From: Fluviirhizobium alvei
Lineage (GTDB): Bacteria > Pseudomonadota > Alphaproteobacteria > Rhizobiales > Rhizobiaceae
Assembly: GCF_030551875.1 (NCBI RefSeq)
Contig: NZ_JAUOZU010000006.1
Span: forward strand, 372,001 to 436,000
DNA: 64,000 nt
Reading direction: 5' to 3'
Below, in pieces: positions 1-64,000 of the stretch (positions within the stretch are counted from its first letter, which is position 1; the number at the start of each line of letters is the position of its first letter). The position numbers and the translations under genes were made by a program. Below the pieces are notes generated by a model. The model had not been told where the DNA came from. It did not search any database and worked only from the letters and a program-made list of their open reading frames with translations.

Positions 1-264
1 GTCGTGGCCGAAGAGGCGCGCCGGCACAATGTCGATGGCGTGATCTGCGGCCACATCCATCATGCGATCATCGCCGATATCGATGGTGTCACTTACATCA
101 ACACCGGCGACTGGGTTGAAAGCTGCACGGCGATCGTCGAGCATTTCGATGGCCATATGGAACTCGTGCGCTGGCAGAACACGGCCGATGTGAAGCCGAT
201 CCTCGGCCCTCTGGTTCCGATCCGGCTGGTGACGGAAGAGGGCGGCAGCTTTCAGGCTGCCTGA
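1..264 (+). CDS. Metallophosphoesterase, C-terminal part (UDP-2,3-diacylglucosamine pyrophosphatase-like)
   Basis: Only the last 87 codons lie in the window; the frame is open to base 1, so the start is upstream. The visible part contains the metal-ligand motif GHIHH (about residues 17-21 of this fragment) followed by INTGDWVES. This is the typical end of calcineurin-like phosphoesterases of the LpxH/YbbF type. Family members cut the pyrophosphate of UDP-diacylglucosamine in lipid A synthesis or related substrates. The exact substrate cannot be decided from a fragment. Confidence 0.75.
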   Translation, partial: VVAEEARRHNVDGVICGHIHHAIIADIDGVTYINTGDWVESCTAIVEHFDGHMELVRWQNTADVKPILGPLVPIRLVTEEGGSFQAA

Positions 265-266
265 GC

Positions 267-292
267 CGGGCCAGACCTTTCGGTCCGGCCCG
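267..292. terminator. GC-rich hairpin between convergent genes
   Basis: CGGGCC-A-GACC pairs with GGTC-CGGCCC around a TTTC loop. It sits between the phosphoesterase stop and the end of the dehydrogenase gene on the other strand. There is no U-run on either side, so it may be a weak bidirectional terminator or simply a 3' stabilising hairpin. Confidence 0.4.
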
Positions 293-306
293 CGCCGGAC
301 AGCATC

Positions 307-1569
307 TCAGGGGAACAGGCCGCGCATGGCCTTGGCCTTGGCAACCTTGTCGACACCGATCGCCATGGCGGCAACACGGTGCGGGACATCGTCCTTGTCG
401 ACACGCGCCATCACGCGTTCGAACGCATCATCGAGTAGGCCGCGCAGGCGGGTGATGACCTCGTTGCGACCCCAGAACAGCTGCTGCAGGTCCTGCACCC
501 ATTCGAAGTAGGACACGATGACGCCGCCGGAGTTGCACAGAATGTCCGGAATGACGAAGATTTCCTTGCGGCGCGACAGGAGAACCGCATCGGCCTCCGG
601 CGTTGTCGGTCCGTTGGCGGCCTCGGCCAGAATACGGCATTGCAGCCGCGGCGCCACCTTTTCATCGATCACGCGCTCGATTGCCGCCGGAACGAGAATG
701 TCGCACGGCTGCACGAGCAGCTCATTGGCATCGAACAGCGCTTCCGTCGAGAAGCCGGCAAGCGACCCGTGGGCGGCCATATGCGCAACGAGCTTGTCGA
801 CATCCAGACCCTTGCGGTCGAAATAGCAGGCGGTATGGTCCGAGACACCGATGATCGAAACGCCCTGGCGGGCAAGTTCGATGGCCGCGAAAGAGCCGAC
901 ATTGCCGAAACCCTGAATGATCGCCGTCGATCCGGCGGCCGGCATATTGAGCCGTTCGAGCGCGCGGGCGATCAGATGCGCGACCCCGAGACCGGTTGCC
1001 TCGCGCCGCCCTTCGGTGCCGCCCGAGGAGACCGGCTTGCCGGTGACGATCTCGTTGACGGTGCGGCCCTGATACATCGAATAGGTATCCATGAACCAGG
1101 CCATCACCTGCTCGTTGGTACCCATGTCCGGTGCCATGACATCGATATGGGGTCCGACGAACGGGATCATTTCCTGCATGTAGCGGCGTGACAGGCCTTC
1201 CAACTCGCGTCGGCTCAGCTTGTAGGGATCGACTGTGACGCCACCCTTGGCGCCGCCATAGGGCAGGCCGGCGAGTGCGCATTTCCAGCTCATCCAGATC
1301 GCGAGCGCCGAAACCTCGCCGATATCGACAGAGGGCGCGAAACGCGTACCGCCTTTCGTCGGTCCGAGCGTCAGGTGATGTTGGACGCGGTAGCCCTGGA
1401 AGACGGCCGTTTCGCCATTGTCGAGATGGATCGGGCATGAAATCGTAATTGCACGCTTCGGATAAAGCAGCCGGTCCCTGTGGCCTTCCGGTATTTCCAG
1501 ATAGTTCGCCACCGACACAAACTGGTTGCGGGCCATTTCGAAAACCGGCCCCGTATAGATGTTGGACAT
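307..1569 (-). CDS. Glu/Leu/Phe/Val family dehydrogenase (glutamate dehydrogenase-like)
   Basis: A 420-residue cytoplasmic NAD(P)-dependent amino-acid dehydrogenase, which oxidatively deaminates an amino acid (most likely glutamate) to its 2-oxo acid. The substrate-binding GPTKGGTRF lies near residues 69-77, the catalytic-lysine motif PYGGAKGG at 103-110 (Lys108), and the Rossmann motif GFGNVG near residue 222. Length fits the hexameric short GDH class. I chose the ATG at 1569 rather than the in-frame ATG seven codons upstream, because GAGGGAAGGA lies directly before it. The gene is monocistronic and divergent from an MFS transporter. Whether the substrate is glutamate or a branched-chain amino acid cannot be told from these motifs. 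Confidence 0.88.
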   Translation of the reverse strand: MSNIYTGPVFEMARNQFVSVANYLEIPEGHRDRLLYPKRAITISCPIHLDNGETAVFQGYRVQHHLTLGPTKGGTRFAPSVDIGEVSALAIWMSWKCALAGLPYGGAKGGVTVDPYKLSRRELEGLSRRYMQEMIPFVGPHIDVMAPDMGTNEQVMAWFMDTYSMYQGRTVNEIVTGKPVSSGGTEGRREATGLGVAHLIARALERLNMPAAGSTAIIQGFGNVGSFAAIELARQGVSIIGVSDHTACYFDRKGLDVDKLVAHMAAHGSLAGFSTEALFDANELLVQPCDILVPAAIERVIDEKVAPRLQCRILAEAANGPTTPEADAVLLSRRKEIFVIPDILCNSGGVIVSYFEWVQDLQQLFWGRNEVITRLRGLLDDAFERVMARVDKDDVPHRVAAMAIGVDKVAKAKAMRGLFP

Positions 1570-2019
1570 TCCTTCCCTCGATCCCGTCAAGCCCCACTCC
1601 CTGGGTCTGCCGACTGCCGGCGTGGGGCCATTTATCTGGACTCGGCAGCGGCAAATTCACTCTGCCATGCCTTCATCAAAAAATGTCGAAAATCTGCATT
1701 TTGAGCTCTGATTTCATAAGAAATGTGCGCTCTTCGACGATTTTTCTCCAAAAATGAGGTCGATGGGCGCGAAATCTATCGAAAGTCGTCAAAAATCTAT
1801 AAAATTAGAAAGTCATGATATTGCTTAAGCTGCGTGTCGGATCGCCAAATTCCGGTACACGGAATCCCTGGACGCCTGCTGGTCGAGGAGGGCGGTCAAG
1901 ATCTCGCACTTGGCAGTGTCGCGACATCATGTTAGCTGATCGTGACCGAGCGCGGATTCCCGTCCGCAACCATCCTCTTAACGGCGTCTGCCGGTATGGC
2001 CCGGTTTCTGGACAGGCTT
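1570..2019. other. AT-rich divergent intergenic region
   Basis: About 450 bases between the dehydrogenase and the MFS gene. The stretch from about 1675 to 1810 is distinctly AT-rich against the surrounding GC-rich coding DNA, so it probably holds the promoters of both genes. I see no RNA gene, long hairpin or conserved small ORF. Confidence 0.5.
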
Positions 2020-3240
2020 ATGCACGATCATCGCAATGTCTCCGCGCGTTCCGGCGTGCCCTCTCATTTCGCGCTACGGGCGGCATTGCTGTTCTGCGCC
2101 CCCATGATGGTCAATGGAATCGGTCTGCCTTATTTCCCGGTGTTCCTCGAATATCTGGGGCTGACCGGCGCCGAGATCGGCATCATTCTCGCCATGCCGC
2201 ATCTGGTGCGAATTGTCGGTACACCACTCGGGGCGGCAATCGCCGATCGTGCGAACGACCGATCAATCGTGCTCATCTGGTCTGCCGCGATCTCGCTGGT
2301 GACGGCGGTTATCCTGCATTTTACCCATTCCTTCTGGGCGGTTCTGTTCGTCTATTCGCTGCAGGGGATATTCTACGCCCCCTTCGCGCCGATCGCCGAA
2401 GCGATCATGATCACTGGTGTCCGGCGCTGGGGCTTCGACTATGGCTTCCTTCGGCTTTGGGGATCCGTTGCCTTCATCGGCGCGACATTCGCGGGTGGTT
2501 GGCTTTTGCAATGGTTCGGAGGCGCCATGGTTCCACCGGCCATGGCGACCTTCTTCATCCTGACCGTGATCATGAGTTTTGCCGCCCCGAAACTTGGCCG
2601 ACCCGTGCAGCCGTCTCCAGAGGCATCGGCAAAAAGCCCCGTCGGCAATCCGTTCTGGCGTCCGGATTTCCTGCTCGTCGTCATTGGGGCGGCGCTGACG
2701 CAAGGGTCGCACGCTATGCTGTTCGGCTTCGCCTCGATCTACTGGACCGGACTTGGCTTCGGGGGTGGCGAAATTGGTGCGCTCTGGACCACCGGTGTTT
2801 TGGCTGAAATCGTGATGTTCGTTTTCGCGAGCCGCCTGATGGGTCGCTTCAGCGTCTGGACCCTGATCCTGACCGGTTCGCTGATCACGGTTCTGCGCTG
2901 GGTGCTGTTTCCCCTATCAACCGGAATTGCAGTCCATTTTGCACTGCAGGCGACACATGCCTTTACCTTCGGCATCATCCATATCGGCGTGCAGAAGTTT
3001 CTGATGCAACGGGTGGCCGAGCGGCAGGAATCCTCGGCGCAAGGCATCTACACGACCTTCATCGCGCTCTTCAATGCGGTATTGTCATTCGCTTCCGGCT
3101 ACATATTCCAGAGTTACGGCGTCGAAGGCTTCCATTTCATGGTCATCGTCGCCGCCGTCGGCATTGTCTCGATCCTGATCGCACTCTTCCTTCAGCCCCA
3201 GAGCGCGCGATCCGGCGGGAAGACCATCGAACCCTCGTAA
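2020..3240 (+). CDS. MFS transporter (HcaT/LacY-like MFS_1 family)
   Basis: An inner-membrane secondary transporter of about 406 residues with roughly 12 hydrophobic segments, for example AALLFCAPMMVNGIG, the repeated LLVVIGAALTQGS half, and FHFMVIVAAVGIVSILIALF at the end. The N-terminal PYFPVFLEYLGLTGAEIG and the later GFDYGFLRLWGSVAF resemble the phenylpropionate/nucleoside permease-like group. The substrate is unknown. The start is uncertain: in-frame starts exist at 1942 (GTG), 1996 and 2020. I chose 2020 because GGACAGG precedes it and the hydrophobic core begins 15-20 residues later. Its 3' end overlaps the convergent epimerase gene by 49 bases. Confidence 0.8.
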   Translation: MHDHRNVSARSGVPSHFALRAALLFCAPMMVNGIGLPYFPVFLEYLGLTGAEIGIILAMPHLVRIVGTPLGAAIADRANDRSIVLIWSAAISLVTAVILHFTHSFWAVLFVYSLQGIFYAPFAPIAEAIMITGVRRWGFDYGFLRLWGSVAFIGATFAGGWLLQWFGGAMVPPAMATFFILTVIMSFAAPKLGRPVQPSPEASAKSPVGNPFWRPDFLLVVIGAALTQGSHAMLFGFASIYWTGLGFGGGEIGALWTTGVLAEIVMFVFASRLMGRFSVWTLILTGSLITVLRWVLFPLSTGIAVHFALQATHAFTFGIIHIGVQKFLMQRVAERQESSAQGIYTTFIALFNAVLSFASGYIFQSYGVEGFHFMVIVAAVGIVSILIALFLQPQSARSGGKTIEPS

Positions 3241-4175
3241 CGAAGCGGCGGCTCGCAATCTTCTGCGAGCAGAAGCGGTCCATCGAGATCGACGAAATCG
3301 ACATCCTGCGCGAGCAGGATCGCTGGCGCCATGGCGAGCGACGATCCCACCATGCAGCCGACCATGATCCTGTAATCAAGCTCCTGCGCAAGCGCCTTCA
3401 TGGCGAGCGCTTCGGTCAGGCCGCCGGTCTTGTCGAGCTTGATGTTCACCGCATCATAGCGATCCCTCAATGCGTTGAGATCAGATGTCTTGTGAACGCT
3501 TTCATCGGCGCAGATCAGCATCGGATGGTCGATATTGGCCAGGATGGCGTCGCGGCCGGCGGGCAGGGGCTGCTCGATGAGAGCGACTGCGCATTCCGCA
3601 GCCACTTTCAGATGATAGTCGAGATTGGTCTCATCCCAACCTTCATTGGCATCGAGAATGATCCGGGCATCGGGTGCCGCTGATCGGACAGCGCGAATGC
3701 GGGACGCATCATCCGGTGTGCCGACCTTGACCTTGAGAAGCGCGCGGTCCGCATTCTTGCGGGTCTGCTCGGCCATGATCTCCGGTTCACCGAGAGAAAT
3801 TGTGTAGGCGGTAACGAGCGAATGCGGTTCTACAATCCGCAAGGTCTGAGCGACCGCGACGCCGCTTGCCTTTGCTTCAAGGTCCCAGAGCGCACAATCC
3901 ACTGCATTGCGTGCCGCGCCGGCCGGCATGATCTCCATTAACCGATGGCGATCGACACCGCTTGCAACTGCGGCAGCGATTTTCTCTATCTCCGCCCGAA
4001 CGCTTTCCAGTGTTTCGCCGTAACGTTTGTATGGCACGCATTCGCCGCGACCGGCGAACATGCCGTCACGGATCGTGCAGACCACCACGTCGGCCTGCGT
4101 TTTGGCTCCGCGCGAAATCGTGAAACTGCCGGCGATCTTGTAGGATTGGGTTGTGGTTTCAAGGTGACGCGGCAC
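3192..4175 (-). CDS. dgcA: DgcA-like N-acetyl-D-glutamate racemase / dipeptide epimerase (enolase superfamily)
   Basis: A 327-residue member of the muconate-lactonising subgroup of the enolase superfamily. In order it shows the KVKVG lysine pair, metal ligands DANEGW, IEQPL and ADES, and the second catalytic lysine in NIKLDKTGG. The N-terminal IAGSFTISRG and RGECVPYKRYGE are typical of the rhizobial DgcA group, which epimerises N-acetyl-glutamate or L-Ala-D/L-Glu. The longest frame begins at 4301. I placed the start at the GTG at 4175, because GGAG lies 8 bases upstream and homology-like sequence begins only there. The usual partner dgcN is not next to it, so the exact substrate is open. Confidence 0.82.
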   Translation of the reverse strand: MPRHLETTTQSYKIAGSFTISRGAKTQADVVVCTIRDGMFAGRGECVPYKRYGETLESVRAEIEKIAAAVASGVDRHRLMEIMPAGAARNAVDCALWDLEAKASGVAVAQTLRIVEPHSLVTAYTISLGEPEIMAEQTRKNADRALLKVKVGTPDDASRIRAVRSAAPDARIILDANEGWDETNLDYHLKVAAECAVALIEQPLPAGRDAILANIDHPMLICADESVHKTSDLNALRDRYDAVNIKLDKTGGLTEALAMKALAQELDYRIMVGCMVGSSLAMAPAILLAQDVDFVDLDGPLLLAEDCEPPLRYEGSMVFPPDRALWG

Positions 4176-4321
4176 GCCGAATACTCCAGAGTGGGGTTGC
4201 TCTCGGACAAGTTTACTTGAACCGGGGTCCGAAACGATGGACAAGAACGACACTGATCGAATCGTTTGTTTGTAGCACAAAGCTGCGATGATCGCCGTCA
4301 TCGTCGGTTGAGGAAGCCCGG

Positions 4322-5464
4322 ATGCCCGAGACGGAGCAAACAGTACGACTGGACGTCGAGACCCATGGGGGCGGACACCGGATCGTTCTTCACGGCCGTT
4401 GGATCAATACCACGATCGCCGTCGTTGACGCACAACTGCGCGCCTTGCCCGCTTCGCTCTCTGCCGGGCCGATTGCGATCGATCTCTCGAATGTCAGCGA
4501 AATCGATACCGGCGGCGCCTGGCTGATCCGTCGCCTTGAGGTTGCCCTAAAGAGCACCGGCGCCCAGGTGGATCTGGGTGAATCCAGACCGGGCGTCCGT
4601 GAACTCATCCTCGCCTTGCCAGAGCGGATTCCGGAACCGTCGTTCAGCAAACAGCGTCAGCCGCTCTTCCAGCAGGTTTTCGCGCCGATCGGCGAACTGA
4701 CCTATGAGCTCTGGCGCGATGTGTTGCGGTCGCTCTCGATCCTTGGATCGGCGGTAAGAGGGGCACAGCTCAAGCTGGGGCGCGGCAGTGCCATATCGCC
4801 TGCCGCAGTCTTTACCCAGATCGAGCAGATGGGTGTCAATGCGGTCCCGATCATCGCGCTCATGTCGTTTCTGATCGGCGCCATCATTGCCCAGCAGGGG
4901 GCGTTCCAGCTGCGCTATTTCGGGGCCGAAGTGTTCGTGGTCGATCTTGTCGGCATCCTGCAATTGCGGGAAATCGGCGTGCTCTTGACGGCGATCATGG
5001 TCGCGGGCCGTTCCGGCAGCGCCATCACGGCCGAAATCGGCTCGATGAAGATGCATGAGGAAATCGATGCCCTGAATGTGATGGGGCTCAATCCGGTCGG
5101 CGTCCTGATCTTCCCGCGTCTGCTCGCCCTGGTTTTCGTTCTGCCGCTTCTGACGATCATCGCCAACTTTGCCGCCCTTGGTGGAGCGGCGGTGGTTGCC
5201 AATGTCTATTCCGGCATCACCTATGAAGTGTTCCTCGGACGCCTGCAAACGGCCATCGACCTGTCGACTGTCATTTCCGGAATGCTCAAGGCACCGTTCA
5301 TGGCACTGATCATCGGCATCGTTGCATCCGTAGAAGGGATGAAAGTCGGCGGCAGCGCGGAATCGCTCGGCCGCCATGTCACGGCATCGGTGGTGCGGTC
5401 GATCTTCGTCGTCATCCTTGTCGATGGCTTGTTCGCGATGTTCTACGCTGCAATCGATTTTTGA
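4322..5464 (+). CDS. mlaE: MlaE-type ABC transporter permease with N-terminal STAS domain
   Basis: A 380-residue inner-membrane permease of the MCE/Mla retrograde phospholipid transport system. Residues about 1-105 form a cytoplasmic STAS-like domain (IAIDLSNVSEIDTGGAWLIRRLE), fused to the MlaE permease domain (about 120-380). The hallmarks of that domain are IEQMGV, LREIGVLLTAIMVAGRSGSAI and MKMHEEIDALNVMGLNP. In E. coli the STAS protein MlaB is separate; fused forms are common in alphaproteobacteria. GAGGAAG precedes the ATG. It heads an operon with the ATPase, MCE protein and lipoprotein genes, which maintains outer-membrane lipid asymmetry. Confidence 0.93.
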   Translation: MPETEQTVRLDVETHGGGHRIVLHGRWINTTIAVVDAQLRALPASLSAGPIAIDLSNVSEIDTGGAWLIRRLEVALKSTGAQVDLGESRPGVRELILALPERIPEPSFSKQRQPLFQQVFAPIGELTYELWRDVLRSLSILGSAVRGAQLKLGRGSAISPAAVFTQIEQMGVNAVPIIALMSFLIGAIIAQQGAFQLRYFGAEVFVVDLVGILQLREIGVLLTAIMVAGRSGSAITAEIGSMKMHEEIDALNVMGLNPVGVLIFPRLLALVFVLPLLTIIANFAALGGAAVVANVYSGITYEVFLGRLQTAIDLSTVISGMLKAPFMALIIGIVASVEGMKVGGSAESLGRHVTASVVRSIFVVILVDGLFAMFYAAIDF

Positions 5465-5473
5465 GGAGCGGCT

Positions 5474-6295
5474 GTGCAGGATCAGGTTTCGTCAGCAAAT
5501 CCGGCTCGGGAAAGTCTGCTTTCGGTGCGCGGCGTCAGCGTTGGTTTCGGGGACAATCTGGTTCTCGATAATCTCGATCTCGACGTCTATCGTGGCGAGA
5601 TCCTCGGTTTCGTTGGGGCATCGGGCACAGGGAAATCGGTTCTGATGCGGACGATCCTCCGGCTGATACCGCGCCGCGCGGGCAAGATCGAACTGCTGGG
5701 CTCCGATTACGGGGCGCTGCCGGACAACGATCGCTACATGCTGGATATGAAGCTCGGTGTCATGTTCCAGCATGGGGCGCTTTTCTCGGCACTGACCGTA
5801 AAGGAAAACATCCAATATCCGATGCGCGAATATCTCGATCTGTCGCCGGCGCTGATGGATGAATTGGCGCGGCTGAAGATCGAACTGGTCGGCCTGGCCC
5901 CCGAGGCGGCCGACCGTTATCCATCCGAACTTTCGGGCGGCATGATCAAGCGAGCGGCGCTTGCGCGTGCGCTCGCGCTCGATCCACAGCTCGTCTTTCT
6001 CGATGAGCCGACTTCCGGACTGGATCCGATCGGCGCTGCCGAATTCGATGAATTGATCGCGCGGCTTCGTGATACGCTTGGCCTGACTGTCTATATGGTG
6101 ACACATGACCTCGATAGTCTGTTTTCGGTCTGTGATCGGATTGCGGTTCTCGGGAAGAAGCGTGTATTGGTAGACGGCACGTTGCAGGACATGATGAACT
6201 GCCCGGATGAGTGGGTGCAATCCTATTTCCGGGGAAAACGAGCGCGCCAGATGCCTGCCTCCAGGCAGTTCGGCAAGGGTTCGGAATTGGCGTGA
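5474..6295 (+). CDS. mlaF: MlaF-type ABC transporter ATP-binding protein
   Basis: A 273-residue cytoplasmic ATPase powering the Mla/MCE lipid transporter. It carries Walker A GASGTGKS (about residues 50-57), the signature LSGGMIKR, Walker B LVFLDEPTSGLD and the switch histidine in VTHDLDS. The MIKR ending of the signature is characteristic of the MlaF group rather than of amino-acid or peptide importers. It starts with GTG, 9 bases after the permease stop and preceded by GAGGAG. Its neighbours on both sides belong to the same complex. Confidence 0.93.
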   Translation: MQDQVSSANPARESLLSVRGVSVGFGDNLVLDNLDLDVYRGEILGFVGASGTGKSVLMRTILRLIPRRAGKIELLGSDYGALPDNDRYMLDMKLGVMFQHGALFSALTVKENIQYPMREYLDLSPALMDELARLKIELVGLAPEAADRYPSELSGGMIKRAALARALALDPQLVFLDEPTSGLDPIGAAEFDELIARLRDTLGLTVYMVTHDLDSLFSVCDRIAVLGKKRVLVDGTLQDMMNCPDEWVQSYFRGKRARQMPASRQFGKGSELA

Positions 6296-6308
6296 GGCGG
6301 TAGGACGA

Positions 6309-7679
6309 ATGGAAACAAAGGCAAATTACGCAATTGTCGGCTTCTTCACCCTTATGGTGGTGTTGGCCGCATTTGTGTTCGTCTACTGGATGTCCGTCTA
6401 TGGCCGCGAAGGCAAGATGGAACAGCTGATTCTGCGCATTCCGGGCTCTGCCAACGGCCTGAGCGTCGGCTCGCCCGTGCGTTTCAACGGCATTCCGATC
6501 GGTTCGGTCCGTCAGCTCGATTTCGATCGCGAGGATCCGGCATTTTCGCTGGCGCTCACGGAAATCCGCTCCGATTCCCCGGTCTATCCCACCACCCGCG
6601 CCGTGCTGGAAATCCAGGGCCTGACGGGGGCTTCCTATATCGAAATGTCGGGTGGCAACCCGAAGGATGAGCCGGTGCTGGTCACGGCGCACCGCGAGGG
6701 CAAGGTCGCCGTCATTCTCGCCGAGCAATCGGGTGTCACGAACCTGCTCGCCACGGCTTCCGAAATCATGAAGAAGACGGATGCGACGCTCGACGTGATC
6801 AAGGGATTCACCGAGCAGAACCGCGAACCGCTGAGCGCGACCATCCGCAATGTCGAGACCTTCTCCAAGGCGCTCAAGGACAATTCCGACGGGATCGACC
6901 GCTTTCTCGGCAGCGTCAGCGGCCTTTCCGATACATTCAACAAACTCTCCGGCCGGCTCGATTCGACGCTCGCTTCGGTGGATTCGCTCGTCAAGGCGGT
7001 TGATGCCAAGAAGATCGACAGCATTCTCGCCAATGCAGACAAGATCAGCGGCGATCTTGCCGACGCGTCGGGCGAGGTCAGCAAGACCATCGAATCCTTC
7101 CGCAAGACCGCGGATACCTATCGCGATATCGGCGAGAAGGCGTCCAAGACACTCGACAATGTCGATCGCCTGATCGCAGCCGTCGATCCGGCAAAGCTTG
7201 GCCAGTCGATGGACGATATCCAGGCGAGCGCCGCCGATGCGCGCAGCGCCATCGCAGCCTTCAAGGGCGTTTCGGAAGATATCTCCAAGCGTCGCCCGGA
7301 TATCGACCGGCTGATCGCCAACTTCACCGATATGTCGGACAAGCTCAACAAGGCCTCGACCCGTGTCGATGGCGTGCTCGCCAAGGTCGACAGTTTCCTG
7401 GGCTCGGGTGATTCCTCATCGCTTTTTGCCGACGCGCGCGAGACGATGAAATCGTTCAAGGCGGTGGCCGACAATCTCAATGCGAAAATCGGGCCGATTG
7501 CCGACAATCTCGCCCGTTTCTCGGGTTCCGGGTTGAAGGATATCGAAGCTTTGGTGCAGGATACCCGTCGCACCATGCGGACGTTGGATTCGGCTGTTAC
7601 CCGGCTGGATCAGGATCCGCGCAGACTGATTTTCGGCGGTGAGGAAGTAAAGCGTTATGACGGACGTACAAGGCGTTGA
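6309..7679 (+). CDS. mlaD: MlaD/MCE-domain lipid-transport protein
   Basis: A 456-residue periplasmic protein anchored by one N-terminal membrane helix (residues about 7-29, IVGFFTLMVVLAAFVFVYW). The MCE domain follows (about 40-120, with NGLSVGSPVRFNGIPIGSVRQLDFD-type sequence). The remaining ~330 residues are predicted helical/coiled-coil, rich in DNVDRL- and ADKIS-like heptads. This is far longer than E. coli MlaD (183 residues) and resembles the tunnel- or needle-forming MCE proteins that bridge the periplasm. I used the ATG at 6309, after GAGGCGGTAGGA, rather than an upstream in-frame start inside mlaF. The gene overlaps the next by 23 bases. Confidence 0.9.
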   Translation: METKANYAIVGFFTLMVVLAAFVFVYWMSVYGREGKMEQLILRIPGSANGLSVGSPVRFNGIPIGSVRQLDFDREDPAFSLALTEIRSDSPVYPTTRAVLEIQGLTGASYIEMSGGNPKDEPVLVTAHREGKVAVILAEQSGVTNLLATASEIMKKTDATLDVIKGFTEQNREPLSATIRNVETFSKALKDNSDGIDRFLGSVSGLSDTFNKLSGRLDSTLASVDSLVKAVDAKKIDSILANADKISGDLADASGEVSKTIESFRKTADTYRDIGEKASKTLDNVDRLIAAVDPAKLGQSMDDIQASAADARSAIAAFKGVSEDISKRRPDIDRLIANFTDMSDKLNKASTRVDGVLAKVDSFLGSGDSSSLFADARETMKSFKAVADNLNAKIGPIADNLARFSGSGLKDIEALVQDTRRTMRTLDSAVTRLDQDPRRLIFGGEEVKRYDGRTRR

Positions 7680-8283
7680 TGGTGTGAAGACAATGGTCCG
7701 TTCGTATGCTTCGCTTGTTGTTCTCCTGTCCGCGTCAGCGCTTTTGAGCGGCTGTATCGGCGGTGGCGCCAGCAATGACACTTTTGCCCTGACGAGTGTC
7801 GGCGCGGTCGAGGGGCCGGCTGCGCGGAACCGCCAGATTCTCGTGCCCGAACCCACCGCCCTGAAGGCGCTCGATTCCGAGCAGGTCGTGATCCGTCTGT
7901 CGGGCGCCGAATTGCAATATCTCGACAAGTCCCGCTGGAGCGATCGCCTGCCGCGCATGGTTCAGTCGAAGCTGGTCGAGGCGTTCGAGAATACCGGCAA
8001 GCTCGGAGGCGTCGGCAAGCCGGGCGAGGGGTTGGCGATCGATTACCAGATCGTCTCCGATATCCGTGCGTTTGAAATTCTCTCGGACGGATCGGACCGG
8101 GCCCGGGTGGCGATTTCGGTCAAGATCCTCAACGACCGCAATGGTTCGGTGAAGGCACAGCGGGTCTTCAGTTTCGAGGCGCCCGTTTCCGGAACCGGCA
8201 ACCGCGCCTATGTCGCAGCACTCGACCGCGCCTTTTCGAAGGTCAGCAGTGAGATCGTCGGCTGGACGCTGCAATCGATCTGA
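7657..8283 (+). CDS. ABC-type transport auxiliary lipoprotein (PqiC/DUF330-like)
   Basis: A 208-residue lipoprotein, the last gene of the Mla operon. A hydrophobic signal (LVVLLSASALLSGC) ends in the lipobox LSGC, with the lipidated cysteine near residue 33. The rest matches the ABC-type transport auxiliary fold: WSDRLPRMVQSKLVEAFENTG and AFSKVSSEIVGW. In other bacteria this outer-membrane-facing lipoprotein partners MCE proteins. Two starts are possible: 7657, which overlaps mlaD, and 7693, which gives a more ordinary signal peptide length. The second may be the real start, although 7657 has GAGGAAG upstream. Confidence 0.85.
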   Translation: MTDVQGVDGVKTMVRSYASLVVLLSASALLSGCIGGGASNDTFALTSVGAVEGPAARNRQILVPEPTALKALDSEQVVIRLSGAELQYLDKSRWSDRLPRMVQSKLVEAFENTGKLGGVGKPGEGLAIDYQIVSDIRAFEILSDGSDRARVAISVKILNDRNGSVKAQRVFSFEAPVSGTGNRAYVAALDRAFSKVSSEIVGWTLQSI

Positions 8284-8330
8284 TCTTGAGCCGCTGCTTT
8301 CCTCAACACGGAACAAGTCGCTGAAAATCA

Positions 8331-8359
8331 AAAAGCCGCCCCGATGGAGCGGCCTTTTT
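8331..8359. terminator. Intrinsic terminator between Mla operon and GPR gene
   Basis: GCCGC(C) pairs with GCGGC around an 8-base loop. The hairpin is flanked by AAAA before and CTTTTT after, so it can act on both strands between the two convergent genes. Confidence 0.75.
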
Positions 8360-8379
8360 CATATTCGGTTGTCCGTTAC

Positions 8380-11300
8380 TTAGCTGAAGCGACCAGCAGC
8401 ATGGGCAAGCATCGTATAGACCTTGCCGGTATCCGAGGTCAGGTAGCTCTGGGTCAGTGCGCGGTCGCGGTCGTTGCGAGCCACATCGGCCAGCAGCTTC
8501 TCGAAATCGTTGATGTAACGATCGACCGCCGAGCGGAACTCGACTTCGCGCTCGTACTTGCGCTTGATGTCGTCGAAGGTCTGCTGTCCCTTGAGCGTAT
8601 AAAGCCGCCGGGTGAAGACATCCTTCTCGCCGCGCTGGTAGCGGCGCCAGAGATCGACGAACGCGTCATGGTCGATCGCACGTGCGATATCCACCGACAG
8701 GGAGTTGAGCGATTCCACCATGTGGCGCGGGTTGCGGTTGTCCGGCCGCGCCGCCTGCTGCTGGTTTTCGGTCGGTGCGACCGGCGTCACCAGCGGTTCG
8801 TCCCGCGAGGCGTTGCGGAGCAGGTCCGAAATCCAGCCCTGTCCATCTTCGCGACGGGTGACGACGGGCTCGGACGGCTGCTGGCGCTGCTGTTCGACCA
8901 TGGTGCGCTCGATACCGAGGCTGCCGCGCAATTCAGGGGCGCGCTGTCGCGTGTCCTGCACCGGCGCAGCCGGACGAACAGTCTCGGTGCGCTGGGTCAC
9001 CGGCTGGCTTTCCACTGGACGCGATGCGGCGGGCGCTTCCGCGCGGCGGACGGGCTGCGGCTGTGCCGGCTGTGCTGCCGCAACCGGCTGCTGCGGAACC
9101 GGACGCTGTTCGACGACCGGTTGGGCGACCTCGGCACGCGGTGCCGGTTCACGTTTGGGCTCGATCCGGGGTGCGTCGAGATGCGATGCGGAAGCGCCGA
9201 TGATCGAGGAGAGTTCCTGCAGCGCACGAACCTGTTCGGCCACCGCACGACGCATTTGCGCTGCGCTTTCCTTGGCCTCTTCCGGCAGGTCGAAAGCACC
9301 GCGCTTCAATTCGCTGCGCGTATCGTTGAGTTCCTTGCGGATCTCGCCGGCGGTGCGGCGGATTTCCTCGGTGGCGCCGGTGAAGCGACCGACGGCATCC
9401 TCGACCGCGTCCTTGATCGAATTGCGCATCTGTTCCGCCGTTGCCATCGAGCGCTGGCCGCTTTCGCCAAGCACGCGTTCGACTTCGGAAGCGGAGCTGG
9501 CAATGCTGCCACGCAGACGGTTGGCAATTTCCTCGGCCCGTCGATGGGCCTGGGCGAGGGCGGATTCCATCGAGTTCGACGCTTCTTGCGCCGCCGAGCC
9601 GACCGATGCCTTGACGGTCGAAGCCATCTCGCTGGCGCGCCGTTCGGTATCGGAGAGGATCTGGCCGATCTCGGAGAAGGATGTCTGTACGCCCGCCTTG
9701 AGATTGGCCGAAACCTGGCCCGAACGCTGTTCGGCGCGGTCGAAGGCCGCATCGACCAGGTTGGCAAGCGAACGCATGGTGTTCTCGATATCTTCGGAGC
9801 GGCGCAGGAGACCCACGGCCAGCGTCTGAAGCGCTTCCTCGCGCTCGCCAAGCGTCGAGACGAGGTTGGACTGGGCGGCGGCCAAAAGTTCCGAAGCCTG
9901 TCCAAGCACCTTGGAATGATCATCGAAGCGACCGACGATGCCGACGATCTGGCCCAGCGTCTCGCCGGAGACGGTCGTCAGGCGGTCAGCCTTGCCTTCG
10001 AGCAGGCGGGCCGAAGCGCTGACCGATTCCGAGGCGCGCGAGGCGGTTCCCTCGAAACGTTCCGCCGTCGCGTTGAGCGTCCGGTCGATCGTTGTCAGGT
10101 TGGTGCTGGCATCGTTGACCAGTCTCTGCAGGCCGGCATTGCTTTCGTCGAGGGCGCTGATCAGGCTGGTAACCGTATCGCGCAGCGTCTGTTCTGTGCC
10201 GGCCACCGCGCGTGCGGCTTCAGCCGTCCGCGAGGCAATCGCATCGACGAGCGCTGCATTTTCGGTCTTGAGCGCTGCGGCTCCTTCCTGAACGGCAGCA
10301 GCAATTCGACCGGCAGCGTCGCGACCGATTTCGGCAAGCGAGTCGGCTGCGGGTCTCGCCTTTTCGTCGATAAGCTTGCTGAGCTCCATCGAGCGCGCAG
10401 CGAGCATCGAGTTCAGCTCGCGGCTTCTGTCGTCGAGCGTGGCGCGGATCGTTTCGTTGCGGGTCGCCAGTGCCTTTTCAGCCTGATCGAGGCTGGCGCG
10501 AACCGTAGCCGATTCTTGTTCGACGCGGCTGCGTGCCGTTTCGATATCGCTGGCGAACTTGCTGGCGCTATCGGACAGCGACCGCGCGAACGCATCGGCA
10601 CGCTCGCTGAGCGATTCAGTAATGCCGGAGGATTTGGCAGCGATCTCGTCGGTAAACTCGACGCTGCGGGCCGAGATCGATTCGACGATCCGTGCGGCAT
10701 CCGCGTCCATCGACTGGGCGGCATCGACGACAGCCGAACGCAGCGTCGAAGCAAGACCGGATGCCTTGCCGTCGATCGTGCGCGACACGGCTTCGAGACC
10801 GACTGACAGGGCCTTGTCCATGGTGGAGAGCCGTTCTTCGACACGCGCGGTCTTGCTGTCGAAGGTCTCGGCAATCTGCGCCGTCCGCGTTTCGAGCGAC
10901 TGTTCGATCGTCTGGATACGGGTATCGAGCACAGACTGGATGGTCGAGGCACTGCCATCGACATGATCGGTCAGACGGGCTGCACGGCTTTCCAGCGTTT
11001 CGGCGATCCGCGCCGTGCGGTCATCAAGGGCGTTGGAAAGCTGGCTCGTGCTGCCATCCAGCGTTTCGATGATACGGTTCGTCTTGCTGTCCAGCGTTTC
11101 GGCGATCCGGTCGCGGTTGGTTTCCAGCGTTTCCGTGAGCCGATTGGCATTGCCTTCGAGCGTCTCGGAAATCCGGTTGGCGTTGAATTCCAGCGTCCCC
11201 TGCAGACGGTTGGTGCCGCTTTCCAGCGTGTCGGCAATGCGCGCGGAGCTGTTTTCAAGCGATTCCGCGATCGTGGCGCCATGCTGGCCAAGCGTTTCGG

Positions 11301-14300
11301 CGATACGATCGGCAGCTTCCGCCGAACGGCTGTCGAACAGTTCGACATGAACGGCAAAGCGCTCGGAAAGCTGCTGGCCGGCTTCATCGATACGCTGGGC
11401 GAAGTGGCCGGCATCGTTGCTGAGGCCGGCTTCGATGCTGGCAAGGCTCGATGCAATCTTGCCGCCGGTCTCGTCGAAACGCTGCGTCATCATATCGAGC
11501 GTCGATTCCATGCGTGAGCCGAAATTCTCGGCAATCCGCGCCATTTCGTGGGCTTTTTCGCCGAACTGACCGGCAATCGCGCTCGTGGTTTCCTGCACAG
11601 ACAGGTCGATACGGTCGGCGCTTTCGGCAATGGCGGCCCTGAGTGCGGCTTCGCGCTCTTCGAGCTTCATGTCCAGCATCATGATGTTGGACAGCATGTT
11701 GGCGGCACCCGATTGCAGCCGTTCATCGAGCTCATGTCCGCCGGCCTCGATCGTCGAGCGAAGCGCTTCGCGATGGCTGGCGATCTGTGCGATCAGATTT
11801 TCCGCCTGCTGGCTCAGCGTGTCGACGCCCTCATCGAGGCGGCCGCGCAGCGAATCGTAATTCTCGGAAAGCTTGAGGTTGATCGAGATTGCGGTGTCCA
11901 GAAGCCTCTCGTCGAGCGTCTGGGTAGCCTGGTCGATGGCGGCGGCGAGAGACGCTTCCCGCTCGGCGAGGCTCGTTTCCAGTTTCTTCGATTGGCTGGT
12001 CAGAGCCATAACGCTCGCCTGCATGCGTTCATCCACCGCATCGGCCGTAACATCGAGCACCTGGCGGAGGTTCTTTTCCCGGCTGTCGATGGCTTCGGCA
12101 AAGCGCGATGCACTTTCATCGAGCGCATTCGCACCCTGGTTCATCGCTTCTGCGAGGCGGGACGAATGCTCGCTCACGCGCGATGCGAGACTGTTCGTCG
12201 CATTCTCGACCGTATCGGTAATCGTCGCCACATTGACACCGACCGTCTCGCCGATGGACGAAACGCTGCGGTCCAGCGTTTCGCGTAGCTTGGCTTCATT
12301 GTTTTCGAACGAGAGTTCGAGCATGCTGGAACCCATCGCAAGCGTCGTCCCGATCGCGGTGGTCTGCTCGTTGAAAGTCTCGTCGATCTGTTGGCGGCCC
12401 TCGGTCAGCGCGATCGTGATCGCGTTGGCGCGGTCCTCAAGCGTTGCGCGAATGCGCTCATGCGTATCGTTGAGCTTTTCCTCGATATTCGAGCTGCCCA
12501 TTTCCAGCGAGAGCGCAATTTCCATCGCCGAATTTGCAAGCCCTTCCTCGATCCGTCTGGCTGCGCCGGATGTGGCTTCCTCGATGCGGCCCGCGCCCTG
12601 ATCGAGCATGGAGGCGACGGCATTGCCACGGTCCTGAAGGGTTGCCTCCAGCCGCTGTGCCGCGCCGTCGGTAATGTCCTGCATGCGAGCGGTGCCATGC
12701 TCGAGAGCGGATTCGAGCGCGGCAGAACGTTCTTGCAGGCTGCCTTCGATCCGCTGGGTGGCGTTCCGTGTCGCTTCCTCGATCCGGCCGGCGCCGTTCT
12801 CAAGCGAGCTGGCGACGGTGTTTCCATGCTGCTGCAGGCTTTCCTCGATCCGCTGTGCGGCACCATCGGTAATGTCCTGCATGCGGGCAGTGCTGAGGTC
12901 GAGAGAAAGCTCGAACGCAGAAGAGCGCTCAAGCAGGCTGCCTTCGATCCGCTGGGTCGCGTTGCGTGTTGTTTCCTCGATCCGGTCTGCGCCACTCACG
13001 ATCGTATTTGCAACGGTGGTTCCGTGCTGCTGCAGGGTTTCCTCGATGCGCTGGGTCGCGCCATCGGTAATTTCCTGCATACGGGCCGTGCTGAGGTCGA
13101 GCGAAAGTTCGAACGCGGAGCTGCGTTCCAGCAAGCTGCCTTCGATGCGCTCGGCTGCAGCGGCTGTTACCGTTTCGATCTGGTTCGCGCCACGTTCGAT
13201 GGCGTTTTCCATCGCGGCTGCCCGTTCCTGCAGTGTGCCGCCAATCCGGTCGGCTGCATTGACGGTGGCCGCGTCCAGGCGGTTCAATCCCTGTTCGAGA
13301 ACCTGTTCGACAGCGCCGGTCCGTTCCAGCAGTTTTTCGTCCAGCTGGCGGGCGGCGGCGTCCGTGAGCTCGGCCATACGCTCCGTGCCAGCCGCAAGAA
13401 CCGAGGCGACTTCTGCGGAACGTGCCTGCAGGCTGTTTTCGAGCGCCTGCTGGTGTTCGCTGAAAGTGGCCGCGACCGTGATGGCCTGTTCGCCGAGCGT
13501 GCGGGAGAGGCGCGAACGCGCATCATCCACATTGCCGGTAATCAGCTCCGTTCCACGGCTGATCGCTGTCTCAAGCCGCGCGTTGTTGGCGGCAAAGGCA
13601 TTTTCGATCTCCACGGCTTTGCCGTCGAGCAGGGCGGACATTTTCTCATGTCCACCGCTGATGGCCGAGGTGATGGCGCTGGCGCGATCATCGATCTTGG
13701 CCACGAGCGCATCGGCCTTGGCGCCAAAATTGGCGTCGAGATTGGTCTGCGCCTGCGAAATTGCCGACGTGATGGCACTGACACGGCTGTCGAGCGAGGA
13801 TTCGATCAGTTCCTGACCGGTGCCCAGCGCGGTTTCGATGCTGAGCGACTGGCCCGTGAGTGTTGACGTGAGGCGCTCGATCGTCGAGGTCAGAACCTCC
13901 TCGATCGCCGCCGCTGCACCACCCGCCGAACTGTTGATGCGGGTGAGGCTTTCTGAAAGCTTGCTATCGAGCGTGCCGGCACGACGGTCGAACGCATCGG
14001 CGAACTCGTTGATGCGACCGTCGAACGCGCTTGAGACCATATCGATCGAGGAGCGGAACTTTTCCTCGAACAGACCGGAGCGCAGATCGAGATCGATGAT
14101 CGTATCGTCGACGGTCGACTTGAGCGTCTGGCGGAACTGGGCGCCCTTTTCATCGAGCGACGAGTTGAGGCTGTGAAGAATGTCGTCGAGGCCGCCTGTG
14201 ATGGCCTGTTCGCCGACACTGAGCGACTCGTTGATCTGCCGGGTACGGGCAATCAGCGTTTCATTGAGCTGGCGGGTGCGTTCCTGCAGCGCGGCATTGA

Positions 14301-15471
14301 GCTTCTCGGTATTGGCGTCGAGCATGGATGCCCGTGTCTCGAATTCGGACAGAAGTGCACGGCCACGTTCGGACAGGGTGGAGCCGAGCAACTCGATGCG
14401 GGAATCGAATTCGCCCGCCATCGAGACTGTGGAATTCGTGATCGCGGCAACGAGGCTGTCCGCCTTGGCCGCCAGGAGCGAGCCGACCGAACCTGCGGCA
14501 AGCCCGGTCTTTTCCATGACCATGGCGGCCTGGGTGTCGAGCATCTGGGCGATGGCCGCCCCTGACGTCGAAATCTGCCGGGAGATGGCAACGCTGGCGC
14601 CGGCAAGTTCGTCCTTCAGCTGATCATGCGCACCCGAAATGGACGAGCGCACACGTTCGGCGTGATTGACGATGGCTTCGCGCTCGGAACCGAGTTCCTG
14701 AACCAGGCTGCGGACGCGCATTTCATTGTCGGTATAGCTGCGCTCAAGCGCATTCACTTCCGAATGGACGAGGGATTCGAGCTCGGTCGCACGGGCGATC
14801 GTCCGCTCGATGCCTTCGTTCATCGCGTTGACTTCACGACGCACGGCCTGACCGACAGTCATGATCCGTTCGGCGGCGATCTTGTCGGGTTCGCTCAACC
14901 GGAGCGCCATTTCCGCCATCGAGCGGGCGGCGTGCCTGAGTTCGCGGGCCCGGGCGATCATGGTCGCAAAGGCGAAGAAGATGAGAATGGGGAAGGTGGT
15001 TCCGACCAGGATTCCCGCGGCCCCCGGAATGGCAAACAGTTCCTGAAGCGAACCGACCTGCCAGATTGCCGGCGAATAGAGCAGATGTGCGGTCCCAAGA
15101 CCAAGCAGCACCCAGAGAACCGAAATGATCGCGGCGATCCGCACTGGCGACATGCCCGATGCCGGATCGGCGTCTCTCAGATAGGCCGTCGTGGCGGCCA
15201 TGCGCTGGTCGTTTGCCGGTCGATGGGCTGGCGATTTCGGGCCCGGTTCAGGCGCAAGTTCACGCGCGATATCCTCGGAGCGGCTCCGGGATTTCGGATC
15301 GTTCTTTGCGCCGGCATTCGGGGCGCCCTGATTGGCAACATCAGACAAATTGGCCTCCAGAGGGTCGCTCTTGCCGCGCGGTCGATCATCGTGGAAGTCA
15401 ATGGCCAGTGCATCTTCCAATGCCTTGTAGGCATTGTTTGCCGCTGCATCGTCTTCCTTCCTGCTCGTCAT
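8380..15471 (-). CDS. gpr: Giant repeat protein, probable Growth Pole Ring protein (GPR/RgsE family)
   Basis: A 2363-residue protein. Residues 1-110 are hydrophilic and cytoplasm-like. Two membrane helices follow at about 111-133 and 150-172. About 1800 residues of continuous amphipathic helix then show apolipoprotein-like 11-residue periodicity. A P/Q/A-rich linker runs to about 2190 and a compact conserved C-terminal domain ends the protein. The architecture matches Agrobacterium GPR, which forms a ring at the growing pole and is needed for polar growth and rod shape, and Sinorhizobium RgsE. Repeats include a perfect-length 66-residue tandem unit (about residues 782-978) and an array of about 13 eleven-residue units (about 1395-1540). 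The gene is alone on its strand, bounded by a terminator downstream and a CtrA-box region upstream. The many long open frames inside it on the other strands are shadows. Confidence 0.85.
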   Translation of the reverse strand: MTSRKEDDAAANNAYKALEDALAIDFHDDRPRGKSDPLEANLSDVANQGAPNAGAKNDPKSRSRSEDIARELAPEPGPKSPAHRPANDQRMAATTAYLRDADPASGMSPVRIAAIISVLWVLLGLGTAHLLYSPAIWQVGSLQELFAIPGAAGILVGTTFPILIFFAFATMIARARELRHAARSMAEMALRLSEPDKIAAERIMTVGQAVRREVNAMNEGIERTIARATELESLVHSEVNALERSYTDNEMRVRSLVQELGSEREAIVNHAERVRSSISGAHDQLKDELAGASVAISRQISTSGAAIAQMLDTQAAMVMEKTGLAAGSVGSLLAAKADSLVAAITNSTVSMAGEFDSRIELLGSTLSERGRALLSEFETRASMLDANTEKLNAALQERTRQLNETLIARTRQINESLSVGEQAITGGLDDILHSLNSSLDEKGAQFRQTLKSTVDDTIIDLDLRSGLFEEKFRSSIDMVSSAFDGRINEFADAFDRRAGTLDSKLSESLTRINSSAGGAAAAIEEVLTSTIERLTSTLTGQSLSIETALGTGQELIESSLDSRVSAITSAISQAQTNLDANFGAKADALVAKIDDRASAITSAISGGHEKMSALLDGKAVEIENAFAANNARLETAISRGTELITGNVDDARSRLSRTLGEQAITVAATFSEHQQALENSLQARSAEVASVLAAGTERMAELTDAAARQLDEKLLERTGAVEQVLEQGLNRLDAATVNAADRIGGTLQERAAAMENAIERGANQIETVTAAAAERIEGSLLERSSAFELSLDLSTARMQEITDGATQRIEETLQQHGTTVANTIVSGADRIEETTRNATQRIEGSLLERSSAFELSLDLSTARMQDITDGAAQRIEESLQQHGNTVASSLENGAGRIEEATRNATQRIEGSLQERSAALESALEHGTARMQDITDGAAQRLEATLQDRGNAVASMLDQGAGRIEEATSGAARRIEEGLANSAMEIALSLEMGSSNIEEKLNDTHERIRATLEDRANAITIALTEGRQQIDETFNEQTTAIGTTLAMGSSMLELSFENNEAKLRETLDRSVSSIGETVGVNVATITDTVENATNSLASRVSEHSSRLAEAMNQGANALDESASRFAEAIDSREKNLRQVLDVTADAVDERMQASVMALTSQSKKLETSLAEREASLAAAIDQATQTLDERLLDTAISINLKLSENYDSLRGRLDEGVDTLSQQAENLIAQIASHREALRSTIEAGGHELDERLQSGAANMLSNIMMLDMKLEEREAALRAAIAESADRIDLSVQETTSAIAGQFGEKAHEMARIAENFGSRMESTLDMMTQRFDETGGKIASSLASIEAGLSNDAGHFAQRIDEAGQQLSERFAVHVELFDSRSAEAADRIAETLGQHGATIAESLENSSARIADTLESGTNRLQGTLEFNANRISETLEGNANRLTETLETNRDRIAETLDSKTNRIIETLDGSTSQLSNALDDRTARIAETLESRAARLTDHVDGSASTIQSVLDTRIQTIEQSLETRTAQIAETFDSKTARVEERLSTMDKALSVGLEAVSRTIDGKASGLASTLRSAVVDAAQSMDADAARIVESISARSVEFTDEIAAKSSGITESLSERADAFARSLSDSASKFASDIETARSRVEQESATVRASLDQAEKALATRNETIRATLDDRSRELNSMLAARSMELSKLIDEKARPAADSLAEIGRDAAGRIAAAVQEGAAALKTENAALVDAIASRTAEAARAVAGTEQTLRDTVTSLISALDESNAGLQRLVNDASTNLTTIDRTLNATAERFEGTASRASESVSASARLLEGKADRLTTVSGETLGQIVGIVGRFDDHSKVLGQASELLAAAQSNLVSTLGEREEALQTLAVGLLRRSEDIENTMRSLANLVDAAFDRAEQRSGQVSANLKAGVQTSFSEIGQILSDTERRASEMASTVKASVGSAAQEASNSMESALAQAHRRAEEIANRLRGSIASSASEVERVLGESGQRSMATAEQMRNSIKDAVEDAVGRFTGATEEIRRTAGEIRKELNDTRSELKRGAFDLPEEAKESAAQMRRAVAEQVRALQELSSIIGASASHLDAPRIEPKREPAPRAEVAQPVVEQRPVPQQPVAAAQPAQPQPVRRAEAPAASRPVESQPVTQRTETVRPAAPVQDTRQRAPELRGSLGIERTMVEQQRQQPSEPVVTRREDGQGWISDLLRNASRDEPLVTPVAPTENQQQAARPDNRNPRHMVESLNSLSVDIARAIDHDAFVDLWRRYQRGEKDVFTRRLYTLKGQQTFDDIKRKYEREVEFRSAVDRYINDFEKLLADVARNDRDRALTQSYLTSDTGKVYTMLAHAAGRFS

Positions 15472-15712
15472 CCGCCTACGCCTTACTCTTTTACGCGGCT
15501 TGCGACGCCGAAATCATTCCGGCCCGCCAGCCTGCTAACCGGCAATTCCTTGGGATCTTAACATATTTTCAGATCCGTCGGTGTGGCATTTCTGAAACCG
15601 CCCAAGGACAAGAAAATTGCCTCCGGTCGGACAGAACGCCACGATGCCACGTTACGTAGTGGCACAGAAGTCTTTTTGATACAATCACTTGGGGTGGTTG
15701 GATCGATAGTGG

Positions 15713-15727
15713 TTAACAGTTTGTTAA
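15713..15727. promoter_or_regulatory. CtrA-binding motif (full site)
   Basis: TTAA-CAGTTTG-TTAA is an exact TTAA-N7-TTAA match to the alphaproteobacterial cell-cycle regulator CtrA. It lies in the 438-base divergent region between the growth-pole gene and the Hpt gene, 242 bases from the first start and 183 from the second. Confidence 0.55.
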
Positions 15728-15784
15728 GGGTCACTTCGATCCTCCGGGAAAAATTCCTGAACGAAAATATCGGTTTAGAGCGCA

Positions 15785-15792
15785 TTAACCAT
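15785..15792. promoter_or_regulatory. CtrA half-site-like TTAACCAT
   Basis: TTAACCAT, a known CtrA half-site form, lies 58 bases from the full CtrA motif and 117 bases before the Hpt start. On its own it would be weak evidence; beside the full site it is suggestive. Confidence 0.35.
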
Positions 15793-15909
15793 TCGAATAG
15801 AAATTCAACCGCCAAATTGCCGTAATTAAGAATTCATCCGGTGCGATCTGGGAAACTGGTCCGGTCAAAAAACGGGCTTGTCCCACAAACAAACAGACAG
15901 GGAAGTACC

Positions 15910-16275
15910 ATGGCAGCGTTGAGTATCGCATTCGAAGCCCCGGACAATTATCGCGGCAACGCCTTCAACCACAGCCCCATCGATCTTGTTCATCTTGCAC
16001 GCCAGACCTCCGGCGATCAGCGGCTCGAGCTGGAAGTTCTGCACACCTTTGCCCGCCAGGCAAGGATCTGCATGCAGGAACTCTCTTCGGGCCAGCGCGA
16101 GCAGGTGGTGGCGATCGCCCACAAGCTCCGCGGCGCGGCCCAGGCCGTCGGTGCCTTCAAGGTGTCGGATGCGGCCGAACAGCTCGAAGCGGCCAATGAC
16201 GATGCGGCCTCGATGGCGCGTCTCGGCCAGGCTGTCGTCGAAGCCGAAAACTATATTCTCAAGCTGTCGCGCTGA
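15910..16275 (+). CDS. Hpt-domain phosphotransfer protein
   Basis: A 121-residue single-domain histidine phosphotransferase. The motif AHKLRGAAQAVGA supplies the phospho-accepting His71, with the usual small residues after it, in a predicted four-helix bundle. Such proteins relay phosphate between hybrid kinases and response regulators in the cytoplasm. The ATG at 15910 is preceded by AGGGAAGTACC; an upstream in-frame start lacks an RBS. No kinase or regulator is adjacent, so the partners are unknown. The shared upstream region with the growth-pole gene contains a CtrA box, hinting at cell-cycle control. Confidence 0.82.
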   Translation: MAALSIAFEAPDNYRGNAFNHSPIDLVHLARQTSGDQRLELEVLHTFARQARICMQELSSGQREQVVAIAHKLRGAAQAVGAFKVSDAAEQLEAANDDAASMARLGQAVVEAENYILKLSR

Positions 16276-16299
16276 TCGCGCGACAAAAGGCTGTGTTGA

Positions 16300-16680
<381 letters not shown>

Positions 16681-16709
16681 ACGTGCTCTGTCGTTGAAAA
16701 ATCGCGGGC

Positions 16710-16816
16710 AAAAAATTGCCTCGCTCAGTTTTTGTGAGCGAGGCTAGTTTGACGCATCTGATGCCAGGCGAGGGAGGAGACACCTGGCGCCAACTCCATG
16801 CGCCTTGGGAAACCGA
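16710..16816 (-). ncRNA. Candidate trans-acting small RNA with anti-Shine-Dalgarno loop ('cuckoo'/alpha-r14-like)
   Basis: On the minus strand GCCAGG (16788-16783) and CCTGGC (16768-16763) form a hairpin whose 14-base loop contains CTCCTCCC, an anti-Shine-Dalgarno motif. An 18-base linker follows. A strong 10-bp terminator hairpin (16744-16718, loop CAAAAAC) then ends in a run of six T. A sigma70-like promoter (TTGTTA, 17-base spacer, TTATGT) lies just upstream, giving a transcript of about 107 bases. CUCCUCCC in a hairpin loop plus a Rho-independent terminator is the hallmark of rhizobial alpha-r14 and related cuckoo RNAs. The 5' end is inferred. Confidence 0.55.
16715..16744 (-). terminator. 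Rho-independent terminator of the small RNA
   Basis: A perfect 10-bp stem (GCCTCGCTCA with TGAGCGAGGC) with a 7-base loop. On the minus strand it is followed by AATTTTTT; on the plus strand only TAGTTT follows. It therefore works mainly for minus-strand transcripts, though it could also end the ferredoxin message. Confidence 0.75.
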
Positions 16817-16823
16817 AAACGCC

Positions 16824-16852
16824 ACATAACCAACTCCGAATGACAGTAACAA
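16824..16852 (-). promoter_or_regulatory. Sigma70-like promoter for the candidate small RNA
   Basis: Read on the minus strand: -35 TTGTTA (16852-16847), 17-base spacer, -10 TTATGT (16829-16824). Initiation is expected near 16816. Confidence 0.4.
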
Positions 16853-17075
16853 CTGCCTCTAACTGATAGTTGAACGCTAGTTCAGACTGACGACAAGCGC
16901 AATTCGTAGATTTCACCCGTAATTCACAAGTGTCTTGTTAAGCTCCACGCAAGATACAGGTTCTTTTGGCGAGATCTGACCGTCAAAAGTTGCATCAACC
17001 CGGTCCGGTGGCCACAAGGTAACGACTCGTGGCGCAATGAACCCCGATTCGGCAGATCTGGACGGGTGGCAAATC

Positions 17076-17702
17076 TCAGTTCGTGACTTTGCGCGATTGT
17101 TGGCGGTATTTAAGAAGCCTTGCCATCCGGCTTTCGAAATTTGCAGCTTCGATCCGGTCAAATTGCTGCTGGGCCTTGTCATGAGAGGCGAGCAGCTCGT
17201 TCGACAGTTTGCTTACTTTCGCCTTCAGAACATCGCAGGACTTTGCCGGTCGCAATGCCAGAATGGCCTTTTCGAGATCGCGCGCATAGGAGCGGGCGAT
17301 TTCCGCATGCCGCTCTTCATGGCGCTTGATATCGGATGACAGCGTATCCCATACGAGCGCCATCTTGGCATTGGCCTTCTTGCGGTTGGTCCAGCGCGGC
17401 AGAAGCAGTTTCGTATTGAGCGACACCTTGGCGCCGCCGATCCGACAATTTCCCTTGCCGCTCACAAAGGTCGCGGCCCCATCGAACTTGATCTTCGTTG
17501 CTCCTGGATGCCGACGGCCTGTGACGCTCGACATCGGACCGCGCTTCTTCATTTCGCGATCGAGATCGGCGGCGGTGCTGCCGCCGATGCTGAAATAGGT
17601 GGTGGTTTTGCTAATGATCGTCTCGCCCTGCGTCGAATACGGAACGAGCGCCAGTAACAGGCAGAGAGCAACCGCTGTCTTGGTTCGTTTTGCGTGCTGC
17701 AT
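17076..17702 (-). CDS. Exported DUF922-like putative zinc-dependent protease
   Basis: A 208-residue protein with an N-terminal signal peptide (about residues 1-26, ending PYSTQG). The envelope-located mature part contains the zinc-metalloprotease-type motif HEERH at 128-132, inside a long helix (IKRHEERHAEIARSYARDLE). This matches the DUF922 family of predicted secreted peptidases. Activity is inferred from the motif only. The ATG at 17702 is preceded by AGGAGGAGG, a very strong ribosome-binding site; the longer frame upstream overlaps folP. It is divergent from folP across 91 bases holding an inverted repeat. Confidence 0.72.
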   Translation of the reverse strand: MQHAKRTKTAVALCLLLALVPYSTQGETIISKTTTYFSIGGSTAADLDREMKKRGPMSSVTGRRHPGATKIKFDGAATFVSGKGNCRIGGAKVSLNTKLLLPRWTNRKKANAKMALVWDTLSSDIKRHEERHAEIARSYARDLEKAILALRPAKSCDVLKAKVSKLSNELLASHDKAQQQFDRIEAANFESRMARLLKYRQQSRKVTN

Positions 17703-17720
17703 TTTCGACCTCCTCCTGTG

Positions 17721-17747
17721 CCAAACAAGGTTTGAGACATTGTTTGG
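17721..17747. promoter_or_regulatory. Inverted repeat in the DUF922-folP divergent promoter region
   Basis: CCAAACAA (17721-17728) and TTGTTTGG (17740-17747) form a perfect 8-bp inverted repeat with an 11-base spacer. This is the geometry of a dimeric repressor operator. No regulator can be named. Confidence 0.4.
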
Positions 17748-17793
17748 TCCCAGACAATATGCAATCAGCACAAAAAACAAGACCGGAGTAACA

Positions 17794-18666
17794 ATGAATT
17801 CACCCTTTGCATCGCGCCTGTGGCAGCTTGCGCACGGCCGCAGCCTTGAACTCGGTCCAGCCGGGCGGCTGATGGCGATCATCAATGTCACGCCTGATTC
17901 CTTTTCGGATGGCGGGCGCTTTGCCGGTCTCGACGACGTGCTGGCCGCCTGCCAGGCCGCGATTGATGCGGGCGCGGACATTCTCGATATCGGCGGGGAA
18001 TCGACGCGTCCCGGTGCGGCCGAAGTTACCGCTGCGGAAGAGCAGGACCGCGTCCTGCCTGTGATCGAGGCACTTGCAGCACGCCTGCCGACGGTCCTTT
18101 CGATCGATACCTATCGCGCCGAAACTGCTGATCTCGCTGTTGCGACGGGCGCCCATATCATCAATGATGTGCATGGCCTGCAGCGAGAGCCTGCAATTGC
18201 CGATGTGGCGGCCAGGCACCGGGCCGGTCTCTGTATCATGCATACCGGTCGTGGTCGTTTGAAGGCTGCCGATGTGATCGAGGACCAGCGGATCTTTTTC
18301 GAGAAATCGCTTGCGATTGCGCAGACGGCGGGCAACCAGGCGGGGCAGATCGTGTTCGATCCCGGTTTCGGCTTCAACAAGGAGACGGTCGAGGAAAACA
18401 CCGAACTTCTGGCACGGTTCGCGGAATTGCATGAACTGGGCTATCCGTTGCTGGTCGGCACTTCGCGGAAACGGTTTCTGGGAGCGCTGACCGGGCGCGA
18501 TGCAGCCGGGCGTGACGTGGCGACCGCCGCGACAACCGCTCTTCTGCGTCGTGCGGGGGCGGCGGTTTTCCGGGTCCACCATGTCGCAATCAACAGGGAC
18601 GCACTTATGGTCGCAGATGCTATCGTAAAGGCCGATCGCACTATTGGCGAGGAGGGGAACCCGTGA
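17794..18666 (+). CDS. folP: Dihydropteroate synthase
   Basis: A 290-residue TIM-barrel enzyme. It joins p-aminobenzoate to 6-hydroxymethyl-dihydropterin pyrophosphate in folate synthesis and is the target of sulfonamides. The two signatures are present: INVTPDSFSDGG near residues 30-41 and DIGGESTRPGA near 66-76. IVFDPGFGFNK and GTSRKRFLG follow. I chose the ATG at 17794, with CCGGAG before it; the longer open frame upstream overlaps the divergent gene. It heads folP-folB-folK and overlaps folB by four bases. Confidence 0.95.
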   Translation: MNSPFASRLWQLAHGRSLELGPAGRLMAIINVTPDSFSDGGRFAGLDDVLAACQAAIDAGADILDIGGESTRPGAAEVTAAEEQDRVLPVIEALAARLPTVLSIDTYRAETADLAVATGAHIINDVHGLQREPAIADVAARHRAGLCIMHTGRGRLKAADVIEDQRIFFEKSLAIAQTAGNQAGQIVFDPGFGFNKETVEENTELLARFAELHELGYPLLVGTSRKRFLGALTGRDAAGRDVATAATTALLRRAGAAVFRVHHVAINRDALMVADAIVKADRTIGEEGNP

Positions 18667-19031
18667 ACGAGACCTATGTGATCACGCTTGCCAATTGTGC
18701 ATTCTTTGCCCGCCATGGGGTGATGGATGAGGAAGAACGGCTCGGCCAGCGCTTCTTCGTCGATGCCGAAATGGAAGTACGTCCGACCAAGCCGCTGGAA
18801 GAGGATGCGATCGATTCGACCGTCGATTACGGCGCCGCTTTCAAGCTGATCGAGAAGATCGTAACCGGGCGCCGCTTTTTTCTCATCGAGGCGCTCGCGC
18901 TTGATGTCGCCAAATCTCTCTGCGCGCAGTACCCGCAGATCGTCCGCGCCAGGATTACCTTGCGCAAACCCAGCGCGCCGATTGCGGGCATGCTCGACCA
19001 TGCTCAGGTAAGTGTAGAATATCGTGTCTGA
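18663..19031 (+). CDS. folB: Dihydroneopterin aldolase
   Basis: A 122-residue enzyme that converts dihydroneopterin to 6-hydroxymethyl-dihydropterin and glycolaldehyde. FFARHGVMDEEERLGQRFFVDAE is the family's N-terminal signature, followed by the substrate residues in STVDYGAAFKLIE and the C-terminal LRKPSAPI. It begins with GTG within the folP stop codon (GTGA overlap), implying coupled translation, and overlaps folK by eight bases. Confidence 0.95.
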   Translation: MNETYVITLANCAFFARHGVMDEEERLGQRFFVDAEMEVRPTKPLEEDAIDSTVDYGAAFKLIEKIVTGRRFFLIEALALDVAKSLCAQYPQIVRARITLRKPSAPIAGMLDHAQVSVEYRV

Positions 19032-19539
19032 ACAAGAACCGGCCGTCACGGCCTATCTCGGTCTCGGCGGCAATGTCGGCGATCCCGTCGCCTCGATGGC
19101 GGAAGCCTTGCGGGCGCTGGATGCGCGCGCGGACTGCTCCGTCGAGGCCGTTTCCCGGCTCTACCGAACGCCGCCCTGGGGCAAGACCGACCAGGCCTGG
19201 TTCTTCAACTCGGCCGCGGCCATCCGAACGACGCTGGCGCCGCAGGATCTTCTCGATCTCTGTCTGTCGATCGAACGGCAGATGAAGCGCGAACGCCTCG
19301 AACGCTGGGGACCGCGGACGCTCGATATCGACATTCTTGCCTATGGCTCGCTCGAGATCAATGTCGACCGGCTTCATGTCCCGCATCCGCGCATGCAGGA
19401 TCGGGCCTTCGTGTTGATGCCGCTCATGGATGTCGCGCCCGGTTTCGTCTTCGGCGGCAGATCGGTGGAGAGCTGGCTCGAGGATGCCGACCGCGCCGGG
19501 ATCGAGGTCGCGGACTCCCGTTCCGATTGGTGGCGCTGA
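19024..19539 (+). CDS. folK: 2-amino-4-hydroxy-6-hydroxymethyldihydropteridine diphosphokinase
   Basis: A 171-residue HPPK, which transfers pyrophosphate from ATP to hydroxymethyl-dihydropterin and so makes the FolP substrate. It contains LGGNVGDP at the start, SRLYRTPPWG, and the signature RWGPRTLDIDILAYG with the two magnesium-binding aspartates. The GTG start lies within folB. The three-gene order folP-folB-folK is standard for rhizobia. Confidence 0.95.
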   Translation: MSEQEPAVTAYLGLGGNVGDPVASMAEALRALDARADCSVEAVSRLYRTPPWGKTDQAWFFNSAAAIRTTLAPQDLLDLCLSIERQMKRERLERWGPRTLDIDILAYGSLEINVDRLHVPHPRMQDRAFVLMPLMDVAPGFVFGGRSVESWLEDADRAGIEVADSRSDWWR

Positions 19540-19564
19540 TCGCAGGGCGGTTGGTTGGAATAGG

Positions 19565-20443
19565 TCAGAGCACTGGCAGCGATGCGTCGGGCTCGGCAAG
19601 CGAAATCTGGCCGTTTTCAAACCGGTAACCGATTCTTTCCGCCATCTGACCGTGCTTCAGCCAGACCGCCTTCTGCGCGGCACTGTCGAGCATGTCGAGC
19701 CCGTGATAGGGGCGGCCCTTCCAGAAGAAACGCTCGGCGCCACCGGGCTTCTCGTCGAAGCCGAAACGGGTTTCGCGCTCCTGCAGGTTGTCGAAGGCCG
19801 ATGCCTTGACCGCCGCCGCGATTTTCTCCGGATCGCGAATTCCCATGACCTTTGCGGCAAAGGCGCCGAACCGCTTTTCCGGCTCGAAGAACATGTCCTC
19901 GTAGCGCATCACGGAGAGCGGAATGTCGGATTGTTCGAGCCAGCTGCGGGTAAAGCTGCTCCAGTCGCCGAGCGGCGCTTCAAAATTGCGCGTGCTGTTG
20001 CGCGCCATCGCGGCATCGGGATTGTTGATCATGTTGAGGGCAACCGGTACCCCGACGCCAAAATGATTGGTCAGGGACGCGCAGACATCGATCGGATTGC
20101 GCACGATCAGGATGGCGTGGAGAGCCACGTCGGCCGCGAACAGATCCTCCCCGGACTGGCTACTGTAGCGGCAGTGCGTCTTGCAGAAGATGCGCCGGTT
20201 TCCGACATTTTCCGACAATTGTCTCTGGAAGGGCTGACGCCATGCGAGTGTGCCATCGGTCTTCGGTGCGGTCTTGCCGGCAAAAGCAGTCTGGAAGGCA
20301 TCCCTGGCATTGCACTGGGTGGAGAAGGCGGCAAACCGCCCCTGTTCGCTGATCGGCTCAAGTCCGAACAGGGCGCCGGTAAAGGCGCGAAGCCAGGTGT
20401 TGCCGGATTTGGGATAGCTTGCCAGCCAGATGATATTCTTCAT
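19565..20443 (-). CDS. PAPS-dependent sulfotransferase
   Basis: A 292-residue sulfotransferase. The 5'-phosphosulfate loop WLASYPKSGNTW is at residues 6-17. The 3'-phosphate-binding region AILIVRNPIDVCAS lies in the middle. FFWKGRPYHG near the C-terminus resembles the family's last PAPS loop. It would move sulfate from PAPS to a carbohydrate or lipid acceptor. The acceptor is unknown, and no PAPS-synthesis gene is adjacent. The start at 20443 puts the P-loop at the usual distance from the N-terminus; an upstream in-frame ATG would add 29 residues unlike the family. Convergent with folK. Confidence 0.82.
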   Translation of the reverse strand: MKNIIWLASYPKSGNTWLRAFTGALFGLEPISEQGRFAAFSTQCNARDAFQTAFAGKTAPKTDGTLAWRQPFQRQLSENVGNRRIFCKTHCRYSSQSGEDLFAADVALHAILIVRNPIDVCASLTNHFGVGVPVALNMINNPDAAMARNSTRNFEAPLGDWSSFTRSWLEQSDIPLSVMRYEDMFFEPEKRFGAFAAKVMGIRDPEKIAAAVKASAFDNLQERETRFGFDEKPGGAERFFWKGRPYHGLDMLDSAAQKAVWLKHGQMAERIGYRFENGQISLAEPDASLPVL

Positions 20444-20499
20444 GCCAGTCCATTTCTCATTTCCGGCAGTCTGACAGATTCGCCCGCCCATCAGAATGC

Positions 20500-20525
20500 A
20501 AAAAGCCGGGCTGGGCCCGGCTTTG
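20500..20525 (-). terminator. Intrinsic terminator of the secreted-protein gene
   Basis: GCCGGG-CTGGG-CCCGGC hairpin; on the minus strand it is followed by five T. It lies just after the stop of the 180-residue secreted protein gene. Confidence 0.75.
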
Positions 20526-20547
20526 AACATGGAACGGTTTCGGTCGA

Positions 20548-21090
20548 TTACTTGATCGAGCCGACAGCAATTTCCTCGGTCTGACGGTTCAGCGACATGC
20601 CGATGACAGGCACCATCTGATCCTCGACCTTCACGGAAATGGTGACAGTCATCGAATTCTTACCTTGCAGGCGGGCGATCATGGCGCCGTTCAGCTTCTG
20701 GCGATTGATGCCGACAACCATCTTCTGGCTGGTGACGTTGCCCGAAACGATATCGAGACCCTTGCCGGCTGCGCCGTCGAGGAAGGTGCCCTTGTAAGTG
20801 CCGCCTGTCGCGGTGATGACCGCCTTCATCGGCTGCTTGAACACGCCAACGCGGCAGAATCCGTCAAGCGTGATGCCGGCATTCTTCTCGGCCGGAATGC
20901 CGGAAAGATTGCAGGTGAAACGGGTGCCCTTGTACTTGCCGGCAACGATTTCGCCCGGACCGGACCATTCGCCGGCGACGCCCTTGAAAAAGGCCTTGTC
21001 GCGGCTGCCGGCTTCAGCCGGGGCAGCAACGATCGTGGTTGCGGCAAGTGCCGACAATCCCGCAGCGATCAGGGTGTGACGCGAAAACAT
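20548..21090 (-). CDS. Secreted protein of unknown function
   Basis: A 180-residue protein with a clear signal peptide (LIAAGLSALAATTIVAAPAEA, cleavage near residue 27). The mature part looks like a small beta-rich domain: GVAGEWSGPGEIVAGKYKGTRFTC, GTYKGTFLDGAAGKG, SGNVTSQKMVVGINRQ. Two cysteines may form a disulfide. I do not recognise a named family, though similar conserved exported proteins are usual in rhizobia. The ATG at 21090 follows AAAGGAAGCTCC; an upstream in-frame ATG has no such site and would spoil the signal peptide. Confidence 0.7.
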   Translation of the reverse strand: MFSRHTLIAAGLSALAATTIVAAPAEAGSRDKAFFKGVAGEWSGPGEIVAGKYKGTRFTCNLSGIPAEKNAGITLDGFCRVGVFKQPMKAVITATGGTYKGTFLDGAAGKGLDIVSGNVTSQKMVVGINRQKLNGAMIARLQGKNSMTVTISVKVEDQMVPVIGMSLNRQTEEIAVGSIK

Positions 21091-21253
21091 GGAGCTTCCT
21101 TTCGGCCGGCATCTAGCAAGGTCAATAGACTGCAGTCTTCGCCGATATTGGTTAACGGTTGGTTTCCTCATGCCATGAATGCGGATTTCCGGCAACTCCA
21201 CATTGGAGGCTTGATCGATTGTGTTGCAACTATACCACGGCCCCGCCGATCCG

Positions 21254-22300
21254 TCACGTATTCGTGCCTTTCGTCAGATCCGACAGGAAATCGTTGACGC
21301 CGGGCCGGCGAACCGCGCGAAAGGGCAGGGGTCTCAGCAGATCCATCGCCGATATGCCGATTCTGGCCGTCATCAGTCCGTTGATGACACCTTCGCCAAA
21401 GCGCGCCGATAGTTTCGAGGCGATTCCATGCCCGAGGATCTGCTGCGCCAGTCCATCGCCAACCGCAATCGAACCGGTGACGGCAAGATGGGCGATCACA
21501 TCGCGGAACAGGCCGAGCATGCCCAGCCGCCCCGGGCGGGTTCCGTAGGTCTCGGCGATTGCCCGGATCAGGCGAGCTGATTCGAAGATGACAAAACCGA
21601 GATCGACGAGCGCGCGGGGCGACACCGCCGTTACGATCGACACCCGCTTGGACGATGACAGAATGAGCAGCCGTGCCTTGCGGTCGGCGGGTTGGAGAAG
21701 TTCGAGTTCCGCGAGCCTCAAAAGCCCGTCGGCATCGATGATCTCATGTTCGGTAGCAGCAAGCGCCTCGCGCCCCTTGCTGGTTCCCGGAATGCTCTCG
21801 GAGAGGCGGGAGAGTTTTGCAACGACAGCGCGCGCATGCGCTGGTCGATGGTCCTGGGCGGCCAGCTCGGCTTCGCTTTTCAGCGCCTGGACCGAAGCGA
21901 GGCGGCGTAGCCCGATCAGTTCGCGGGCCACCATGGCCACGAGCGCCAGGGCACCGATCGCCGTGATCGCGATTGCCGTATAGCCGAGCCAGTCGGCTCG
22001 GGCGAACAGCGATGCAATCAGATTGTCGAGCCAGAGGCTGAAGGCGATGCCGAAAATCAGACCGAGTGCCGACAGGAAGATGCCGAAGAGCGGTATTCCC
22101 TTCTTCGGTCGTGCGATCGTCTCGTCCGAGACGTCGGAAACGCCCTCGCTGATAAACGGATCCTCTTCATCAGGCGTCATCACGACGACGTCGGAAATCG
22201 CGGTTGGCTTGCGTGCCTTTTCAGGCGCTGCCGCGGGACGGTCCGGTGGTTCCACAGAAAAAGCACGTGGTTTGCGGATCTTGTCGTTGTCCTCGGTCAT
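21254..22300 (-). CDS. YcjF/TIGR01620-family inner-membrane protein
   Basis: A 348-residue membrane protein. A hydrophilic N-terminal ~65 residues precede two adjacent membrane helices (about 68-90 and 102-122) and a C-terminal DUF697-like domain (LVDLGFVIFESARLIRAIAETYGTRPGRLGMLGLFRDVIAHLAVTG). YcjF and YcjX are stress-linked partners in other bacteria; their function remains unclear. The start overlaps the ycjX stop in an ATGA arrangement, so the two are translated together. Confidence 0.85.
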   Translation of the reverse strand: MTEDNDKIRKPRAFSVEPPDRPAAAPEKARKPTAISDVVVMTPDEEDPFISEGVSDVSDETIARPKKGIPLFGIFLSALGLIFGIAFSLWLDNLIASLFARADWLGYTAIAITAIGALALVAMVARELIGLRRLASVQALKSEAELAAQDHRPAHARAVVAKLSRLSESIPGTSKGREALAATEHEIIDADGLLRLAELELLQPADRKARLLILSSSKRVSIVTAVSPRALVDLGFVIFESARLIRAIAETYGTRPGRLGMLGLFRDVIAHLAVTGSIAVGDGLAQQILGHGIASKLSARFGEGVINGLMTARIGISAMDLLRPLPFRAVRRPGVNDFLSDLTKGTNT

Positions 22301-23766
22301 GCCAGGCGATCTCCGATCAGGAATTGCAGTGCGCGGTCGAGGCGGATATGCGGCAGCGAGAGTTTGATGCCGCCACCGGTTTCCTCAAGCTCAGGCGGAC
22401 GGAACCGGACGAAGTTGATGTCCGGAAACGCTGTCCGGTCATCACCATCCGTCTTTGCGAACAGCCCGTCCGTGCGTTTTGGCAGGTCGCCGGGGAAGAT
22501 TGCCGTCTTGCGCAGCCCATCGAATGTCTCGCCATCAATCGTTTCGCCGGCGATCGGTGTGCCAACGATCACCGGCAGGACATCGCCATCCCGGCGCACG
22601 CTCGCTTCCCGTGTCGCCCGCACGGAGGCCATGGCTACGACATCGATGCCGGCGCCGGAGCGGCCGATCCGCTCCACCGCCCGTTCGACAAGGCGCCGGG
22701 TAATCGCCTCCAGCCTGTCATGGCTTTCGTGATGGAGATGGTCGGCCTTGGTGGCGGCCACCAGCACCCGGTCGATCTTGCGGGTGAAGAAGGAGGACAG
22801 GAAGGAGTTCGTGCCCGGCCGAAACGACGACAGAACGTCAGACAGCGCGTTTTCGAGGTCGGCCAGCGCCTCCGGTCCGCGATTGAGCGCCTGCAACGTG
22901 TCGCAGAGCACGATCTGCCGGTCGAGACGTGCGAAATGATCGCGGAAAAACGGCTTCACGACATGGGTCTTGTAGGCTTCGTAGCGGCGCTCCATCGTCG
23001 CGTGGAACGAACCTTTTTCGAACCGGCCCTCGGGAAAATGGAGGAGCGGCGCGAAGGTGAGGGCGGGCGAACCTTCGAGATCGCCCGGCATCAGGAAACG
23101 TCCCGGTGCCAGCGAGGAGAAGGAATGCTTGTCTTCCTTGCATTCGCGCAGGTAGTTGGTGAAGGACTGGGCCAGCGACCGTGCCGTTGCTTCATCCGCC
23201 GGTGCGCCCGGCTTGATGGCATCCGCGAGCCTCAGCCATTCTTTCGAAAGCGCAGCACGCGCGCCCTTGCTGGCCTGCTCCACAGCATGCGCGCCGAACT
23301 GCCGGTAATCCTGATCGAGCAGCGGCAGATCCATCAGCCATTCGCCCGGATAATCGACGATATCGATCGACAGCCGTCCGACGCCAATCAGGCGGTTCCA
23401 GGTGCTGGCACTCTCATAGTCGATCGTCAGCCGCATTTCCGAGATCGCGCGCGTCGAATCCGGCCATTGGCGGTCCTCGACGAGCGCCCGGATATGATCC
23501 TCGTATTGAAACCGGGGCACGGCGTCGTCGGGCTGTTCCTCGAGGCGAGCTGATTTCACCCGTCCGGATCGATAGGCCTCAAGCAGCGGCAGGCGGCCGC
23601 CATTGAGAAGATTGTGGATCAGCGACGAGATGAAAACCGTCTTGCCCGCCCGCGAGAGGCCGGTGACGCCAAGACGGATGGACGGGTTCACCAGCCCGGT
23701 GGCGCGTTCGGCAAGTGTTTCAAGCGCAAGTTTCGCCTCATCGGCAAAAGAAATGGGAGAGGACAA
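22297..23766 (-). CDS. YcjX-family P-loop GTPase/ATPase
   Basis: A 489-residue cytoplasmic nucleotide-binding protein with Walker A GLSRAGKT near residue 40 and the family motifs IDIVDYPGEWLMDLPLL and VLVAATKADHLHHESH. The last resembles a GTPase NKxD-type motif (TKAD). The partner YcjF gene overlaps its 3' end by four bases. It appears to start with TTG at 23766; no ATG precedes the conserved region and the ribosome-binding site is weak, so the start is less certain than the identity. The SixA-like phosphatase gene lies 51 bases upstream on the same strand. Confidence 0.85.
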   Translation of the reverse strand: MSSPISFADEAKLALETLAERATGLVNPSIRLGVTGLSRAGKTVFISSLIHNLLNGGRLPLLEAYRSGRVKSARLEEQPDDAVPRFQYEDHIRALVEDRQWPDSTRAISEMRLTIDYESASTWNRLIGVGRLSIDIVDYPGEWLMDLPLLDQDYRQFGAHAVEQASKGARAALSKEWLRLADAIKPGAPADEATARSLAQSFTNYLRECKEDKHSFSSLAPGRFLMPGDLEGSPALTFAPLLHFPEGRFEKGSFHATMERRYEAYKTHVVKPFFRDHFARLDRQIVLCDTLQALNRGPEALADLENALSDVLSSFRPGTNSFLSSFFTRKIDRVLVAATKADHLHHESHDRLEAITRRLVERAVERIGRSGAGIDVVAMASVRATREASVRRDGDVLPVIVGTPIAGETIDGETFDGLRKTAIFPGDLPKRTDGLFAKTDGDDRTAFPDINFVRFRPPELEETGGGIKLSLPHIRLDRALQFLIGDRLA

Positions 23767-23817
23767 TCGATCAATCCAGGCGTGACGGTTCTCACGCCAA
23801 TATAGGGTCGATGCCGC

Positions 23818-24342
23818 TCAGGAAAAAGACGGCAACAGGAAACTAACCGCATGCCCCCGCAGCGCGGGCGCTCTTTGCTCGGAAATCGCAAAATCGATGG
23901 TCAGGAGCCCGGCGGTCGGATATCCCGCGCACAGCATGTCGGTGATCGGTCCGGTGTCTGTGAGCTGCTGGGCAATGATTTCGATCATCGGATTGTGTCC
24001 GACGATCAGCAGCCGACCGGCTGCTGCCCCGATGATGTGCTTGAGATAGGCATCCTCGCCATTGGCGTAGAGTTCCGGATCTTCCTCGATCGGCAGCCCG
24101 CCGAAGGCGCGGGCAAACTGGTCGGCGGTCTGCCGGCAACGCCGCGCGGGCGAAACGATGATCCGGTCCGGGCGCAACCCCGAAAGCAGCGCCTGCTCGG
24201 CCACATCCATCACTTCGGCTTCACCTTCGGGATCGAGCGGGCGATCGAAATCGGTCGTGCCGGGCTTCGGCCAGGCGGCATGTCCATGGCGCAGCAGAGA
24301 TAGGCGAAAGAAAGGGCCGTTGGCGGCGGGGTCTGCTGTCAT
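23818..24342 (-). CDS. SixA-like histidine phosphatase
   Basis: A 174-residue member of the histidine-phosphatase (phosphoglycerate-mutase-like) superfamily. The catalytic motif LLRHGHA lies near residues 16-22, followed by IIVSPARRCRQTA with the second-shell arginine and LIVGHNPMIE with the distal catalytic histidine. Its size matches E. coli SixA, which dephosphorylates phosphohistidine proteins. The target here is unknown. It is probably the first gene of the ycjX-ycjF transcript. Confidence 0.82.
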   Translation of the reverse strand: MTADPAANGPFFRLSLLRHGHAAWPKPGTTDFDRPLDPEGEAEVMDVAEQALLSGLRPDRIIVSPARRCRQTADQFARAFGGLPIEEDPELYANGEDAYLKHIIGAAAGRLLIVGHNPMIEIIAQQLTDTGPITDMLCAGYPTAGLLTIDFAISEQRAPALRGHAVSFLLPSFS

Positions 24343-24687
24343 GGCATGGGTCCAGGGGCGTACGCTTCATCAAAGGTCAGGCATTGCAATCAAACGACGA
24401 AAGGAGAAGCGGAGCAAGTCCCCATCCTGCCCACCAGATCCTCCACCCCAAATCGCCTATCCGGGAGCGCTGAAAAGGTCAATTCGTCGTTTTGCTTACG
24501 CGATGCCTTGCCGAGTGTATTCCGAACCGCCTTCGGCAGCCGAATTAACAATGATGATAAAAAAATAACCACTTAGCGCATTTTTGTGACAGATTTAATT
24601 TAATCGAAAAGTGCCGATTACGCTTGAATTCACGGATTTGCAGGTCTATAGAGCCCGCCATGCGGGATGGTCTTCAGGAGAATCGCG
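24343..24687. other. Divergent intergenic region before dksA
   Basis: 345 bases between the SixA-like gene and dksA, markedly AT-rich between about 24540 and 24610. It must contain promoters for both directions. I see no RNA gene; the short open frames here have no credible ribosome-binding sites. Confidence 0.45.
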
Positions 24688-25107
24688 TTGAGTGAGAATA
24701 TCGATCTTACGAACTATGTTCCCTCCGAAAACGAAGAGTTCATGAACCCGAGGCAGCGCGCCTATTTCAGATCCAAGTTGATCGCATGGAAGAATGACAT
24801 CCTTCGGGAGGCGCGCGAAACGCTCGGTCACCTGGCCGAAGAAAGCGCCAACCATCCGGATCTCGCTGACCGGGCCTCCTCAGAAACAGACAGGGCGATC
24901 GAACTTCGTGCCCGTGACCGTCAGCGCAAGCTGATCTCCAAGATCGATGCGGCGCTGCAGCGGATCGATGACGGAACCTACGGCTATTGCGAGGAAACCG
25001 GCGAGCCGATCAGCCTGAAGCGGCTCGATGCCCGTCCGATCGCTACCCTGTCGATCGAGGCGCAGGAGCGGCACGAGCGGCGCGAAAAAGTCTATCGCGA
25101 CGAGTAA
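24688..25107 (+). CDS. dksA: DksA, RNA polymerase-binding transcription factor (single-cysteine type)
   Basis: A 139-residue coiled-coil protein that enters the RNA polymerase secondary channel and works with ppGpp. The coiled-coil region (RSKLIAWKNDILREARETLGHL) and the C-terminal globule (YGYCEETGEPISLKRLDARPIATLSIEAQERHERREK) are clear. Of the four zinc-finger cysteines only the first remains. The others are Thr, Ser-Ile and Ala-type positions, as in other alphaproteobacterial DksA proteins. I start at the TTG at 24688, which has CAGGAG seven bases upstream; the in-frame ATG at 24667 lies before that site. A strong terminator follows. Confidence 0.9.
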   Translation: MSENIDLTNYVPSENEEFMNPRQRAYFRSKLIAWKNDILREARETLGHLAEESANHPDLADRASSETDRAIELRARDRQRKLISKIDAALQRIDDGTYGYCEETGEPISLKRLDARPIATLSIEAQERHERREKVYRDE

Positions 25108-25133
25108 GCCCGAACGATATGGCAGATATGAAG

Positions 25134-25164
25134 ATGCGCTACCGAAACGTGGCGCATTTTTTTT
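25134..25164 (+). terminator. Intrinsic terminator after dksA
   Basis: A nine-pair stem (ATGCGCTAC with GTGGCGCAT, one G-U) with a 6-base loop, followed by eight T. Confidence 0.85.
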
Positions 25165-25367
25165 GGAAGAGTTTTCCGGGCATTCGGGTCGAAACGGCAC
25201 TATTTTCCTCTCAGGATCAGAGATTTGGATGATGTTGCCCGAACAAGGTCCGGCTGCCGGCATAAAGTGTTGTCGCGGTCGGGATTGATTTGCCTGCCGA
25301 AACAGGAAATTTTAGAACGCAACGAGGGGGCGGCATGAGCCAGCTCCCCATTTCGAGGGAGGCTTTC

Positions 25368-26651
25368 ATGAGCAAGGACAATCCGGGTTTCGCGACCCTG
25401 GCCATTCACGCCGGCGCCCAGCCGGATCCGACGACGAAGGCGCGCATCACGCCGATCTATCAGACCACAGCCTATGTGTTCGATAATACCGATCATGCCG
25501 CGGCTCTTTTCGGCCTGCAGCAGTTCGGCAATATCTATACCCGCATCATGAACCCAACCCAGGCGGTTCTGGAAGAGCGGGTTGCTGCCCTTGAAGGCGG
25601 TACGGCAGCGCTTGCGACATCCTCGGGCCATGCCGCCCAGCTTTTGGTGTTCCATACGATCATGAATGCGGGCGACAATTTTATTGCCGCCAAGCGCCTC
25701 TATGGTGGCTCGATCAACCAGTTCGGCAATGCCTTCAAGAGCTTCGACTGGAACGTCCGCTGGGCCGACATGAGCGATCCGGCCTCGATGGAAGCGCTGA
25801 TCGATGAGCGCACCAAGGCCGTGTTCATCGAAAGCCTTGCCAATCCGGGCGGCACCTTTGTCGACATCGCCGCAATCGCCGAAGTTGCCCACAAGCATGG
25901 CCTGCCGCTGATCGTCGACAACACGATGGCGACGCCCTATCTCATCCGTCCGCTCGATCACGGTGCCGATATCGTCGTTCATTCGCTGACGAAATTCATG
26001 GGCGGCCACGGCAATTCGATGGCCGGCATCATTGTCGACGGTGGCACCTTCGACTGGTCCAAGTCGGGCAAATACCCGATGCTGTCGGAGCCGCGTCCGG
26101 AATATGCCGGCGTCGTCCTGCACAAGACCTTTGGCAACATCGCCTTTGCAATCGCCGCCCGCGTGCTCGGCCTGCGCGATTTCGGTCCGACGATTGCACC
26201 GATGAACGCCTTCCTGCTCATCACCGGCATTGAGACGCTGCCGCTGCGCATGCAGCGCCATTGCGAGAATGCGCTCGGCGTTGCCCGTTGGCTGAAGGCG
26301 CATCCGAAGGTGGCCTGGGTCAGCTATCCGGGTCTCGAGGACGATCCGAACCACGCCCTGCAGCAGAAGTACGCACCGAAGGGTGCCGGTGCCGTGTTCA
26401 CCTTCGGCCTGAAGGGTGGCTACGAGGCCGGCAAGACGCTGGTCGAGAGCCTGAAACTCTTCTCGCATCTGGCCAACATCGGCGACACGCGCTCGCTCGT
26501 CATCCATCCGGCCTCGACGACGCATCGCCAGCTGACCCCGGAACAGCAGATCGCTGCCGGTGCCGGCCCGGATGTGGTGCGCCTTTCCGTCGGTATCGAG
26601 GATCTCTCCGATATCGTGGCCGACCTCGAGCAGGCACTGGAACTGGTATGA
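25368..26651 (+). CDS. metY: O-acetylhomoserine (thiol)-lyase / sulfhydrylase
   Basis: A 427-residue PLP enzyme of the Cys/Met metabolism family. It makes homocysteine from O-acetylhomoserine and sulfide. The N-terminal FATLAIHAGAQPDPTTKARITPIYQTTAYVF-type region and FGNIYTRIMNPTQ bind substrate and PLP. The Schiff-base lysine is in VVHSLTKFMGGHG. The C-terminal RLSVGIEDLSDI is the family signature. The ATG at 25368 has GAGGGAGG upstream; an in-frame start at 25290 is less likely. The cupin gene follows with a four-base overlap. Confidence 0.92.
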   Translation: MSKDNPGFATLAIHAGAQPDPTTKARITPIYQTTAYVFDNTDHAAALFGLQQFGNIYTRIMNPTQAVLEERVAALEGGTAALATSSGHAAQLLVFHTIMNAGDNFIAAKRLYGGSINQFGNAFKSFDWNVRWADMSDPASMEALIDERTKAVFIESLANPGGTFVDIAAIAEVAHKHGLPLIVDNTMATPYLIRPLDHGADIVVHSLTKFMGGHGNSMAGIIVDGGTFDWSKSGKYPMLSEPRPEYAGVVLHKTFGNIAFAIAARVLGLRDFGPTIAPMNAFLLITGIETLPLRMQRHCENALGVARWLKAHPKVAWVSYPGLEDDPNHALQQKYAPKGAGAVFTFGLKGGYEAGKTLVESLKLFSHLANIGDTRSLVIHPASTTHRQLTPEQQIAAGAGPDVVRLSVGIEDLSDIVADLEQALELV

Positions 26652-26995
26652 GCAAACTCTCCCTCGGCTTCGATCTTTCTGCCGTCGAACCGGAAACCGG
26701 GGCGCCAGCCCCGGACCGGCTGATTGAAGGCGAACCGGTCTTCACGACCTGGAACCTCGAAGAAGCCGAGGGCGGTATCTATGCCGGGGTGTGGCAATCC
26801 ACCCCCGGCAAATGGCGCATTCAGTATGACGAATGGGAATATTTCAACATCCTTGGAGGCTATTCGATCGTCACAGAGGATGGCGGCGAGGAGGTTCACC
26901 TAAGGGCAGGGGATCGGCATATCCTTCGCCCGGGCTTCAAGGGAACATGGGAAGTCATTGAAACTACGCGCAAAGACTATGTGATCCGGCTTTGA
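26648..26995 (+). CDS. Cupin-domain protein (DUF861/cupin_3)
   Basis: A 115-residue single-domain cupin. GKWRIQYDEWEYFNILGGYSIVTEDGGEEVHLRAGDRHILRPGFKGTWEV has the double cupin motif order, with an E/Y/H pattern rather than the classical three histidines. This is typical of the cupin_3 group related to ureidoglycine aminohydrolase. Translation is coupled to metY (ATGA overlap), which suggests a role near sulfur amino-acid metabolism. The reaction is unknown. Confidence 0.8.
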   Translation: MSKLSLGFDLSAVEPETGAPAPDRLIEGEPVFTTWNLEEAEGGIYAGVWQSTPGKWRIQYDEWEYFNILGGYSIVTEDGGEEVHLRAGDRHILRPGFKGTWEVIETTRKDYVIRL

Positions 26996-27296
26996 TCCGC
27001 GGGCTGGATTGAGCATTCCGATCGACCGATGCGCGGGATCAGCCTGTCTGAGCGGAGAGTATATCGAGCGGTCCGGGTGGGCTTTGAGCGAAACCGTCGC
27101 ATTCCGGTACATGCTCACGAAATTTCGCGATACTGTTGAGTAGATTTTAGTAATTTAACATCTGCGCACTTGTCGAACTGTTTCCGACTCAATTTAAAAG
27201 CAAGCGTCACACGAGCGGCGCCATAGTCGATTATCCGAATAAACGGCAATGCCCGTTTCGTGCGATCCGGAACAGGGTGGCGCAGAGGAGATGCCC

Positions 27297-28397
27297 GTGG
27301 CTCGACAGTTCATCAAAACAGACATCAGTGGTGCCGGTCTTGCAGTTAATCTGTCGACGACCGATGACGCCTATATCGGCGCCGGTATCGAAGTCACCAA
27401 CACAAATGCCGTCGATCAGTATGATGTCGCCATCCAGGGACTTGGCGACAGTCACGACGTGGACGTGTACGGGCTGGTGACCGCCTATGGCATGGCGATC
27501 AATCTTGGTTCGAGCACCGTCGCCAATCACGACAACTCTGTTCATGTCGGAGAGACAGGTTACGTGGCAAGCCAATCAAATGCCGGGATTGCCATGCTTG
27601 GCTATGGCTCGGTGATCGACAATGACGGATCGATCTACGGCGGATCGAACGGTATCGCCTGGTGGTCTGCTCCGGCGGAAGGCGCAAGCCAGAAAAGCTA
27701 CATCCTCAATTCCGGTCACATCGAAGGCGACAATGCCGGTATCTACATGGATACGAACGAAACCGTCGTCATCCGCAATTCGGGCGTGATTTCGGGTGGA
27801 TCCTATTCCATTTCGATCACGGGCTCGGGTCCGATCCGCGTGGTCAATCACGGGTTGCTCGACGGTCTCGTGGCGCTCGGTAGTGGCAACGACATCTATA
27901 ACGGCACCGATGGCGAAGCCAACAGCAACATCCAGGGTTTTGACGGCAACGATCGCCTGCTCGGCGGTGACTCCGAGGAAATTCTGTTCGGAGACGAAGG
28001 TAATGACACGCTCTCGGGCGGCGCCGGCAATGACTTCCTCGGCGGTGGCAACGGTACCGATCGCCTGACCGGCGGCGCGGATGCTGATCAGTTCCTCTAT
28101 TTCTTCGTCGCGGAAAGCGCCAGTCAAGCGAGTGCCGATCTGATCACCGATTTCTCGCATGCTGCCGGCGACATCATCGGCCTCGGCAGCATCGATGCAA
28201 AGGCCGCATCCGTCAAAAATGACGCCTTCAAGTTCATCGGCGATGCCGATTTCAGCGGCAAGTCCGGGGAGCTACGCTATGAGATCGTCGGCGACCGCAC
28301 CTATGTCGAAGGCAACACTGATACCGACGCTGCTGCGGAGTTCGTGATAGCCCTGACTGGGAAAATCACCCTCGTCGCGGGCGACTTTTCCCTATGA
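27297..28397 (+). CDS. RTX-type calcium-binding secreted protein
   Basis: A 366-residue acidic, Asp/Gly/Asn-rich protein. The first ~220 residues contain beta-helix-like repeats of the pattern I-x-N-S-G-x-I-x-G (NSGHIEG, NSGVISG, NHGLLDG). Three or four hemolysin-type nonapeptides follow at about 222-275 (GNDRLLGG, GNDTLSGGAGNDFLGGG, TDRLTGG). The C-terminal ~90 residues (TDFSHAAGDIIGL) resemble uncleaved type I secretion signals. There is no signal peptide, as expected for type I export; no exporter is encoded nearby. Of two starts, the GTG at 27297 is spaced six bases from AGGAG, whereas the ATG at 27291 directly abuts it. Confidence 0.8.
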   Translation: MARQFIKTDISGAGLAVNLSTTDDAYIGAGIEVTNTNAVDQYDVAIQGLGDSHDVDVYGLVTAYGMAINLGSSTVANHDNSVHVGETGYVASQSNAGIAMLGYGSVIDNDGSIYGGSNGIAWWSAPAEGASQKSYILNSGHIEGDNAGIYMDTNETVVIRNSGVISGGSYSISITGSGPIRVVNHGLLDGLVALGSGNDIYNGTDGEANSNIQGFDGNDRLLGGDSEEILFGDEGNDTLSGGAGNDFLGGGNGTDRLTGGADADQFLYFFVAESASQASADLITDFSHAAGDIIGLGSIDAKAASVKNDAFKFIGDADFSGKSGELRYEIVGDRTYVEGNTDTDAAAEFVIALTGKITLVAGDFSL

Positions 28398-28484
28398 ACG
28401 GGGTCATGCATCGGCGGTGAAATCGAATCATACGTTTCGCGCGAGCTGGCCCCCGGCATCAGCTCGCTCCTATGAAGCCGAAAA

Positions 28485-28763
28485 CTAGCGCTTTCTCGAA
28501 CGCAAAAGAATGCGCAACGGCAATCCCAGTCCGGTTGCCACGGCAAGTTCGATGGCGATCAGGCGTCCGATCGCCGAGTCGAACTTGAAGGGTGCGTTGG
28601 GATCCTCGCCGAAATAGAGGAAGGCCGCAAAGGCGGCCAGAAGAAACGTCACGGTGAACACGAGGGGCAGCCACCGCCGCGGCACGAAGACGTAAGCCAG
28701 GAAGAGCAGGAGGCCCGGAAGAAGGGCCAGGCTCCAGGCGATCAGCACTTCGTTCCGGGGCAT
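28485..28763 (-). CDS. Small inner-membrane protein of unknown function
   Basis: A 92-residue protein with three predicted membrane helices (about 7-27, 31-51 and 67-85). Basic residues follow the first (VPRRWLP) and close the protein (LRSRKR). No family recognised. It starts 22 bases after the P450 gene stop on the same strand, so it is probably co-transcribed with it. Confidence 0.6.
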   Translation of the reverse strand: MPRNEVLIAWSLALLPGLLLFLAYVFVPRRWLPLVFTVTFLLAAFAAFLYFGEDPNAPFKFDSAIGRLIAIELAVATGLGLPLRILLRSRKR

Positions 28764-28785
28764 TCCTTAATCCCTCGACAATTCA

Positions 28786-30024
28786 TTACCAGGCAAGATC
28801 GAGCCGATCGAGGCCATGGAAATGATAGACATCCTTGACGACCGGCTCCCGAAGAAGGCGCATGTTCGGCAACCGGTCGAACAGGATCGGCAAGGCCGTT
28901 TGCATTTCCAGCCGCGCCAGTGGTGCTCCGATACAGAAATGGATGCCGGCGCCAAAGGACAGGCTGATGCCTTCGTCGCGATCCGGCTTGAATGTCAACG
29001 GATCGGTGAATTTCTTCGGATCGAGATTGGCGGCCGCCAGGATCAGCCCGACCTCATCCCCCTTGCGCAGCGGAATGCCATCGAATTCGAGATCTTCCAG
29101 AACCCAACGATGGAAAATATGAACGGGCGCGGAAATGCGGAAACTCTCTTCCACCGTCAGTTCGGTCGCACGCGGATCGGCAAACATCGTTTGATGGTCG
29201 AGGCCCGACCGCAGGATGAGGTTCACGGCATTGCCGATCTGGTGCACCGTGGCTTCATGGCCCGCATTCAGAAGCACGATTGTGGTGGAGACGAGTTCCT
29301 CTTCGGTCAGATATTGGCCGTCACGCGCCGGAGACAACATGAGGGTCAGGAGATCATCGCGAGGATCGTTGCGCCGTTCGGCAGCGAGGCGGATCACGTA
29401 GTCGGCAAACTCTGCCGCGGCCCTGTTGGCGCGGTCCTCGTCTTCCCGGGTCTTACCGAACTGGTACATGCGCACATAATCGTGGCTCCAGTCGAGCAGC
29501 TGACGGCACATGTCGAGCGGCACGCCGATCATCTTTGCGATCACGGTCACTGGAATGATCTCGGCGAACCGGTCGAGCAGCTCGACCTCGCCATACTTTT
29601 CGAAACCGTCGATCAGCTGATGGGCGAGGGCGGCGATTTCGGGCTTGAGGCGTTCGATCTGGCGCGAGACGAAAGCGCGGTTCACCAGCGTCCGAAGACG
29701 GGTATGTTCCGGCGGCTCAAGCTCCAGCAGCGATTTGGATTCGGCGCGGTCGAAATCGGCGAGATGCGGCTTGGGCTCCGGCAATCCCAGCTCTTCGCGG
29801 CTCGCGATATGGGTGATCTGGCGGCCGAAGCGACGATCGCGCAGAAGTGCGTTCACCTGGTCATAACCGGTGAAATACCAGCGCTTCTGCTCTTCCCAGA
29901 AGAAGGTCGGCATGGCCGCATGAATGGCGGCATAGGTTTTGTTGGGTTCGCGATAGAAGTTCGGATCGCGGGCGTTGAGCGAGAGGCGACGATTGGACGG
30001 ATCGAAACGAAGAAAGGCATTCAT
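28786..30024 (-). CDS. Cytochrome P450
   Basis: A 412-residue soluble bacterial P450. The I-helix region NAGHEATVHQIGNAV holds the acid-alcohol-type pair in modified form (HEAT). The ExxR motif is ESFRI. The heme loop FGAGIHFCIGAPLAR carries the cysteine ligand. It resembles the CYP107/CYP105-like soluble enzymes that take electrons from ferredoxins. The substrate is unknown. The exported hydrolase gene upstream and the small membrane protein gene downstream share the strand. Confidence 0.92.
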   Translation of the reverse strand: MNAFLRFDPSNRRLSLNARDPNFYREPNKTYAAIHAAMPTFFWEEQKRWYFTGYDQVNALLRDRRFGRQITHIASREELGLPEPKPHLADFDRAESKSLLELEPPEHTRLRTLVNRAFVSRQIERLKPEIAALAHQLIDGFEKYGEVELLDRFAEIIPVTVIAKMIGVPLDMCRQLLDWSHDYVRMYQFGKTREDEDRANRAAAEFADYVIRLAAERRNDPRDDLLTLMLSPARDGQYLTEEELVSTTIVLLNAGHEATVHQIGNAVNLILRSGLDHQTMFADPRATELTVEESFRISAPVHIFHRWVLEDLEFDGIPLRKGDEVGLILAAANLDPKKFTDPLTFKPDRDEGISLSFGAGIHFCIGAPLARLEMQTALPILFDRLPNMRLLREPVVKDVYHFHGLDRLDLAW

Positions 30025-30045
30025 GAGAAGTCACACTGTCGGAAA

Positions 30046-30066
30046 CGGGAGGGCTGAGCCCTCCCG
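30046..30066. terminator. Strong hairpin between hydrolase and P450 genes
   Basis: CGGGAGGGC pairs perfectly with GCCCTCCCG around TGA. On the minus strand only TTTCC follows, so it may attenuate rather than fully terminate transcription coming from the hydrolase gene. Confidence 0.45.
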
Positions 30067-30076
30067 CAGCGTTGGA

Positions 30077-30973
30077 TCACGGATTGTGCGCCTTGAGCCA
30101 TTCCACTGTCGAAGGGACCATTTTCTGGTCTATCACCTCGGGTCCGGTAAAGGCACTGAAAACGTGGTCGGTTTCGAAAATGTCGAGCCGCTCTTCGCCA
30201 TTGTGGTAGTTGAGGAACACCTGGCCCGATGCCGGCTGCGGCGAAACCGTCGTATCCTGCGTGCCGACGATCACCTGGAGCGGTCCCGGATAGGCCGCAA
30301 TGGCGCCGATCGGGCTCGTCGTTGCCATTTCCTTGAAGAAGGACGCTTTCAGCGTGGTGTCGACGCCCCAGGGAAGCTTGGAGGTGATCTCGACGTCTGG
30401 CGCGCTCGTGAGCCCCTTGTTTACCGAATCGGCGCCGAGAATGGCGCTGTAGGTATAGAGCGGGGCTGCAACCGGCGCCCAGAGCGTCACCGATTTGACC
30501 TCCGGTCGTGCCGCAGCAACATGGGAAGCAACCAGCCCACCCTGGCTCCAGCCGAGAATGGAAATCCGCCCGGCATCGACGCTTTCGTTGCTTTTCAGCC
30601 AGTCGACGGCTGCGATCCCGTCCTTGATCTGTCCGGAGAAGGTCGTATCGGCCCATTTGCCGCCGCTTTCGCCCGAGCCGCGGAAATCGATCCGCAGGCT
30701 CGCATAGCCGGCTTCGCTCAGGAGGCGTGCCGAACGGGAGAAGACGCCTTCCTTGGTATTGTTCACCGGCAGTTCGTCACGCGAGCCGGAGAAACCGTGA
30801 AACATCAGGACGACCGGGGGCTTGGAGACGCCATCCGGAGTTTCGAGGGTTCCGATGACCTTCTGGCCGTCGACGTCGAAGCTGATAACCGTCTCCGCCG
30901 CGAATGCGGGCGTGGCAAGCAGAAGGAATGCGGCAAGGCCGCCTGAGAATGCGCCTGAAGCTGTTCTGGACAT
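30077..30973 (-). CDS. Exported alpha/beta hydrolase
   Basis: A 298-residue serine hydrolase with a signal peptide (FSGGLAAFLLLATPAFAA, cleavage near residue 25). The oxyanion region FHGFSGSRDE and the nucleophile elbow GWSQGG (Ser near residue 143) are present. A catalytic acid near VGTQDTTV and a histidine near TDHVFS complete the triad. It resembles periplasmic esterases or dienelactone-hydrolase-like proteins. GAAGGGAATTTCC precedes the ATG. Confidence 0.83.
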   Translation of the reverse strand: MSRTASGAFSGGLAAFLLLATPAFAAETVISFDVDGQKVIGTLETPDGVSKPPVVLMFHGFSGSRDELPVNNTKEGVFSRSARLLSEAGYASLRIDFRGSGESGGKWADTTFSGQIKDGIAAVDWLKSNESVDAGRISILGWSQGGLVASHVAAARPEVKSVTLWAPVAAPLYTYSAILGADSVNKGLTSAPDVEITSKLPWGVDTTLKASFFKEMATTSPIGAIAAYPGPLQVIVGTQDTTVSPQPASGQVFLNYHNGEERLDIFETDHVFSAFTGPEVIDQKMVPSTVEWLKAHNP

Positions 30974-31161
30974 GGAAATTCCCTTCGTGATTTGTAAATG
31001 GCTTTACCAGCCTAGGAAGAGCCTCGATCAGCGTCAAGAAGAAAGCCGGGCGCCGATTCAAGGTTCCTTCACCTTGTCGGCGAATTTGCCGGGGGGCACT
31101 TGTCCATGTAACGCCCTGTTAAAGCCGAATCTGTCAGGGATAGCCCAATTTCCTTGCACGG

Positions 31162-31191
31162 CTTGAAGTCAGTAGACCTCACACTCTATGT
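31162..31191 (+). promoter_or_regulatory. Heat-shock (RpoH-type) promoter candidate for clpP
   Basis: CTTGAAG (31162-31168) and CTATGT (31186-31191) lie 18 bases apart counted from the end of CTTGAA. This fits alphaproteobacterial sigma32 promoters and leaves a leader of about 60 bases before clpP. Heat-shock control of clpP is usual. Confidence 0.45.
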
Positions 31192-31259
31192 ATGGAAGAT
31201 GAAATATGTTGATTCCCGGGCTTTCAGGCCGTTGGGGAAGGGTGAAGCGAAGGATGATT

Positions 31260-31892
31260 ATGAGAGATCCGTTTGAAACTTCGATGGCGATCATTCCCCA
31301 GGTGATCGAGCAGACCAACCGCGGCGAACGTGGTTGGGACATCTTCTCGAGACTGCTCCGGGAACGGATCATCTTCCTGATCGGTCCGGTGGACGATACG
31401 ATGGCAGCGCTCGCATGCGCCCAGCTGCTGTTCCTCGAATCGGAAAACCCGAAGAAGGAAATCGCCCTCTACATCAATTCTCCTGGTGGTTATGTGACAG
31501 CCGGGATGGCGATCTACGATACGATGCAGTTCATCAAGCCGCCGGTTTCGACGCTCTGCATTGGTCAGGCCGCATCGATGGGCTCCCTGCTTCTGACCGC
31601 TGGCCACAAGGATATGCGTTTTGCGACCCCGAATGCGCGCATCATGGTGCATCAGCCCTCGGGTGGCTTCCAGGGGCAGGCGTCCGATATCGAACGTCAT
31701 GCGCGTGACATCATCAAGATGAAGCGCCGACTGAACGAAATCTATGAAAAGCATACCGGTCGCACATATGAAGAAGTTGAACGCGCGCTCGACCGCGACA
31801 ACTTCATGACCTCGGAAGAGGCGCGCGAGTGGGGTCTGATCGATCGCGTGATTTCGTCGCGTGCCGAAAACGAAGGCGGCGAAGACGCTTGA
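31260..31892 (+). CDS. clpP: ATP-dependent Clp protease proteolytic subunit
   Basis: A 210-residue serine peptidase that forms the barrel of ClpXP/ClpAP. The nucleophile Ser106 is in [11 protein letters not shown], His131 in [11 protein letters not shown], and the Asp near residue 180 in [17 protein letters not shown] start at [10 protein letters not shown] (31260), with GAAGGAT before it; the frame is open further upstream. Rhizobia usually carry several clpP copies, and this is the one paired with clpX. Confidence 0.95.
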
Positions 31893-32176
31893 ATTGAGGT
31901 GAATCCGGAGTCGGCGCCCTGTCTTTGACATTTTTGTGAAGGATGAGGGCTTTGCCTCCGGATTTACGGTCGCTAAAGATTGCTATTAAGTCTATGTTGA
32001 AGACTTGCGCATAGGCTTAGCTGGACGGGCAATATCGTCTCAGAAGAGGCTCCAAGCGGAGCGGGCGATTTGTCCCAAGGCCTCGTGTAACAGCGGCAAA
32101 GCGCCGCTTCATGCCGGGTGCAGGAACTACCCCCGCGTTTCCATTGGCGGTCGCGGCGTGCTGGAAGGAAAAAGAA

Positions 32177-33454
32177 ATGAGTAAAGTCAGCGGAAACAAC
32201 GGCGGGGACTCGAAGAACACCCTTTATTGTTCTTTCTGCGGCAAGAGCCAGCATGAAGTACGCAAGCTGATCGCCGGACCGACGGTCTTCATCTGCGACG
32301 AATGCGTCGAGCTCTGCATGGATATCATTCGCGAGGAAAACAAATCCTCGATGGTGAAATCCCGCGAAGGGGTTCCGTCTCCGCAGGATATCATGAAGGT
32401 CCTCGACGAATATGTGATCGGTCAGAAGCAGGCCAAGCGCATTCTCTCGGTCGCGGTTCACAACCATTACAAGCGTCTCGCCCATGCGACGAAGAACCAG
32501 GACGTTGAACTGGCAAAGTCCAACATCCTGCTCGTCGGCCCGACCGGTTGCGGCAAGACCTATCTCGCCCAGACGCTGGCGCGCATCATCGATGTGCCCT
32601 TCACCATGGCCGATGCAACGACGCTGACCGAGGCCGGCTATGTCGGTGAGGATGTCGAGAACATTATTCTCAAGCTTCTGCAGGCAGCTGACTACAATGT
32701 CGAGCGCGCCCAGCGCGGCATCGTCTATATCGACGAAGTCGACAAGATCAGCCGCAAGTCGGACAACCCCTCGATCACCCGCGACGTGTCGGGCGAGGGC
32801 GTGCAGCAGGCGCTTCTCAAGATCATGGAAGGCACTGTGGCATCCGTACCGCCGCAGGGTGGCCGCAAGCATCCGCAGCAGGAATTCCTCCAGGTCGACA
32901 CGACCAACATCCTGTTCATCTGCGGTGGGGCTTTTGCCGGTCTTGACAAGGTCATCTCGGCTCGTTCCGAGCGCACATCGATCGGCTTCGGCGCCAAGGT
33001 GGCCTCGCCGGACGACCGCCGCGTCGGTCATATCCTGCGCGATCTCGAGCCCGAGGATCTGGTGAAGTTCGGTCTCATTCCGGAATTCATCGGTCGTCTG
33101 CCGGTCATTGCCACGCTTGAGGATCTCGATGAGGACGCCCTGATCCAGATCCTGTCCGAGCCGAAGAATGCTCTGGTCAAGCAGTATCAGCGCCTGTTCG
33201 AGATGGAAGATGTCGAACTGACCTTCCATGAGGATGCGCTGCGCGAAATCGCCCGCAAGGCAATCGTCCGCAAGACCGGTGCCCGCGGTCTTCGCTCGAT
33301 TATGGAAAAGATCCTGCTCGACACGATGTTCGAACTCCCGGCTCTCGATGGAGTTCAGGAAGTCGTCATCTCCGAGGAGGTCGCCAAGGGTTCGGCTCGT
33401 CCGCTCTACATCTATGCTGATCGGCATGAGGAAAAGGCACCCGCTTCGGCCTGA
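32177..33454 (+). CDS. clpX: ATP-dependent Clp protease ATP-binding subunit ClpX
   Basis: A 425-residue AAA+ unfoldase that feeds ClpP. In the alphaproteobacterial cell cycle ClpXP degrades CtrA. The N-terminal C4 zinc finger uses Cys18, Cys21, Cys40 and Cys43. Walker A is GPTGCGKT, Walker [11 protein letters not shown], with sensor and pore loops following. The ATG at 32177 follows GGAAGGAAAAAGAA; the open frame begins further upstream at 32111 without conservation. It lies 284 bases after clpP and could have its own promoter. Confidence 0.96.
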
Positions 33455-33481
33455 TTCGGGCATTTGATATTTGTCTTTGAA

Positions 33482-33503
33482 GACCCGGCGCAAGCCGGGT
33501 CTT
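33482..33503 (+). terminator. Hairpin terminator after clpX
   Basis: A perfect GACCCGGC-GCAA-GCCGGGTC tetraloop hairpin followed by TTTGCGTTT. The T-run is interrupted, so read-through to lon is possible. The remaining 340 bases to lon contain no gene I can support. Confidence 0.65.
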
Positions 33504-33843
33504 TGCGTTTGTGGGGCGGCCTTGCCTCCAGCCTGCGCCACCTCGCGCGAATGAGAGGCGCCGATGACCGGATCCTTACGGTATAATTCGTTGCAAGCGT
33601 TGTCTTAAAAGCGCAAATATACCAATCGCTGACAGGGCAGAATCAGGATTCCAGCGCAAGCCTCGCAACATCTGGGCCGCGTAGTTTCCGGGAGTGGCAT
33701 GTTCTGGCCAGCGCCGTTGCGGGGGAGATGGTCCGGGCTTGAATCTGGAGTGCCCGATCTCCACTTGTAACCCAAGTAGGCCGGATGACCGATTGTGGAT
33801 AGGGCCGGCGGGTTCTTCGGAACCCGTAGAGAAAGGGAAAGAA

Positions 33844-36258
<2,415 letters not shown>

Positions 36259-36294
36259 TTGCCACATTCGTGCCAAATTGGTCCGAAAACCACG

Positions 36295-36325
36295 ATGGCC
36301 GGTCGAAAGACCGGCCATTTCTTTA
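36295..36325 (+). terminator. Intrinsic terminator after lon
   Basis: A perfect 10-bp stem (ATGGCCGGTC with GACCGGCCAT) and GAAA tetraloop, followed by TTCTTTAT. Confidence 0.8.
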
Positions 36326-36460
36326 TGGAAATTCGCCGAAAAGCACTGGAATTGTCGGTGTTTTCGTATAACAGGGTTGCGGTCGCGCGGCGGCGGAATA
36401 TCCTGCCGCGCAGCTTGAAAATCCGAGTCGTTTCATACCATTGAAGAAAGGGGTGGAAAC

Positions 36461-36736
36461 ATGAACAAGAGTGAACTCGTGGCCGCTGTTGCCGAGAAGT
36501 CCGGACTGACAAAGACCGATGCGGCGACCGCTGTTGATGCTGTCTTCGACGTTGTTCAGGAAGAGCTCAAGAAGGGCGGCGAAATCCGCCTCGTCGGTTT
36601 CGGCAATTTCTCCGTGACCCGCCGTGAAGCTTCTGTTGGTCGCAACGTTTCGACCGGCGAGAAGGTCAACATTCCGGCCCGTAACGTGCCGAAGTTCACC
36701 GCAGGCAAGGGCCTGAAGGACGCAGTCAACAGCTGA
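36461..36736 (+). CDS. hupB: DNA-binding protein HU
   Basis: A 91-residue HU/IHF-family nucleoid protein. MNKSELVAAVAEKSGLTKTDA opens the dimer core, and the DNA-binding arm carries GRNVSTGEKVNIPARNVPKFTAGK with the intercalating proline in the arm. HU lies after lon in rhizobia and in many proteobacteria. GGGGTGGAAAC precedes the ATG. Confidence 0.96.
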   Translation: MNKSELVAAVAEKSGLTKTDAATAVDAVFDVVQEELKKGGEIRLVGFGNFSVTRREASVGRNVSTGEKVNIPARNVPKFTAGKGLKDAVNS

Positions 36737-36758
36737 TTGTTGACGCATGTTTCGAAAG

Positions 36759-36790
36759 GCCCGGTGGCATCTTGCCCCGGGCTTTTTTTG
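36759..36790 (+). terminator. Intrinsic terminator after hupB
   Basis: GCCCGG pairs with CCGGGC, with a 12-base loop, followed by seven T. Confidence 0.85.
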
Positions 36791-36913
36791 TTTTCACATT
36801 CCGGTTGACGCTTCGTCACCCATTTCGCGGATGTGAAAAGCACTGTCTGGCCTTGCCAACAAGCTCTACATTTTTTATGTGTTTTATGTCGGATGGCACA
36901 ACGTCATGCGGCA

Positions 36914-37064
36914 TTCGTTCTCAGGGCGGGGTGCAATTCCCCACCGGCGGTAAAGGGCCTCGGCCTCAAGCCCGCGAGCGGCTCCGGCAATTGCTGGAGT
37001 GTCAGCAGATCCGGTGTGACTCCGGAGCCGACGGTATAGTCCGGATGGAAGAGGACGGGAAACG
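36914..37064 (+). ncRNA. FMN riboswitch (RFN element)
   Basis: All the conserved blocks occur in order: CAGGGCGGGGTG, CCCCACCGGCGGT, AGCCCGCGAGCG, CAGATCCGGTGTGA, CCGGAGCCGACGGTATAGTCCGGATG. The aptamer senses flavin mononucleotide. It ends about 80 bases before the transporter start, with no clear terminator in between, so control at translation initiation is likely. Confidence 0.95.
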
Positions 37065-37144
37065 TTGAAGGCAGCTTGCGAAAGCGTGCCTATTCGGGAC
37101 TCGTGCGCCCTGATTTGTGTTGATCTTTGCTTTGGAGCAAGACC

Positions 37145-38062
37145 ATGAATCAGAGCCTGAAATCGCTCAATCAATCCTCCGCCTTTCGGGGCGCCTTCTA
37201 TATGGTGCTTGCCGGCATCGGTTTTGCCGGCCTCAACGCCATCACCCAGCATGTCACCATGGTACTCGGACTGTCGTCGACATCCGATGCCTTCTGGCAG
37301 TATTTCATTGCCTTGATCCTCTCTCTGCCGCTGCTGTTCCGGCTGGGCATCGGTTCCATGCGCACTGACCGGCCCGGCATTCATTTCCTACGGATCATCG
37401 TCTCGGTTCTCGGCGTGCAGGCCTGGGTCGCCGGCCTCGCAAACGGCGTGCAGATCTGGCAGGCGATTGCGCTCGTCATGACTTCGCCTTTCTTCGTCAC
37501 GCTGGGCGCCGCCCTGTTCCTCGGCGAGCAGATCTCGCCGCACCGCTGGATCTCGACCCTGGTCGGATTTACCGGCGCGATGATCATTCTGTCGCCCTGG
37601 TCGGATACGTTCAGCTGGTATTCGCTGATGCCGGTCCTCGCCGCCATTCTCTGGGGCGCCTCGTCGCTGATGATGAAAAAGCTGCTGGTCAAGGAAAGCT
37701 CGGCCACCGTGACCGTTTGGCTGCTTCTTCTGCTGTCGCCGATCAATGCCGGCTTTGCCGTTGCCAACGGCTTCCAGTGGCCCGATATGACAACTTTCGC
37801 CTGGCTGCTCCTGTCCGGGGCCTTGATGGTTGCCTCGCAGTTCTGGCTGGCGAAAGCCTATGAAGTTGCCGATGCGGCCTATGTGCAACCTTTCGACGAT
37901 CTCAAGCTGCCGCTCAACGTCGTCATGGGCTGGCTGGTGTTCGGCTATGTGCCTTCCGGCTATCTCTGGCTCGGTGCAATCATGATCCTGGCGGCCTCGA
38001 TGTTCAACGTCACCTTCGAGCGGCGTCGAGAACGTAACCTAACGGCCAACATGGCCGCTTGA
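37145..38062 (+). CDS. ribN: RibN-type riboflavin transporter (EamA/DMT superfamily)
   Basis: A 305-residue inner-membrane protein with about ten membrane helices and two EamA repeats. The N-terminal FRGAFYMVLAGIGFAGLNAITQ and the second-half FRRx-like block GALMVASQFWLAKAYEVADAAYVQPFDDLKLP are typical of the RibN group described in Rhizobium leguminosarum. The FMN riboswitch in its leader supports riboflavin or flavin uptake. The ATG at 37145 has GGAG eight bases upstream. Confidence 0.88.
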   Translation: MNQSLKSLNQSSAFRGAFYMVLAGIGFAGLNAITQHVTMVLGLSSTSDAFWQYFIALILSLPLLFRLGIGSMRTDRPGIHFLRIIVSVLGVQAWVAGLANGVQIWQAIALVMTSPFFVTLGAALFLGEQISPHRWISTLVGFTGAMIILSPWSDTFSWYSLMPVLAAILWGASSLMMKKLLVKESSATVTVWLLLLLSPINAGFAVANGFQWPDMTTFAWLLLSGALMVASQFWLAKAYEVADAAYVQPFDDLKLPLNVVMGWLVFGYVPSGYLWLGAIMILAASMFNVTFERRRERNLTANMAA

Positions 38063-38128
38063 TCGCCATTATCGCCAGTAATAAGACACTTCTCTGACGT
38101 GAAGAATAGGTGGCTCGTGACTGGCGAA

Positions 38129-39766
38129 ATGAATGCAAGTGCTGATGCGGTGGTGATCGAACAGATGGTCGCCATCGCGCGGCGACGGTGGAAGATCGTG
38201 GCCGGTGCCATTGTGGTGGCGCTTGCACTGGGCTTTGCCTATGGCGAGAGCCAGCCGATCCTTTATTCTTCCTCGGCAACCGTCATCGTTCGCTCCGGTC
38301 CCACCGCTGATCCGGTGCGGCAGGGTGTACAGACCTCGACGCCGGAAGAGGAAGGTCAATTCCTCAGCCAGCTGGAACTTGCAAAATCAGCGAATGTTGC
38401 TGCGCGCGTCTATGACAAGCTCGGTCTCGTTGAGGGCGAGCGACTGGCAGCCTTTCTGCAGAAGCCAACATCCGGTTTCTCCAAGGGTGGCAATGCCGCT
38501 TCCTTTACAAAACCCTTCGTGGACAAGGAACAGCTGATCGCCATGCTCCAGCAGGGCGTGAAGGTCTCCCGTCAGGGACGCACCTATATCGCCGCCATCT
38601 CCTACACACATGGCAATCCTGAGATTACGCGAGCGGCCGCTCAGGCTTTTGCTGAATCCTTCCGGGATGAACTCGACAGCGTGAATGTCGCCGCCGCGGA
38701 GCGCATCCGTGCCGTCGTCGAAGCCGAACTCGCCAAGGTCGAGCCGGCAAGCCGTGCGGCGCTTGAGGAGAAGTATCGCGATCAGCTGATCGCGCGCGCC
38801 ATTCCCGGCGTCGAAGCGGCGGTGATTTCCGATGCGCGGTTGCCCGGAGCGCCGATTCTGCCGCGCAAGTCCTTCATCGTCATTGTCGCCGCGATCATCG
38901 GTGCTGCCATCGGTGCCGCATTGGCCGGCTGGCGCGAAATGACGGACCGCGGCATTCGTGACGGCGACCAACTGGCGCGCCGGCTCGGCCTGCGTTTCTT
39001 CGGCTATCTGCCTGCCGTCTCCGCCTACGCGAAGAAATCGACCGCCGTCGGTCAAAATGGCTTTGCAATGCCCGAGGATGCGAGGCATTCGGTAGGTGCC
39101 CGCTATTCGCGTTTCAGCGAAAGCCTGCGCTCGGTCGCGTTATCGGTGCTTGCGCTGGGAGAGCCGGGCAGGGGCGTTGTCCTTGCCGTCACATCGACAT
39201 TGCCGGGCGAGGGCAAAACGCTTGTGGCCGCCAACCTCGCCTCGCTGATCGGCCATCAGGGCAAGCGCGTGCTGCTGATTGACGGCCAGTTCCGCGATCC
39301 CGATCTGACTGGCTGGTTGAGCGGACCGCGCGAAGCTGGCGCAATTGACGTGATTGCGGGGCAGGCGTCCTTCGCCGAGCAATCCTATCAGGATGCCGCA
39401 CTCAACCTTTCCTTCCTGCCGGCTGGCGGAAAATCGGGCGCAATCGATCCGGCGGCCCTGATTGCCGGCGGTCAGTTTGGTGCCTTCCTGGAGGGGCAAC
39501 GGAAGAATTACGATGTGATCGTGCTCGAAACGGCCTCGATGACGAGTGCTGCCGATGCCGTGGCGCTGGCGCCGCTCGCGGATGCGGTGCTGCTCGTGTG
39601 CGAATGGGGCGGCCCATCGCCGGCATTGATCGAGACCATGCTCACGGGCGAGCCGCAGCTGCGCGAAAAGATCGCCGGCCTTCTTGTGACCAAGACCCGG
39701 CTCCGTAAACTGCCGCTCTACATGTCGAAAGCATCGCGCGGCGCTTACCAGAGCCGGATCGGCTAA
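38129..39766 (+). CDS. Wzz/tyrosine-kinase-like polysaccharide co-polymerase
   Basis: About 545 residues. A Wzz chain-length domain is bounded by two membrane helices (VAGAIVVALALGFAYG near residues 24-40 and FIVIVAAIIGAAIGAALAGW near 250-270). A cytoplasmic BY-kinase-like domain follows, with Walker A STLPGEGKT. The later kinase motifs are altered: Walker A-prime reads VLLIDGQFRD instead of DxDxR, and Walker B reads DVIVLETAS rather than an Asp-Pro type. The C-terminus has only scattered tyrosines. It may therefore have lost kinase activity and act structurally in polymer length control. Possible starts are 38099 (GTG), 38117 (GTG) and 38129. It converges on the polysaccharide operon. Confidence 0.8.
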   Translation: MNASADAVVIEQMVAIARRRWKIVAGAIVVALALGFAYGESQPILYSSSATVIVRSGPTADPVRQGVQTSTPEEEGQFLSQLELAKSANVAARVYDKLGLVEGERLAAFLQKPTSGFSKGGNAASFTKPFVDKEQLIAMLQQGVKVSRQGRTYIAAISYTHGNPEITRAAAQAFAESFRDELDSVNVAAAERIRAVVEAELAKVEPASRAALEEKYRDQLIARAIPGVEAAVISDARLPGAPILPRKSFIVIVAAIIGAAIGAALAGWREMTDRGIRDGDQLARRLGLRFFGYLPAVSAYAKKSTAVGQNGFAMPEDARHSVGARYSRFSESLRSVALSVLALGEPGRGVVLAVTSTLPGEGKTLVAANLASLIGHQGKRVLLIDGQFRDPDLTGWLSGPREAGAIDVIAGQASFAEQSYQDAALNLSFLPAGGKSGAIDPAALIAGGQFGAFLEGQRKNYDVIVLETASMTSAADAVALAPLADAVLLVCEWGGPSPALIETMLTGEPQLREKIAGLLVTKTRLRKLPLYMSKASRGAYQSRIG

Positions 39767-40036
39767 TACCAAGCGTCAATGATAGAAACCGTTTGCGTGG
39801 AACCGGACGCCTTCATCCGACGCGGAGCAGACCGGAGAGCGATGCAAAGGCATCGATCGAGGATTGCGACAATGTCGGGGAAGGATGTCCGGCCCATCCG
39901 AAGGATCGGGCGCTTTTGCCCTCCGGGCTTCGTCGAAAATCCGCGCCGGACCTTTTGGTCCGACTGTGGTTTTCTCCTCGCCGGAAACCAAAATCGCTCC
40001 GGCACAATCGGTTCCTATCATCGACGCTTGGTATAA
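39764..40036. repeat. Intergenic element bounded by ~27-bp inverted repeats (MITE/RIME-like)
   Basis: The left end, T-A-ATACCAAGCGTCAATGAT and onward to GAAACCG, matches the reverse complement of the right end (CGGTTCCTATCATCGACGCTTGGTATAA) with only a few differences. The 273-base unit fills nearly the whole gap between two convergent genes and includes the stop codon of the first. Inside is a small CGGACC-TTTT-GGTCCG hairpin and no credible gene. It could be a non-autonomous transposon remnant or one of the mosaic repeats common in rhizobial intergenic DNA. Confidence 0.65.
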
Positions 40037-40042
40037 GGCCTA

Positions 40043-40603
40043 TCAGAAGCGCTTGCGCTCGCGGATCAGCTTGGCCGGATTGCCGCCATGGATTTCCCAT
40101 GGCGCAATCGACTTGACCGCAACGCCGCGTGCGCCCAGCACCGCACCTTCGCCGATCGTCACGCCGGGGCCGACAAAAGCCTCGGCGGCCACCCAGGCCT
40201 TGGCGCCGATGGTGATCGGCTTCGGAATGAGCTGAAAATTGGCATCATCCGGATCATGCGTGCCGCCGCAGAGATGGGCGCGCTGGGAAATGATCGCATA
40301 GTCGCCGATCTCGATCCGGTCCATATCATAGACGATGACGCCGGGCCCGATCACCGAGTGATCGCCCATCGTCAGGTTGGGCGGATACCAGATTGTGGTT
40401 CCGGGATAGACGCGGGCCTTGCTGGAAATCCTGGCGCCGAAACTGTTGAGCAGAAACCGGCGCCATCCGTAAAGCGGCACCGGCGTCCAGCGGCCAAGCG
40501 TTGCCCAGGTCAGGTTCCATGCCGCGCGGAACAGGCGGTGTTTGAGCGGAAAGCTCGGGCCACCTTCACGCGGATTGCTCTCCTTGGCGTCAAGAACGCT
40601 CAT
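40043..40603 (-). CDS. WcaF-like O-acetyltransferase (hexapeptide-repeat)
   Basis: A 186-residue left-handed beta-helix acetyltransferase. The hexapeptide repeats begin near residue 70 (ARVYPGTTIWYPPNLTMGDHSVIGPG), and the catalytic-type histidine is in CGGTHDPDDANF. The C-terminus is NPAKLIRERK. It resembles the colanic-acid acetyltransferases WcaF/WcaB and probably O-acetylates a sugar of the polymer. The ATG overlaps the preceding glycosyltransferase stop (ATGA). Confidence 0.85.
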   Translation of the reverse strand: MSVLDAKESNPREGGPSFPLKHRLFRAAWNLTWATLGRWTPVPLYGWRRFLLNSFGARISSKARVYPGTTIWYPPNLTMGDHSVIGPGVIVYDMDRIEIGDYAIISQRAHLCGGTHDPDDANFQLIPKPITIGAKAWVAAEAFVGPGVTIGEGAVLGARGVAVKSIAPWEIHGGNPAKLIRERKRF

Positions 40604-41760
40604 GCTCTTTCCTTCCAGCAGCGTGCATCGTCATAAAGGGCCATAAGCCCATCCCGCACGCTTTGTTCCGAATAATGGTCTTCGACCAGTTGGCGGGCGG
40701 CTCCGGCCATCTGGCCACGCGCGTCCGCAGAGAGGGTGTGCGCAGCCTCAAGTGCCGGCCGGATCGTCTCCGGCGTAAACCCGCTGCGGATCGCTGCATT
40801 GCGTTCAAAGCCGATGGCCAGATTGCATTCGGGCGACAGGATCGCCGGCTTGCCGGCCGCCCAGGCTTCCAGCACCGCCATTGGCAATCCCTCGCTCTTG
40901 GACGGGAGCAGGAAAAATGTCGCAGCCCCCATCGAACGATGCTTCTCCGTGCCATATTGCGGGCCGGCAAACAGCACATTGCCGAAGCGGGCATCAAGCT
41001 CCAGGGCACGCTCCTCGAACCCCTCGATCCCATCGTTCCAGCCACAGAAGATGAGGGCGGACCGATCACGGAATGCCGGATCGGCAACCGACAGGTTTTC
41101 CCAGGCCTCCATCAGTTCCATGCAGCCCTTCTTCTCGTGAATGCGGCCGAGGAAGAGATAGATGTCGCGCCCTTCGAATTCGGGGCGGAACCAGTTGGGC
41201 TTGTGGCCATCGTCTTGGAAGGGTTCGGCAAAGTTCGGGATGATGCGTGCAGGTTGGCCGGAAAGAAACTCCGCCACATCCGAACCTTCCTTGTCGGTGA
41301 GAAGGTGGAAGCCTGCCGCGCGACGCAGAAAACTGTTCTGATAGAGGCCGGAGACGGCGGATTTCAGCCTCGGCGACCGGGCCCGGATCCAGGGTTCCAG
41401 CATGCCATGTGGCGACACGACATAGGGTTTGCCGGTCATCAGCGACCAGGCATGGGTCGCGGCCGCCTGAAACTGCCAGACACCATGCACATGCACGAGA
41501 TCGGGCTTGGCGCGCAGAAGCGAGGCCAGCATGCCCGGTGCGAAACTGTAGCTCTTCGGTCCGAAACTGCGATGGCGGAAGGTTCGCGCCGGCTGCCATT
41601 GCGACCAGTCGACCCGTTCTTCAGACTGATCGAGCGCATGGACGGTAATCTCGTCGAAACCGGCTTTTGAGAGCGCCTTCACATGCAGGCGCGCCGCTTC
41701 GGATACGCCGCCGCCAAGCGGCGAGAATGTGGGCAGGACGAGAGCGATACGCCGGATCAT
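40600..41760 (-). CDS. Family 4 glycosyltransferase
   Basis: A 386-residue GT-B retaining glycosyltransferase. The N-terminal domain starts LVLPTFSPLGGGVSEAARLH, and the donor-binding half contains LFLGRIHEKKGCMELMEAW and the EX7E-type SKSEGLPMAVLEAWAAGKPAI. The sugar and acceptor are unknown. Overlaps of four bases with both neighbours show that it lies inside a tightly coupled operon. Confidence 0.87.
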   Translation of the reverse strand: MIRRIALVLPTFSPLGGGVSEAARLHVKALSKAGFDEITVHALDQSEERVDWSQWQPARTFRHRSFGPKSYSFAPGMLASLLRAKPDLVHVHGVWQFQAAATHAWSLMTGKPYVVSPHGMLEPWIRARSPRLKSAVSGLYQNSFLRRAAGFHLLTDKEGSDVAEFLSGQPARIIPNFAEPFQDDGHKPNWFRPEFEGRDIYLFLGRIHEKKGCMELMEAWENLSVADPAFRDRSALIFCGWNDGIEGFEERALELDARFGNVLFAGPQYGTEKHRSMGAATFFLLPSKSEGLPMAVLEAWAAGKPAILSPECNLAIGFERNAAIRSGFTPETIRPALEAAHTLSADARGQMAGAARQLVEDHYSEQSVRDGLMALYDDARCWKERA

Positions 41761-42995
41761 CCGCGCCCCCCGATCCGCACCAGAATGTCCTGCAGGCGGG
41801 TGAAATTCTGCTGATAGGTGCGAACGGCGCCGTTGATTTCGGCTTCGCTCTCGGCGAGATGCTCGTAATCGTTGGTGACGCAGCCGATCATCTCGTCGAA
41901 ATCGATCGCATCGATCGGCGTATGGCGATGGCTGAGCTTGAGATCGTTCATGATATATTCGGTCTTCGGCAGATATGCGATCGCGAAGGTCGGTTTGCCG
42001 GCCATCATGGCGAAGATGCAGGAATGGAACCGCGTACCGAGGAAGATTTTCGATCGCTGGATCATGGCCCTGAGGATATCCGGCTCGCGTCCGGTCTCGT
42101 CGATCACGATCGGCAGCTTCGCCTTGGCACGCACGATATGGGCAGTCGGCAGGTCTTCCGAAACCTGATTGAAGATCACTGGCGTCAGGCCGAACTTCTC
42201 CTGCATATGGTCGGCAGCCCGCGCCACGCAGTCGGTATAGCGATCGTAGTCGCTCTGCGGATCCTTCGATTTCGGGAAAGACCAGCCGACCACCGTCATG
42301 CCGAAAATCGGCCGATCTGCGTCAAGGCCGAGCTCGGCGAACACCGCGTCGATTCGAGCGCGATCGCTTTCGACCCGGTCGTTCCAGAAGGCACTGTCTC
42401 CGGTGCGGAACACCTGGCGTTCCGGCAGTTTGAGATCATGGGCGAGAAAATCGTAGGAATAGCTTTCGCGGGCGCAGAGGAACGGCACCTTGCCGAGCAC
42501 GGATTTCGCCACCCAGCGCGACACGGGACGTTCGATCGGCCCGACGCTCTGCGGCGCGAGAATCACGGTTTTGCCAAGGATGGTGCCGAGATGGACATGC
42601 AGGAGCGCGATGAAATAGGCGAAATTGGTATCATGGATATAGCCGCCCGGCGCCGAGATAACGACATCGGCATTGCGGATCGCCAGAAAGGTTTCGCGCT
42701 GCTTCGCTGGCAGCAGCTTGTAGAGGCCAAGCCAAGGAATATAGGCCGAGATCCAGGCCAGACCGAGATAGGCGAGCGATTTCACCCGACCCTTGACGCC
42801 GCCGCCGGCATTGCCGATCCGCTCCGACCAGGCAATGTCCGGATGTACGGCACTTGCCGTATCCATGCCTTCGAAAACGGCACCGGCGATTTCCGCATCG
42901 GGATGGACGGCGCGGATTTCGTGAACGCATTCGTCCAGCAAGACGGAATCGCCGCGATTGGAGCGACCGAAAGCGTTGACGATCATGAATTTCAT
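41757..42995 (-). CDS. Polysaccharide pyruvyl transferase family protein
   Basis: A 412-residue protein of the CsaB/WcaK family, which attaches pyruvyl ketals to surface polysaccharides. It opens with MIVNAFGRSNRGDSVLLDE, the family's typical start, followed by ISAPGGYIHDTNFAYF, APQSVGPI and the C-terminal GTRFHSCIFAMMAGKPTFAIAY. I start at the ATG at 42995, with AGGGTC upstream; the longer frame adds 16 residues without homology. It lies 70 bases after the polymerase gene and overlaps the glycosyltransferase gene. Confidence 0.87.
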   Translation of the reverse strand: MKFMIVNAFGRSNRGDSVLLDECVHEIRAVHPDAEIAGAVFEGMDTASAVHPDIAWSERIGNAGGGVKGRVKSLAYLGLAWISAYIPWLGLYKLLPAKQRETFLAIRNADVVISAPGGYIHDTNFAYFIALLHVHLGTILGKTVILAPQSVGPIERPVSRWVAKSVLGKVPFLCARESYSYDFLAHDLKLPERQVFRTGDSAFWNDRVESDRARIDAVFAELGLDADRPIFGMTVVGWSFPKSKDPQSDYDRYTDCVARAADHMQEKFGLTPVIFNQVSEDLPTAHIVRAKAKLPIVIDETGREPDILRAMIQRSKIFLGTRFHSCIFAMMAGKPTFAIAYLPKTEYIMNDLKLSHRHTPIDAIDFDEMIGCVTNDYEHLAESEAEINGAVRTYQQNFTRLQDILVRIGGRG

Positions 42996-43065
42996 CGGTT
43001 GACCCTGAATTGGTGACTGTGTGGGGCTGGATAAATCGGCCAAATGTGCGCGAATTATGAAGCTC

Positions 43066-44430
43066 TTAGGAAAACGTCCTGCCAGACTGGGGGTTCCATG
43101 TCAAAGCAGGTTGGAGAGCCGTCTCGGGGGCGACTTTCCCGTCTCGCAGTCGGCTTGTTGCCAGGAGGCCGAGGAAGGCTGGCCAAAGCGGATTGGCGAG
43201 CAGGAAATTCGAGGCTGGCATGGCAAAGACCAGATTGTAGACAAGGTAGAAATAGAGAAACATCCGGCCGCGATCTAGCCTGCCATTGGCAAGATCGACG
43301 ACGAACCACAAGACCACGCACGCAACGATCAAGGCGAGGAGCGTGAGACCCGCAAGGCCGAACTTGTGGAACACCGCATAGTGCAGGAAGTGGATATTGT
43401 GGACTTCGTTGACGCCGAGCAACGCATGCTGTCCTACGGTGCGATCAACCGAGCCCGCCATATCGACGGTACGTCCCAGCCCCTTGCCAAACAGCCATTC
43501 CGCGTCGGATGCCTGTTCGTAATCCTCCATCACCTTCTGGCCCTCATAGACACGCTGGTAGGACGAGACGTGATTGTAGATATCGTCGCCCTTCATCAGG
43601 AGAATGGCTTCCTTGACGTTACGCGGCAGAAGTTCGACCGTCGCATCATCGAGCGACAAGGCGTAGAGAAGACCGCCGATGGCCGCGAAAATGACGAAGA
43701 ACAGCGTCACCAGGTAACGCCGGTAGAGCATGAAGATCAATCCGGTCGCACCGATGGCAAGAATGGACGCGCGGTTGATTTCGATCTGCACAAAACCTTC
43801 GTTCGAGCCCAGGTGAATGCAGAGGTAGATGATGGCCGAAATGGCTTTTTCGATCAGGCTGCGGCGCATCAGAACGCCATAGAGCGCAATCACCTCGAAC
43901 AGGACATATTGATAGTGATTGTCCTTGTTGAAGACCGAGAGGAAAGCGAAGACCAGCATCAGTGCCAGAAACGGCAGCGAATAGAGGCTGTCGATGGTGC
44001 GGGCGACCTCGCCATTGCCATGTCTTGCATGGCGAAACAGCTGGAACATCAGAACGCCGGTGACGATATAGAGCGACCAGGCGCCGATATAGGGCGTGGC
44101 ATTGCCATTGGAGAAGCCGACAACAGCGGAGACAAACCCGGCGACCAGCATGGCGATTGCCAGCGGATGTGGCACCAGCACCGTAAGGCGCACCTTGTCG
44201 AACAGAAGGGCCAGCATGAAGAAGCCGAGCGAATAGGCATAGGCGCCGGCATTCAGATAGGGTGTCTTGGCGAACCCGACGATTCCGACCCCATGTTCGA
44301 GCCCGATCGAAACCAGCCCATAGAGAATGATGAAGCCGGAGAGATAGACGCTGAAGAGATCCATCCCGGCCAGGCGCCCGAGCAGCGTTTGCGGCGGCCT
44401 TGGCCTAGTTGGCGCTGCCGACATGGACAT
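43066..44430 (-). CDS. Wzy-like polysaccharide polymerase / O-antigen ligase-like membrane protein
   Basis: A 454-residue protein with about 12 membrane helices. A long periplasmic loop (about 285-350) contains HVSSYQRVYEGQKVMEDYEQASDAEWLFGKGLGRTVDM and VHNIHFLHYAVFHKFG. The GxGxG-like FGKGLG and the NxxHN-like loop are typical of O-antigen polymerases and ligases. Its place between a flippase and a pyruvyl transferase supports a polymerase role. It overlaps the flippase gene by 26 bases. Confidence 0.8.
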   Translation of the reverse strand: MSMSAAPTRPRPPQTLLGRLAGMDLFSVYLSGFIILYGLVSIGLEHGVGIVGFAKTPYLNAGAYAYSLGFFMLALLFDKVRLTVLVPHPLAIAMLVAGFVSAVVGFSNGNATPYIGAWSLYIVTGVLMFQLFRHARHGNGEVARTIDSLYSLPFLALMLVFAFLSVFNKDNHYQYVLFEVIALYGVLMRRSLIEKAISAIIYLCIHLGSNEGFVQIEINRASILAIGATGLIFMLYRRYLVTLFFVIFAAIGGLLYALSLDDATVELLPRNVKEAILLMKGDDIYNHVSSYQRVYEGQKVMEDYEQASDAEWLFGKGLGRTVDMAGSVDRTVGQHALLGVNEVHNIHFLHYAVFHKFGLAGLTLLALIVACVVLWFVVDLANGRLDRGRMFLYFYLVYNLVFAMPASNFLLANPLWPAFLGLLATSRLRDGKVAPETALQPALTWNPQSGRTFS

Positions 44431-45688
44431 GTCTCCTCAGCCAGATCAAAGACAGGGATATCACGATGGCATGTGAAACGAGATCCGCCAAGATAAAGCT
44501 GTTGATGCCGAGCAGCATGACCATCCCATAGGCAAGGAGGACGGCGACACTGACCGCGGTGATGCGGGCAATCGCCGCGAAGTGATAGAGGCCGCGCGCG
44601 AAAAGGCCCTGCACGAGGGCCTGGCCGATCGCCTCACTGACGATGGTGATGGCGAAGAAGCCAAGAAACACCCAGGCATTGCGGGCAAATCCGTCGAGGA
44701 CATTGCCGGCCAGAACACCGCCCAAGGCAATTCCGGCGAAAAGTACGATGGCTATGGCGAAGCTTGCTTTCTGGATCAGCAGCATGGCGCGCACCGAAAG
44801 GTGCGGCGTTTCCATGACGGCAGCAACCAGACGCGGAAATTCGACCCGCCGGGCAAAACCGGCAACCTGACTGGCGGCACCGACAATCTGTTTTGCATAG
44901 ACCAGCAGCGCGGTTGCTTCTGTTCCGAGAAAGGCATTGGCGATGGCAAGCTGGACACGGAAATAGAGTTGACCCGGCATCAATCCGGCCAGCATCGAAC
45001 CTTCCTCAATGAAGGCTTGCCTGATGCCGCTCGCGGACGGGCGCACCAGACAGGGTCTCCATCCGGCGACTGCCAGCGCTGCAAGCTGGATGGCAACGGT
45101 CGCGAGATAGCCGATCGTAAGGGCCAGTCCCGTCATCATGCCGGCCATCTCCGGCGTTTGTCCACTTGCGAGTACGAGTGCGATCGCCGAGGCGAGATAG
45201 GCGATCGATCCGGTCAATCCGCCGATGCCGCTCTTCTGCAATCCGTCGAGAAAACCTGCAGCATTGAAGGCCCAGATCAGGATGCCGGGCAGGGCATAGA
45301 GCAGGTAGTTGCGGCTGAAGGGCGCCAGATCAAACAGAAACAGGCTGGCAAGCGCAGCCGATAGCACCAGTGCCGCCATGGTCAGACGGAAGAGGGTGAT
45401 TTCCCAATAAGCCCGCCAAACGTCGCTGCGCCCCTCGTGGAGAAAGGCTGTCTTGGCAACCTGTCGCGCCATGACCGTAAGCGAACCGGCCTCCACCATG
45501 ATGATGGCCAGCATGGCAAAGGAGAAATGGGTGCCGAAGAGAGCCAGCAGTGCGCTGTCATTCTTGGCGACAAGATAGGTCTGGGCGAGGAAGATCGAGC
45601 CCTGGCCGAGGCCGAAACCGCCAACCAGCATGCCGAGATTGAGAAGGCGCCCGAAGGCGCCTCCCTTTGGAACTGATGCCGCAGCCAT
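44405..45688 (-). CDS. Wzx-like oligosaccharide flippase
   Basis: A 427-residue membrane protein with about 12-14 helices and the MOP-superfamily layout (LLNLGMLVGGFGLGQGSIFLAQTYLVA at the start). It would flip lipid-linked repeat units across the inner membrane for the adjacent polymerase. The stop overlaps the polymerase start region, and the start is five bases after the WcaI-like gene. The sequence is divergent, so this call rests on topology and context. Confidence 0.8.
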   Translation of the reverse strand: MAAASVPKGGAFGRLLNLGMLVGGFGLGQGSIFLAQTYLVAKNDSALLALFGTHFSFAMLAIIMVEAGSLTVMARQVAKTAFLHEGRSDVWRAYWEITLFRLTMAALVLSAALASLFLFDLAPFSRNYLLYALPGILIWAFNAAGFLDGLQKSGIGGLTGSIAYLASAIALVLASGQTPEMAGMMTGLALTIGYLATVAIQLAALAVAGWRPCLVRPSASGIRQAFIEEGSMLAGLMPGQLYFRVQLAIANAFLGTEATALLVYAKQIVGAASQVAGFARRVEFPRLVAAVMETPHLSVRAMLLIQKASFAIAIVLFAGIALGGVLAGNVLDGFARNAWVFLGFFAITIVSEAIGQALVQGLFARGLYHFAAIARITAVSVAVLLAYGMVMLLGINSFILADLVSHAIVISLSLIWLRRHVHVGSAN

Positions 45689-45693
45689 CCTGC

Positions 45694-46968
45694 TCAGCCG
45701 GTGACGGCGTTGATGAAGGAGATGCAGCCATCCTCTTTGGACAGCATGCGGGAGAGATCGGCCTGCCGTTCGCGCCAGTCTTCGCGGTCGCCGTGCGAGG
45801 CTTTTTCGATGGCGCGCGCCAGCGCGTGCGCATCGCCGGGCGGTGTGATGATGGCACTGTCGCCCAGAAACTCGGCGAGTTCGGTTCCGGGTTCTGCCGT
45901 GACGACCACCGGAATGCCGGAGGCCAGCATGCCGCCAAGTTTCGAGGGCAATACTAAATCAGCAGCGCCGCGTTCCTGCGGTAGTGCGTGCAGGCTTGCG
46001 AGGTTCATGAATTCATTGAATTTCTCGTAAGGCTGGAACGGCAGGAAACTGACATTCTCAAGCTTGCCATACTTCTCGACTAGGCCACGCTTGGCGGGAC
46101 CTTCGCCTGCGATGATAAACCGGATCTTCTTGTTCGACACCAGCCGTTCTGCTGCGTCGAGAAGCGTATCAAGGCCCTGCTTGGCACCGATATTGCCCGA
46201 ATAGAGCACGATGAAATCGTCATCGGCATAGCCGAGCTCATGTCGGTAGGCCGAAATCCGCCCGAGCGGATAGATATGCCCGAGATCGACCCAGTTGCGA
46301 ACGATGGCGACCTGCGACGGCTTGCCGGTCTTGGCGACCAGTCGCTCGGCCATGCGCGAGGAAATGGTGATGATGCGGTCAAACCCCTTCAGCGTCACCT
46401 TTTCGAACAGATAGCCCAGCTTCTTCAGGAAGCCGAGCGATTTCAGATGACCGACGGCAAAGGCTGCGTCCACTTCGAGATCCTGCACATGCAGCACGGT
46501 TCTCGCGCCAATGATCTTGGAAGCGAGAATGGCAAGCGGAGCGGCAAAGAGTGTCGGTTCGACGCAGATGACGAAATGCGGACGATTACGCAGGATCTGC
46601 CAGAGAACGACGGGCGCAGAAGTCGCCGCAAAGCTCATCGGCGCGATCAGGCGCCAGATGCCACTCATGTTCTCCTTGAGGAACAGCGGAACCCGCAGGA
46701 TCTTCATGCCGTTCTTGTGCTCGGTCGAATAACGGTTGCTATAACCGTCCTTGACAGCCCAGCCCGGATAGTGCGGCGGCGTGGTGACAACCGTCACATC
46801 GGCCTTCTGGCCGGCCAGATAATCCGCAATCTCACCGGTATATTTCCCGACGCCGGTGATTTCGGGCGAAAAGTTCATGCCGTACAGCACGATACGCTTG
46901 CCGGCGATATTGCGATCGGCATCCGTTTCATTCCTGTCCGCCAGGTTGCTCTTGGCAGTCGTCTTCAT
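45694..46968 (-). CDS. WcaI-like glycosyltransferase (colanic-acid type)
   Basis: A 424-residue GT4 enzyme. LYGMNFSPEITGVGKYTGEIADYLA, VVTTPPHYPGWAV and RVPLFLKENMSGIWRL are typical of WcaI, which adds fucose in colanic acid synthesis in E. coli; the sugar here is unknown. The donor domain contains VLYSGNIGAKQGLDTLL and LPSKLGGMLASGIPVV. I start at the ATG at 46968; an upstream in-frame ATG at 47058 adds 30 polar residues. It is the first gene of the six-gene minus-strand operon. Confidence 0.87.
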   Translation of the reverse strand: MKTTAKSNLADRNETDADRNIAGKRIVLYGMNFSPEITGVGKYTGEIADYLAGQKADVTVVTTPPHYPGWAVKDGYSNRYSTEHKNGMKILRVPLFLKENMSGIWRLIAPMSFAATSAPVVLWQILRNRPHFVICVEPTLFAAPLAILASKIIGARTVLHVQDLEVDAAFAVGHLKSLGFLKKLGYLFEKVTLKGFDRIITISSRMAERLVAKTGKPSQVAIVRNWVDLGHIYPLGRISAYRHELGYADDDFIVLYSGNIGAKQGLDTLLDAAERLVSNKKIRFIIAGEGPAKRGLVEKYGKLENVSFLPFQPYEKFNEFMNLASLHALPQERGAADLVLPSKLGGMLASGIPVVVTAEPGTELAEFLGDSAIITPPGDAHALARAIEKASHGDREDWRERQADLSRMLSKEDGCISFINAVTG

Positions 46969-47606
46969 TTTCGTCTGATCCGATTTATGCTCTGTGCTAG
47001 ACTTCAGTTCCAATGGTCTCGGTTCTTCCCAAGCGCTCCGCGATCGTGTCGATCGCAAAAGGCCTGCTACTTAAACGTCCGGATGGCGTTCGGGTTCCCG
47101 TTTTCCAACCAGCGCCGCGATCCCGAGATCGCATTCAAACAGTCTTTCCCCGCACAATAGCCACTGTGACCCCCGTCACGCCGCTCTTCTCGCTCAGAAT
47201 AATGCCCAAATTTAGACCGCAATCGGGTTTTCCCTCGCTTGCGGTGCGGTTCGGACAGCCTCTGAAAGGCGAAATTTTTCGAGAAGATATCGACGTCGAA
47301 AAATCATGAACCATACTCATATAGGTTTCGCAAGCGGTTGAATTCGGGTGATTATGTCGCAGTTGGCCGCGGCGGCGCTTTTTCCCGGAATTTTTTGCAA
47401 GGCTTGCATTTGCGCAACATTTAGGCAGCTTTGCCGAGGGTCCGGGGGAGGGGCGTGTTCGTTCACAGGCTTATTGTGATGCGGGTTTGGGGCTGTTGGT
47501 GTTACGAAAGGAAACAGGTCATTGAAATGACCAAATCTGACACCATATGAGGCTCGCTGTCCGCGTCGGACAGACTCGCAACAACCTGGATCAAAGGAGG
47601 AAATGT
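46969..47606. other. Long intergenic region upstream of the polysaccharide operon
   Basis: About 640 bases with no gene I can support; the open frames here lack ribosome-binding sites and typical codon use. It should hold the operon promoter and, further right, that of the small genes at 47.6-48.0 kb. A long leader upstream of a surface-polysaccharide operon would suit complex regulation. Confidence 0.45.
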
Positions 47607-47705
47607 ATGGGTCGATCCATGTTCGATTTCGTTTCTTGCCATCCGTTTGACGCGTGTGTTCAGGGCTCAGCCAACAATTGGCGCTGTCCCTCAGTACGAA
47701 TGTAA
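47607..47705 (+). CDS. Candidate 32-residue small protein
   Basis: ATG is preceded, with six bases between, by AAAGGAGG, a near-perfect ribosome-binding site and one of the best in the window. The frame encodes MGRSMFDFVSCHPFDACVQG and twelve more residues ending PSVRM, then TAA. It has three cysteines and no membrane helix. The gene lies 77 bases before the 63-residue protein on the same strand and may be its leader peptide or partner. No family recognised; reality rests on the ribosome-binding site alone. Confidence 0.4.
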   Translation: MGRSMFDFVSCHPFDACVQGSANNWRCPSVRM

Positions 47706-47747
47706 ACGCTTCGTCGTTCGTATCGTTGAAAATCGACTTTTGCATAT

Positions 47748-47765
47748 CCCATTCCTGCGAATGGG
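47748..47765 (+). promoter_or_regulatory. Hairpin just before the 63-residue gene
   Basis: CCCATTC-CTGC-GAATGGG is a perfect 7-bp stem with a tetraloop. It ends five bases before the GGAG of the following gene, so it could modulate ribosome access. Confidence 0.4.
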
Positions 47766-47782
47766 CATCATGGAGTATTGCC

Positions 47783-47974
47783 ATGGATAAACAGGTGATC
47801 GAGTTCGCCGGTGAGCCGGTGGGAATTGCTGTTCCGGAAAACGGAAAGCTCAAATTCATCGCGGTCAAGTTCCACGTCATGGATCTCGACAACAATGTCT
47901 ACCGTTCCGTGGAGGACGTCGAGACTGCCATTGCCGCGCTTCCGAAAGTGCGCCCGGATTTGCACGCCTGGTGA
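47783..47974 (+). CDS. Small conserved-looking cytoplasmic protein, 63 residues
   Basis: MDKQVIEFAGEPVGIAVPEN and the following KLKFIAVKFHVMDLDNN, SVEDVETAIAALPKV suggest a compact alpha/beta domain without signal peptide or membrane helix. GGAG lies eight bases before the ATG and an intrinsic terminator follows. The codon use is rhizobial and the frame is well formed. I do not recognise the family or function. A longer in-frame start at 47654 has no ribosome-binding site. Confidence 0.65.
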   Translation: MDKQVIEFAGEPVGIAVPENGKLKFIAVKFHVMDLDNNVYRSVEDVETAIAALPKVRPDLHAW

Positions 47975-47995
47975 GGGCAATTGTGCGAACCTGAA

Positions 47996-48019
47996 AACGC
48001 CGCCTCCGGGCGGCGTTTG
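47996..48019 (+). terminator. Intrinsic terminator after the 63-residue gene
   Basis: AACGCCGCC-TCCG-GGCGGCGTT, a perfect 9-bp stem with a TCCG tetraloop, then TTG. The U-run is short but the stem is strong. Confidence 0.7.
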
Positions 48020-48218
48020 CATTCGGGGTCGGTATCGATGCGAAGTCGGTTATCACGCGTCTTCGGTCAATTTCATACTCTTCCGGTTGCTCTATTTGCG
48101 TTTATTGCGAATTGTCACTTCGCATGCGCAACCGGTCGTTAACATTAATCATACAATAATTCTCGTCATGGTTACCCGAATGTAAACCGGGCCTATGTTG
48201 CTTTTGGAGTATGGTTTT

Positions 48219-49184
48219 ATGGCGAGTATCTTGACGAATACGTCCGCAATCGCATCGATCGACCGGCTGCGCGGTCTCGATCGCTCTCTCAATACCACCG
48301 AAAACAGGATTTCCAGCGGGTTGCGAGTCGGTTCGGCATCCGACAATGCGGCCTACTGGTCGATCACGACCACGATGCGTTCGGACGACAAGGCGCTGGC
48401 GGCCGTCAAGGATGCGATTGCACTTGGAGCGGCCTCTGCGGATACCGCCTATATCGGCATGAACCAGGCAATCGATGTCATGTCGGAATACAAGGCGAAG
48501 CTGATTGCGGCACGCGAGCCGGGCCTAGACCGCGACAAGATCAATGCGGAACTGACCGAGTTGCGCGAACAGATGCGTACGATTGCCGAGGGTGCCAGTT
48601 TCAATGGTGAGAACTGGTTGGTGACGCAGAATGGCAATACCGAAACCGATCGCAAGCTCGTCGGTTCCTTCATCCGGGGTGAGGATGGACAGGTCCGCGT
48701 CGGCGAGATCACCTATTCCAAGGGTAGCGCAGGCACTCCGAACCGCCTGATCGACGAAACAGGGCCGGGAACGTTCGGGATCCTCACGCAGCCGGGTCTT
48801 GCGAGTGGCTGGGATACCCACATGTCCGGTTACGTGTTCATGACCGGAAAGGATGCCTGGCCGTCAGCTCGCCTGATGGAAGTCGATAATTCGACCTCAA
48901 ACGAGGATATCGACATCATGATCAGCGGCACGGAATATATGATGCAGTTGATGACAGATGCCGCTGCCGATCTCGGTGCCATATCGAGCCGGCTCGAGCT
49001 TCAGACGGAATTCGTCCAGGACATCCGCGATGCGTCCAACCGCGGTGTCGGCAAGCTGAGGGATGCCGAACTCAATCTGGAATCCACCCGTCTGAAGGCG
49101 ATGCAGACGCAGCAGCAGCTCAGCATCCAGGCTCTGTCGATCGCCAACAGCAATGGTGACAATTTGCTGTCCCTTTACCGCTAA
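48219..49184 (+). CDS. Flagellin
   Basis: A 321-residue flagellin of the rhizobial type. The N-terminal domain begins MASILTNTSAIASIDRLRGL and continues LNTTENRISSGLRVGSASDNAAYW. The C-terminal domain ends LESTRLKAMQTQQQLSIQALSIANSNGDNLLSLYR-like. The variable central region is short. The ATG at 48219 has GGAG nine bases upstream. No other flagellar gene is nearby, so this is a stand-alone flagellin, likely a secondary filament subunit. The AT-rich upstream stretch (about 48085-48180) probably contains its promoter. Confidence 0.92.
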   Translation: MASILTNTSAIASIDRLRGLDRSLNTTENRISSGLRVGSASDNAAYWSITTTMRSDDKALAAVKDAIALGAASADTAYIGMNQAIDVMSEYKAKLIAAREPGLDRDKINAELTELREQMRTIAEGASFNGENWLVTQNGNTETDRKLVGSFIRGEDGQVRVGEITYSKGSAGTPNRLIDETGPGTFGILTQPGLASGWDTHMSGYVFMTGKDAWPSARLMEVDNSTSNEDIDIMISGTEYMMQLMTDAAADLGAISSRLELQTEFVQDIRDASNRGVGKLRDAELNLESTRLKAMQTQQQLSIQALSIANSNGDNLLSLYR

Positions 49185-49202
49185 AGCGCTGGCAATCGTT
49201 GA

Positions 49203-49778
49203 TCAGGCCTTTGCGGGCCGCATTAGAGATAGGAGTTCCTCATCGCTGAGCGGACGCACGAGTGCGTCCGATGTCGCGACGGGGTTGAAGCCGAACATCT
49301 GGTAAAGCTGCAAAGCGCGCGGATGATCGAGCGTGTTGGTGGTCACCGTCACAGTCTTCGGCTCCAGCCCCCAGATCCCGTAAAGAACCTGCAGCAGGAA
49401 CCATTTGCCAACACCAAGGCCGAGCGCATGTTCCATCAGGCCGAAATGGCAGAGCTCGATCGTGTCGCTGTCGGTCTGGAAATACTCGGCGAAGCCAGCC
49501 GGTGCGCCGTCGACATAAAGAACGGTGATATGCGAGCGAGGATCATGCAGGAGCTTTTCCAGTGCCTCGCCGCTCATCCGCAGCCGATCGACCCAGTGCC
49601 AGCGCTGTCCGACCTGCAGATAGAGATATCGGTAATAGGCGGCCGGAATCTTCTCGACCCGCATCAGCGCCACATTCAGGTTTGACGGCAGCGACAGGCT
49701 CTGATGCGGCGGAGCAGTCATTTCGAGCCGCGTGATATGCGCTTTGACGGCTTTTGGCTTCTTGCTGGGAACGGCCAT
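49203..49778 (-). CDS. GNAT-family N-acetyltransferase
   Basis: A 191-residue acetyltransferase. The acetyl-CoA-binding segment is CHFGLMEHALGLGVGKWFLLQVLYGIWG, with the pyrophosphate loop in modified form (GLGVGKW). The region TVTTNTLDHPRALQLYQMFGFNPV is the typical GNAT C-terminal half. The substrate is unknown. It starts three bases after the sulfurtransferase stop, so it is the last gene of the sulfur operon. Confidence 0.82.
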   Translation of the reverse strand: MAVPSKKPKAVKAHITRLEMTAPPHQSLSLPSNLNVALMRVEKIPAAYYRYLYLQVGQRWHWVDRLRMSGEALEKLLHDPRSHITVLYVDGAPAGFAEYFQTDSDTIELCHFGLMEHALGLGVGKWFLLQVLYGIWGLEPKTVTVTTNTLDHPRALQLYQMFGFNPVATSDALVRPLSDEELLSLMRPAKA

Positions 49779-49781
49779 GCC

Positions 49782-50636
49782 TCATTCCTTGCCTGTGACG
49801 ACGGGCGTGTCATCGCGCCCGCCCCATTCGGTCCAGGAACCGTCATAGAGCGTATTGGCGGAATGGCCGACGGATTCGAGCGCGAGCGTGATGACCGCAG
49901 CAGTTACGCCAGAGCCGCAGGAGGTAACGACCGGACGCGAAAGATCGATACCCGCTTCTTCAAACACGGTCTTGAGTTCGGAGACCGGCTTCAAGGTGCC
50001 GTTGCGGAGAAGGTTGCCGAACGGAAGATTGCGAGCGCCCGGCATATGGCCTGAACGGACGCCCGGGCGCGGTTCGCTTTCGTCACCGGTGAAACGGCCC
50101 GCACCCCGCGCATCGGCGATCTGGGTGCTGCCGGACCCCACGATTGCGCGCATGGCGTCAAGCGTCGTGACCTTGCCGAGATCCATACGTGCAGCGAAGG
50201 TCGCCGGCTGCGGCTCCGGCAGATCGCTCGTCACCGGCCGGCCTTCGGCCTTCCAGGCATCCATGCCGCCAGCCATGACATAAACGTTACGCGCGCCCAT
50301 CAGGCGGAAGAGGAACCAGACGCGTGGCGCCGAAAACAGGCCCGGTCCATCATAGACAACAATCGTGTCCTGATCGGAAATCCCCATCTTGGAGACCTCG
50401 ATGGCAAAGAAGGCGGGATCCGGGATCGTATGCGGCAGGTTGGTCGAATGGTCCGCGATCGCGTCCTGATCGAAGAAGACGGCTCCCGGAATATGCGCTT
50501 CGGCATATTCGGCCGCGGCATCGCGTTTCTGGGCCGGAAGATACCAGGATGCATCAACCAACCGGAACTGCGGTGCGCCAAGGTTCTTTTCGACCCAATC
50601 GGTCGACACGACATAGCGGCTCTGATCGTCATCCAT
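49782..50636 (-). CDS. sseA: 3-mercaptopyruvate sulfurtransferase
   Basis: A 284-residue two-domain rhodanese. The catalytic cysteine is in SCGSGVTA, the loop typical of mercaptopyruvate enzymes, in contrast to CRKGV-type loops of thiosulfate rhodaneses. N-terminal: VSTDWVEKNLGAPQFRLVDASWYLP. Domain linker: GARNVYVMAGGMDAW. It moves sulfur from mercaptopyruvate, a cysteine breakdown product, to an acceptor. The ATG at 50636 is preceded by GGGAGG; a longer frame starts at 50771 inside the AlaX gene. The AlaX gene lies 16 bases upstream and the GNAT gene follows by three. Confidence 0.92.
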   Translation of the reverse strand: MDDDQSRYVVSTDWVEKNLGAPQFRLVDASWYLPAQKRDAAAEYAEAHIPGAVFFDQDAIADHSTNLPHTIPDPAFFAIEVSKMGISDQDTIVVYDGPGLFSAPRVWFLFRLMGARNVYVMAGGMDAWKAEGRPVTSDLPEPQPATFAARMDLGKVTTLDAMRAIVGSGSTQIADARGAGRFTGDESEPRPGVRSGHMPGARNLPFGNLLRNGTLKPVSELKTVFEEAGIDLSRPVVTSCGSGVTAAVITLALESVGHSANTLYDGSWTEWGGRDDTPVVTGKE

Positions 50637-50652
50637 GGTCAAACCTCCCGTA

Positions 50653-51396
50653 TCATTGTTCGGAAAGGGCGTCAGGCTTGCCGAAACGAATTCGGAAGCG
50701 CCTGTTTTCCTTTCCCTTTTTCTCGATTTTAGCGATGTGGATATCGCCGACTTCCTGCGTTTCGGACACATGGGTGCCGCCGCAGGGCTGGCTGTCGATC
50801 AAAGCGTCTTCGCCGATGCAGACAAGGCTGACGCGCCCCAGGCCAACCGGTGGCCGGACATTTTTGGATTTGACGATGCCGGGATTGGCGATCAGCTCTT
50901 CATCGGTGATCCATTTGAGGAAGACCGGATGATTGGCGGCGACGATCTCCATCATCTTCGCCGTCACTTCATCCTTGTCGATCGTCTCGGACATGTCGAA
51001 ATCGACGCGGCTTTCGTCTTCGCCGACAGCGGCCCCGGTGATCGGGTAGGAGCAGACGACGGAAAGGATATGGCAGGCCGTATGCATCCGCATCAGGCGG
51101 TAACGTCGCGCCCAATCGATATGCAGCACAACGGCTTCGCCAGCCGAAAGCGTCGGCTGGCCGTCTGCCGGGATATGCAGGATGATATCCTTGCTGTCGC
51201 CATGGATGGTGCGGGCGATCTCGATCCGGCTGCCGTCGGCACGCTCGATGAAACCGGTATCGCCCGGCTGGCCGCCGGATGTGGCATAGAAGCAGGTCTG
51301 GTCGAATTCGATGGCGCCATCTTCCCTGACCGCTTCGACCCTGGCTTCCACTGTGGAAAGGTAGAAATCGTCGCGGTAAAGCGGGAGGACGGGCAT
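50653..51396 (-). CDS. Alanyl-tRNA editing protein AlaX
   Basis: A 247-residue free-standing editing protein related to the editing domain of AlaRS. It removes serine or glycine wrongly attached to tRNA-Ala. Zinc ligands are in HTACHIL and CGGTHVSE; the opening region reads FYATSGGQPGDTGFI. In size it fits the longer AlaX-M/L group with part of the C-terminal extension. It lies three bases after the cysteine-synthase gene and just before sseA, an odd place for a tRNA-editing gene. Confidence 0.9.
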   Translation of the reverse strand: MPVLPLYRDDFYLSTVEARVEAVREDGAIEFDQTCFYATSGGQPGDTGFIERADGSRIEIARTIHGDSKDIILHIPADGQPTLSAGEAVVLHIDWARRYRLMRMHTACHILSVVCSYPITGAAVGEDESRVDFDMSETIDKDEVTAKMMEIVAANHPVFLKWITDEELIANPGIVKSKNVRPPVGLGRVSLVCIGEDALIDSQPCGGTHVSETQEVGDIHIAKIEKKGKENRRFRIRFGKPDALSEQ

Positions 51397-51399
51397 GAA

Positions 51400-52440
51400 T
51401 CACTCGATCGGTTCGAAGGGCGGTGCAATCGCACTTGTTTTCGCCATCCAGGCCGGACTTGGCAAGCCCTTGCTTTCCAGAAAGGCGGGATTGAACAGTT
51501 TCGACTGATAACGGTTACCATAGTCGCAAAGGATCGTGACGATCGTGTGCCCCGGTCCGAGATCCTTCGCGAGCCGGATAGCGCCCGCGATATTGATGCC
51601 GGACGAACCGCCGAGGCAGAGACCTTCCTCCTGGACGAGATCGAAAATCAGGGGCAGGGCTTCCGCATCGGGGATCAGGTACTGGAAGTCTGGCCGGAAA
51701 CCTTCGAGGTTGGCCGTAATCCGCCCCTGGCCGATCCCTTCGGTGATCGAGCCGCCGGACGATTTGAGTTCGCCGTTGGCGTAATATTCGTAAAGTGCCG
51801 CCCCTTCGGGATCGGCAAGGCCGATCTTGACGTCCGGATTGAAGCCACGCAGCCCCATGCCGACCCCTGCCAGCGTGCCGCCGGAACCGACCGCGCAGAT
51901 GAAGCCATCCACCTTGCCATCGGTATCTTTCCAGATTTCCGGAGCCGTCATATCGATATGGGCCTGACGGTTGGCAACATTGTCGAACTGGTTGGCCCAG
52001 ATGGCACCGTTCGGCTCGGTCTTGGCGAGCTCTGCGGCCAGGCGGCCGGAAAGCTTCACGTAATTGTTCGGGTTCTTGTAGGGAACCGCGGGCACTTCCA
52101 CCAGCTCGGCGCCAAGAAGCCGAAGCGCGTCCTTCTTCTCCTGGCTCTGGGTTTCGGGAATGACGATGACCGTGCGGTATCCGAGAGCACCGGCGACCAT
52201 GGCGAGCCCGATCCCCGTATTGCCGGCGGTGCCTTCGACGATCACACCGCCCGGGCGCAGCACGCCACGTCGTTCTGCATCGCGAATGATCCAGAGCGCG
52301 GCACGATCCTTCACGGATTGGCCGGGATTGAGGAATTCGGCTTTTCCGAGAATGGTGCATCCGGTCAATTCGGACGCCTTCTTAAGCTTGATCAGCGGCG
52401 TGTTGCCGATGGCTTCGAGGACATTTGCGCGGACTGACAT
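51400..52440 (-). CDS. cysK: Cysteine synthase A family PLP enzyme
   Basis: A 346-residue fold-type II PLP enzyme that makes cysteine from O-acetylserine and sulfide. It opens with VLEAIGNTPLIKLKKASELTGC. The PLP lysine is in NPGQSVKDRAA, the PLP-phosphate loop is GTAGNTGIG, and GSGGTLAG follows. It is somewhat longer than the classical CysK (about 320 residues), like the second rhizobial cysteine-synthase group. The ATG at 52440 follows GGGTGGAATCC. First gene of the sulfur operon. Confidence 0.88.
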   Translation of the reverse strand: MSVRANVLEAIGNTPLIKLKKASELTGCTILGKAEFLNPGQSVKDRAALWIIRDAERRGVLRPGGVIVEGTAGNTGIGLAMVAGALGYRTVIVIPETQSQEKKDALRLLGAELVEVPAVPYKNPNNYVKLSGRLAAELAKTEPNGAIWANQFDNVANRQAHIDMTAPEIWKDTDGKVDGFICAVGSGGTLAGVGMGLRGFNPDVKIGLADPEGAALYEYYANGELKSSGGSITEGIGQGRITANLEGFRPDFQYLIPDAEALPLIFDLVQEEGLCLGGSSGINIAGAIRLAKDLGPGHTIVTILCDYGNRYQSKLFNPAFLESKGLPSPAWMAKTSAIAPPFEPIE

Positions 52441-52599
52441 TCTGGATTCCACCCTTTGATGCGGCCAATGACGAAGGCAGCTGTTTTTCACGTTCTGGCA
52501 TGGAGGCGCAAGGAATTATCTTGCCTGCAATTTACTTGCAGGAGGAATAGCTTTCCCAATTGCCGGCGCCGGCACGAATGGATGCGAAATCGGCAGGCT

Positions 52600-53850
52600 C
52601 TATCGCTGATAGACGACCTGGTGCACATCGATATTGCGGGCCCGGAAGCCGGCTTCGCAATAATAGAAGTAGAACTCCCACAGGCGCTTGAAGCGATGAT
52701 CGAAGCCCAGCGGCTGCAGGCGGTCCCAGACGCTCCAGAATGCCTGACGCCATTCGGCCAGTGTGCGGGCATAGTCTGGCCCGAAGCCGAGTTTCGCCAC
52801 CATATCGAGGCCGATTTTACGGCCATGGCTTTCAAGATGCTCGAGAGTCGGAAGCATGCCGCCCGGAAAGATGTATTTCTGGATGAAATCGGGATTGTTC
52901 CGGTACTTGAGATAGGATTCCTTGTCGATCGTGATCACCTGCAGGCCAGCGCGCCCACCCGGCTTCAGACATTGACCGAGCTTGGAGAAATAGACCGGCC
53001 AGTATTTTTCCCCCACCGCTTCGAACATTTCGATCGAGACGATGCGATCATATTTCGCGGTTTCGTCGCGATAATCCTGGAATTTCAGCTCGACTCGGTC
53101 CGAAAGGCCCGCTTTCTGCATCCGTTCCTGGGCGAAGCGAAGTTGTTCGCGGCTGATCGTCAGACCCGTGACCTTGCAGCCGATTTCGGTGGCCGCATAT
53201 TCGGCAAAGCCGCCCCATCCGCAGCCGATCTCGAGCACATGATCGTTCGGGCCGATGCCGGTTGCTTCGGCGAGCGCCCGATATTTCGCGCGCTGGGCAC
53301 TGGCCAGATCCTCGGCGCCGGTCTGGTAGAGCGCCGACGAATAGGTCATCGTCGGATCGAGCCATTCGCGGTAGAAATCGTTGCCGAGATCATAGTGGGC
53401 CGAAATGTTGCGCTTCGAGCCGCTTTTCGTATTTGCGTTCATCCAGTGGCGGAAACGATCGATCCATTTGAGCACGCCACGGGCGCCGTTGGCAAAGCGT
53501 CCACCGACATGCTCGTTCACGAGAAAGAGTTCGAGAAACTGCCCTGCATCCGGACTGTCCCAATCGCCATCCATGTAGCTTTCCGCCACGCCGATGGCCC
53601 CGGTCGAAAGCGCCCGGCTGATGAGGTTCCAGTTCTTCATGGTGACCGCTGCCTTCGGACCCGCCGCTTGCCCCCGGATCGTCAGCTGCCGGCCATCGGG
53701 AAGCGTCATGGTGAGCGCGCCGCGCTCGAGCTGGCTCAAGCGCTCCAGAACAAACCGGGCGGTTGCCGGTAGCCCTCGCAACAACACAGCTGCATTTGCC
53801 GTCGTCAATACATTGCCATCGGTATCTGGCATCATCATGGTCCCAGACAT
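52600..53850 (-). CDS. Cyclopropane-fatty-acyl-phospholipid synthase family protein
   Basis: A 416-residue SAM-dependent methyltransferase. The N-terminal domain (about 1-130) precedes the CFA core: SAHYDLGNDFYREWLDPTMTYSSALY, SAM motif VLEIGCGWGGFAEYAA, and the bicarbonate-binding region with SIEMFEAVGEKYW. It would put a methylene bridge on unsaturated phospholipid chains in the membrane, or carry out a related reaction; several paralogues exist in rhizobia. The ATG is preceded by GGAGGGGCA. The 159 bases upstream of cysK's start hold nothing I can identify. Confidence 0.9.
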   Translation of the reverse strand: MSGTMMMPDTDGNVLTTANAAVLLRGLPATARFVLERLSQLERGALTMTLPDGRQLTIRGQAAGPKAAVTMKNWNLISRALSTGAIGVAESYMDGDWDSPDAGQFLELFLVNEHVGGRFANGARGVLKWIDRFRHWMNANTKSGSKRNISAHYDLGNDFYREWLDPTMTYSSALYQTGAEDLASAQRAKYRALAEATGIGPNDHVLEIGCGWGGFAEYAATEIGCKVTGLTISREQLRFAQERMQKAGLSDRVELKFQDYRDETAKYDRIVSIEMFEAVGEKYWPVYFSKLGQCLKPGGRAGLQVITIDKESYLKYRNNPDFIQKYIFPGGMLPTLEHLESHGRKIGLDMVAKLGFGPDYARTLAEWRQAFWSVWDRLQPLGFDHRFKRLWEFYFYYCEAGFRARNIDVHQVVYQR

Positions 53851-53978
53851 TGCCCCTCCGTTTCCGATGGATGCATTTTAGCATCCTCTATTTCTTGTTT
53901 TTTAAGCCATTTCCGCAAATTTTCGACCGTTTGTCGAGGGGCAAGCTGGTTGCCCCTGCAAATTTTGGCTGCTGGAGT

Positions 53979-55433
53979 TCAGGAATTGCCGAGTGACTGA
54001 AATATTTCCAGCGCACGCTTGCGCGCAAAGTCATGCGCAATCATCGGATGTGGGTAGGTTTTGCCAAGGGTGATGCCGGCCGAGCGGAGGATCTCTGAAG
54101 GTGCCTCATGCGGACGATGGATATAGTGGTCGGGCAATTTCGCGAGTTCCGGGCAGAAAGCACGGATGTAAGCACCGTCGGGATCGAAGGTTTCGCCCTG
54201 TTTGGCCGGATTGAAGATGCGGAAATAGGGAGCCGCGTCAGCGCCGCACCCGGCGACCCATTGCCAGGATGCCGCGTTGCTGGCTTGGTCAGCATCGACG
54301 AGCGTATCGCGAAACCAGCGCTCGCCATGCCGCCAGTCGATCAGCAGATCCTTAATCAGGAACGAGGCGACCACCATCCGCACGCGATTGTGCATCCAGC
54401 CGTGGCGCCAAAGCTGGCGCATGCCGGCATCAACGATCGGATAGCCGGTCAGGCCACGATGCCATTGTGCAAGCAGCATCTCGTTGTCCTGCCAGGGAAA
54501 AGCATCGAATTTGGCATTGAGATTCGTCGTCGCCAGATCCGGTCGATGAAAAAGCAGGTGCCAGGAGAAATCGCGCCAGACCAGTTCCTTCAGGAAATGC
54601 GTCGTGTCGTCGATCGGAATTGTGTCCGGTAAGGCGCGGACCATGTGCCAGATGCGGTGAGGGGAGATCTCGCCGAACGCCAGATGGGGGGAAAGAAGCG
54701 AGGTCGTCCGCCCTGCGGGAACATCGCGTCTGGCCTTATATCCATTGATGGCCCCGTCCAGAAATTCCGCCAAAGTCGATTGCGCTGCGGCTTCGCCCGG
54801 CGTCCAGACCTCGGAGAATCGCGATGCCCAGTCCGGTTTCGTAGGCAACAGCGCCCAATCGTCAAGTGAATCGCTGTGCATGGGCGTGTTCACCGCCTGT
54901 ATCGCGGTTGGTGCAGGGATCGGGTCGAGCGGAATGAGGCTGCCCTCGAGGGCACGCCAGAAAGGCGTATAGACCTGGTAAGGACGACCGTCCTTTGTCA
55001 GCAGCCGCTGCGGCTCATGAAGAAGGAAGCCGGCAAAGCTCTCGACCCTGGCGAAGTGTTCACGCAGCTTCGATTTCAGGTCCGTGTCGGCCCGGATACC
55101 GTCCGGGTCATAGCGCCGGTTCCAGAACAGGCAATCGGCACCGGTTTCGTCCGCGATCCGGGAGAGGACCTCTTCAGGGGAGCCTGTTCTAAGGATCAAT
55201 CGATTCCCACAGGCGCGAAGCGCCTGATCGAGCCGTTCCAGCGAGTGGTGAAGCCACCAGGCCTGTGCCGCGCCATTGGCGCCCGAAAGGGCATCGCCGG
55301 GTTCGCGGATGAAGATACAGATCACGGGGCCGCCACGCCGACAAGCGGCGTCCAGGGCCAGATTGTCGGCCAGACGAAGGTCGCGGCGAAACCAGACGAT
55401 CGAAGCGGGGGAGGTTATGTCAGGCTTGGGCAT
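53979..55433 (-). CDS. phrB: Deoxyribodipyrimidine photolyase (cryptochrome/photolyase family)
   Basis: A 484-residue flavoprotein that uses blue light to split cyclobutane pyrimidine dimers. The N-terminal antenna domain starts IVWFRRDLRLADNLAL. The C-terminal FAD domain has TTSLLSPHLAFGEISP, ELVWRDFSWHLL, DAGMRQLWRHGWMHNRVRM and FSPxKQG-like FNPAKQGETFDPDG, all hallmarks of class I CPD photolyases. The start at 55433 gives the usual N-terminus, although its ribosome-binding site is weak. A minus-strand terminator separates it from tRNA-Asn. Confidence 0.93.
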   Translation of the reverse strand: MPKPDITSPASIVWFRRDLRLADNLALDAACRRGGPVICIFIREPGDALSGANGAAQAWWLHHSLERLDQALRACGNRLILRTGSPEEVLSRIADETGADCLFWNRRYDPDGIRADTDLKSKLREHFARVESFAGFLLHEPQRLLTKDGRPYQVYTPFWRALEGSLIPLDPIPAPTAIQAVNTPMHSDSLDDWALLPTKPDWASRFSEVWTPGEAAAQSTLAEFLDGAINGYKARRDVPAGRTTSLLSPHLAFGEISPHRIWHMVRALPDTIPIDDTTHFLKELVWRDFSWHLLFHRPDLATTNLNAKFDAFPWQDNEMLLAQWHRGLTGYPIVDAGMRQLWRHGWMHNRVRMVVASFLIKDLLIDWRHGERWFRDTLVDADQASNAASWQWVAGCGADAAPYFRIFNPAKQGETFDPDGAYIRAFCPELAKLPDHYIHRPHEAPSEILRSAGITLGKTYPHPMIAHDFARKRALEIFQSLGNS

Positions 55434-55498
55434 GCTTTACACTTGGCTGAAGGCGTTTCGGTCGCAGAACCCTGCCACCGCGCACCTCTTACGCCAAA

Positions 55499-55532
55499 AC
55501 AAAAAAGCCGGATCACTTGGATCCGGCTTTTC
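55499..55532 (-). terminator. Intrinsic terminator of tRNA-Asn
   Basis: AGCCGGATC and GATCCGGCT form a perfect 9-bp stem with a five-base loop; on the minus strand six T follow. On the plus strand four T follow. Confidence 0.85.
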
Positions 55533-55551
55533 GAAAGCTAGGCTTTAAAAC

Positions 55552-55626
55552 TGGCTCCCCGGGCCGGATTCGAACCGGCGACCTGTCGATTAACAGTCGA
55601 ATGCTCTACCGCTGAGCTACCAGGGA
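55552..55626 (-). tRNA. tRNA-Asn (anticodon GTT)
   Basis: On the minus strand the acceptor arm TCCCTGG pairs with CCGGGGA, followed by discriminator G and encoded CCA. The D arm is GGTAGCTCAGCGGTAGAGC, the anticodon loop CTGTTAA gives GTT, and the T loop GTTCGAATC is canonical. Confidence 0.95.
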
Positions 55627-55936
55627 ATACCGCGTCGCCGCGGCGTTGGTGGCCTAATACAAATGACCGGACGATTTGCCAAGCGGTTTTTTGAAAAAAA
55701 TGTGTATTCCTGCAATTCTTGTTTCGCATTTTCGCGCAAATGCCGAGAAATCCGGACATTCTGGCCAATGAAAAAAATCTGCGGTCGATAGGGACGGAAT
55801 TTCGTCGCAAAACGTCTTGCAGACGCCAATCCTTCCTGTTAGAAGCCCGCCATTCCGCCGGGAACGTTGGTTCGCACTGAATTTCCCTGCAAGCAAACGG
55901 ACAACTAAGCTCTTTGGCTTATCCGTTGGCACGAGA
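55627..55936. other. Intergenic region between two tRNA genes
   Basis: 310 bases between divergently transcribed tRNA-Asn and tRNA-Cys, AT-rich around 55680-55800. It contains their promoters; I see no gene. Confidence 0.5.
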
Positions 55937-56010
55937 GGCCTCGTGGCGGAGTGGTTACGCAGAGGACTGCAAATCCTTGCACCCCGGTTCGATTCCGGGC
56001 GAGGCCTCCA
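55937..56010 (+). tRNA. tRNA-Cys (anticodon GCA)
   Basis: Acceptor arm GGCCTCG pairs with CGAGGCC, then T and encoded CCA. The D arm is TGGCGGAGTGGTTACGCA, the anticodon loop CTGCAAA gives GCA, and the T loop is GTTCGATTC. The integrase gene starting 1.4 kb away reads towards it, so its 3' half is the probable attachment site. Confidence 0.95.
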
Positions 56011-56232
56011 AACATTTCCATGAATGAAATCAAGTGTTTGGCGATTTTGGATACGGTCGAAAGCCGTTCTATTTGTCGCGTTCGTGTTGCAATCAATTTC
56101 CGTTTAATTTCAACGAGTATCCGGCATGCTCGGCAACTCCACGCGACATGAATTGCAACATGGAATCACTGTTTGGCGCGGAAAATGATCCAAATCGTGT
56201 TGATTCTGAGCGGGTATCCGGGCCGGCTTGCT
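56011..56232. other. Presumed attachment-flanking region
   Basis: 222 bases between tRNA-Cys and the integrase stop. No gene supported. Integrase arm-binding repeats may lie here, but none is obvious by eye. Confidence 0.35.
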
Positions 56233-57423
56233 TCACTTCAGCAATGACAGGGCCGCATCGGCTAGTTCGCCGCCGTCATCGCCTCGCGGGAATAGGTGCC
56301 CATAGGTATCGAAGGTCATCGTGATTGAGGCATGACCTAAGCGCTCCTGGACCATTTTCGGGGGGAGACCAAGGCCGCCATCTTCTTTTCGATTGATGCA
56401 CCAGGAGGCGTAAAAGTGCCGAAGGCTATGCAGTCCGGTATATTTTGCTTTCAGGACTGGATTGCCATCGGAATCAATTTCGCTGGTTTTGATCGTGACG
56501 CCGGCTGCGATCATGGCAGGGATAAGGCCCTTGTCGATGATATTGGTATGGGATCTAGGCTCGCCGTCAGGATTGGCAAAGACAAGCGCCGAATCGCTCG
56601 ATTTCAGTTTCAGTTCCTTCAGGGCGTTGATCACCACGGTCGGCACAGGGATTGTCCGGACACCAGCGCTCGATTTCGGCGGACCGATCTCACCGAACTG
56701 ATCGGCGCGCTGCGCAACTCGGATCTCTTCGTGTTTGAAATTCACGTCCTGCCATCGCAGCCCGCGCAATTCGGACGATCTCATGCCGGTGAAGACCGCA
56801 GTGATCACAAGCGGCCGCCAATGAGGCGACAGGGCGCCCAGGAGCGCTTTGACCTCTTCTCGCGTTGGAATGTCCACTCCGACCTCCAGTCGCTTCCTGA
56901 GGCGGTTTTCCTGCCGTTTCTCGCGGCCGTTGCGGGATCCCTTGATGTCTCGGACCGGATTGCGCATCGCAAGGCCGCGCTCATTGGCATCCGCAAGGAT
57001 CGAACCAAGGGAGGTCAGCACCTTTTTCGTCATCGCCGCAGATCGGCCACCGGCACGAAGCTTGTCTTCAAAGTCGCGAATCACCGGCACTGTAAGCTTT
57101 GAAAGCAGGGTCGGGCCGATCAGCGGTACGATATGGTTTGCCAGGTGGCTCTTGCGTTGATTGATCGTCGATCGCTCGAGGCCGGCAGTCTCGCCGGAAG
57201 CTATCCAGAGGGCGCCGGCTTTCGCAACTGTAACCGACGCGCTGTCGGCAACGTGGACGCCTTCCCGAACCTCTACCGCGGCCGTCGCCGCGAACTGGTC
57301 GGCCTCTTTCTTCTTCGCGAAGGTTTTCAGCCTGCGCTTGCCCGCCATGTCCGTATAGTCGACCACCCAAGCGCTCTTTTGGTCGCCCGCCGGCGTGGTC
57401 CAGGTGCGTTTACGAACAGACAT
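56233..57423 (-). CDS. Tyrosine-type site-specific integrase
   Basis: A 396-residue phage/island integrase. The N-terminal arm-binding/AP2-like part reads KRTWTTPAGDQKSAWVVDYTDMAGKRRLKTF, then the core-binding SAM-like domain (about 70-165). The catalytic domain contains the arginine in FTGMRSSELRGLRW, HxLRH in LHSLRHFYASW and the tyrosine in TFDTYGHLF. All catalytic residues are present, so the enzyme is probably active. Its 3' end faces tRNA-Cys 220 bases away, the usual arrangement when the tRNA is the target. Confidence 0.93.
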   Translation of the reverse strand: MSVRKRTWTTPAGDQKSAWVVDYTDMAGKRRLKTFAKKKEADQFAATAAVEVREGVHVADSASVTVAKAGALWIASGETAGLERSTINQRKSHLANHIVPLIGPTLLSKLTVPVIRDFEDKLRAGGRSAAMTKKVLTSLGSILADANERGLAMRNPVRDIKGSRNGREKRQENRLRKRLEVGVDIPTREEVKALLGALSPHWRPLVITAVFTGMRSSELRGLRWQDVNFKHEEIRVAQRADQFGEIGPPKSSAGVRTIPVPTVVINALKELKLKSSDSALVFANPDGEPRSHTNIIDKGLIPAMIAAGVTIKTSEIDSDGNPVLKAKYTGLHSLRHFYASWCINRKEDGGLGLPPKMVQERLGHASITMTFDTYGHLFPRGDDGGELADAALSLLK

Positions 57424-57431
57424 TCAACGCC

Positions 57432-57698
57432 TCAATCGTGATTGTATGGGTCGCGGCCCTGATAAACAGCCCACAGCACATCAAGTTTGGATGCCAACTT
57501 CTCCACCTGCTCGTTGAGATCGCCAATCATATCGTACACCGATGAATCGTACTGATCTTCTTCAGCGAGTGTGCGTTCGATCCTCGTCAAGATCTCTGCA
57601 TTCAGCGACCGGCCGTTCGATCCGGCTTTCTCGGAAAGTTTATCACGCAAAGACGCGGGTAGCCTGAGCGTAAGTCTGATTTCATTTTCGTCTACCAA
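57432..57698 (-). CDS. Arc-family ribbon-helix-helix DNA-binding protein
   Basis: An 88-residue protein. The strand EIRLTLRLP, helix ASLRDKLSEKAGSNG and helix RSLNAEILTRIERTL form an Arc/Mnt-type ribbon-helix-helix. A leucine-rich C-terminal helix (DMIGDLNEQVEKLASKLDVL) may make tetramers. It lies eight bases before the integrase gene on the same strand. The palindrome 21 bases upstream of its start is a likely autoregulatory operator. It probably controls integrase and/or the divergent operon. Confidence 0.85.
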   Translation of the reverse strand: MVDENEIRLTLRLPASLRDKLSEKAGSNGRSLNAEILTRIERTLAEEDQYDSSVYDMIGDLNEQVEKLASKLDVLWAVYQGRDPYNHD

Positions 57699-57718
57699 CC
57701 GAAAACCTCCGAAATGTC

Positions 57719-57732
57719 ATTTGACGTCAAAT
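57719..57732. promoter_or_regulatory. Perfect 14-bp palindrome ATTTGACGTCAAAT (operator candidate)
   Basis: ATTTGACGTCAAAT lies between the Arc-like gene and the divergent excisionase-like gene, in the promoter region of the first. It is the right size for a ribbon-helix-helix dimer-of-dimers site. Confidence 0.5.
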
Positions 57733-57754
57733 ATCACCAAACCGACACCATGTC

Positions 57755-57787
57755 TTGACAAAAAATTCCAATTGCACCATTGTGGTG
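57755..57787 (+). promoter_or_regulatory. Rightward promoter with overlapping CACCA-TTG-TGGTG palindrome
   Basis: TTGACA (57755-57760) is a consensus -35. The -10 region expected 17 bases on (57778-57783, CATTGT) lies within the 13-base palindrome CACCATTGTGGTG (57775-57787). GACACCA and TGGTGTC-type words repeat nearby. A repressor bound here would block the rightward operon. Confidence 0.4.
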
Positions 57788-57811
57788 TCTAAATGGTGAC
57801 AGAAGGTAAAA

Positions 57812-58036
57812 ATGTCGAATAAATTGGAAGACGGCGATTGCTCGGCTATCGAGCCACTTGATGTACAATGGGGTATCGCCAGTTTGGCCAAATACATCCG
57901 GCGCACGCAGCGCCAGACGTATCATTTGGTCACCACGGGCCAGGTCCCGGCAAATCTAGTCGGCGGCAGGTGGACTTGGAGCCCTCGTCAAGTACGTGCA
58001 GCTCTGGTTCCAGAGCGCAGTGGTGACGCAGCATGA
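57812..58036 (+). CDS. Excisionase/AlpA-like helix-turn-helix protein
   Basis: A 74-residue protein. WGIASLAKYIRRTQRQTYHLVTTGQVPANLVGGRWTWSPRQVRAAL has the winged-helix layout of MerR/Xis/AlpA-type small DNA-binding proteins. These regulate integrase or direct excision. AGAAGG precedes the ATG. It heads the rightward operon; the next gene overlaps by ATGA. No residue distinguishes excisionase from a pure activator. Confidence 0.65.
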   Translation: MSNKLEDGDCSAIEPLDVQWGIASLAKYIRRTQRQTYHLVTTGQVPANLVGGRWTWSPRQVRAALVPERSGDAA

Positions 58037-58230
58037 CCCGTCCATTCACCACCGATCACGAGCGCAGCGCGGCCGTCGAACTGGCCGCCCAGTGGCTCGC
58101 CGACCAGGCCGGCGGCATCGTTCGGCCAATTCCTGCGCTCCAAGAGCGGTTTGGACTCTCGGCTCTTCAGGCAACGGAAGCTTGCGCGATGGCCGCGAGA
58201 ATGCGGACCTACCGGAGTGCCCACGGATGA
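58033..58230 (+). CDS. Small element protein of unknown function, 65 residues
   Basis: MTRPFTTDHERSAAVELAAQ, then WLADQAGGIVRPIPALQERF and GLSALQATEACAMAARMRTY. It is predicted all-helical, with an ALQERFGLSALQATEA segment that looks like a helix-turn-helix. ATGA overlap with both neighbours shows that it belongs to a coupled operon. No named family recognised. Confidence 0.6.
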   Translation: MTRPFTTDHERSAAVELAAQWLADQAGGIVRPIPALQERFGLSALQATEACAMAARMRTYRSAHG

Positions 58231-58718
58231 GCACGCGATCAGGTTTGGCAGCTTCGGCAGAGGCGCAGGACTTCGTATTCTCGACGCGCCCGAGGCGACT
58301 TGAATTGACCGCTTCTCGACCCTTGCGTTGGCCTTCCAAGGCTGACATCGCTAACGGCTACGTCAACCTTTGGATTAGACTGGCGGGTAATGCGTTAGCC
58401 GACATGCGGCTTTCGAAAGCGACCATGAAGGCGATCGGCTCCCATGTTTCTCGTCGTGACGGAGCTCTTCGACTTACAGACAAAGCTCTTTCTGTTCGCT
58501 CAGCGCGGTCACTCGCATCAACGAAACGAGACATCCAGCGGCTCAGGCGGCTGGGGTTCCTCATCGTCAGTTACGAAGCAGGCGATGGGCGCCAAGAGCG
58601 AATTCGGCTCCTCCATTTGGCCATTCCGGACGAACTGAGGTCGTCTCAACGTATCCCCCCTGAAAAAGGCGGGGAGGTCGTCTCAACGTATCCCACATAC
58701 GTTGATCCTCTTGACTAA
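58227..58718 (+). CDS. Winged-helix-like element protein (possible replication or regulatory protein)
   Basis: A 163-residue basic protein. The middle reads WPSKADIANGYVNLWIRLAGNALADMRLSKATMKAIGSHV, followed by SLASTKRDIQRLRRLGFLIVSYEAGDGRQERIRLL, a good winged-helix (helix-turn-helix plus wing). Two copies of a 21-base repeat and an inverted repeat lie in its last 85 bases, as DNA repeats in different reading frames. That position suggests a DNA-binding or replication-initiation role. The ATG overlaps the previous stop. Confidence 0.6.
   Translation: MSTRSGLAASAEAQDFVFSTRPRRLELTASRPLRWPSKADIANGYVNLWIRLAGNALADMRLSKATMKAIGSHVSRRDGALRLTDKALSVRSARSLASTKRDIQRLRRLGFLIVSYEAGDGRQERIRLLHLAIPDELRSSQRIPPEKGGEVVSTYPTYVDPLD
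58637..58704. repeat. Direct repeats plus inverted repeat inside the winged-helix gene
   Basis: A 21-base sequence (GAGGTCGTCTCAACGTATCCC) occurs at 58637-58657 and again at 58674-58694, 37 bases apart and thus in different reading frames. The second copy runs into CAACGTAT-CCCAC-ATACGTTG (58684-58704), a perfect 8-bp inverted repeat. Iteron or operator candidate. Confidence 0.6.
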
Positions 58719-58732
58719 GGGAGAATGCCGCA

Positions 58733-59200
58733 ATGTCTGAGCAACTCTCACTGTTGGACTGGAGACCGCCGGCTGAGATCCTGCCTTTCCCCTTGCACCG
58801 TTCTCATGGCGCCACGGCAGGGGTCGCAAGGTCTATCGTCTCTCTCGACGTTCCGAAACGAACTGGTCGCCTCAATACCCTGCGCTCGCAGATCCGGAAG
58901 CGGCTCACTCCGCTGGTTGGAACCGATCGTGCCGACGAGGCCGCAGACGAATACCTTCGTATGATCCGCGCCCATTTCAATTATCCCCCCCTTCGTAAGC
59001 AGAGAAAAACCGCTGCGGTGATTTTGTCGATGAAAGGTCAGCGGCTCGAAAACCTTGAGCGGGGTGGTTGCGGCGGCGAAGCCGACGCTGAGCGGGGTCA
59101 AGGGGGTCACCCCCTTGGAGGGGTTTGGGGGCGCAGCCCCCATCCTGAACCATCTGAGTATGACGCTGCGCGCGTGCGCGACGGAGATGACGCGGCATGA
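58733..59200 (+). CDS. DUF6074-like protein with atypical C-terminus
   Basis: 155 residues. The first ~95 (MSEQLSLLDWRPPAEILPFP, HRSHGATAGVARSIVSLDVP, DEAADEYLRMIRAHFN) resemble the rhizobial DUF6074 proteins that begin QLSLLDWxPPAEILPFP. From about residue 105 the sequence becomes Gly/Asp-rich and is encoded by a G/C-run palindromic element (59058-59142). The original C-terminus may have been replaced by repeat insertion. The stop still overlaps the next start (ATGA). Confidence 0.65.
   Translation: MSEQLSLLDWRPPAEILPFPLHRSHGATAGVARSIVSLDVPKRTGRLNTLRSQIRKRLTPLVGTDRADEAADEYLRMIRAHFNYPPLRKQRKTAAVILSMKGQRLENLERGGCGGEADAERGQGGHPLGGVWGRSPHPEPSEYDAARVRDGDDAA
59058..59142. repeat. G/C-run palindromic repeat element inside a CDS
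   Basis: It contains GGGGG-TCA-CCCCC (59102-59114) and TGGGGGC-GCA-GCCCCCA (59126-59142), plus GAGCGGGGTCAAGGGGG-like words. It looks like a mobile palindromic unit inserted near the end of the DUF6074-like gene. Confidence 0.5.
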
Positions 59201-59568
59201 ACCGCCACGATACACCAGCCCAGGCGGTCGCAAGCTACAAGCTCGATTTGCCAGCAACGCGCCGGCGGCATTCCGATGATGTGAAATACATCGTCGCTGT
59301 GATGTGGACGGCCGGCTACTCCGCAGGCACGATCGGCCGCATGCTCGGCATGTCGTCGAAGAGAGCTTTGAACCTGGCTCAGAAGCAGAACCTTATCGAT
59401 CGCGCCACCGCGTCCGACGAGGATAGGCAAAAACTGCTGAACGACCTCCAAGCGATCCGATGCGAAGACGGCGCGCCGTTGGATGGCGGCCGGCTTGATA
59501 AATTCGATTGGAAGGTCATCGCGCTCGAGGGCCGTAAGGTCCGCAAGGGTGAGGGTGGTCGCCAATGA
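59197..59568 (+). CDS. Helix-turn-helix element protein, 123 residues
   Basis: The middle reads RHSDDVKYIVAVMWTAGYSAGTIGRMLGMSSKRALNLAQKQNLIDR, a GcrA-like or sigma-70 region-4-like helix-turn-helix (W-x-x-G-x-S-A-x-x-I-G-x-x-L). The C-terminal half is polar and ends KVRKGEGGRQ. GcrA-type factors recognise methylated GANTC sites in alphaproteobacteria; I can only say that the helix-turn-helix has that flavour. ATGA overlaps on both sides. Confidence 0.6.
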   Translation: MNRHDTPAQAVASYKLDLPATRRRHSDDVKYIVAVMWTAGYSAGTIGRMLGMSSKRALNLAQKQNLIDRATASDEDRQKLLNDLQAIRCEDGAPLDGGRLDKFDWKVIALEGRKVRKGEGGRQ

Positions 59569-59888
59569 GTGACAAACTTTTTCAAGCCGATGATTTGCCA
59601 GCAAGGCAGCGGCGGCGCCCGAGAACCGTCCTTATGAGGCAAACTGACGTGATTGTCTTGAAAGAGCTCATGTACCGCACCGGGTATTCGGACAAGATGC
59701 TCCGCGATGTATGCCGAAAATTTGGGATCGCTCGCCAGATCCGCCCGAATTCGCCGCTCGAGATATCTTGGCCTGCCTGGCTGATGCTCCAACATGGTGA
59801 CCACGACGCCCTCGAAATGTTGCGGGAAGGACGGCGCGATGATCCGTATCTTGAGCGCTATTTTCGAGAAGCTGGCGTTCCCGTTTGA
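59565..59888 (+). CDS. Element protein of unknown function, 107 residues
   Basis: MSDKLFQADDLPARQRRRPR opens a basic N-terminus. The segment VIVLKELMYRTGYSDKMLRDVCRKFGIARQIRPNSPLEISWPAWLMLQHG looks like a helix-turn-helix followed by a wing, so DNA binding is possible. ATGA overlap with the previous gene. No family recognised. Confidence 0.6.
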   Translation: MSDKLFQADDLPARQRRRPRTVLMRQTDVIVLKELMYRTGYSDKMLRDVCRKFGIARQIRPNSPLEISWPAWLMLQHGDHDALEMLREGRRDDPYLERYFREAGVPV

Positions 59889-59967
59889 TCGGTAACGCGT
59901 TCCATCCCGTGTCAATCCACAAGCCGCGGCGAGTGTGAGATTCTGCCTTCAGAAATTGGAGGCAGAA

Positions 59968-60189
59968 ATGTCCAGTGCCAACCCAAAGAACTCCGAAAGA
60001 GTACCGGTGAGCCTGCCAGGTGCCCGGGTAACGGTCGATTTCCGCGACGCCCTTTTCGATGCCGCCAACAAAGCGGGCGTCAGCCCGAACGAATTCGTCT
60101 TGCGCGCGGCGGCCGAAAAACTGACTTCGCGCGGACAATCGCTCCCCGGAATATTCGAGGTAGGAGATATCGACGAGGTGCGCATCTGA
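59968..60189 (+). CDS. Ribbon-helix-helix-like small protein A of a tandem pair
   Basis: A 73-residue protein. The strand RVTVDF and helices DALFDAANKAGV and SPNEFVLRAAAEKL follow the ribbon-helix-helix pattern; the C-terminus LPGIFEVGDIDEVRI is shared with the next gene. GGAGG lies six bases before the ATG; the longer in-frame start at 59935 has none. The end overlaps the next start (TGATG). Confidence 0.65.
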   Translation: MSSANPKNSERVPVSLPGARVTVDFRDALFDAANKAGVSPNEFVLRAAAEKLTSRGQSLPGIFEVGDIDEVRI

Positions 60190-60428
60190 TGCCGAGATTT
60201 GGCGCCTATCATCGTTCGCAGGCAACACGAGCTGACCGCGTACCGTTCGCCGGGACAGACACCCGGATCTTGTCTGACTTCAGTGAAGCGTTGCACCAGG
60301 AAGCCAGCAGGCTGGGAATGAGCTCCGTCGAATACGCCTTATTGGCCGCCAGTGAAAAGATGCAGCGTGCCGGACGAAAACTCTCAGGGCTTTTCGAAAT
60401 CGATGATCTTTCGGGCGAGGGTATCTGA
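60189..60428 (+). CDS. Ribbon-helix-helix-like small protein B of a tandem pair
   Basis: A 79-residue paralogue of the preceding gene. RILSDFSEALHQEASRLGMSSVEYALLAASEKMQRAGRKLSGLFEIDD aligns with RVTVDFRDALFDAANKAGVSPNEFVLRAAAEKLTSRGQSLPGIFEVGD over the whole domain. The DF-AL-A-G-S-E-L-AA-EK-G-L-G-FE-D positions are conserved. Both genes are translated in a coupled way and may form a heterodimer. Confidence 0.65.
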   Translation: MPRFGAYHRSQATRADRVPFAGTDTRILSDFSEALHQEASRLGMSSVEYALLAASEKMQRAGRKLSGLFEIDDLSGEGI

Positions 60429-60736
60429 TGTTCCGCCGCCGTCCGCGCGCCACAGTCGCCCATGTTGACGCTGCTTTCGAGGCTGCCGAAGCGAACGCCC
60501 GCGCCGCCGGCCGGGAGCGCGCTGCGGCTCTTATTCGCCTGTATCGGGCAGGAGAGATCGACGAGGCCGGTATTGAGGCGATAGCCGAGCAGATGCTTGA
60601 AGACGTTGCCGCAGAAGCGGTCGGTGTGCCGAAAGCGATGCTCAAGCAGATCCTGACCACGATGCACCGCGCAATTGCAGCCGACCTGGCAACGGCCGGG
60701 ATCACCATCGCCGAACTCAGGCAGAAGGGAATTTGA
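60428..60736 (+). CDS. Helical element protein of unknown function, 102 residues
   Basis: An alanine-rich, almost entirely helical protein (AAFEAAEANARAAGRERAAALIRLYRAGEIDEAGIEAIAEQML) with a basic start (MFRRRPR). No family recognised. It starts on the overlapped stop (TGATG) of the preceding gene and lies just before the 84-residue protein. Confidence 0.55.
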   Translation: MFRRRPRATVAHVDAAFEAAEANARAAGRERAAALIRLYRAGEIDEAGIEAIAEQMLEDVAAEAVGVPKAMLKQILTTMHRAIAADLATAGITIAELRQKGI

Positions 60737-60737
60737 A

Positions 60738-60992
60738 ATGTCCACCCAACTTCATCGTACCCAGGCCATTTTTGCCGCCGAACATGCGGATCTGTTTCCA
60801 ACGCTCGCCAAGCTGTTGGCGTTCGAAACCTCGCACGATGTCGAAACCTGCAAAGGCATCTTCGCTGCGGCCAAGGAGTCGCGCGACCAGTACATTTCCC
60901 AGCACCCGGAGCTTGCCAACCGCGAAAGCGAACGAACGGCAAAGGCCGGCTGGGACAAGGTTATGGCCGACATCAACGCCCGCATTCATTGA
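60738..60992 (+). CDS. 84-residue protein related to the tail of the adjacent S49 peptidase
   Basis: Residues 10-52 (AIFAAEHADLFPTLAKLLAF followed by ETSHDVETCKGIFAAAKESRD) align with residues about 308-350 of the S49 peptidase encoded ten bases downstream. The shared positions are PTLA-x-x-LAF, ETC, I-x-AA and a later D. AAGGGAATTTGAA precedes the ATG. It looks like a free copy of that domain, perhaps a scaffold or adaptor. The longer in-frame start at 60675 is inside the previous gene. Confidence 0.65.
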   Translation: MSTQLHRTQAIFAAEHADLFPTLAKLLAFETSHDVETCKGIFAAAKESRDQYISQHPELANRESERTAKAGWDKVMADINARIH

Positions 60993-61002
60993 GGTCAACC
61001 CA

Positions 61003-62238
61003 ATGCGCCTTCTCGATTACGCCAGCAGCGCGGCATGGGCTCTTCTGCCAGAGAGGGCCGACGAGCTCGTTTCCATTGCCGACCGAGCCCACCAGACGAG
61101 CCCAGAAATTCTCGAAGCTTATCGGGCCCAGGGTCTTGAGCGCGCCGAGCGGGCGCGGATCCGTGGCGATGTCGCACTGATCAACGTGGAAGGCCCGCTC
61201 TTCAAGAAGGCCAATCTATTCGTCGAGTTCAGCGGCGCCACGTCCTACCAGATCCTTCGCAGAGATCTTCAAGCGGCGCTCGACGATCAGCGGGTGGGCT
61301 CAATCCTCCTGATCATTGATAGCCCAGGCGGCGAGGCCAATGGTTGCGACGAACTGGCATCGGCGATCTATGCGGCCCGTGCCGTGAAGCCGGTAACCGC
61401 CTATGTGTCCGGTATGGCTGCGTCCGGCGGATACTGGATTGCATCCGCCGCCAGCCGGATCATAATTTCTGAAGCGGCTATGCTGGGCTCGATCGGTGTC
61501 GTTGTCGGCATGAAAGACGCCCGGAAGGCCGAAGAATGGCGGGGAGTGAAGACGCATGAGTTCGTTTCTTCGCAGTCGCCTGGTAAGCGACCGGACCCTG
61601 ATACCCCGGAGGGTCAGGGCAGAATGCAACAGATGGTCGATGATCTTGCTTCTGTGTTCATCGATGCGGTCGCACGTCACCGCGGCGTGACCTCTGAGAC
61701 CGTGGTCAAGAAGTTCGGCGCCGGTGGCATCCTGATCGGCAAAGCGGCGGTGAGGGCAGGCATGGCCGACGAAGTCGGCCAGCTTGAAGCGACGATTGCC
61801 GCCATGCAGGGGCCGGCAGGCCGAAGGCGCGCAGAACAACCTTCGCGCTCGGTTGCCGTTGCCGCAGCGTCAACGGTCTATCCCAAGGTGGAAGCCGACC
61901 TGGACGCCGCCGGCCGAATTCAAGCTATTCTCGAAAGCGAGAACGGCAAGCTCATGCCAACACTCGCTAATCACCTGGCTTTCAAGTCGAGCGAGAGCCT
62001 GGAGACTTGTGTCAGCATCCTTGCAGCCGCGCGCATTTCCTATGATCGAGCCCTGATCGAAAGCGCGCCATCACCGGAGACGGTAACCGCCGACTATTTC
62101 AACAGAAAGGCCAAGGCGGGTGCCATTGCCATTGGAGGTGGCATGCCACAGCCCTCGAGTTTGTCCGTTGCCGAGACCTGGAAAACCGCCATGGAGCGGG
62201 CAAACGCCCGTTTCGAAACCTCGAAAATCAAAATCTGA
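61003..62238 (+). CDS. S49-family serine peptidase (phage protein-C/SppA36-like) with C-terminal tail domain
   Basis: A 411-residue peptidase. The Ser-Lys dyad region reads YVSGMAASGGYWIAS, with nucleophile Ser141. Lys195 in SQSPGKRPDP is the probable general base, and IDSPGGEANG near 105-114 forms the oxyanion loop. There is no signal peptide or membrane helix, unlike host SppA, so it belongs to the phage-capsid-protease/protein-C group. After about residue 270 comes a tail whose 305-352 segment matches the preceding 84-residue protein; it may serve as scaffold. GAGG precedes the ATG at 61003. No portal or terminase gene is upstream, where phages usually have them. Confidence 0.85.
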   Translation: MRLLDYASSAAWALLPERADELVSIADRAHQTSPEILEAYRAQGLERAERARIRGDVALINVEGPLFKKANLFVEFSGATSYQILRRDLQAALDDQRVGSILLIIDSPGGEANGCDELASAIYAARAVKPVTAYVSGMAASGGYWIASAASRIIISEAAMLGSIGVVVGMKDARKAEEWRGVKTHEFVSSQSPGKRPDPDTPEGQGRMQQMVDDLASVFIDAVARHRGVTSETVVKKFGAGGILIGKAAVRAGMADEVGQLEATIAAMQGPAGRRRAEQPSRSVAVAAASTVYPKVEADLDAAGRIQAILESENGKLMPTLANHLAFKSSESLETCVSILAAARISYDRALIESAPSPETVTADYFNRKAKAGAIAIGGGMPQPSSLSVAETWKTAMERANARFETSKIKI

Positions 62239-62257
62239 TCCACGCCAGGAGGCGCAC

Positions 62258-63370
62258 GTGAAAGCTCCATCCAAAAAATCTCTTGCCGGTGACATCGAAG
62301 AAGAAGTCTCCATTTTGCGTGACCGCCTGGTTGATCAAGAGCGCCGGCATGCTGCTGCACTCGAGGCGCTCGAGAGCGGCCGGCAGGCCCGCCGCGCGGT
62401 CCTGACCAAAAACCCGAGCGCGATCGAGGCGGCAACCGCCAAGGTTCGAGCGCTGCAGCTTGATGCAGAAGACGCCGGCAGCCTCGCACAAGACTACCGC
62501 GACGAGCTCGAGGCTGCAGAACTCCGCCTTGCCGAAGCTGCAGGCATCGAGAAGCGGACGACAACGGCGGCGACATTCCATTCAATCGCCGAGGTCGCGG
62601 AAGCCCACGCCACTGCGATTGCAGACGCTATCGCCGGCCTGATGGCTGTCCGGAAATCTCTCCTCGCCGCGATCCCGGCAGACGCCGGCCTTCTCCCTGG
62701 TTACCATTCGCACCGGCCAGATAATCGAAAGGGCGACTCCAGAGCGCCTCTGTCGGGTCGCGAACTGGTTGATGCGGTCATTGCCGAAGGTCTTTACCAC
62801 TTCGCCCCCGAGATGTTCGACGAAGAGAGTGGCGGTTTTGGTCGACGTTACGCGCTGGCCAAGCTGATGGATCTGAATAGCGTCATGCCTTGCTATGTCG
62901 GCCCCGTGGCGCCAGGTTTAGCCCCCGCCGAGGCATTGAAGGTGCTACTGATCAAGCCGGCCAAGGAGCGCGCGCGCCAGATCCTCGCCGGCGAGGTTGA
63001 GGCAATTGCTGGGCAGATCATTCGGATCGATCAGGCAAGGCCGCAAGATCGCGCCAGGCTGCAGATCGTGGCAACCAAGCCCCTGAAGTTTGTCACACCT
63101 GAGCGAGACGGCTTCCGTATCTGCGAAATTGAGGAAGGCGAGCAGGCGGCGATTATCGAGCCGATTGCCCGGCTGGCGATTGCCAAGCGAGCCGCCATCG
63201 AAGTCAATACGCCGGCGGGTCAGCTTTTTCTGAAAAAGCTCGAGAAGCGGAAAGAGCTGGGCCAAGAGCAACCGCCTGCTGATGTTGTCGATCTGGGCGA
63301 TCCCATGGGCGCCATGGATCCGGCGAACGACGACGAGATTGCCGAGGAAGTGACGAGGGCAATCGGATGA
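62258..63370 (+). CDS. Element protein of unknown function, 370 residues
   Basis: It starts with GTG after CCAGGAGGCGCAC. Residues about 10-130 are predicted coiled coil (EEVSILRDRLVDQERRHAAALEALESG, AAELRLAEAAGIEK-type heptads). The middle contains GRELVDAVIAEGLYHFAPEMFDEESGGFGRRYALAKLMDLNSV, without a recognisable motif; the rest is mixed alpha/beta. No family recognised. A longer in-frame ATG frame begins inside the peptidase gene and is unlikely to be used. The end overlaps the next gene by ATGA. Confidence 0.6.
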   Translation: MKAPSKKSLAGDIEEEVSILRDRLVDQERRHAAALEALESGRQARRAVLTKNPSAIEAATAKVRALQLDAEDAGSLAQDYRDELEAAELRLAEAAGIEKRTTTAATFHSIAEVAEAHATAIADAIAGLMAVRKSLLAAIPADAGLLPGYHSHRPDNRKGDSRAPLSGRELVDAVIAEGLYHFAPEMFDEESGGFGRRYALAKLMDLNSVMPCYVGPVAPGLAPAEALKVLLIKPAKERARQILAGEVEAIAGQIIRIDQARPQDRARLQIVATKPLKFVTPERDGFRICEIEEGEQAAIIEPIARLAIAKRAAIEVNTPAGQLFLKKLEKRKELGQEQPPADVVDLGDPMGAMDPANDDEIAEEVTRAIG

Positions 63371-63639
63371 CGGACCTTGTCGCAATTGTCGCCATCCGAC
63401 ATTTCTGTTTCTTCAACCGCACGCCTGCCGGCGAGATCGATCGGCGGATCGTCACTGCCGGGACTGCCGAGGCTCTACCGAGGTCCGCTGCTGACAAGGC
63501 GCTTGAGAAAGGCGTAGCGGCCCTTCAGGGAACAAAATTGGCGAAGGAGGCAGCAACGTTCAACGGTTCCACCGATCACATAACCATGGCCCACTGCGTC
63601 AATCTCGGTGATCCGCTCGGCGTCCTGGCGACAGAGTGA
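63367..63639 (+). CDS. Element protein of unknown function, 90 residues
   Basis: MTDLVAIVAIRHFCFFNRTP, EIDRRIVTAGTAEALPRSAA, KALEKGVAALQGTKLAKEAA. The repeated A-L-K-G-V-A pattern suggests a helical C-terminal half. No family recognised. Translation is coupled to the 370-residue gene (ATGA overlap). The 189 bases that follow contain no gene I can support. Confidence 0.5.
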   Translation: MTDLVAIVAIRHFCFFNRTPAGEIDRRIVTAGTAEALPRSAADKALEKGVAALQGTKLAKEAATFNGSTDHITMAHCVNLGDPLGVLATE

Positions 63640-63828
63640 ATTGCCCGCCACAGCCCTTACAAATCTCGTGGCGGGAAGGGCCGGCGCCAAGGAGCGGGCG
63701 CCGGCCAATCCGAACACACAAGCATTGAACTCGATTTAAGACCACTGGCCTGCACAGTGGGAATCTGCAAAAAACAGATTTGAAATGTGATTAGCGTTTT
63801 TCGCGCAGTAGCAAACAGGGTACCTATT

Positions 63829-64000
63829 TTGGCAAACGTAATTGACCTCAAGGCGCATCCAACCCGCCATGGAGGGGCGGCAGCATCGCCTTTCCGCTAT
63901 CCTGGCGGTAAAGGTTTTCTGACGCCTTTTCTGAAAGATGAGCTACTTCGACGCTTTCCCAAAGGACAAGCAGGGTTTGCCGAACCGTTCTGTGGTGGTG
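63829..64000 (+). CDS. DNA adenine methylase (Dam/MTase D12 class), N-terminal part
   Basis: The frame continues past the window edge; 57 codons are visible. ASPFRYPGGKGFLTPFLKDELLRRF and GFAEPFCGGG are the two hallmark blocks of D12-class N6-adenine methylases: the SAM-proximal PGGK motif and the FxGxG-type AEPFCGGG. I place the start at the TTG at 63829, with AGGG eight bases before; a GTG at 63787 in the same frame is an alternative. Such genes are common in phages and islands, where they protect DNA or alter regulation. Confidence 0.85.
   Translation, partial: MANVIDLKAHPTRHGGAAASPFRYPGGKGFLTPFLKDELLRRFPKGQAGFAEPFCGG

Follow-up and report, generated by a model that had tools for sequence, protein, structure and literature searches.

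An Atu_C7 small RNA gene of Fluviirhizobium alvei and a tentative target among sugar transporter mRNAs

The intergenic region between a ferredoxin gene and a DUF922 gene of Fluviirhizobium alvei, located in a 64-kb stretch of DNA analysed here as a whole (the window), carries a real small regulatory RNA that is encoded by an independent minus-strand gene and is firmly assigned to the catalogued rhizobial family Atu_C7 (Rfam RF02501). Its family membership, its structure, and the conservation of its promoter and neighbourhood all emerge directly from the comparisons below. Taken whole, the explanation that we favour and consider probable is that of a single-copy Atu_C7 RNA with its own promoter, whose loop would block mRNAs encoded in trans, with that of a sugar-binding protein as the best target. 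The RNA had originally been predicted as unannotated, and its match to RF02501 places it in a family already described; what is new is one further Atu_C7 member, a corrected gene model and one target hypothesis, and an Hfq-bound family for which the literature excerpts consulted name no target thereby gains a corrected promoter and length together with a neighbourhood and a taxonomic range.

Family identity and gene model

An Rfam scan of the 64-kb window returned four matches, namely an FMN riboswitch, two tRNAs and Atu_C7, the last extending over 16865-16713 on the minus strand and over positions 1-157 of the 157 in the model, with a score of 46.4 bits (E 2.1e-7) that exceeds the cut-off of 45 by only 1.4 bits. 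The element is present in a single copy in the window genome, and the features by which we judged Atu_C7 membership, a stem-loop 1 with a CCUCCC loop and a terminator, are found to be conserved with compensating changes. The gene model combines the Rfam match with a start predicted from a conserved promoter and an end at the U-tract, and the locus comprises the following features in window coordinates:

16360..16680, plus strand: 2Fe-2S ferredoxin gene (Fer2; PF00111 above cut-off), convergent neighbour
16710..16867, minus strand: Atu_C7 (RF02501) sRNA gene, predicted primary transcript of ~157 bases (Rfam, promoter, U-tract)
16718..16744, minus strand: Rho-independent terminator hairpin of 10 pairs, then AATTTTTT (terminator scan)
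16751..16804, minus strand: stem-loop 1, with pairs that covary in both the outer and the apical helix (fold, alignment, shuffles)
16771..16780, minus strand: apical loop UCUCCUCCCU, proposed pairing seed, invariant in the genus
16874..16879, minus strand: putative -10 element TAGCGT (genus conservation; not flagged by the consensus scan)
16897..16902, minus strand: putative -35 element TTGCGC (genus conservation; not flagged by the consensus scan)
16925..16974, minus strand: upstream blocks resembling CTTGCGNNNAGCTT and CCTGTNAATT, putative activator or repressor site (identity)
17076..17702, minus strand: DUF922 gene (PF06037; ATG at 17702), co-directional upstream neighbour

The original prediction, a small RNA that has a terminator of its own and a loop of the anti-Shine-Dalgarno type, is borne out, and both elements are kept in relatives. 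The minus-strand hairpin with the CU-rich loop is present (UCUCCUCCCU at 16780-16771 within a stem at 16804-16751), as is the perfect 10-bp terminator (16744-16718, with AATTTTTT after it). The 107 bases initially delimited fold with -46.5 kcal/mol (z -4.7), a stability matched by 0 of 200 shuffles, and a terminator scan of 501 bases gave two minus-strand sites against 0.5 expected, one of them the 10-pair hairpin. The promoter first proposed, TTGTTA-17-TTATGT, fared less well: its letters are indeed there (16852-16847 and 16829-16824), but they are not conserved, with 0 of 12 positions invariant and mean identities of 0.27 and 0.38 across nine congeneric genomes. A TTGNNC-17-TANNNT pattern is instead kept in all nine, with 7 of its 12 hexamer positions invariant; it precedes the loop by ~120 bases and lies ~50 bases upstream of the earlier promoter. 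Scanning 16600-17100 with a strict consensus of the E. coli type yielded 0 sites and flagged neither promoter, so TTGCGC-17-TAGCGT is recognized solely by its conservation. It predicts a start at ~16867, two bases from that of the Rfam match at 16865, and thus a transcript of ~157 bases rather than the ~107 bases originally estimated; the interval first marked, 16706-16855, misses the 5' end and the promoter.

Upstream of this promoter, the blocks at 16925-16974 reach identities of up to 0.83 per 10-base block, compared with ~0.3 farther upstream (nine genomes), and they may be a site for an activator or repressor. At L023, L057 and L069, which come from other genera, similar CTTG...CTTG-like blocks also precede the RNA. 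Among the alignments listed, the upstream sequences differ in other genera, so that it is mainly a ~100-base core that the genera have in common.

In Agrobacterium tumefaciens, C7 is described as a minus-strand RNA between atu1350 and atu1351 that is Northern-verified and Hfq-bound, with 20-fold Hfq enrichment in minimal medium and, in an hfq mutant, levels that are reduced in minimal medium and comparable in complex medium (PMC4201532, in the portion available). The intergenic RNA C1_1345805R of the same species, reported with 155 bases and two Northern bands of ~200 and ~140 (PMC3738593, in part), may be C7 as judged by strand, place and size. In the excerpts of PMC3927594, the families described include five RNAs of A. 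tumefaciens that sequencing and Northern blots had confirmed, and C7 is not one of the five. The window copy resembles Atu_C7 of A. tumefaciens C58 in its full-length match, CU-rich apical loop, terminator and minus-strand intergenic gene, and differs in scoring near the cut-off and in its poorly conserved leader; its transcript is a predicted one.

The resemblance to other CU-loop RNAs is one of principle. The alpha-r14/cuckoo family, including NfeR1 (RF02344), shares an anti-Shine-Dalgarno loop and action in trans, and the RNA had been attributed to it; we regard that attribution as very unlikely to be correct. The covariance search suggested along with it gave a weak RF02344 alignment of 19.8 bits, far under the gathering score of 58.8 and a refutation by model score; furthermore, the locus has one CU-loop hairpin rather than three, each with CCUCCUCCC (PMC3927594 and PMC7143759, in the portions available), and is single where several copies per genome are expected. 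Alpha-r14 matches sit elsewhere in the genome (four above cut-off at 94-107 bits, three weaker, none at the locus). A CCUCCUCCC-like loop alone is insufficient for alpha-r14 identity: the window genome has both Atu_C7 and alpha-r14, as two distinct families. Anti-hemB (Burkholderia RNA 7, RF02837), which likewise combines a CUCCUCCCU loop with a terminator, was rejected because it scored 23.3 bits in a permissive scan, where its cut-off is 49.5. AbcR1/AbcR2 (alpha-r15, partly homologous to suhB, RF00519) are alike in their CU-rich motifs and Hfq binding (PMC7143759, in part), whereas RF00519 has zero matches at the window locus and two elsewhere in the genome. From the literature excerpts consulted, EcpR1 and GspR were ruled out by genomic place, and PmaR by its former name, C10.

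Conservation, range and neighbourhood

Conservation of the RNA is concentrated in its structured part. Within nine congeneric genomes, the check on loop and terminator proposed with the original prediction finds the loop invariant at 10/10 positions and the terminator 5' arm at 9/10. Stem-loop 1 is invariant at 23/27 positions of its apical part; the 55-base 5' leader has 2 invariant positions and an identity of 0.39. Before alignment we set aside L012, which seems to duplicate the record of L070, and the chance motif matches L034, L056 and L080; 47 of the 56 cores then available were aligned. CCTCCC is invariant in all 47, and the consensus structure comprises 22 pairs, half of which (11/22) show changes on both sides. 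Each of five pair measures has an observed value reached by 0 of 500 shuffles, in which relatedness remains, and slid alignments score far under the observed measures.

RF02501 itself picks up 14 of 61 relatives, 12 of them above cut-off, and covers the genus in full (9/9); of twelve loci from other genera compared with it, eight score above the cut-off, two score below it and two are unmatched. A covariance model of our own, built from the aligned cores, matches in 26 of the 61 relatives at E <=0.01. It has 30 loci, of which we inspected 29, all but L222; a further two weak rows had no locus and were passed over. Of the 29, 16, one per genome in 16 genomes, lie beside ferredoxin and/or DUF922, and the 13 with neither gene are terminator-like and were rejected. 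Searched against 199 family genomes, the model recovers the RNA in 44 at E <=1e-6. At the level of the order it matches in 6 of 249 genomes; the three matches outside the family are terminator-like and lack the neighbour genes. Weak outside-family matches (L370-L373), of which two come from stretches just 1.6 kb long, resemble terminators, lack both neighbour genes and were rejected. Two diverged homologues in the same place have altered loops, UUUUCUCCCU in L206 (genome G025) and GUUCCUUCCA in L208 (genome G032).

The neighbourhood is conserved along with the RNA. Of 80 ferredoxin loci, which are best protein matches and not a random sample, 49 hold the RNA under our own model, excluding one marginal extra match in L059. 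DUF922 lies in the fetched stretch at 47 of these 49 loci and at 5 of the 31 without the RNA, and wherever all three are held (47/47) the order is ferredoxin (+), RNA (-), DUF922 (-). An annotated Sinorhizobium meliloti record reads ferredoxin, DUF922, folP, folB and folK, with the RNA present. The ferredoxin of the window reaches TIGR02007 only below its cut-off.

DUF922 is thus co-directional with the RNA and upstream of it in 47/47 loci holding ferredoxin, RNA and DUF922, an arrangement that would also suit a processed 3' UTR of the DUF922 mRNA without an independent gene. We consider such an origin unlikely, in view of the intervening promoter kept in 9/9 congeneric genomes, the identity of only 0.31 in the stretch nearer DUF922, and the description of C7 as a trans-encoded sRNA in Agrobacterium (PMC4201532, in the portion available). 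Still less credible, to the point of being nearly negligible, is a small protein encoded by a 24-codon frame through stem-loop 1: the window copy does hold an ATG frame, with which a longer listed frame ends, but the ATG is absent from 5 of 9 congeneric copies, the distances that separate conserved blocks vary by single bases, and the pairs covary as in an RNA. An independent Atu_C7 gene remains our reading of the locus.

In five Hoeflea loci (L038, L076, L077, L083, L093) and in L021 and L035, the RNA lies 0.7-1.1 kb farther from ferredoxin, at 3579-4100 compared with ~2850 in most others, which indicates that something stands between the two. Elsewhere in the window, 8380-15471 on the minus strand encodes a repetitive protein of 2363 residues, probably coiled-coil, whose same-place counterpart in S. 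meliloti is annotated 'kinesin', and the FMN riboswitch lies at 36913-37060 on the plus strand (121.2 bits).

Proposed mode of action

We infer the pairing mechanism, repression and target for C7 as follows. The conserved promoter would belong to Atu_C7 itself and drive its transcription in the direction of the ferredoxin gene, up to the Rho-independent terminator. The loop of stem-loop 1 would expose the CU-rich UCUCCUCCCU for pairing with mRNAs encoded in trans, at their purine-rich ribosome-binding sites, and would block their translation with the help of Hfq; the best candidate target would be the mRNA of a sugar ABC transporter solute-binding protein. NfeR1 is reported to pair with ribosome-binding sites (PMC10746234 and PMC7143759, in part), and the CU-rich motifs of AbcR1/2 are proposed to act on ABC transporter mRNAs (PMC7143759, in part). 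Given this precedent and the invariant CU-rich loop, pairing to ribosome-binding sites is the natural reading, and by analogy Atu_C7 likely works by covering those of other mRNAs. No target of C7 and no link to the binding protein is named in the portions of the literature searched, for which 'C7' is too short a search term.

Candidate target mRNAs

DUF922 had been put forward as a target for the ribosome-binding site that precedes its ATG at 17702. That site, AGGAGGAGG, is present, but DUF922 makes a weak target: the loop-DUF922 duplex energy of -20.2 ranks 23rd of 185, against a background of 184 genes from the window plus 200 kb of the genome, and among the leaders recovered, with a heuristic choice of start, AGGAGGAGG occurs in that of the window genome only. 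DUF922 was rejected as a target on both grounds.

Across the genome, the pattern GGGAGGAG followed by ATG has 46 matches, some of them on one site, compared with 3 for the reversed pattern, so that many mRNAs could pair with the loop. One leader recurs among the nine congeneric genomes, as AGGGAGGAGACTCATG in four and AGGGAGGAGAACTCATG in two, and in the window genome it precedes the gene of a 414-residue solute-binding protein (PF01547) whose PDB relatives are sugar-binding proteins, including a glucose-binding protein; an annotated relative lies beside two permease genes and a LacI-type regulator. The run between loop and leader in the window genome comprises 14 pairs, one of them G-U, and its duplex energy of -30.3 is the best of 185 leaders, for a candidate that had been preselected from the pattern matches. 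Simple duplex energies were used throughout; cofold energies, under which the binding-protein leader ranks 112 and DUF922 162, were set aside because loop pairing is a pseudoknot that they cannot represent.

We then compared binding-protein leaders from 117 genomes (G024 yielded no parsed leader), counting a genome as without the RNA when E exceeded 1e-6 under strict filters or, for the 61 relatives, by neighbourhood, so that some of these genomes may hold a diverged copy. The loop-complementary motif GTGAGGGAGG stands in the ribosome-binding site of 38 of 46 genomes scored as having the RNA and 0 of 71 scored as lacking it (Fisher 3e-23, uncorrected for relatedness). GGGAGG is present in all 117 leaders, such sites being partly favoured by the leader finder. 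G025 keeps a GTGAGGGAGGAGACTC leader despite its altered loop. Pairing the same loops with leaders of genomes without the RNA gives a mean of -16.9. Loop and leader show no co-variation, either in the 46 genomes (own -22.7 against swapped -22.5, p 0.25) or in a 38-genome subset with one genome of the window's genus (p 0.32). On a tree of 42 of the 43 binding proteins (G095, unparsed, was left out), the GAGGGAGG leader of genes in RNA genomes must have been gained or lost 6 times, and well-supported branches force 5 of these changes, so the leader does not just track the protein; like the RNA, it may still follow the species tree.

From these sequence comparisons we consider the binding-protein gene a better candidate than DUF922, and hold it tentatively as a target of Atu_C7. 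In its fullest form, which we likewise advance with some doubt, the hypothesis would make Atu_C7 a dedicated translational regulator of one glucose-type sugar ABC transporter in the classical Rhizobiaceae, whose binding-protein mRNA would have evolved a longer ribosome-binding site, GUGAGGGAGG, to match the CCUCCCUC conserved in the loop, a site that occurs, within the 117 genomes, only where the RNA is found.

A serious alternative, to which we give appreciable weight though somewhat short of an even chance, shares the RNA's identity and pairing mode with our favoured explanation, overlapping with it, and differs in its view of the target: either other mRNAs would be the chief partners of Atu_C7, or the RNA would block Shine-Dalgarno sequences widely and with low specificity, and the binding-protein leader would reflect species history or a transcriptional operator of its own. 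The excess of pattern matches (46 against 3) and the lack of co-variation between loop and leader both favour it, as does the palindromic, operator-like stretch that the GTGAGGGAGG motif abuts and whose half also differs between genome groups. Against it stand the 14-pair run, strongest of the 185 leaders albeit preselected, and the restriction of GTGAGGGAGG, absent from all 71 genomes without the RNA even though every one of the 117 leaders has GGGAGG. The alpha-r14 and suhB-type RNAs of the window genome could use this binding-protein leader site as well.

The binding-protein genes of G000, G003, G005 and G089 (L164-L166 and L374; compare L375-L376) cluster with genes from genomes scored as lacking the RNA (G098, G194) and yet carry the leader of RNA genomes, as if coding parts had been exchanged behind a resident leader.
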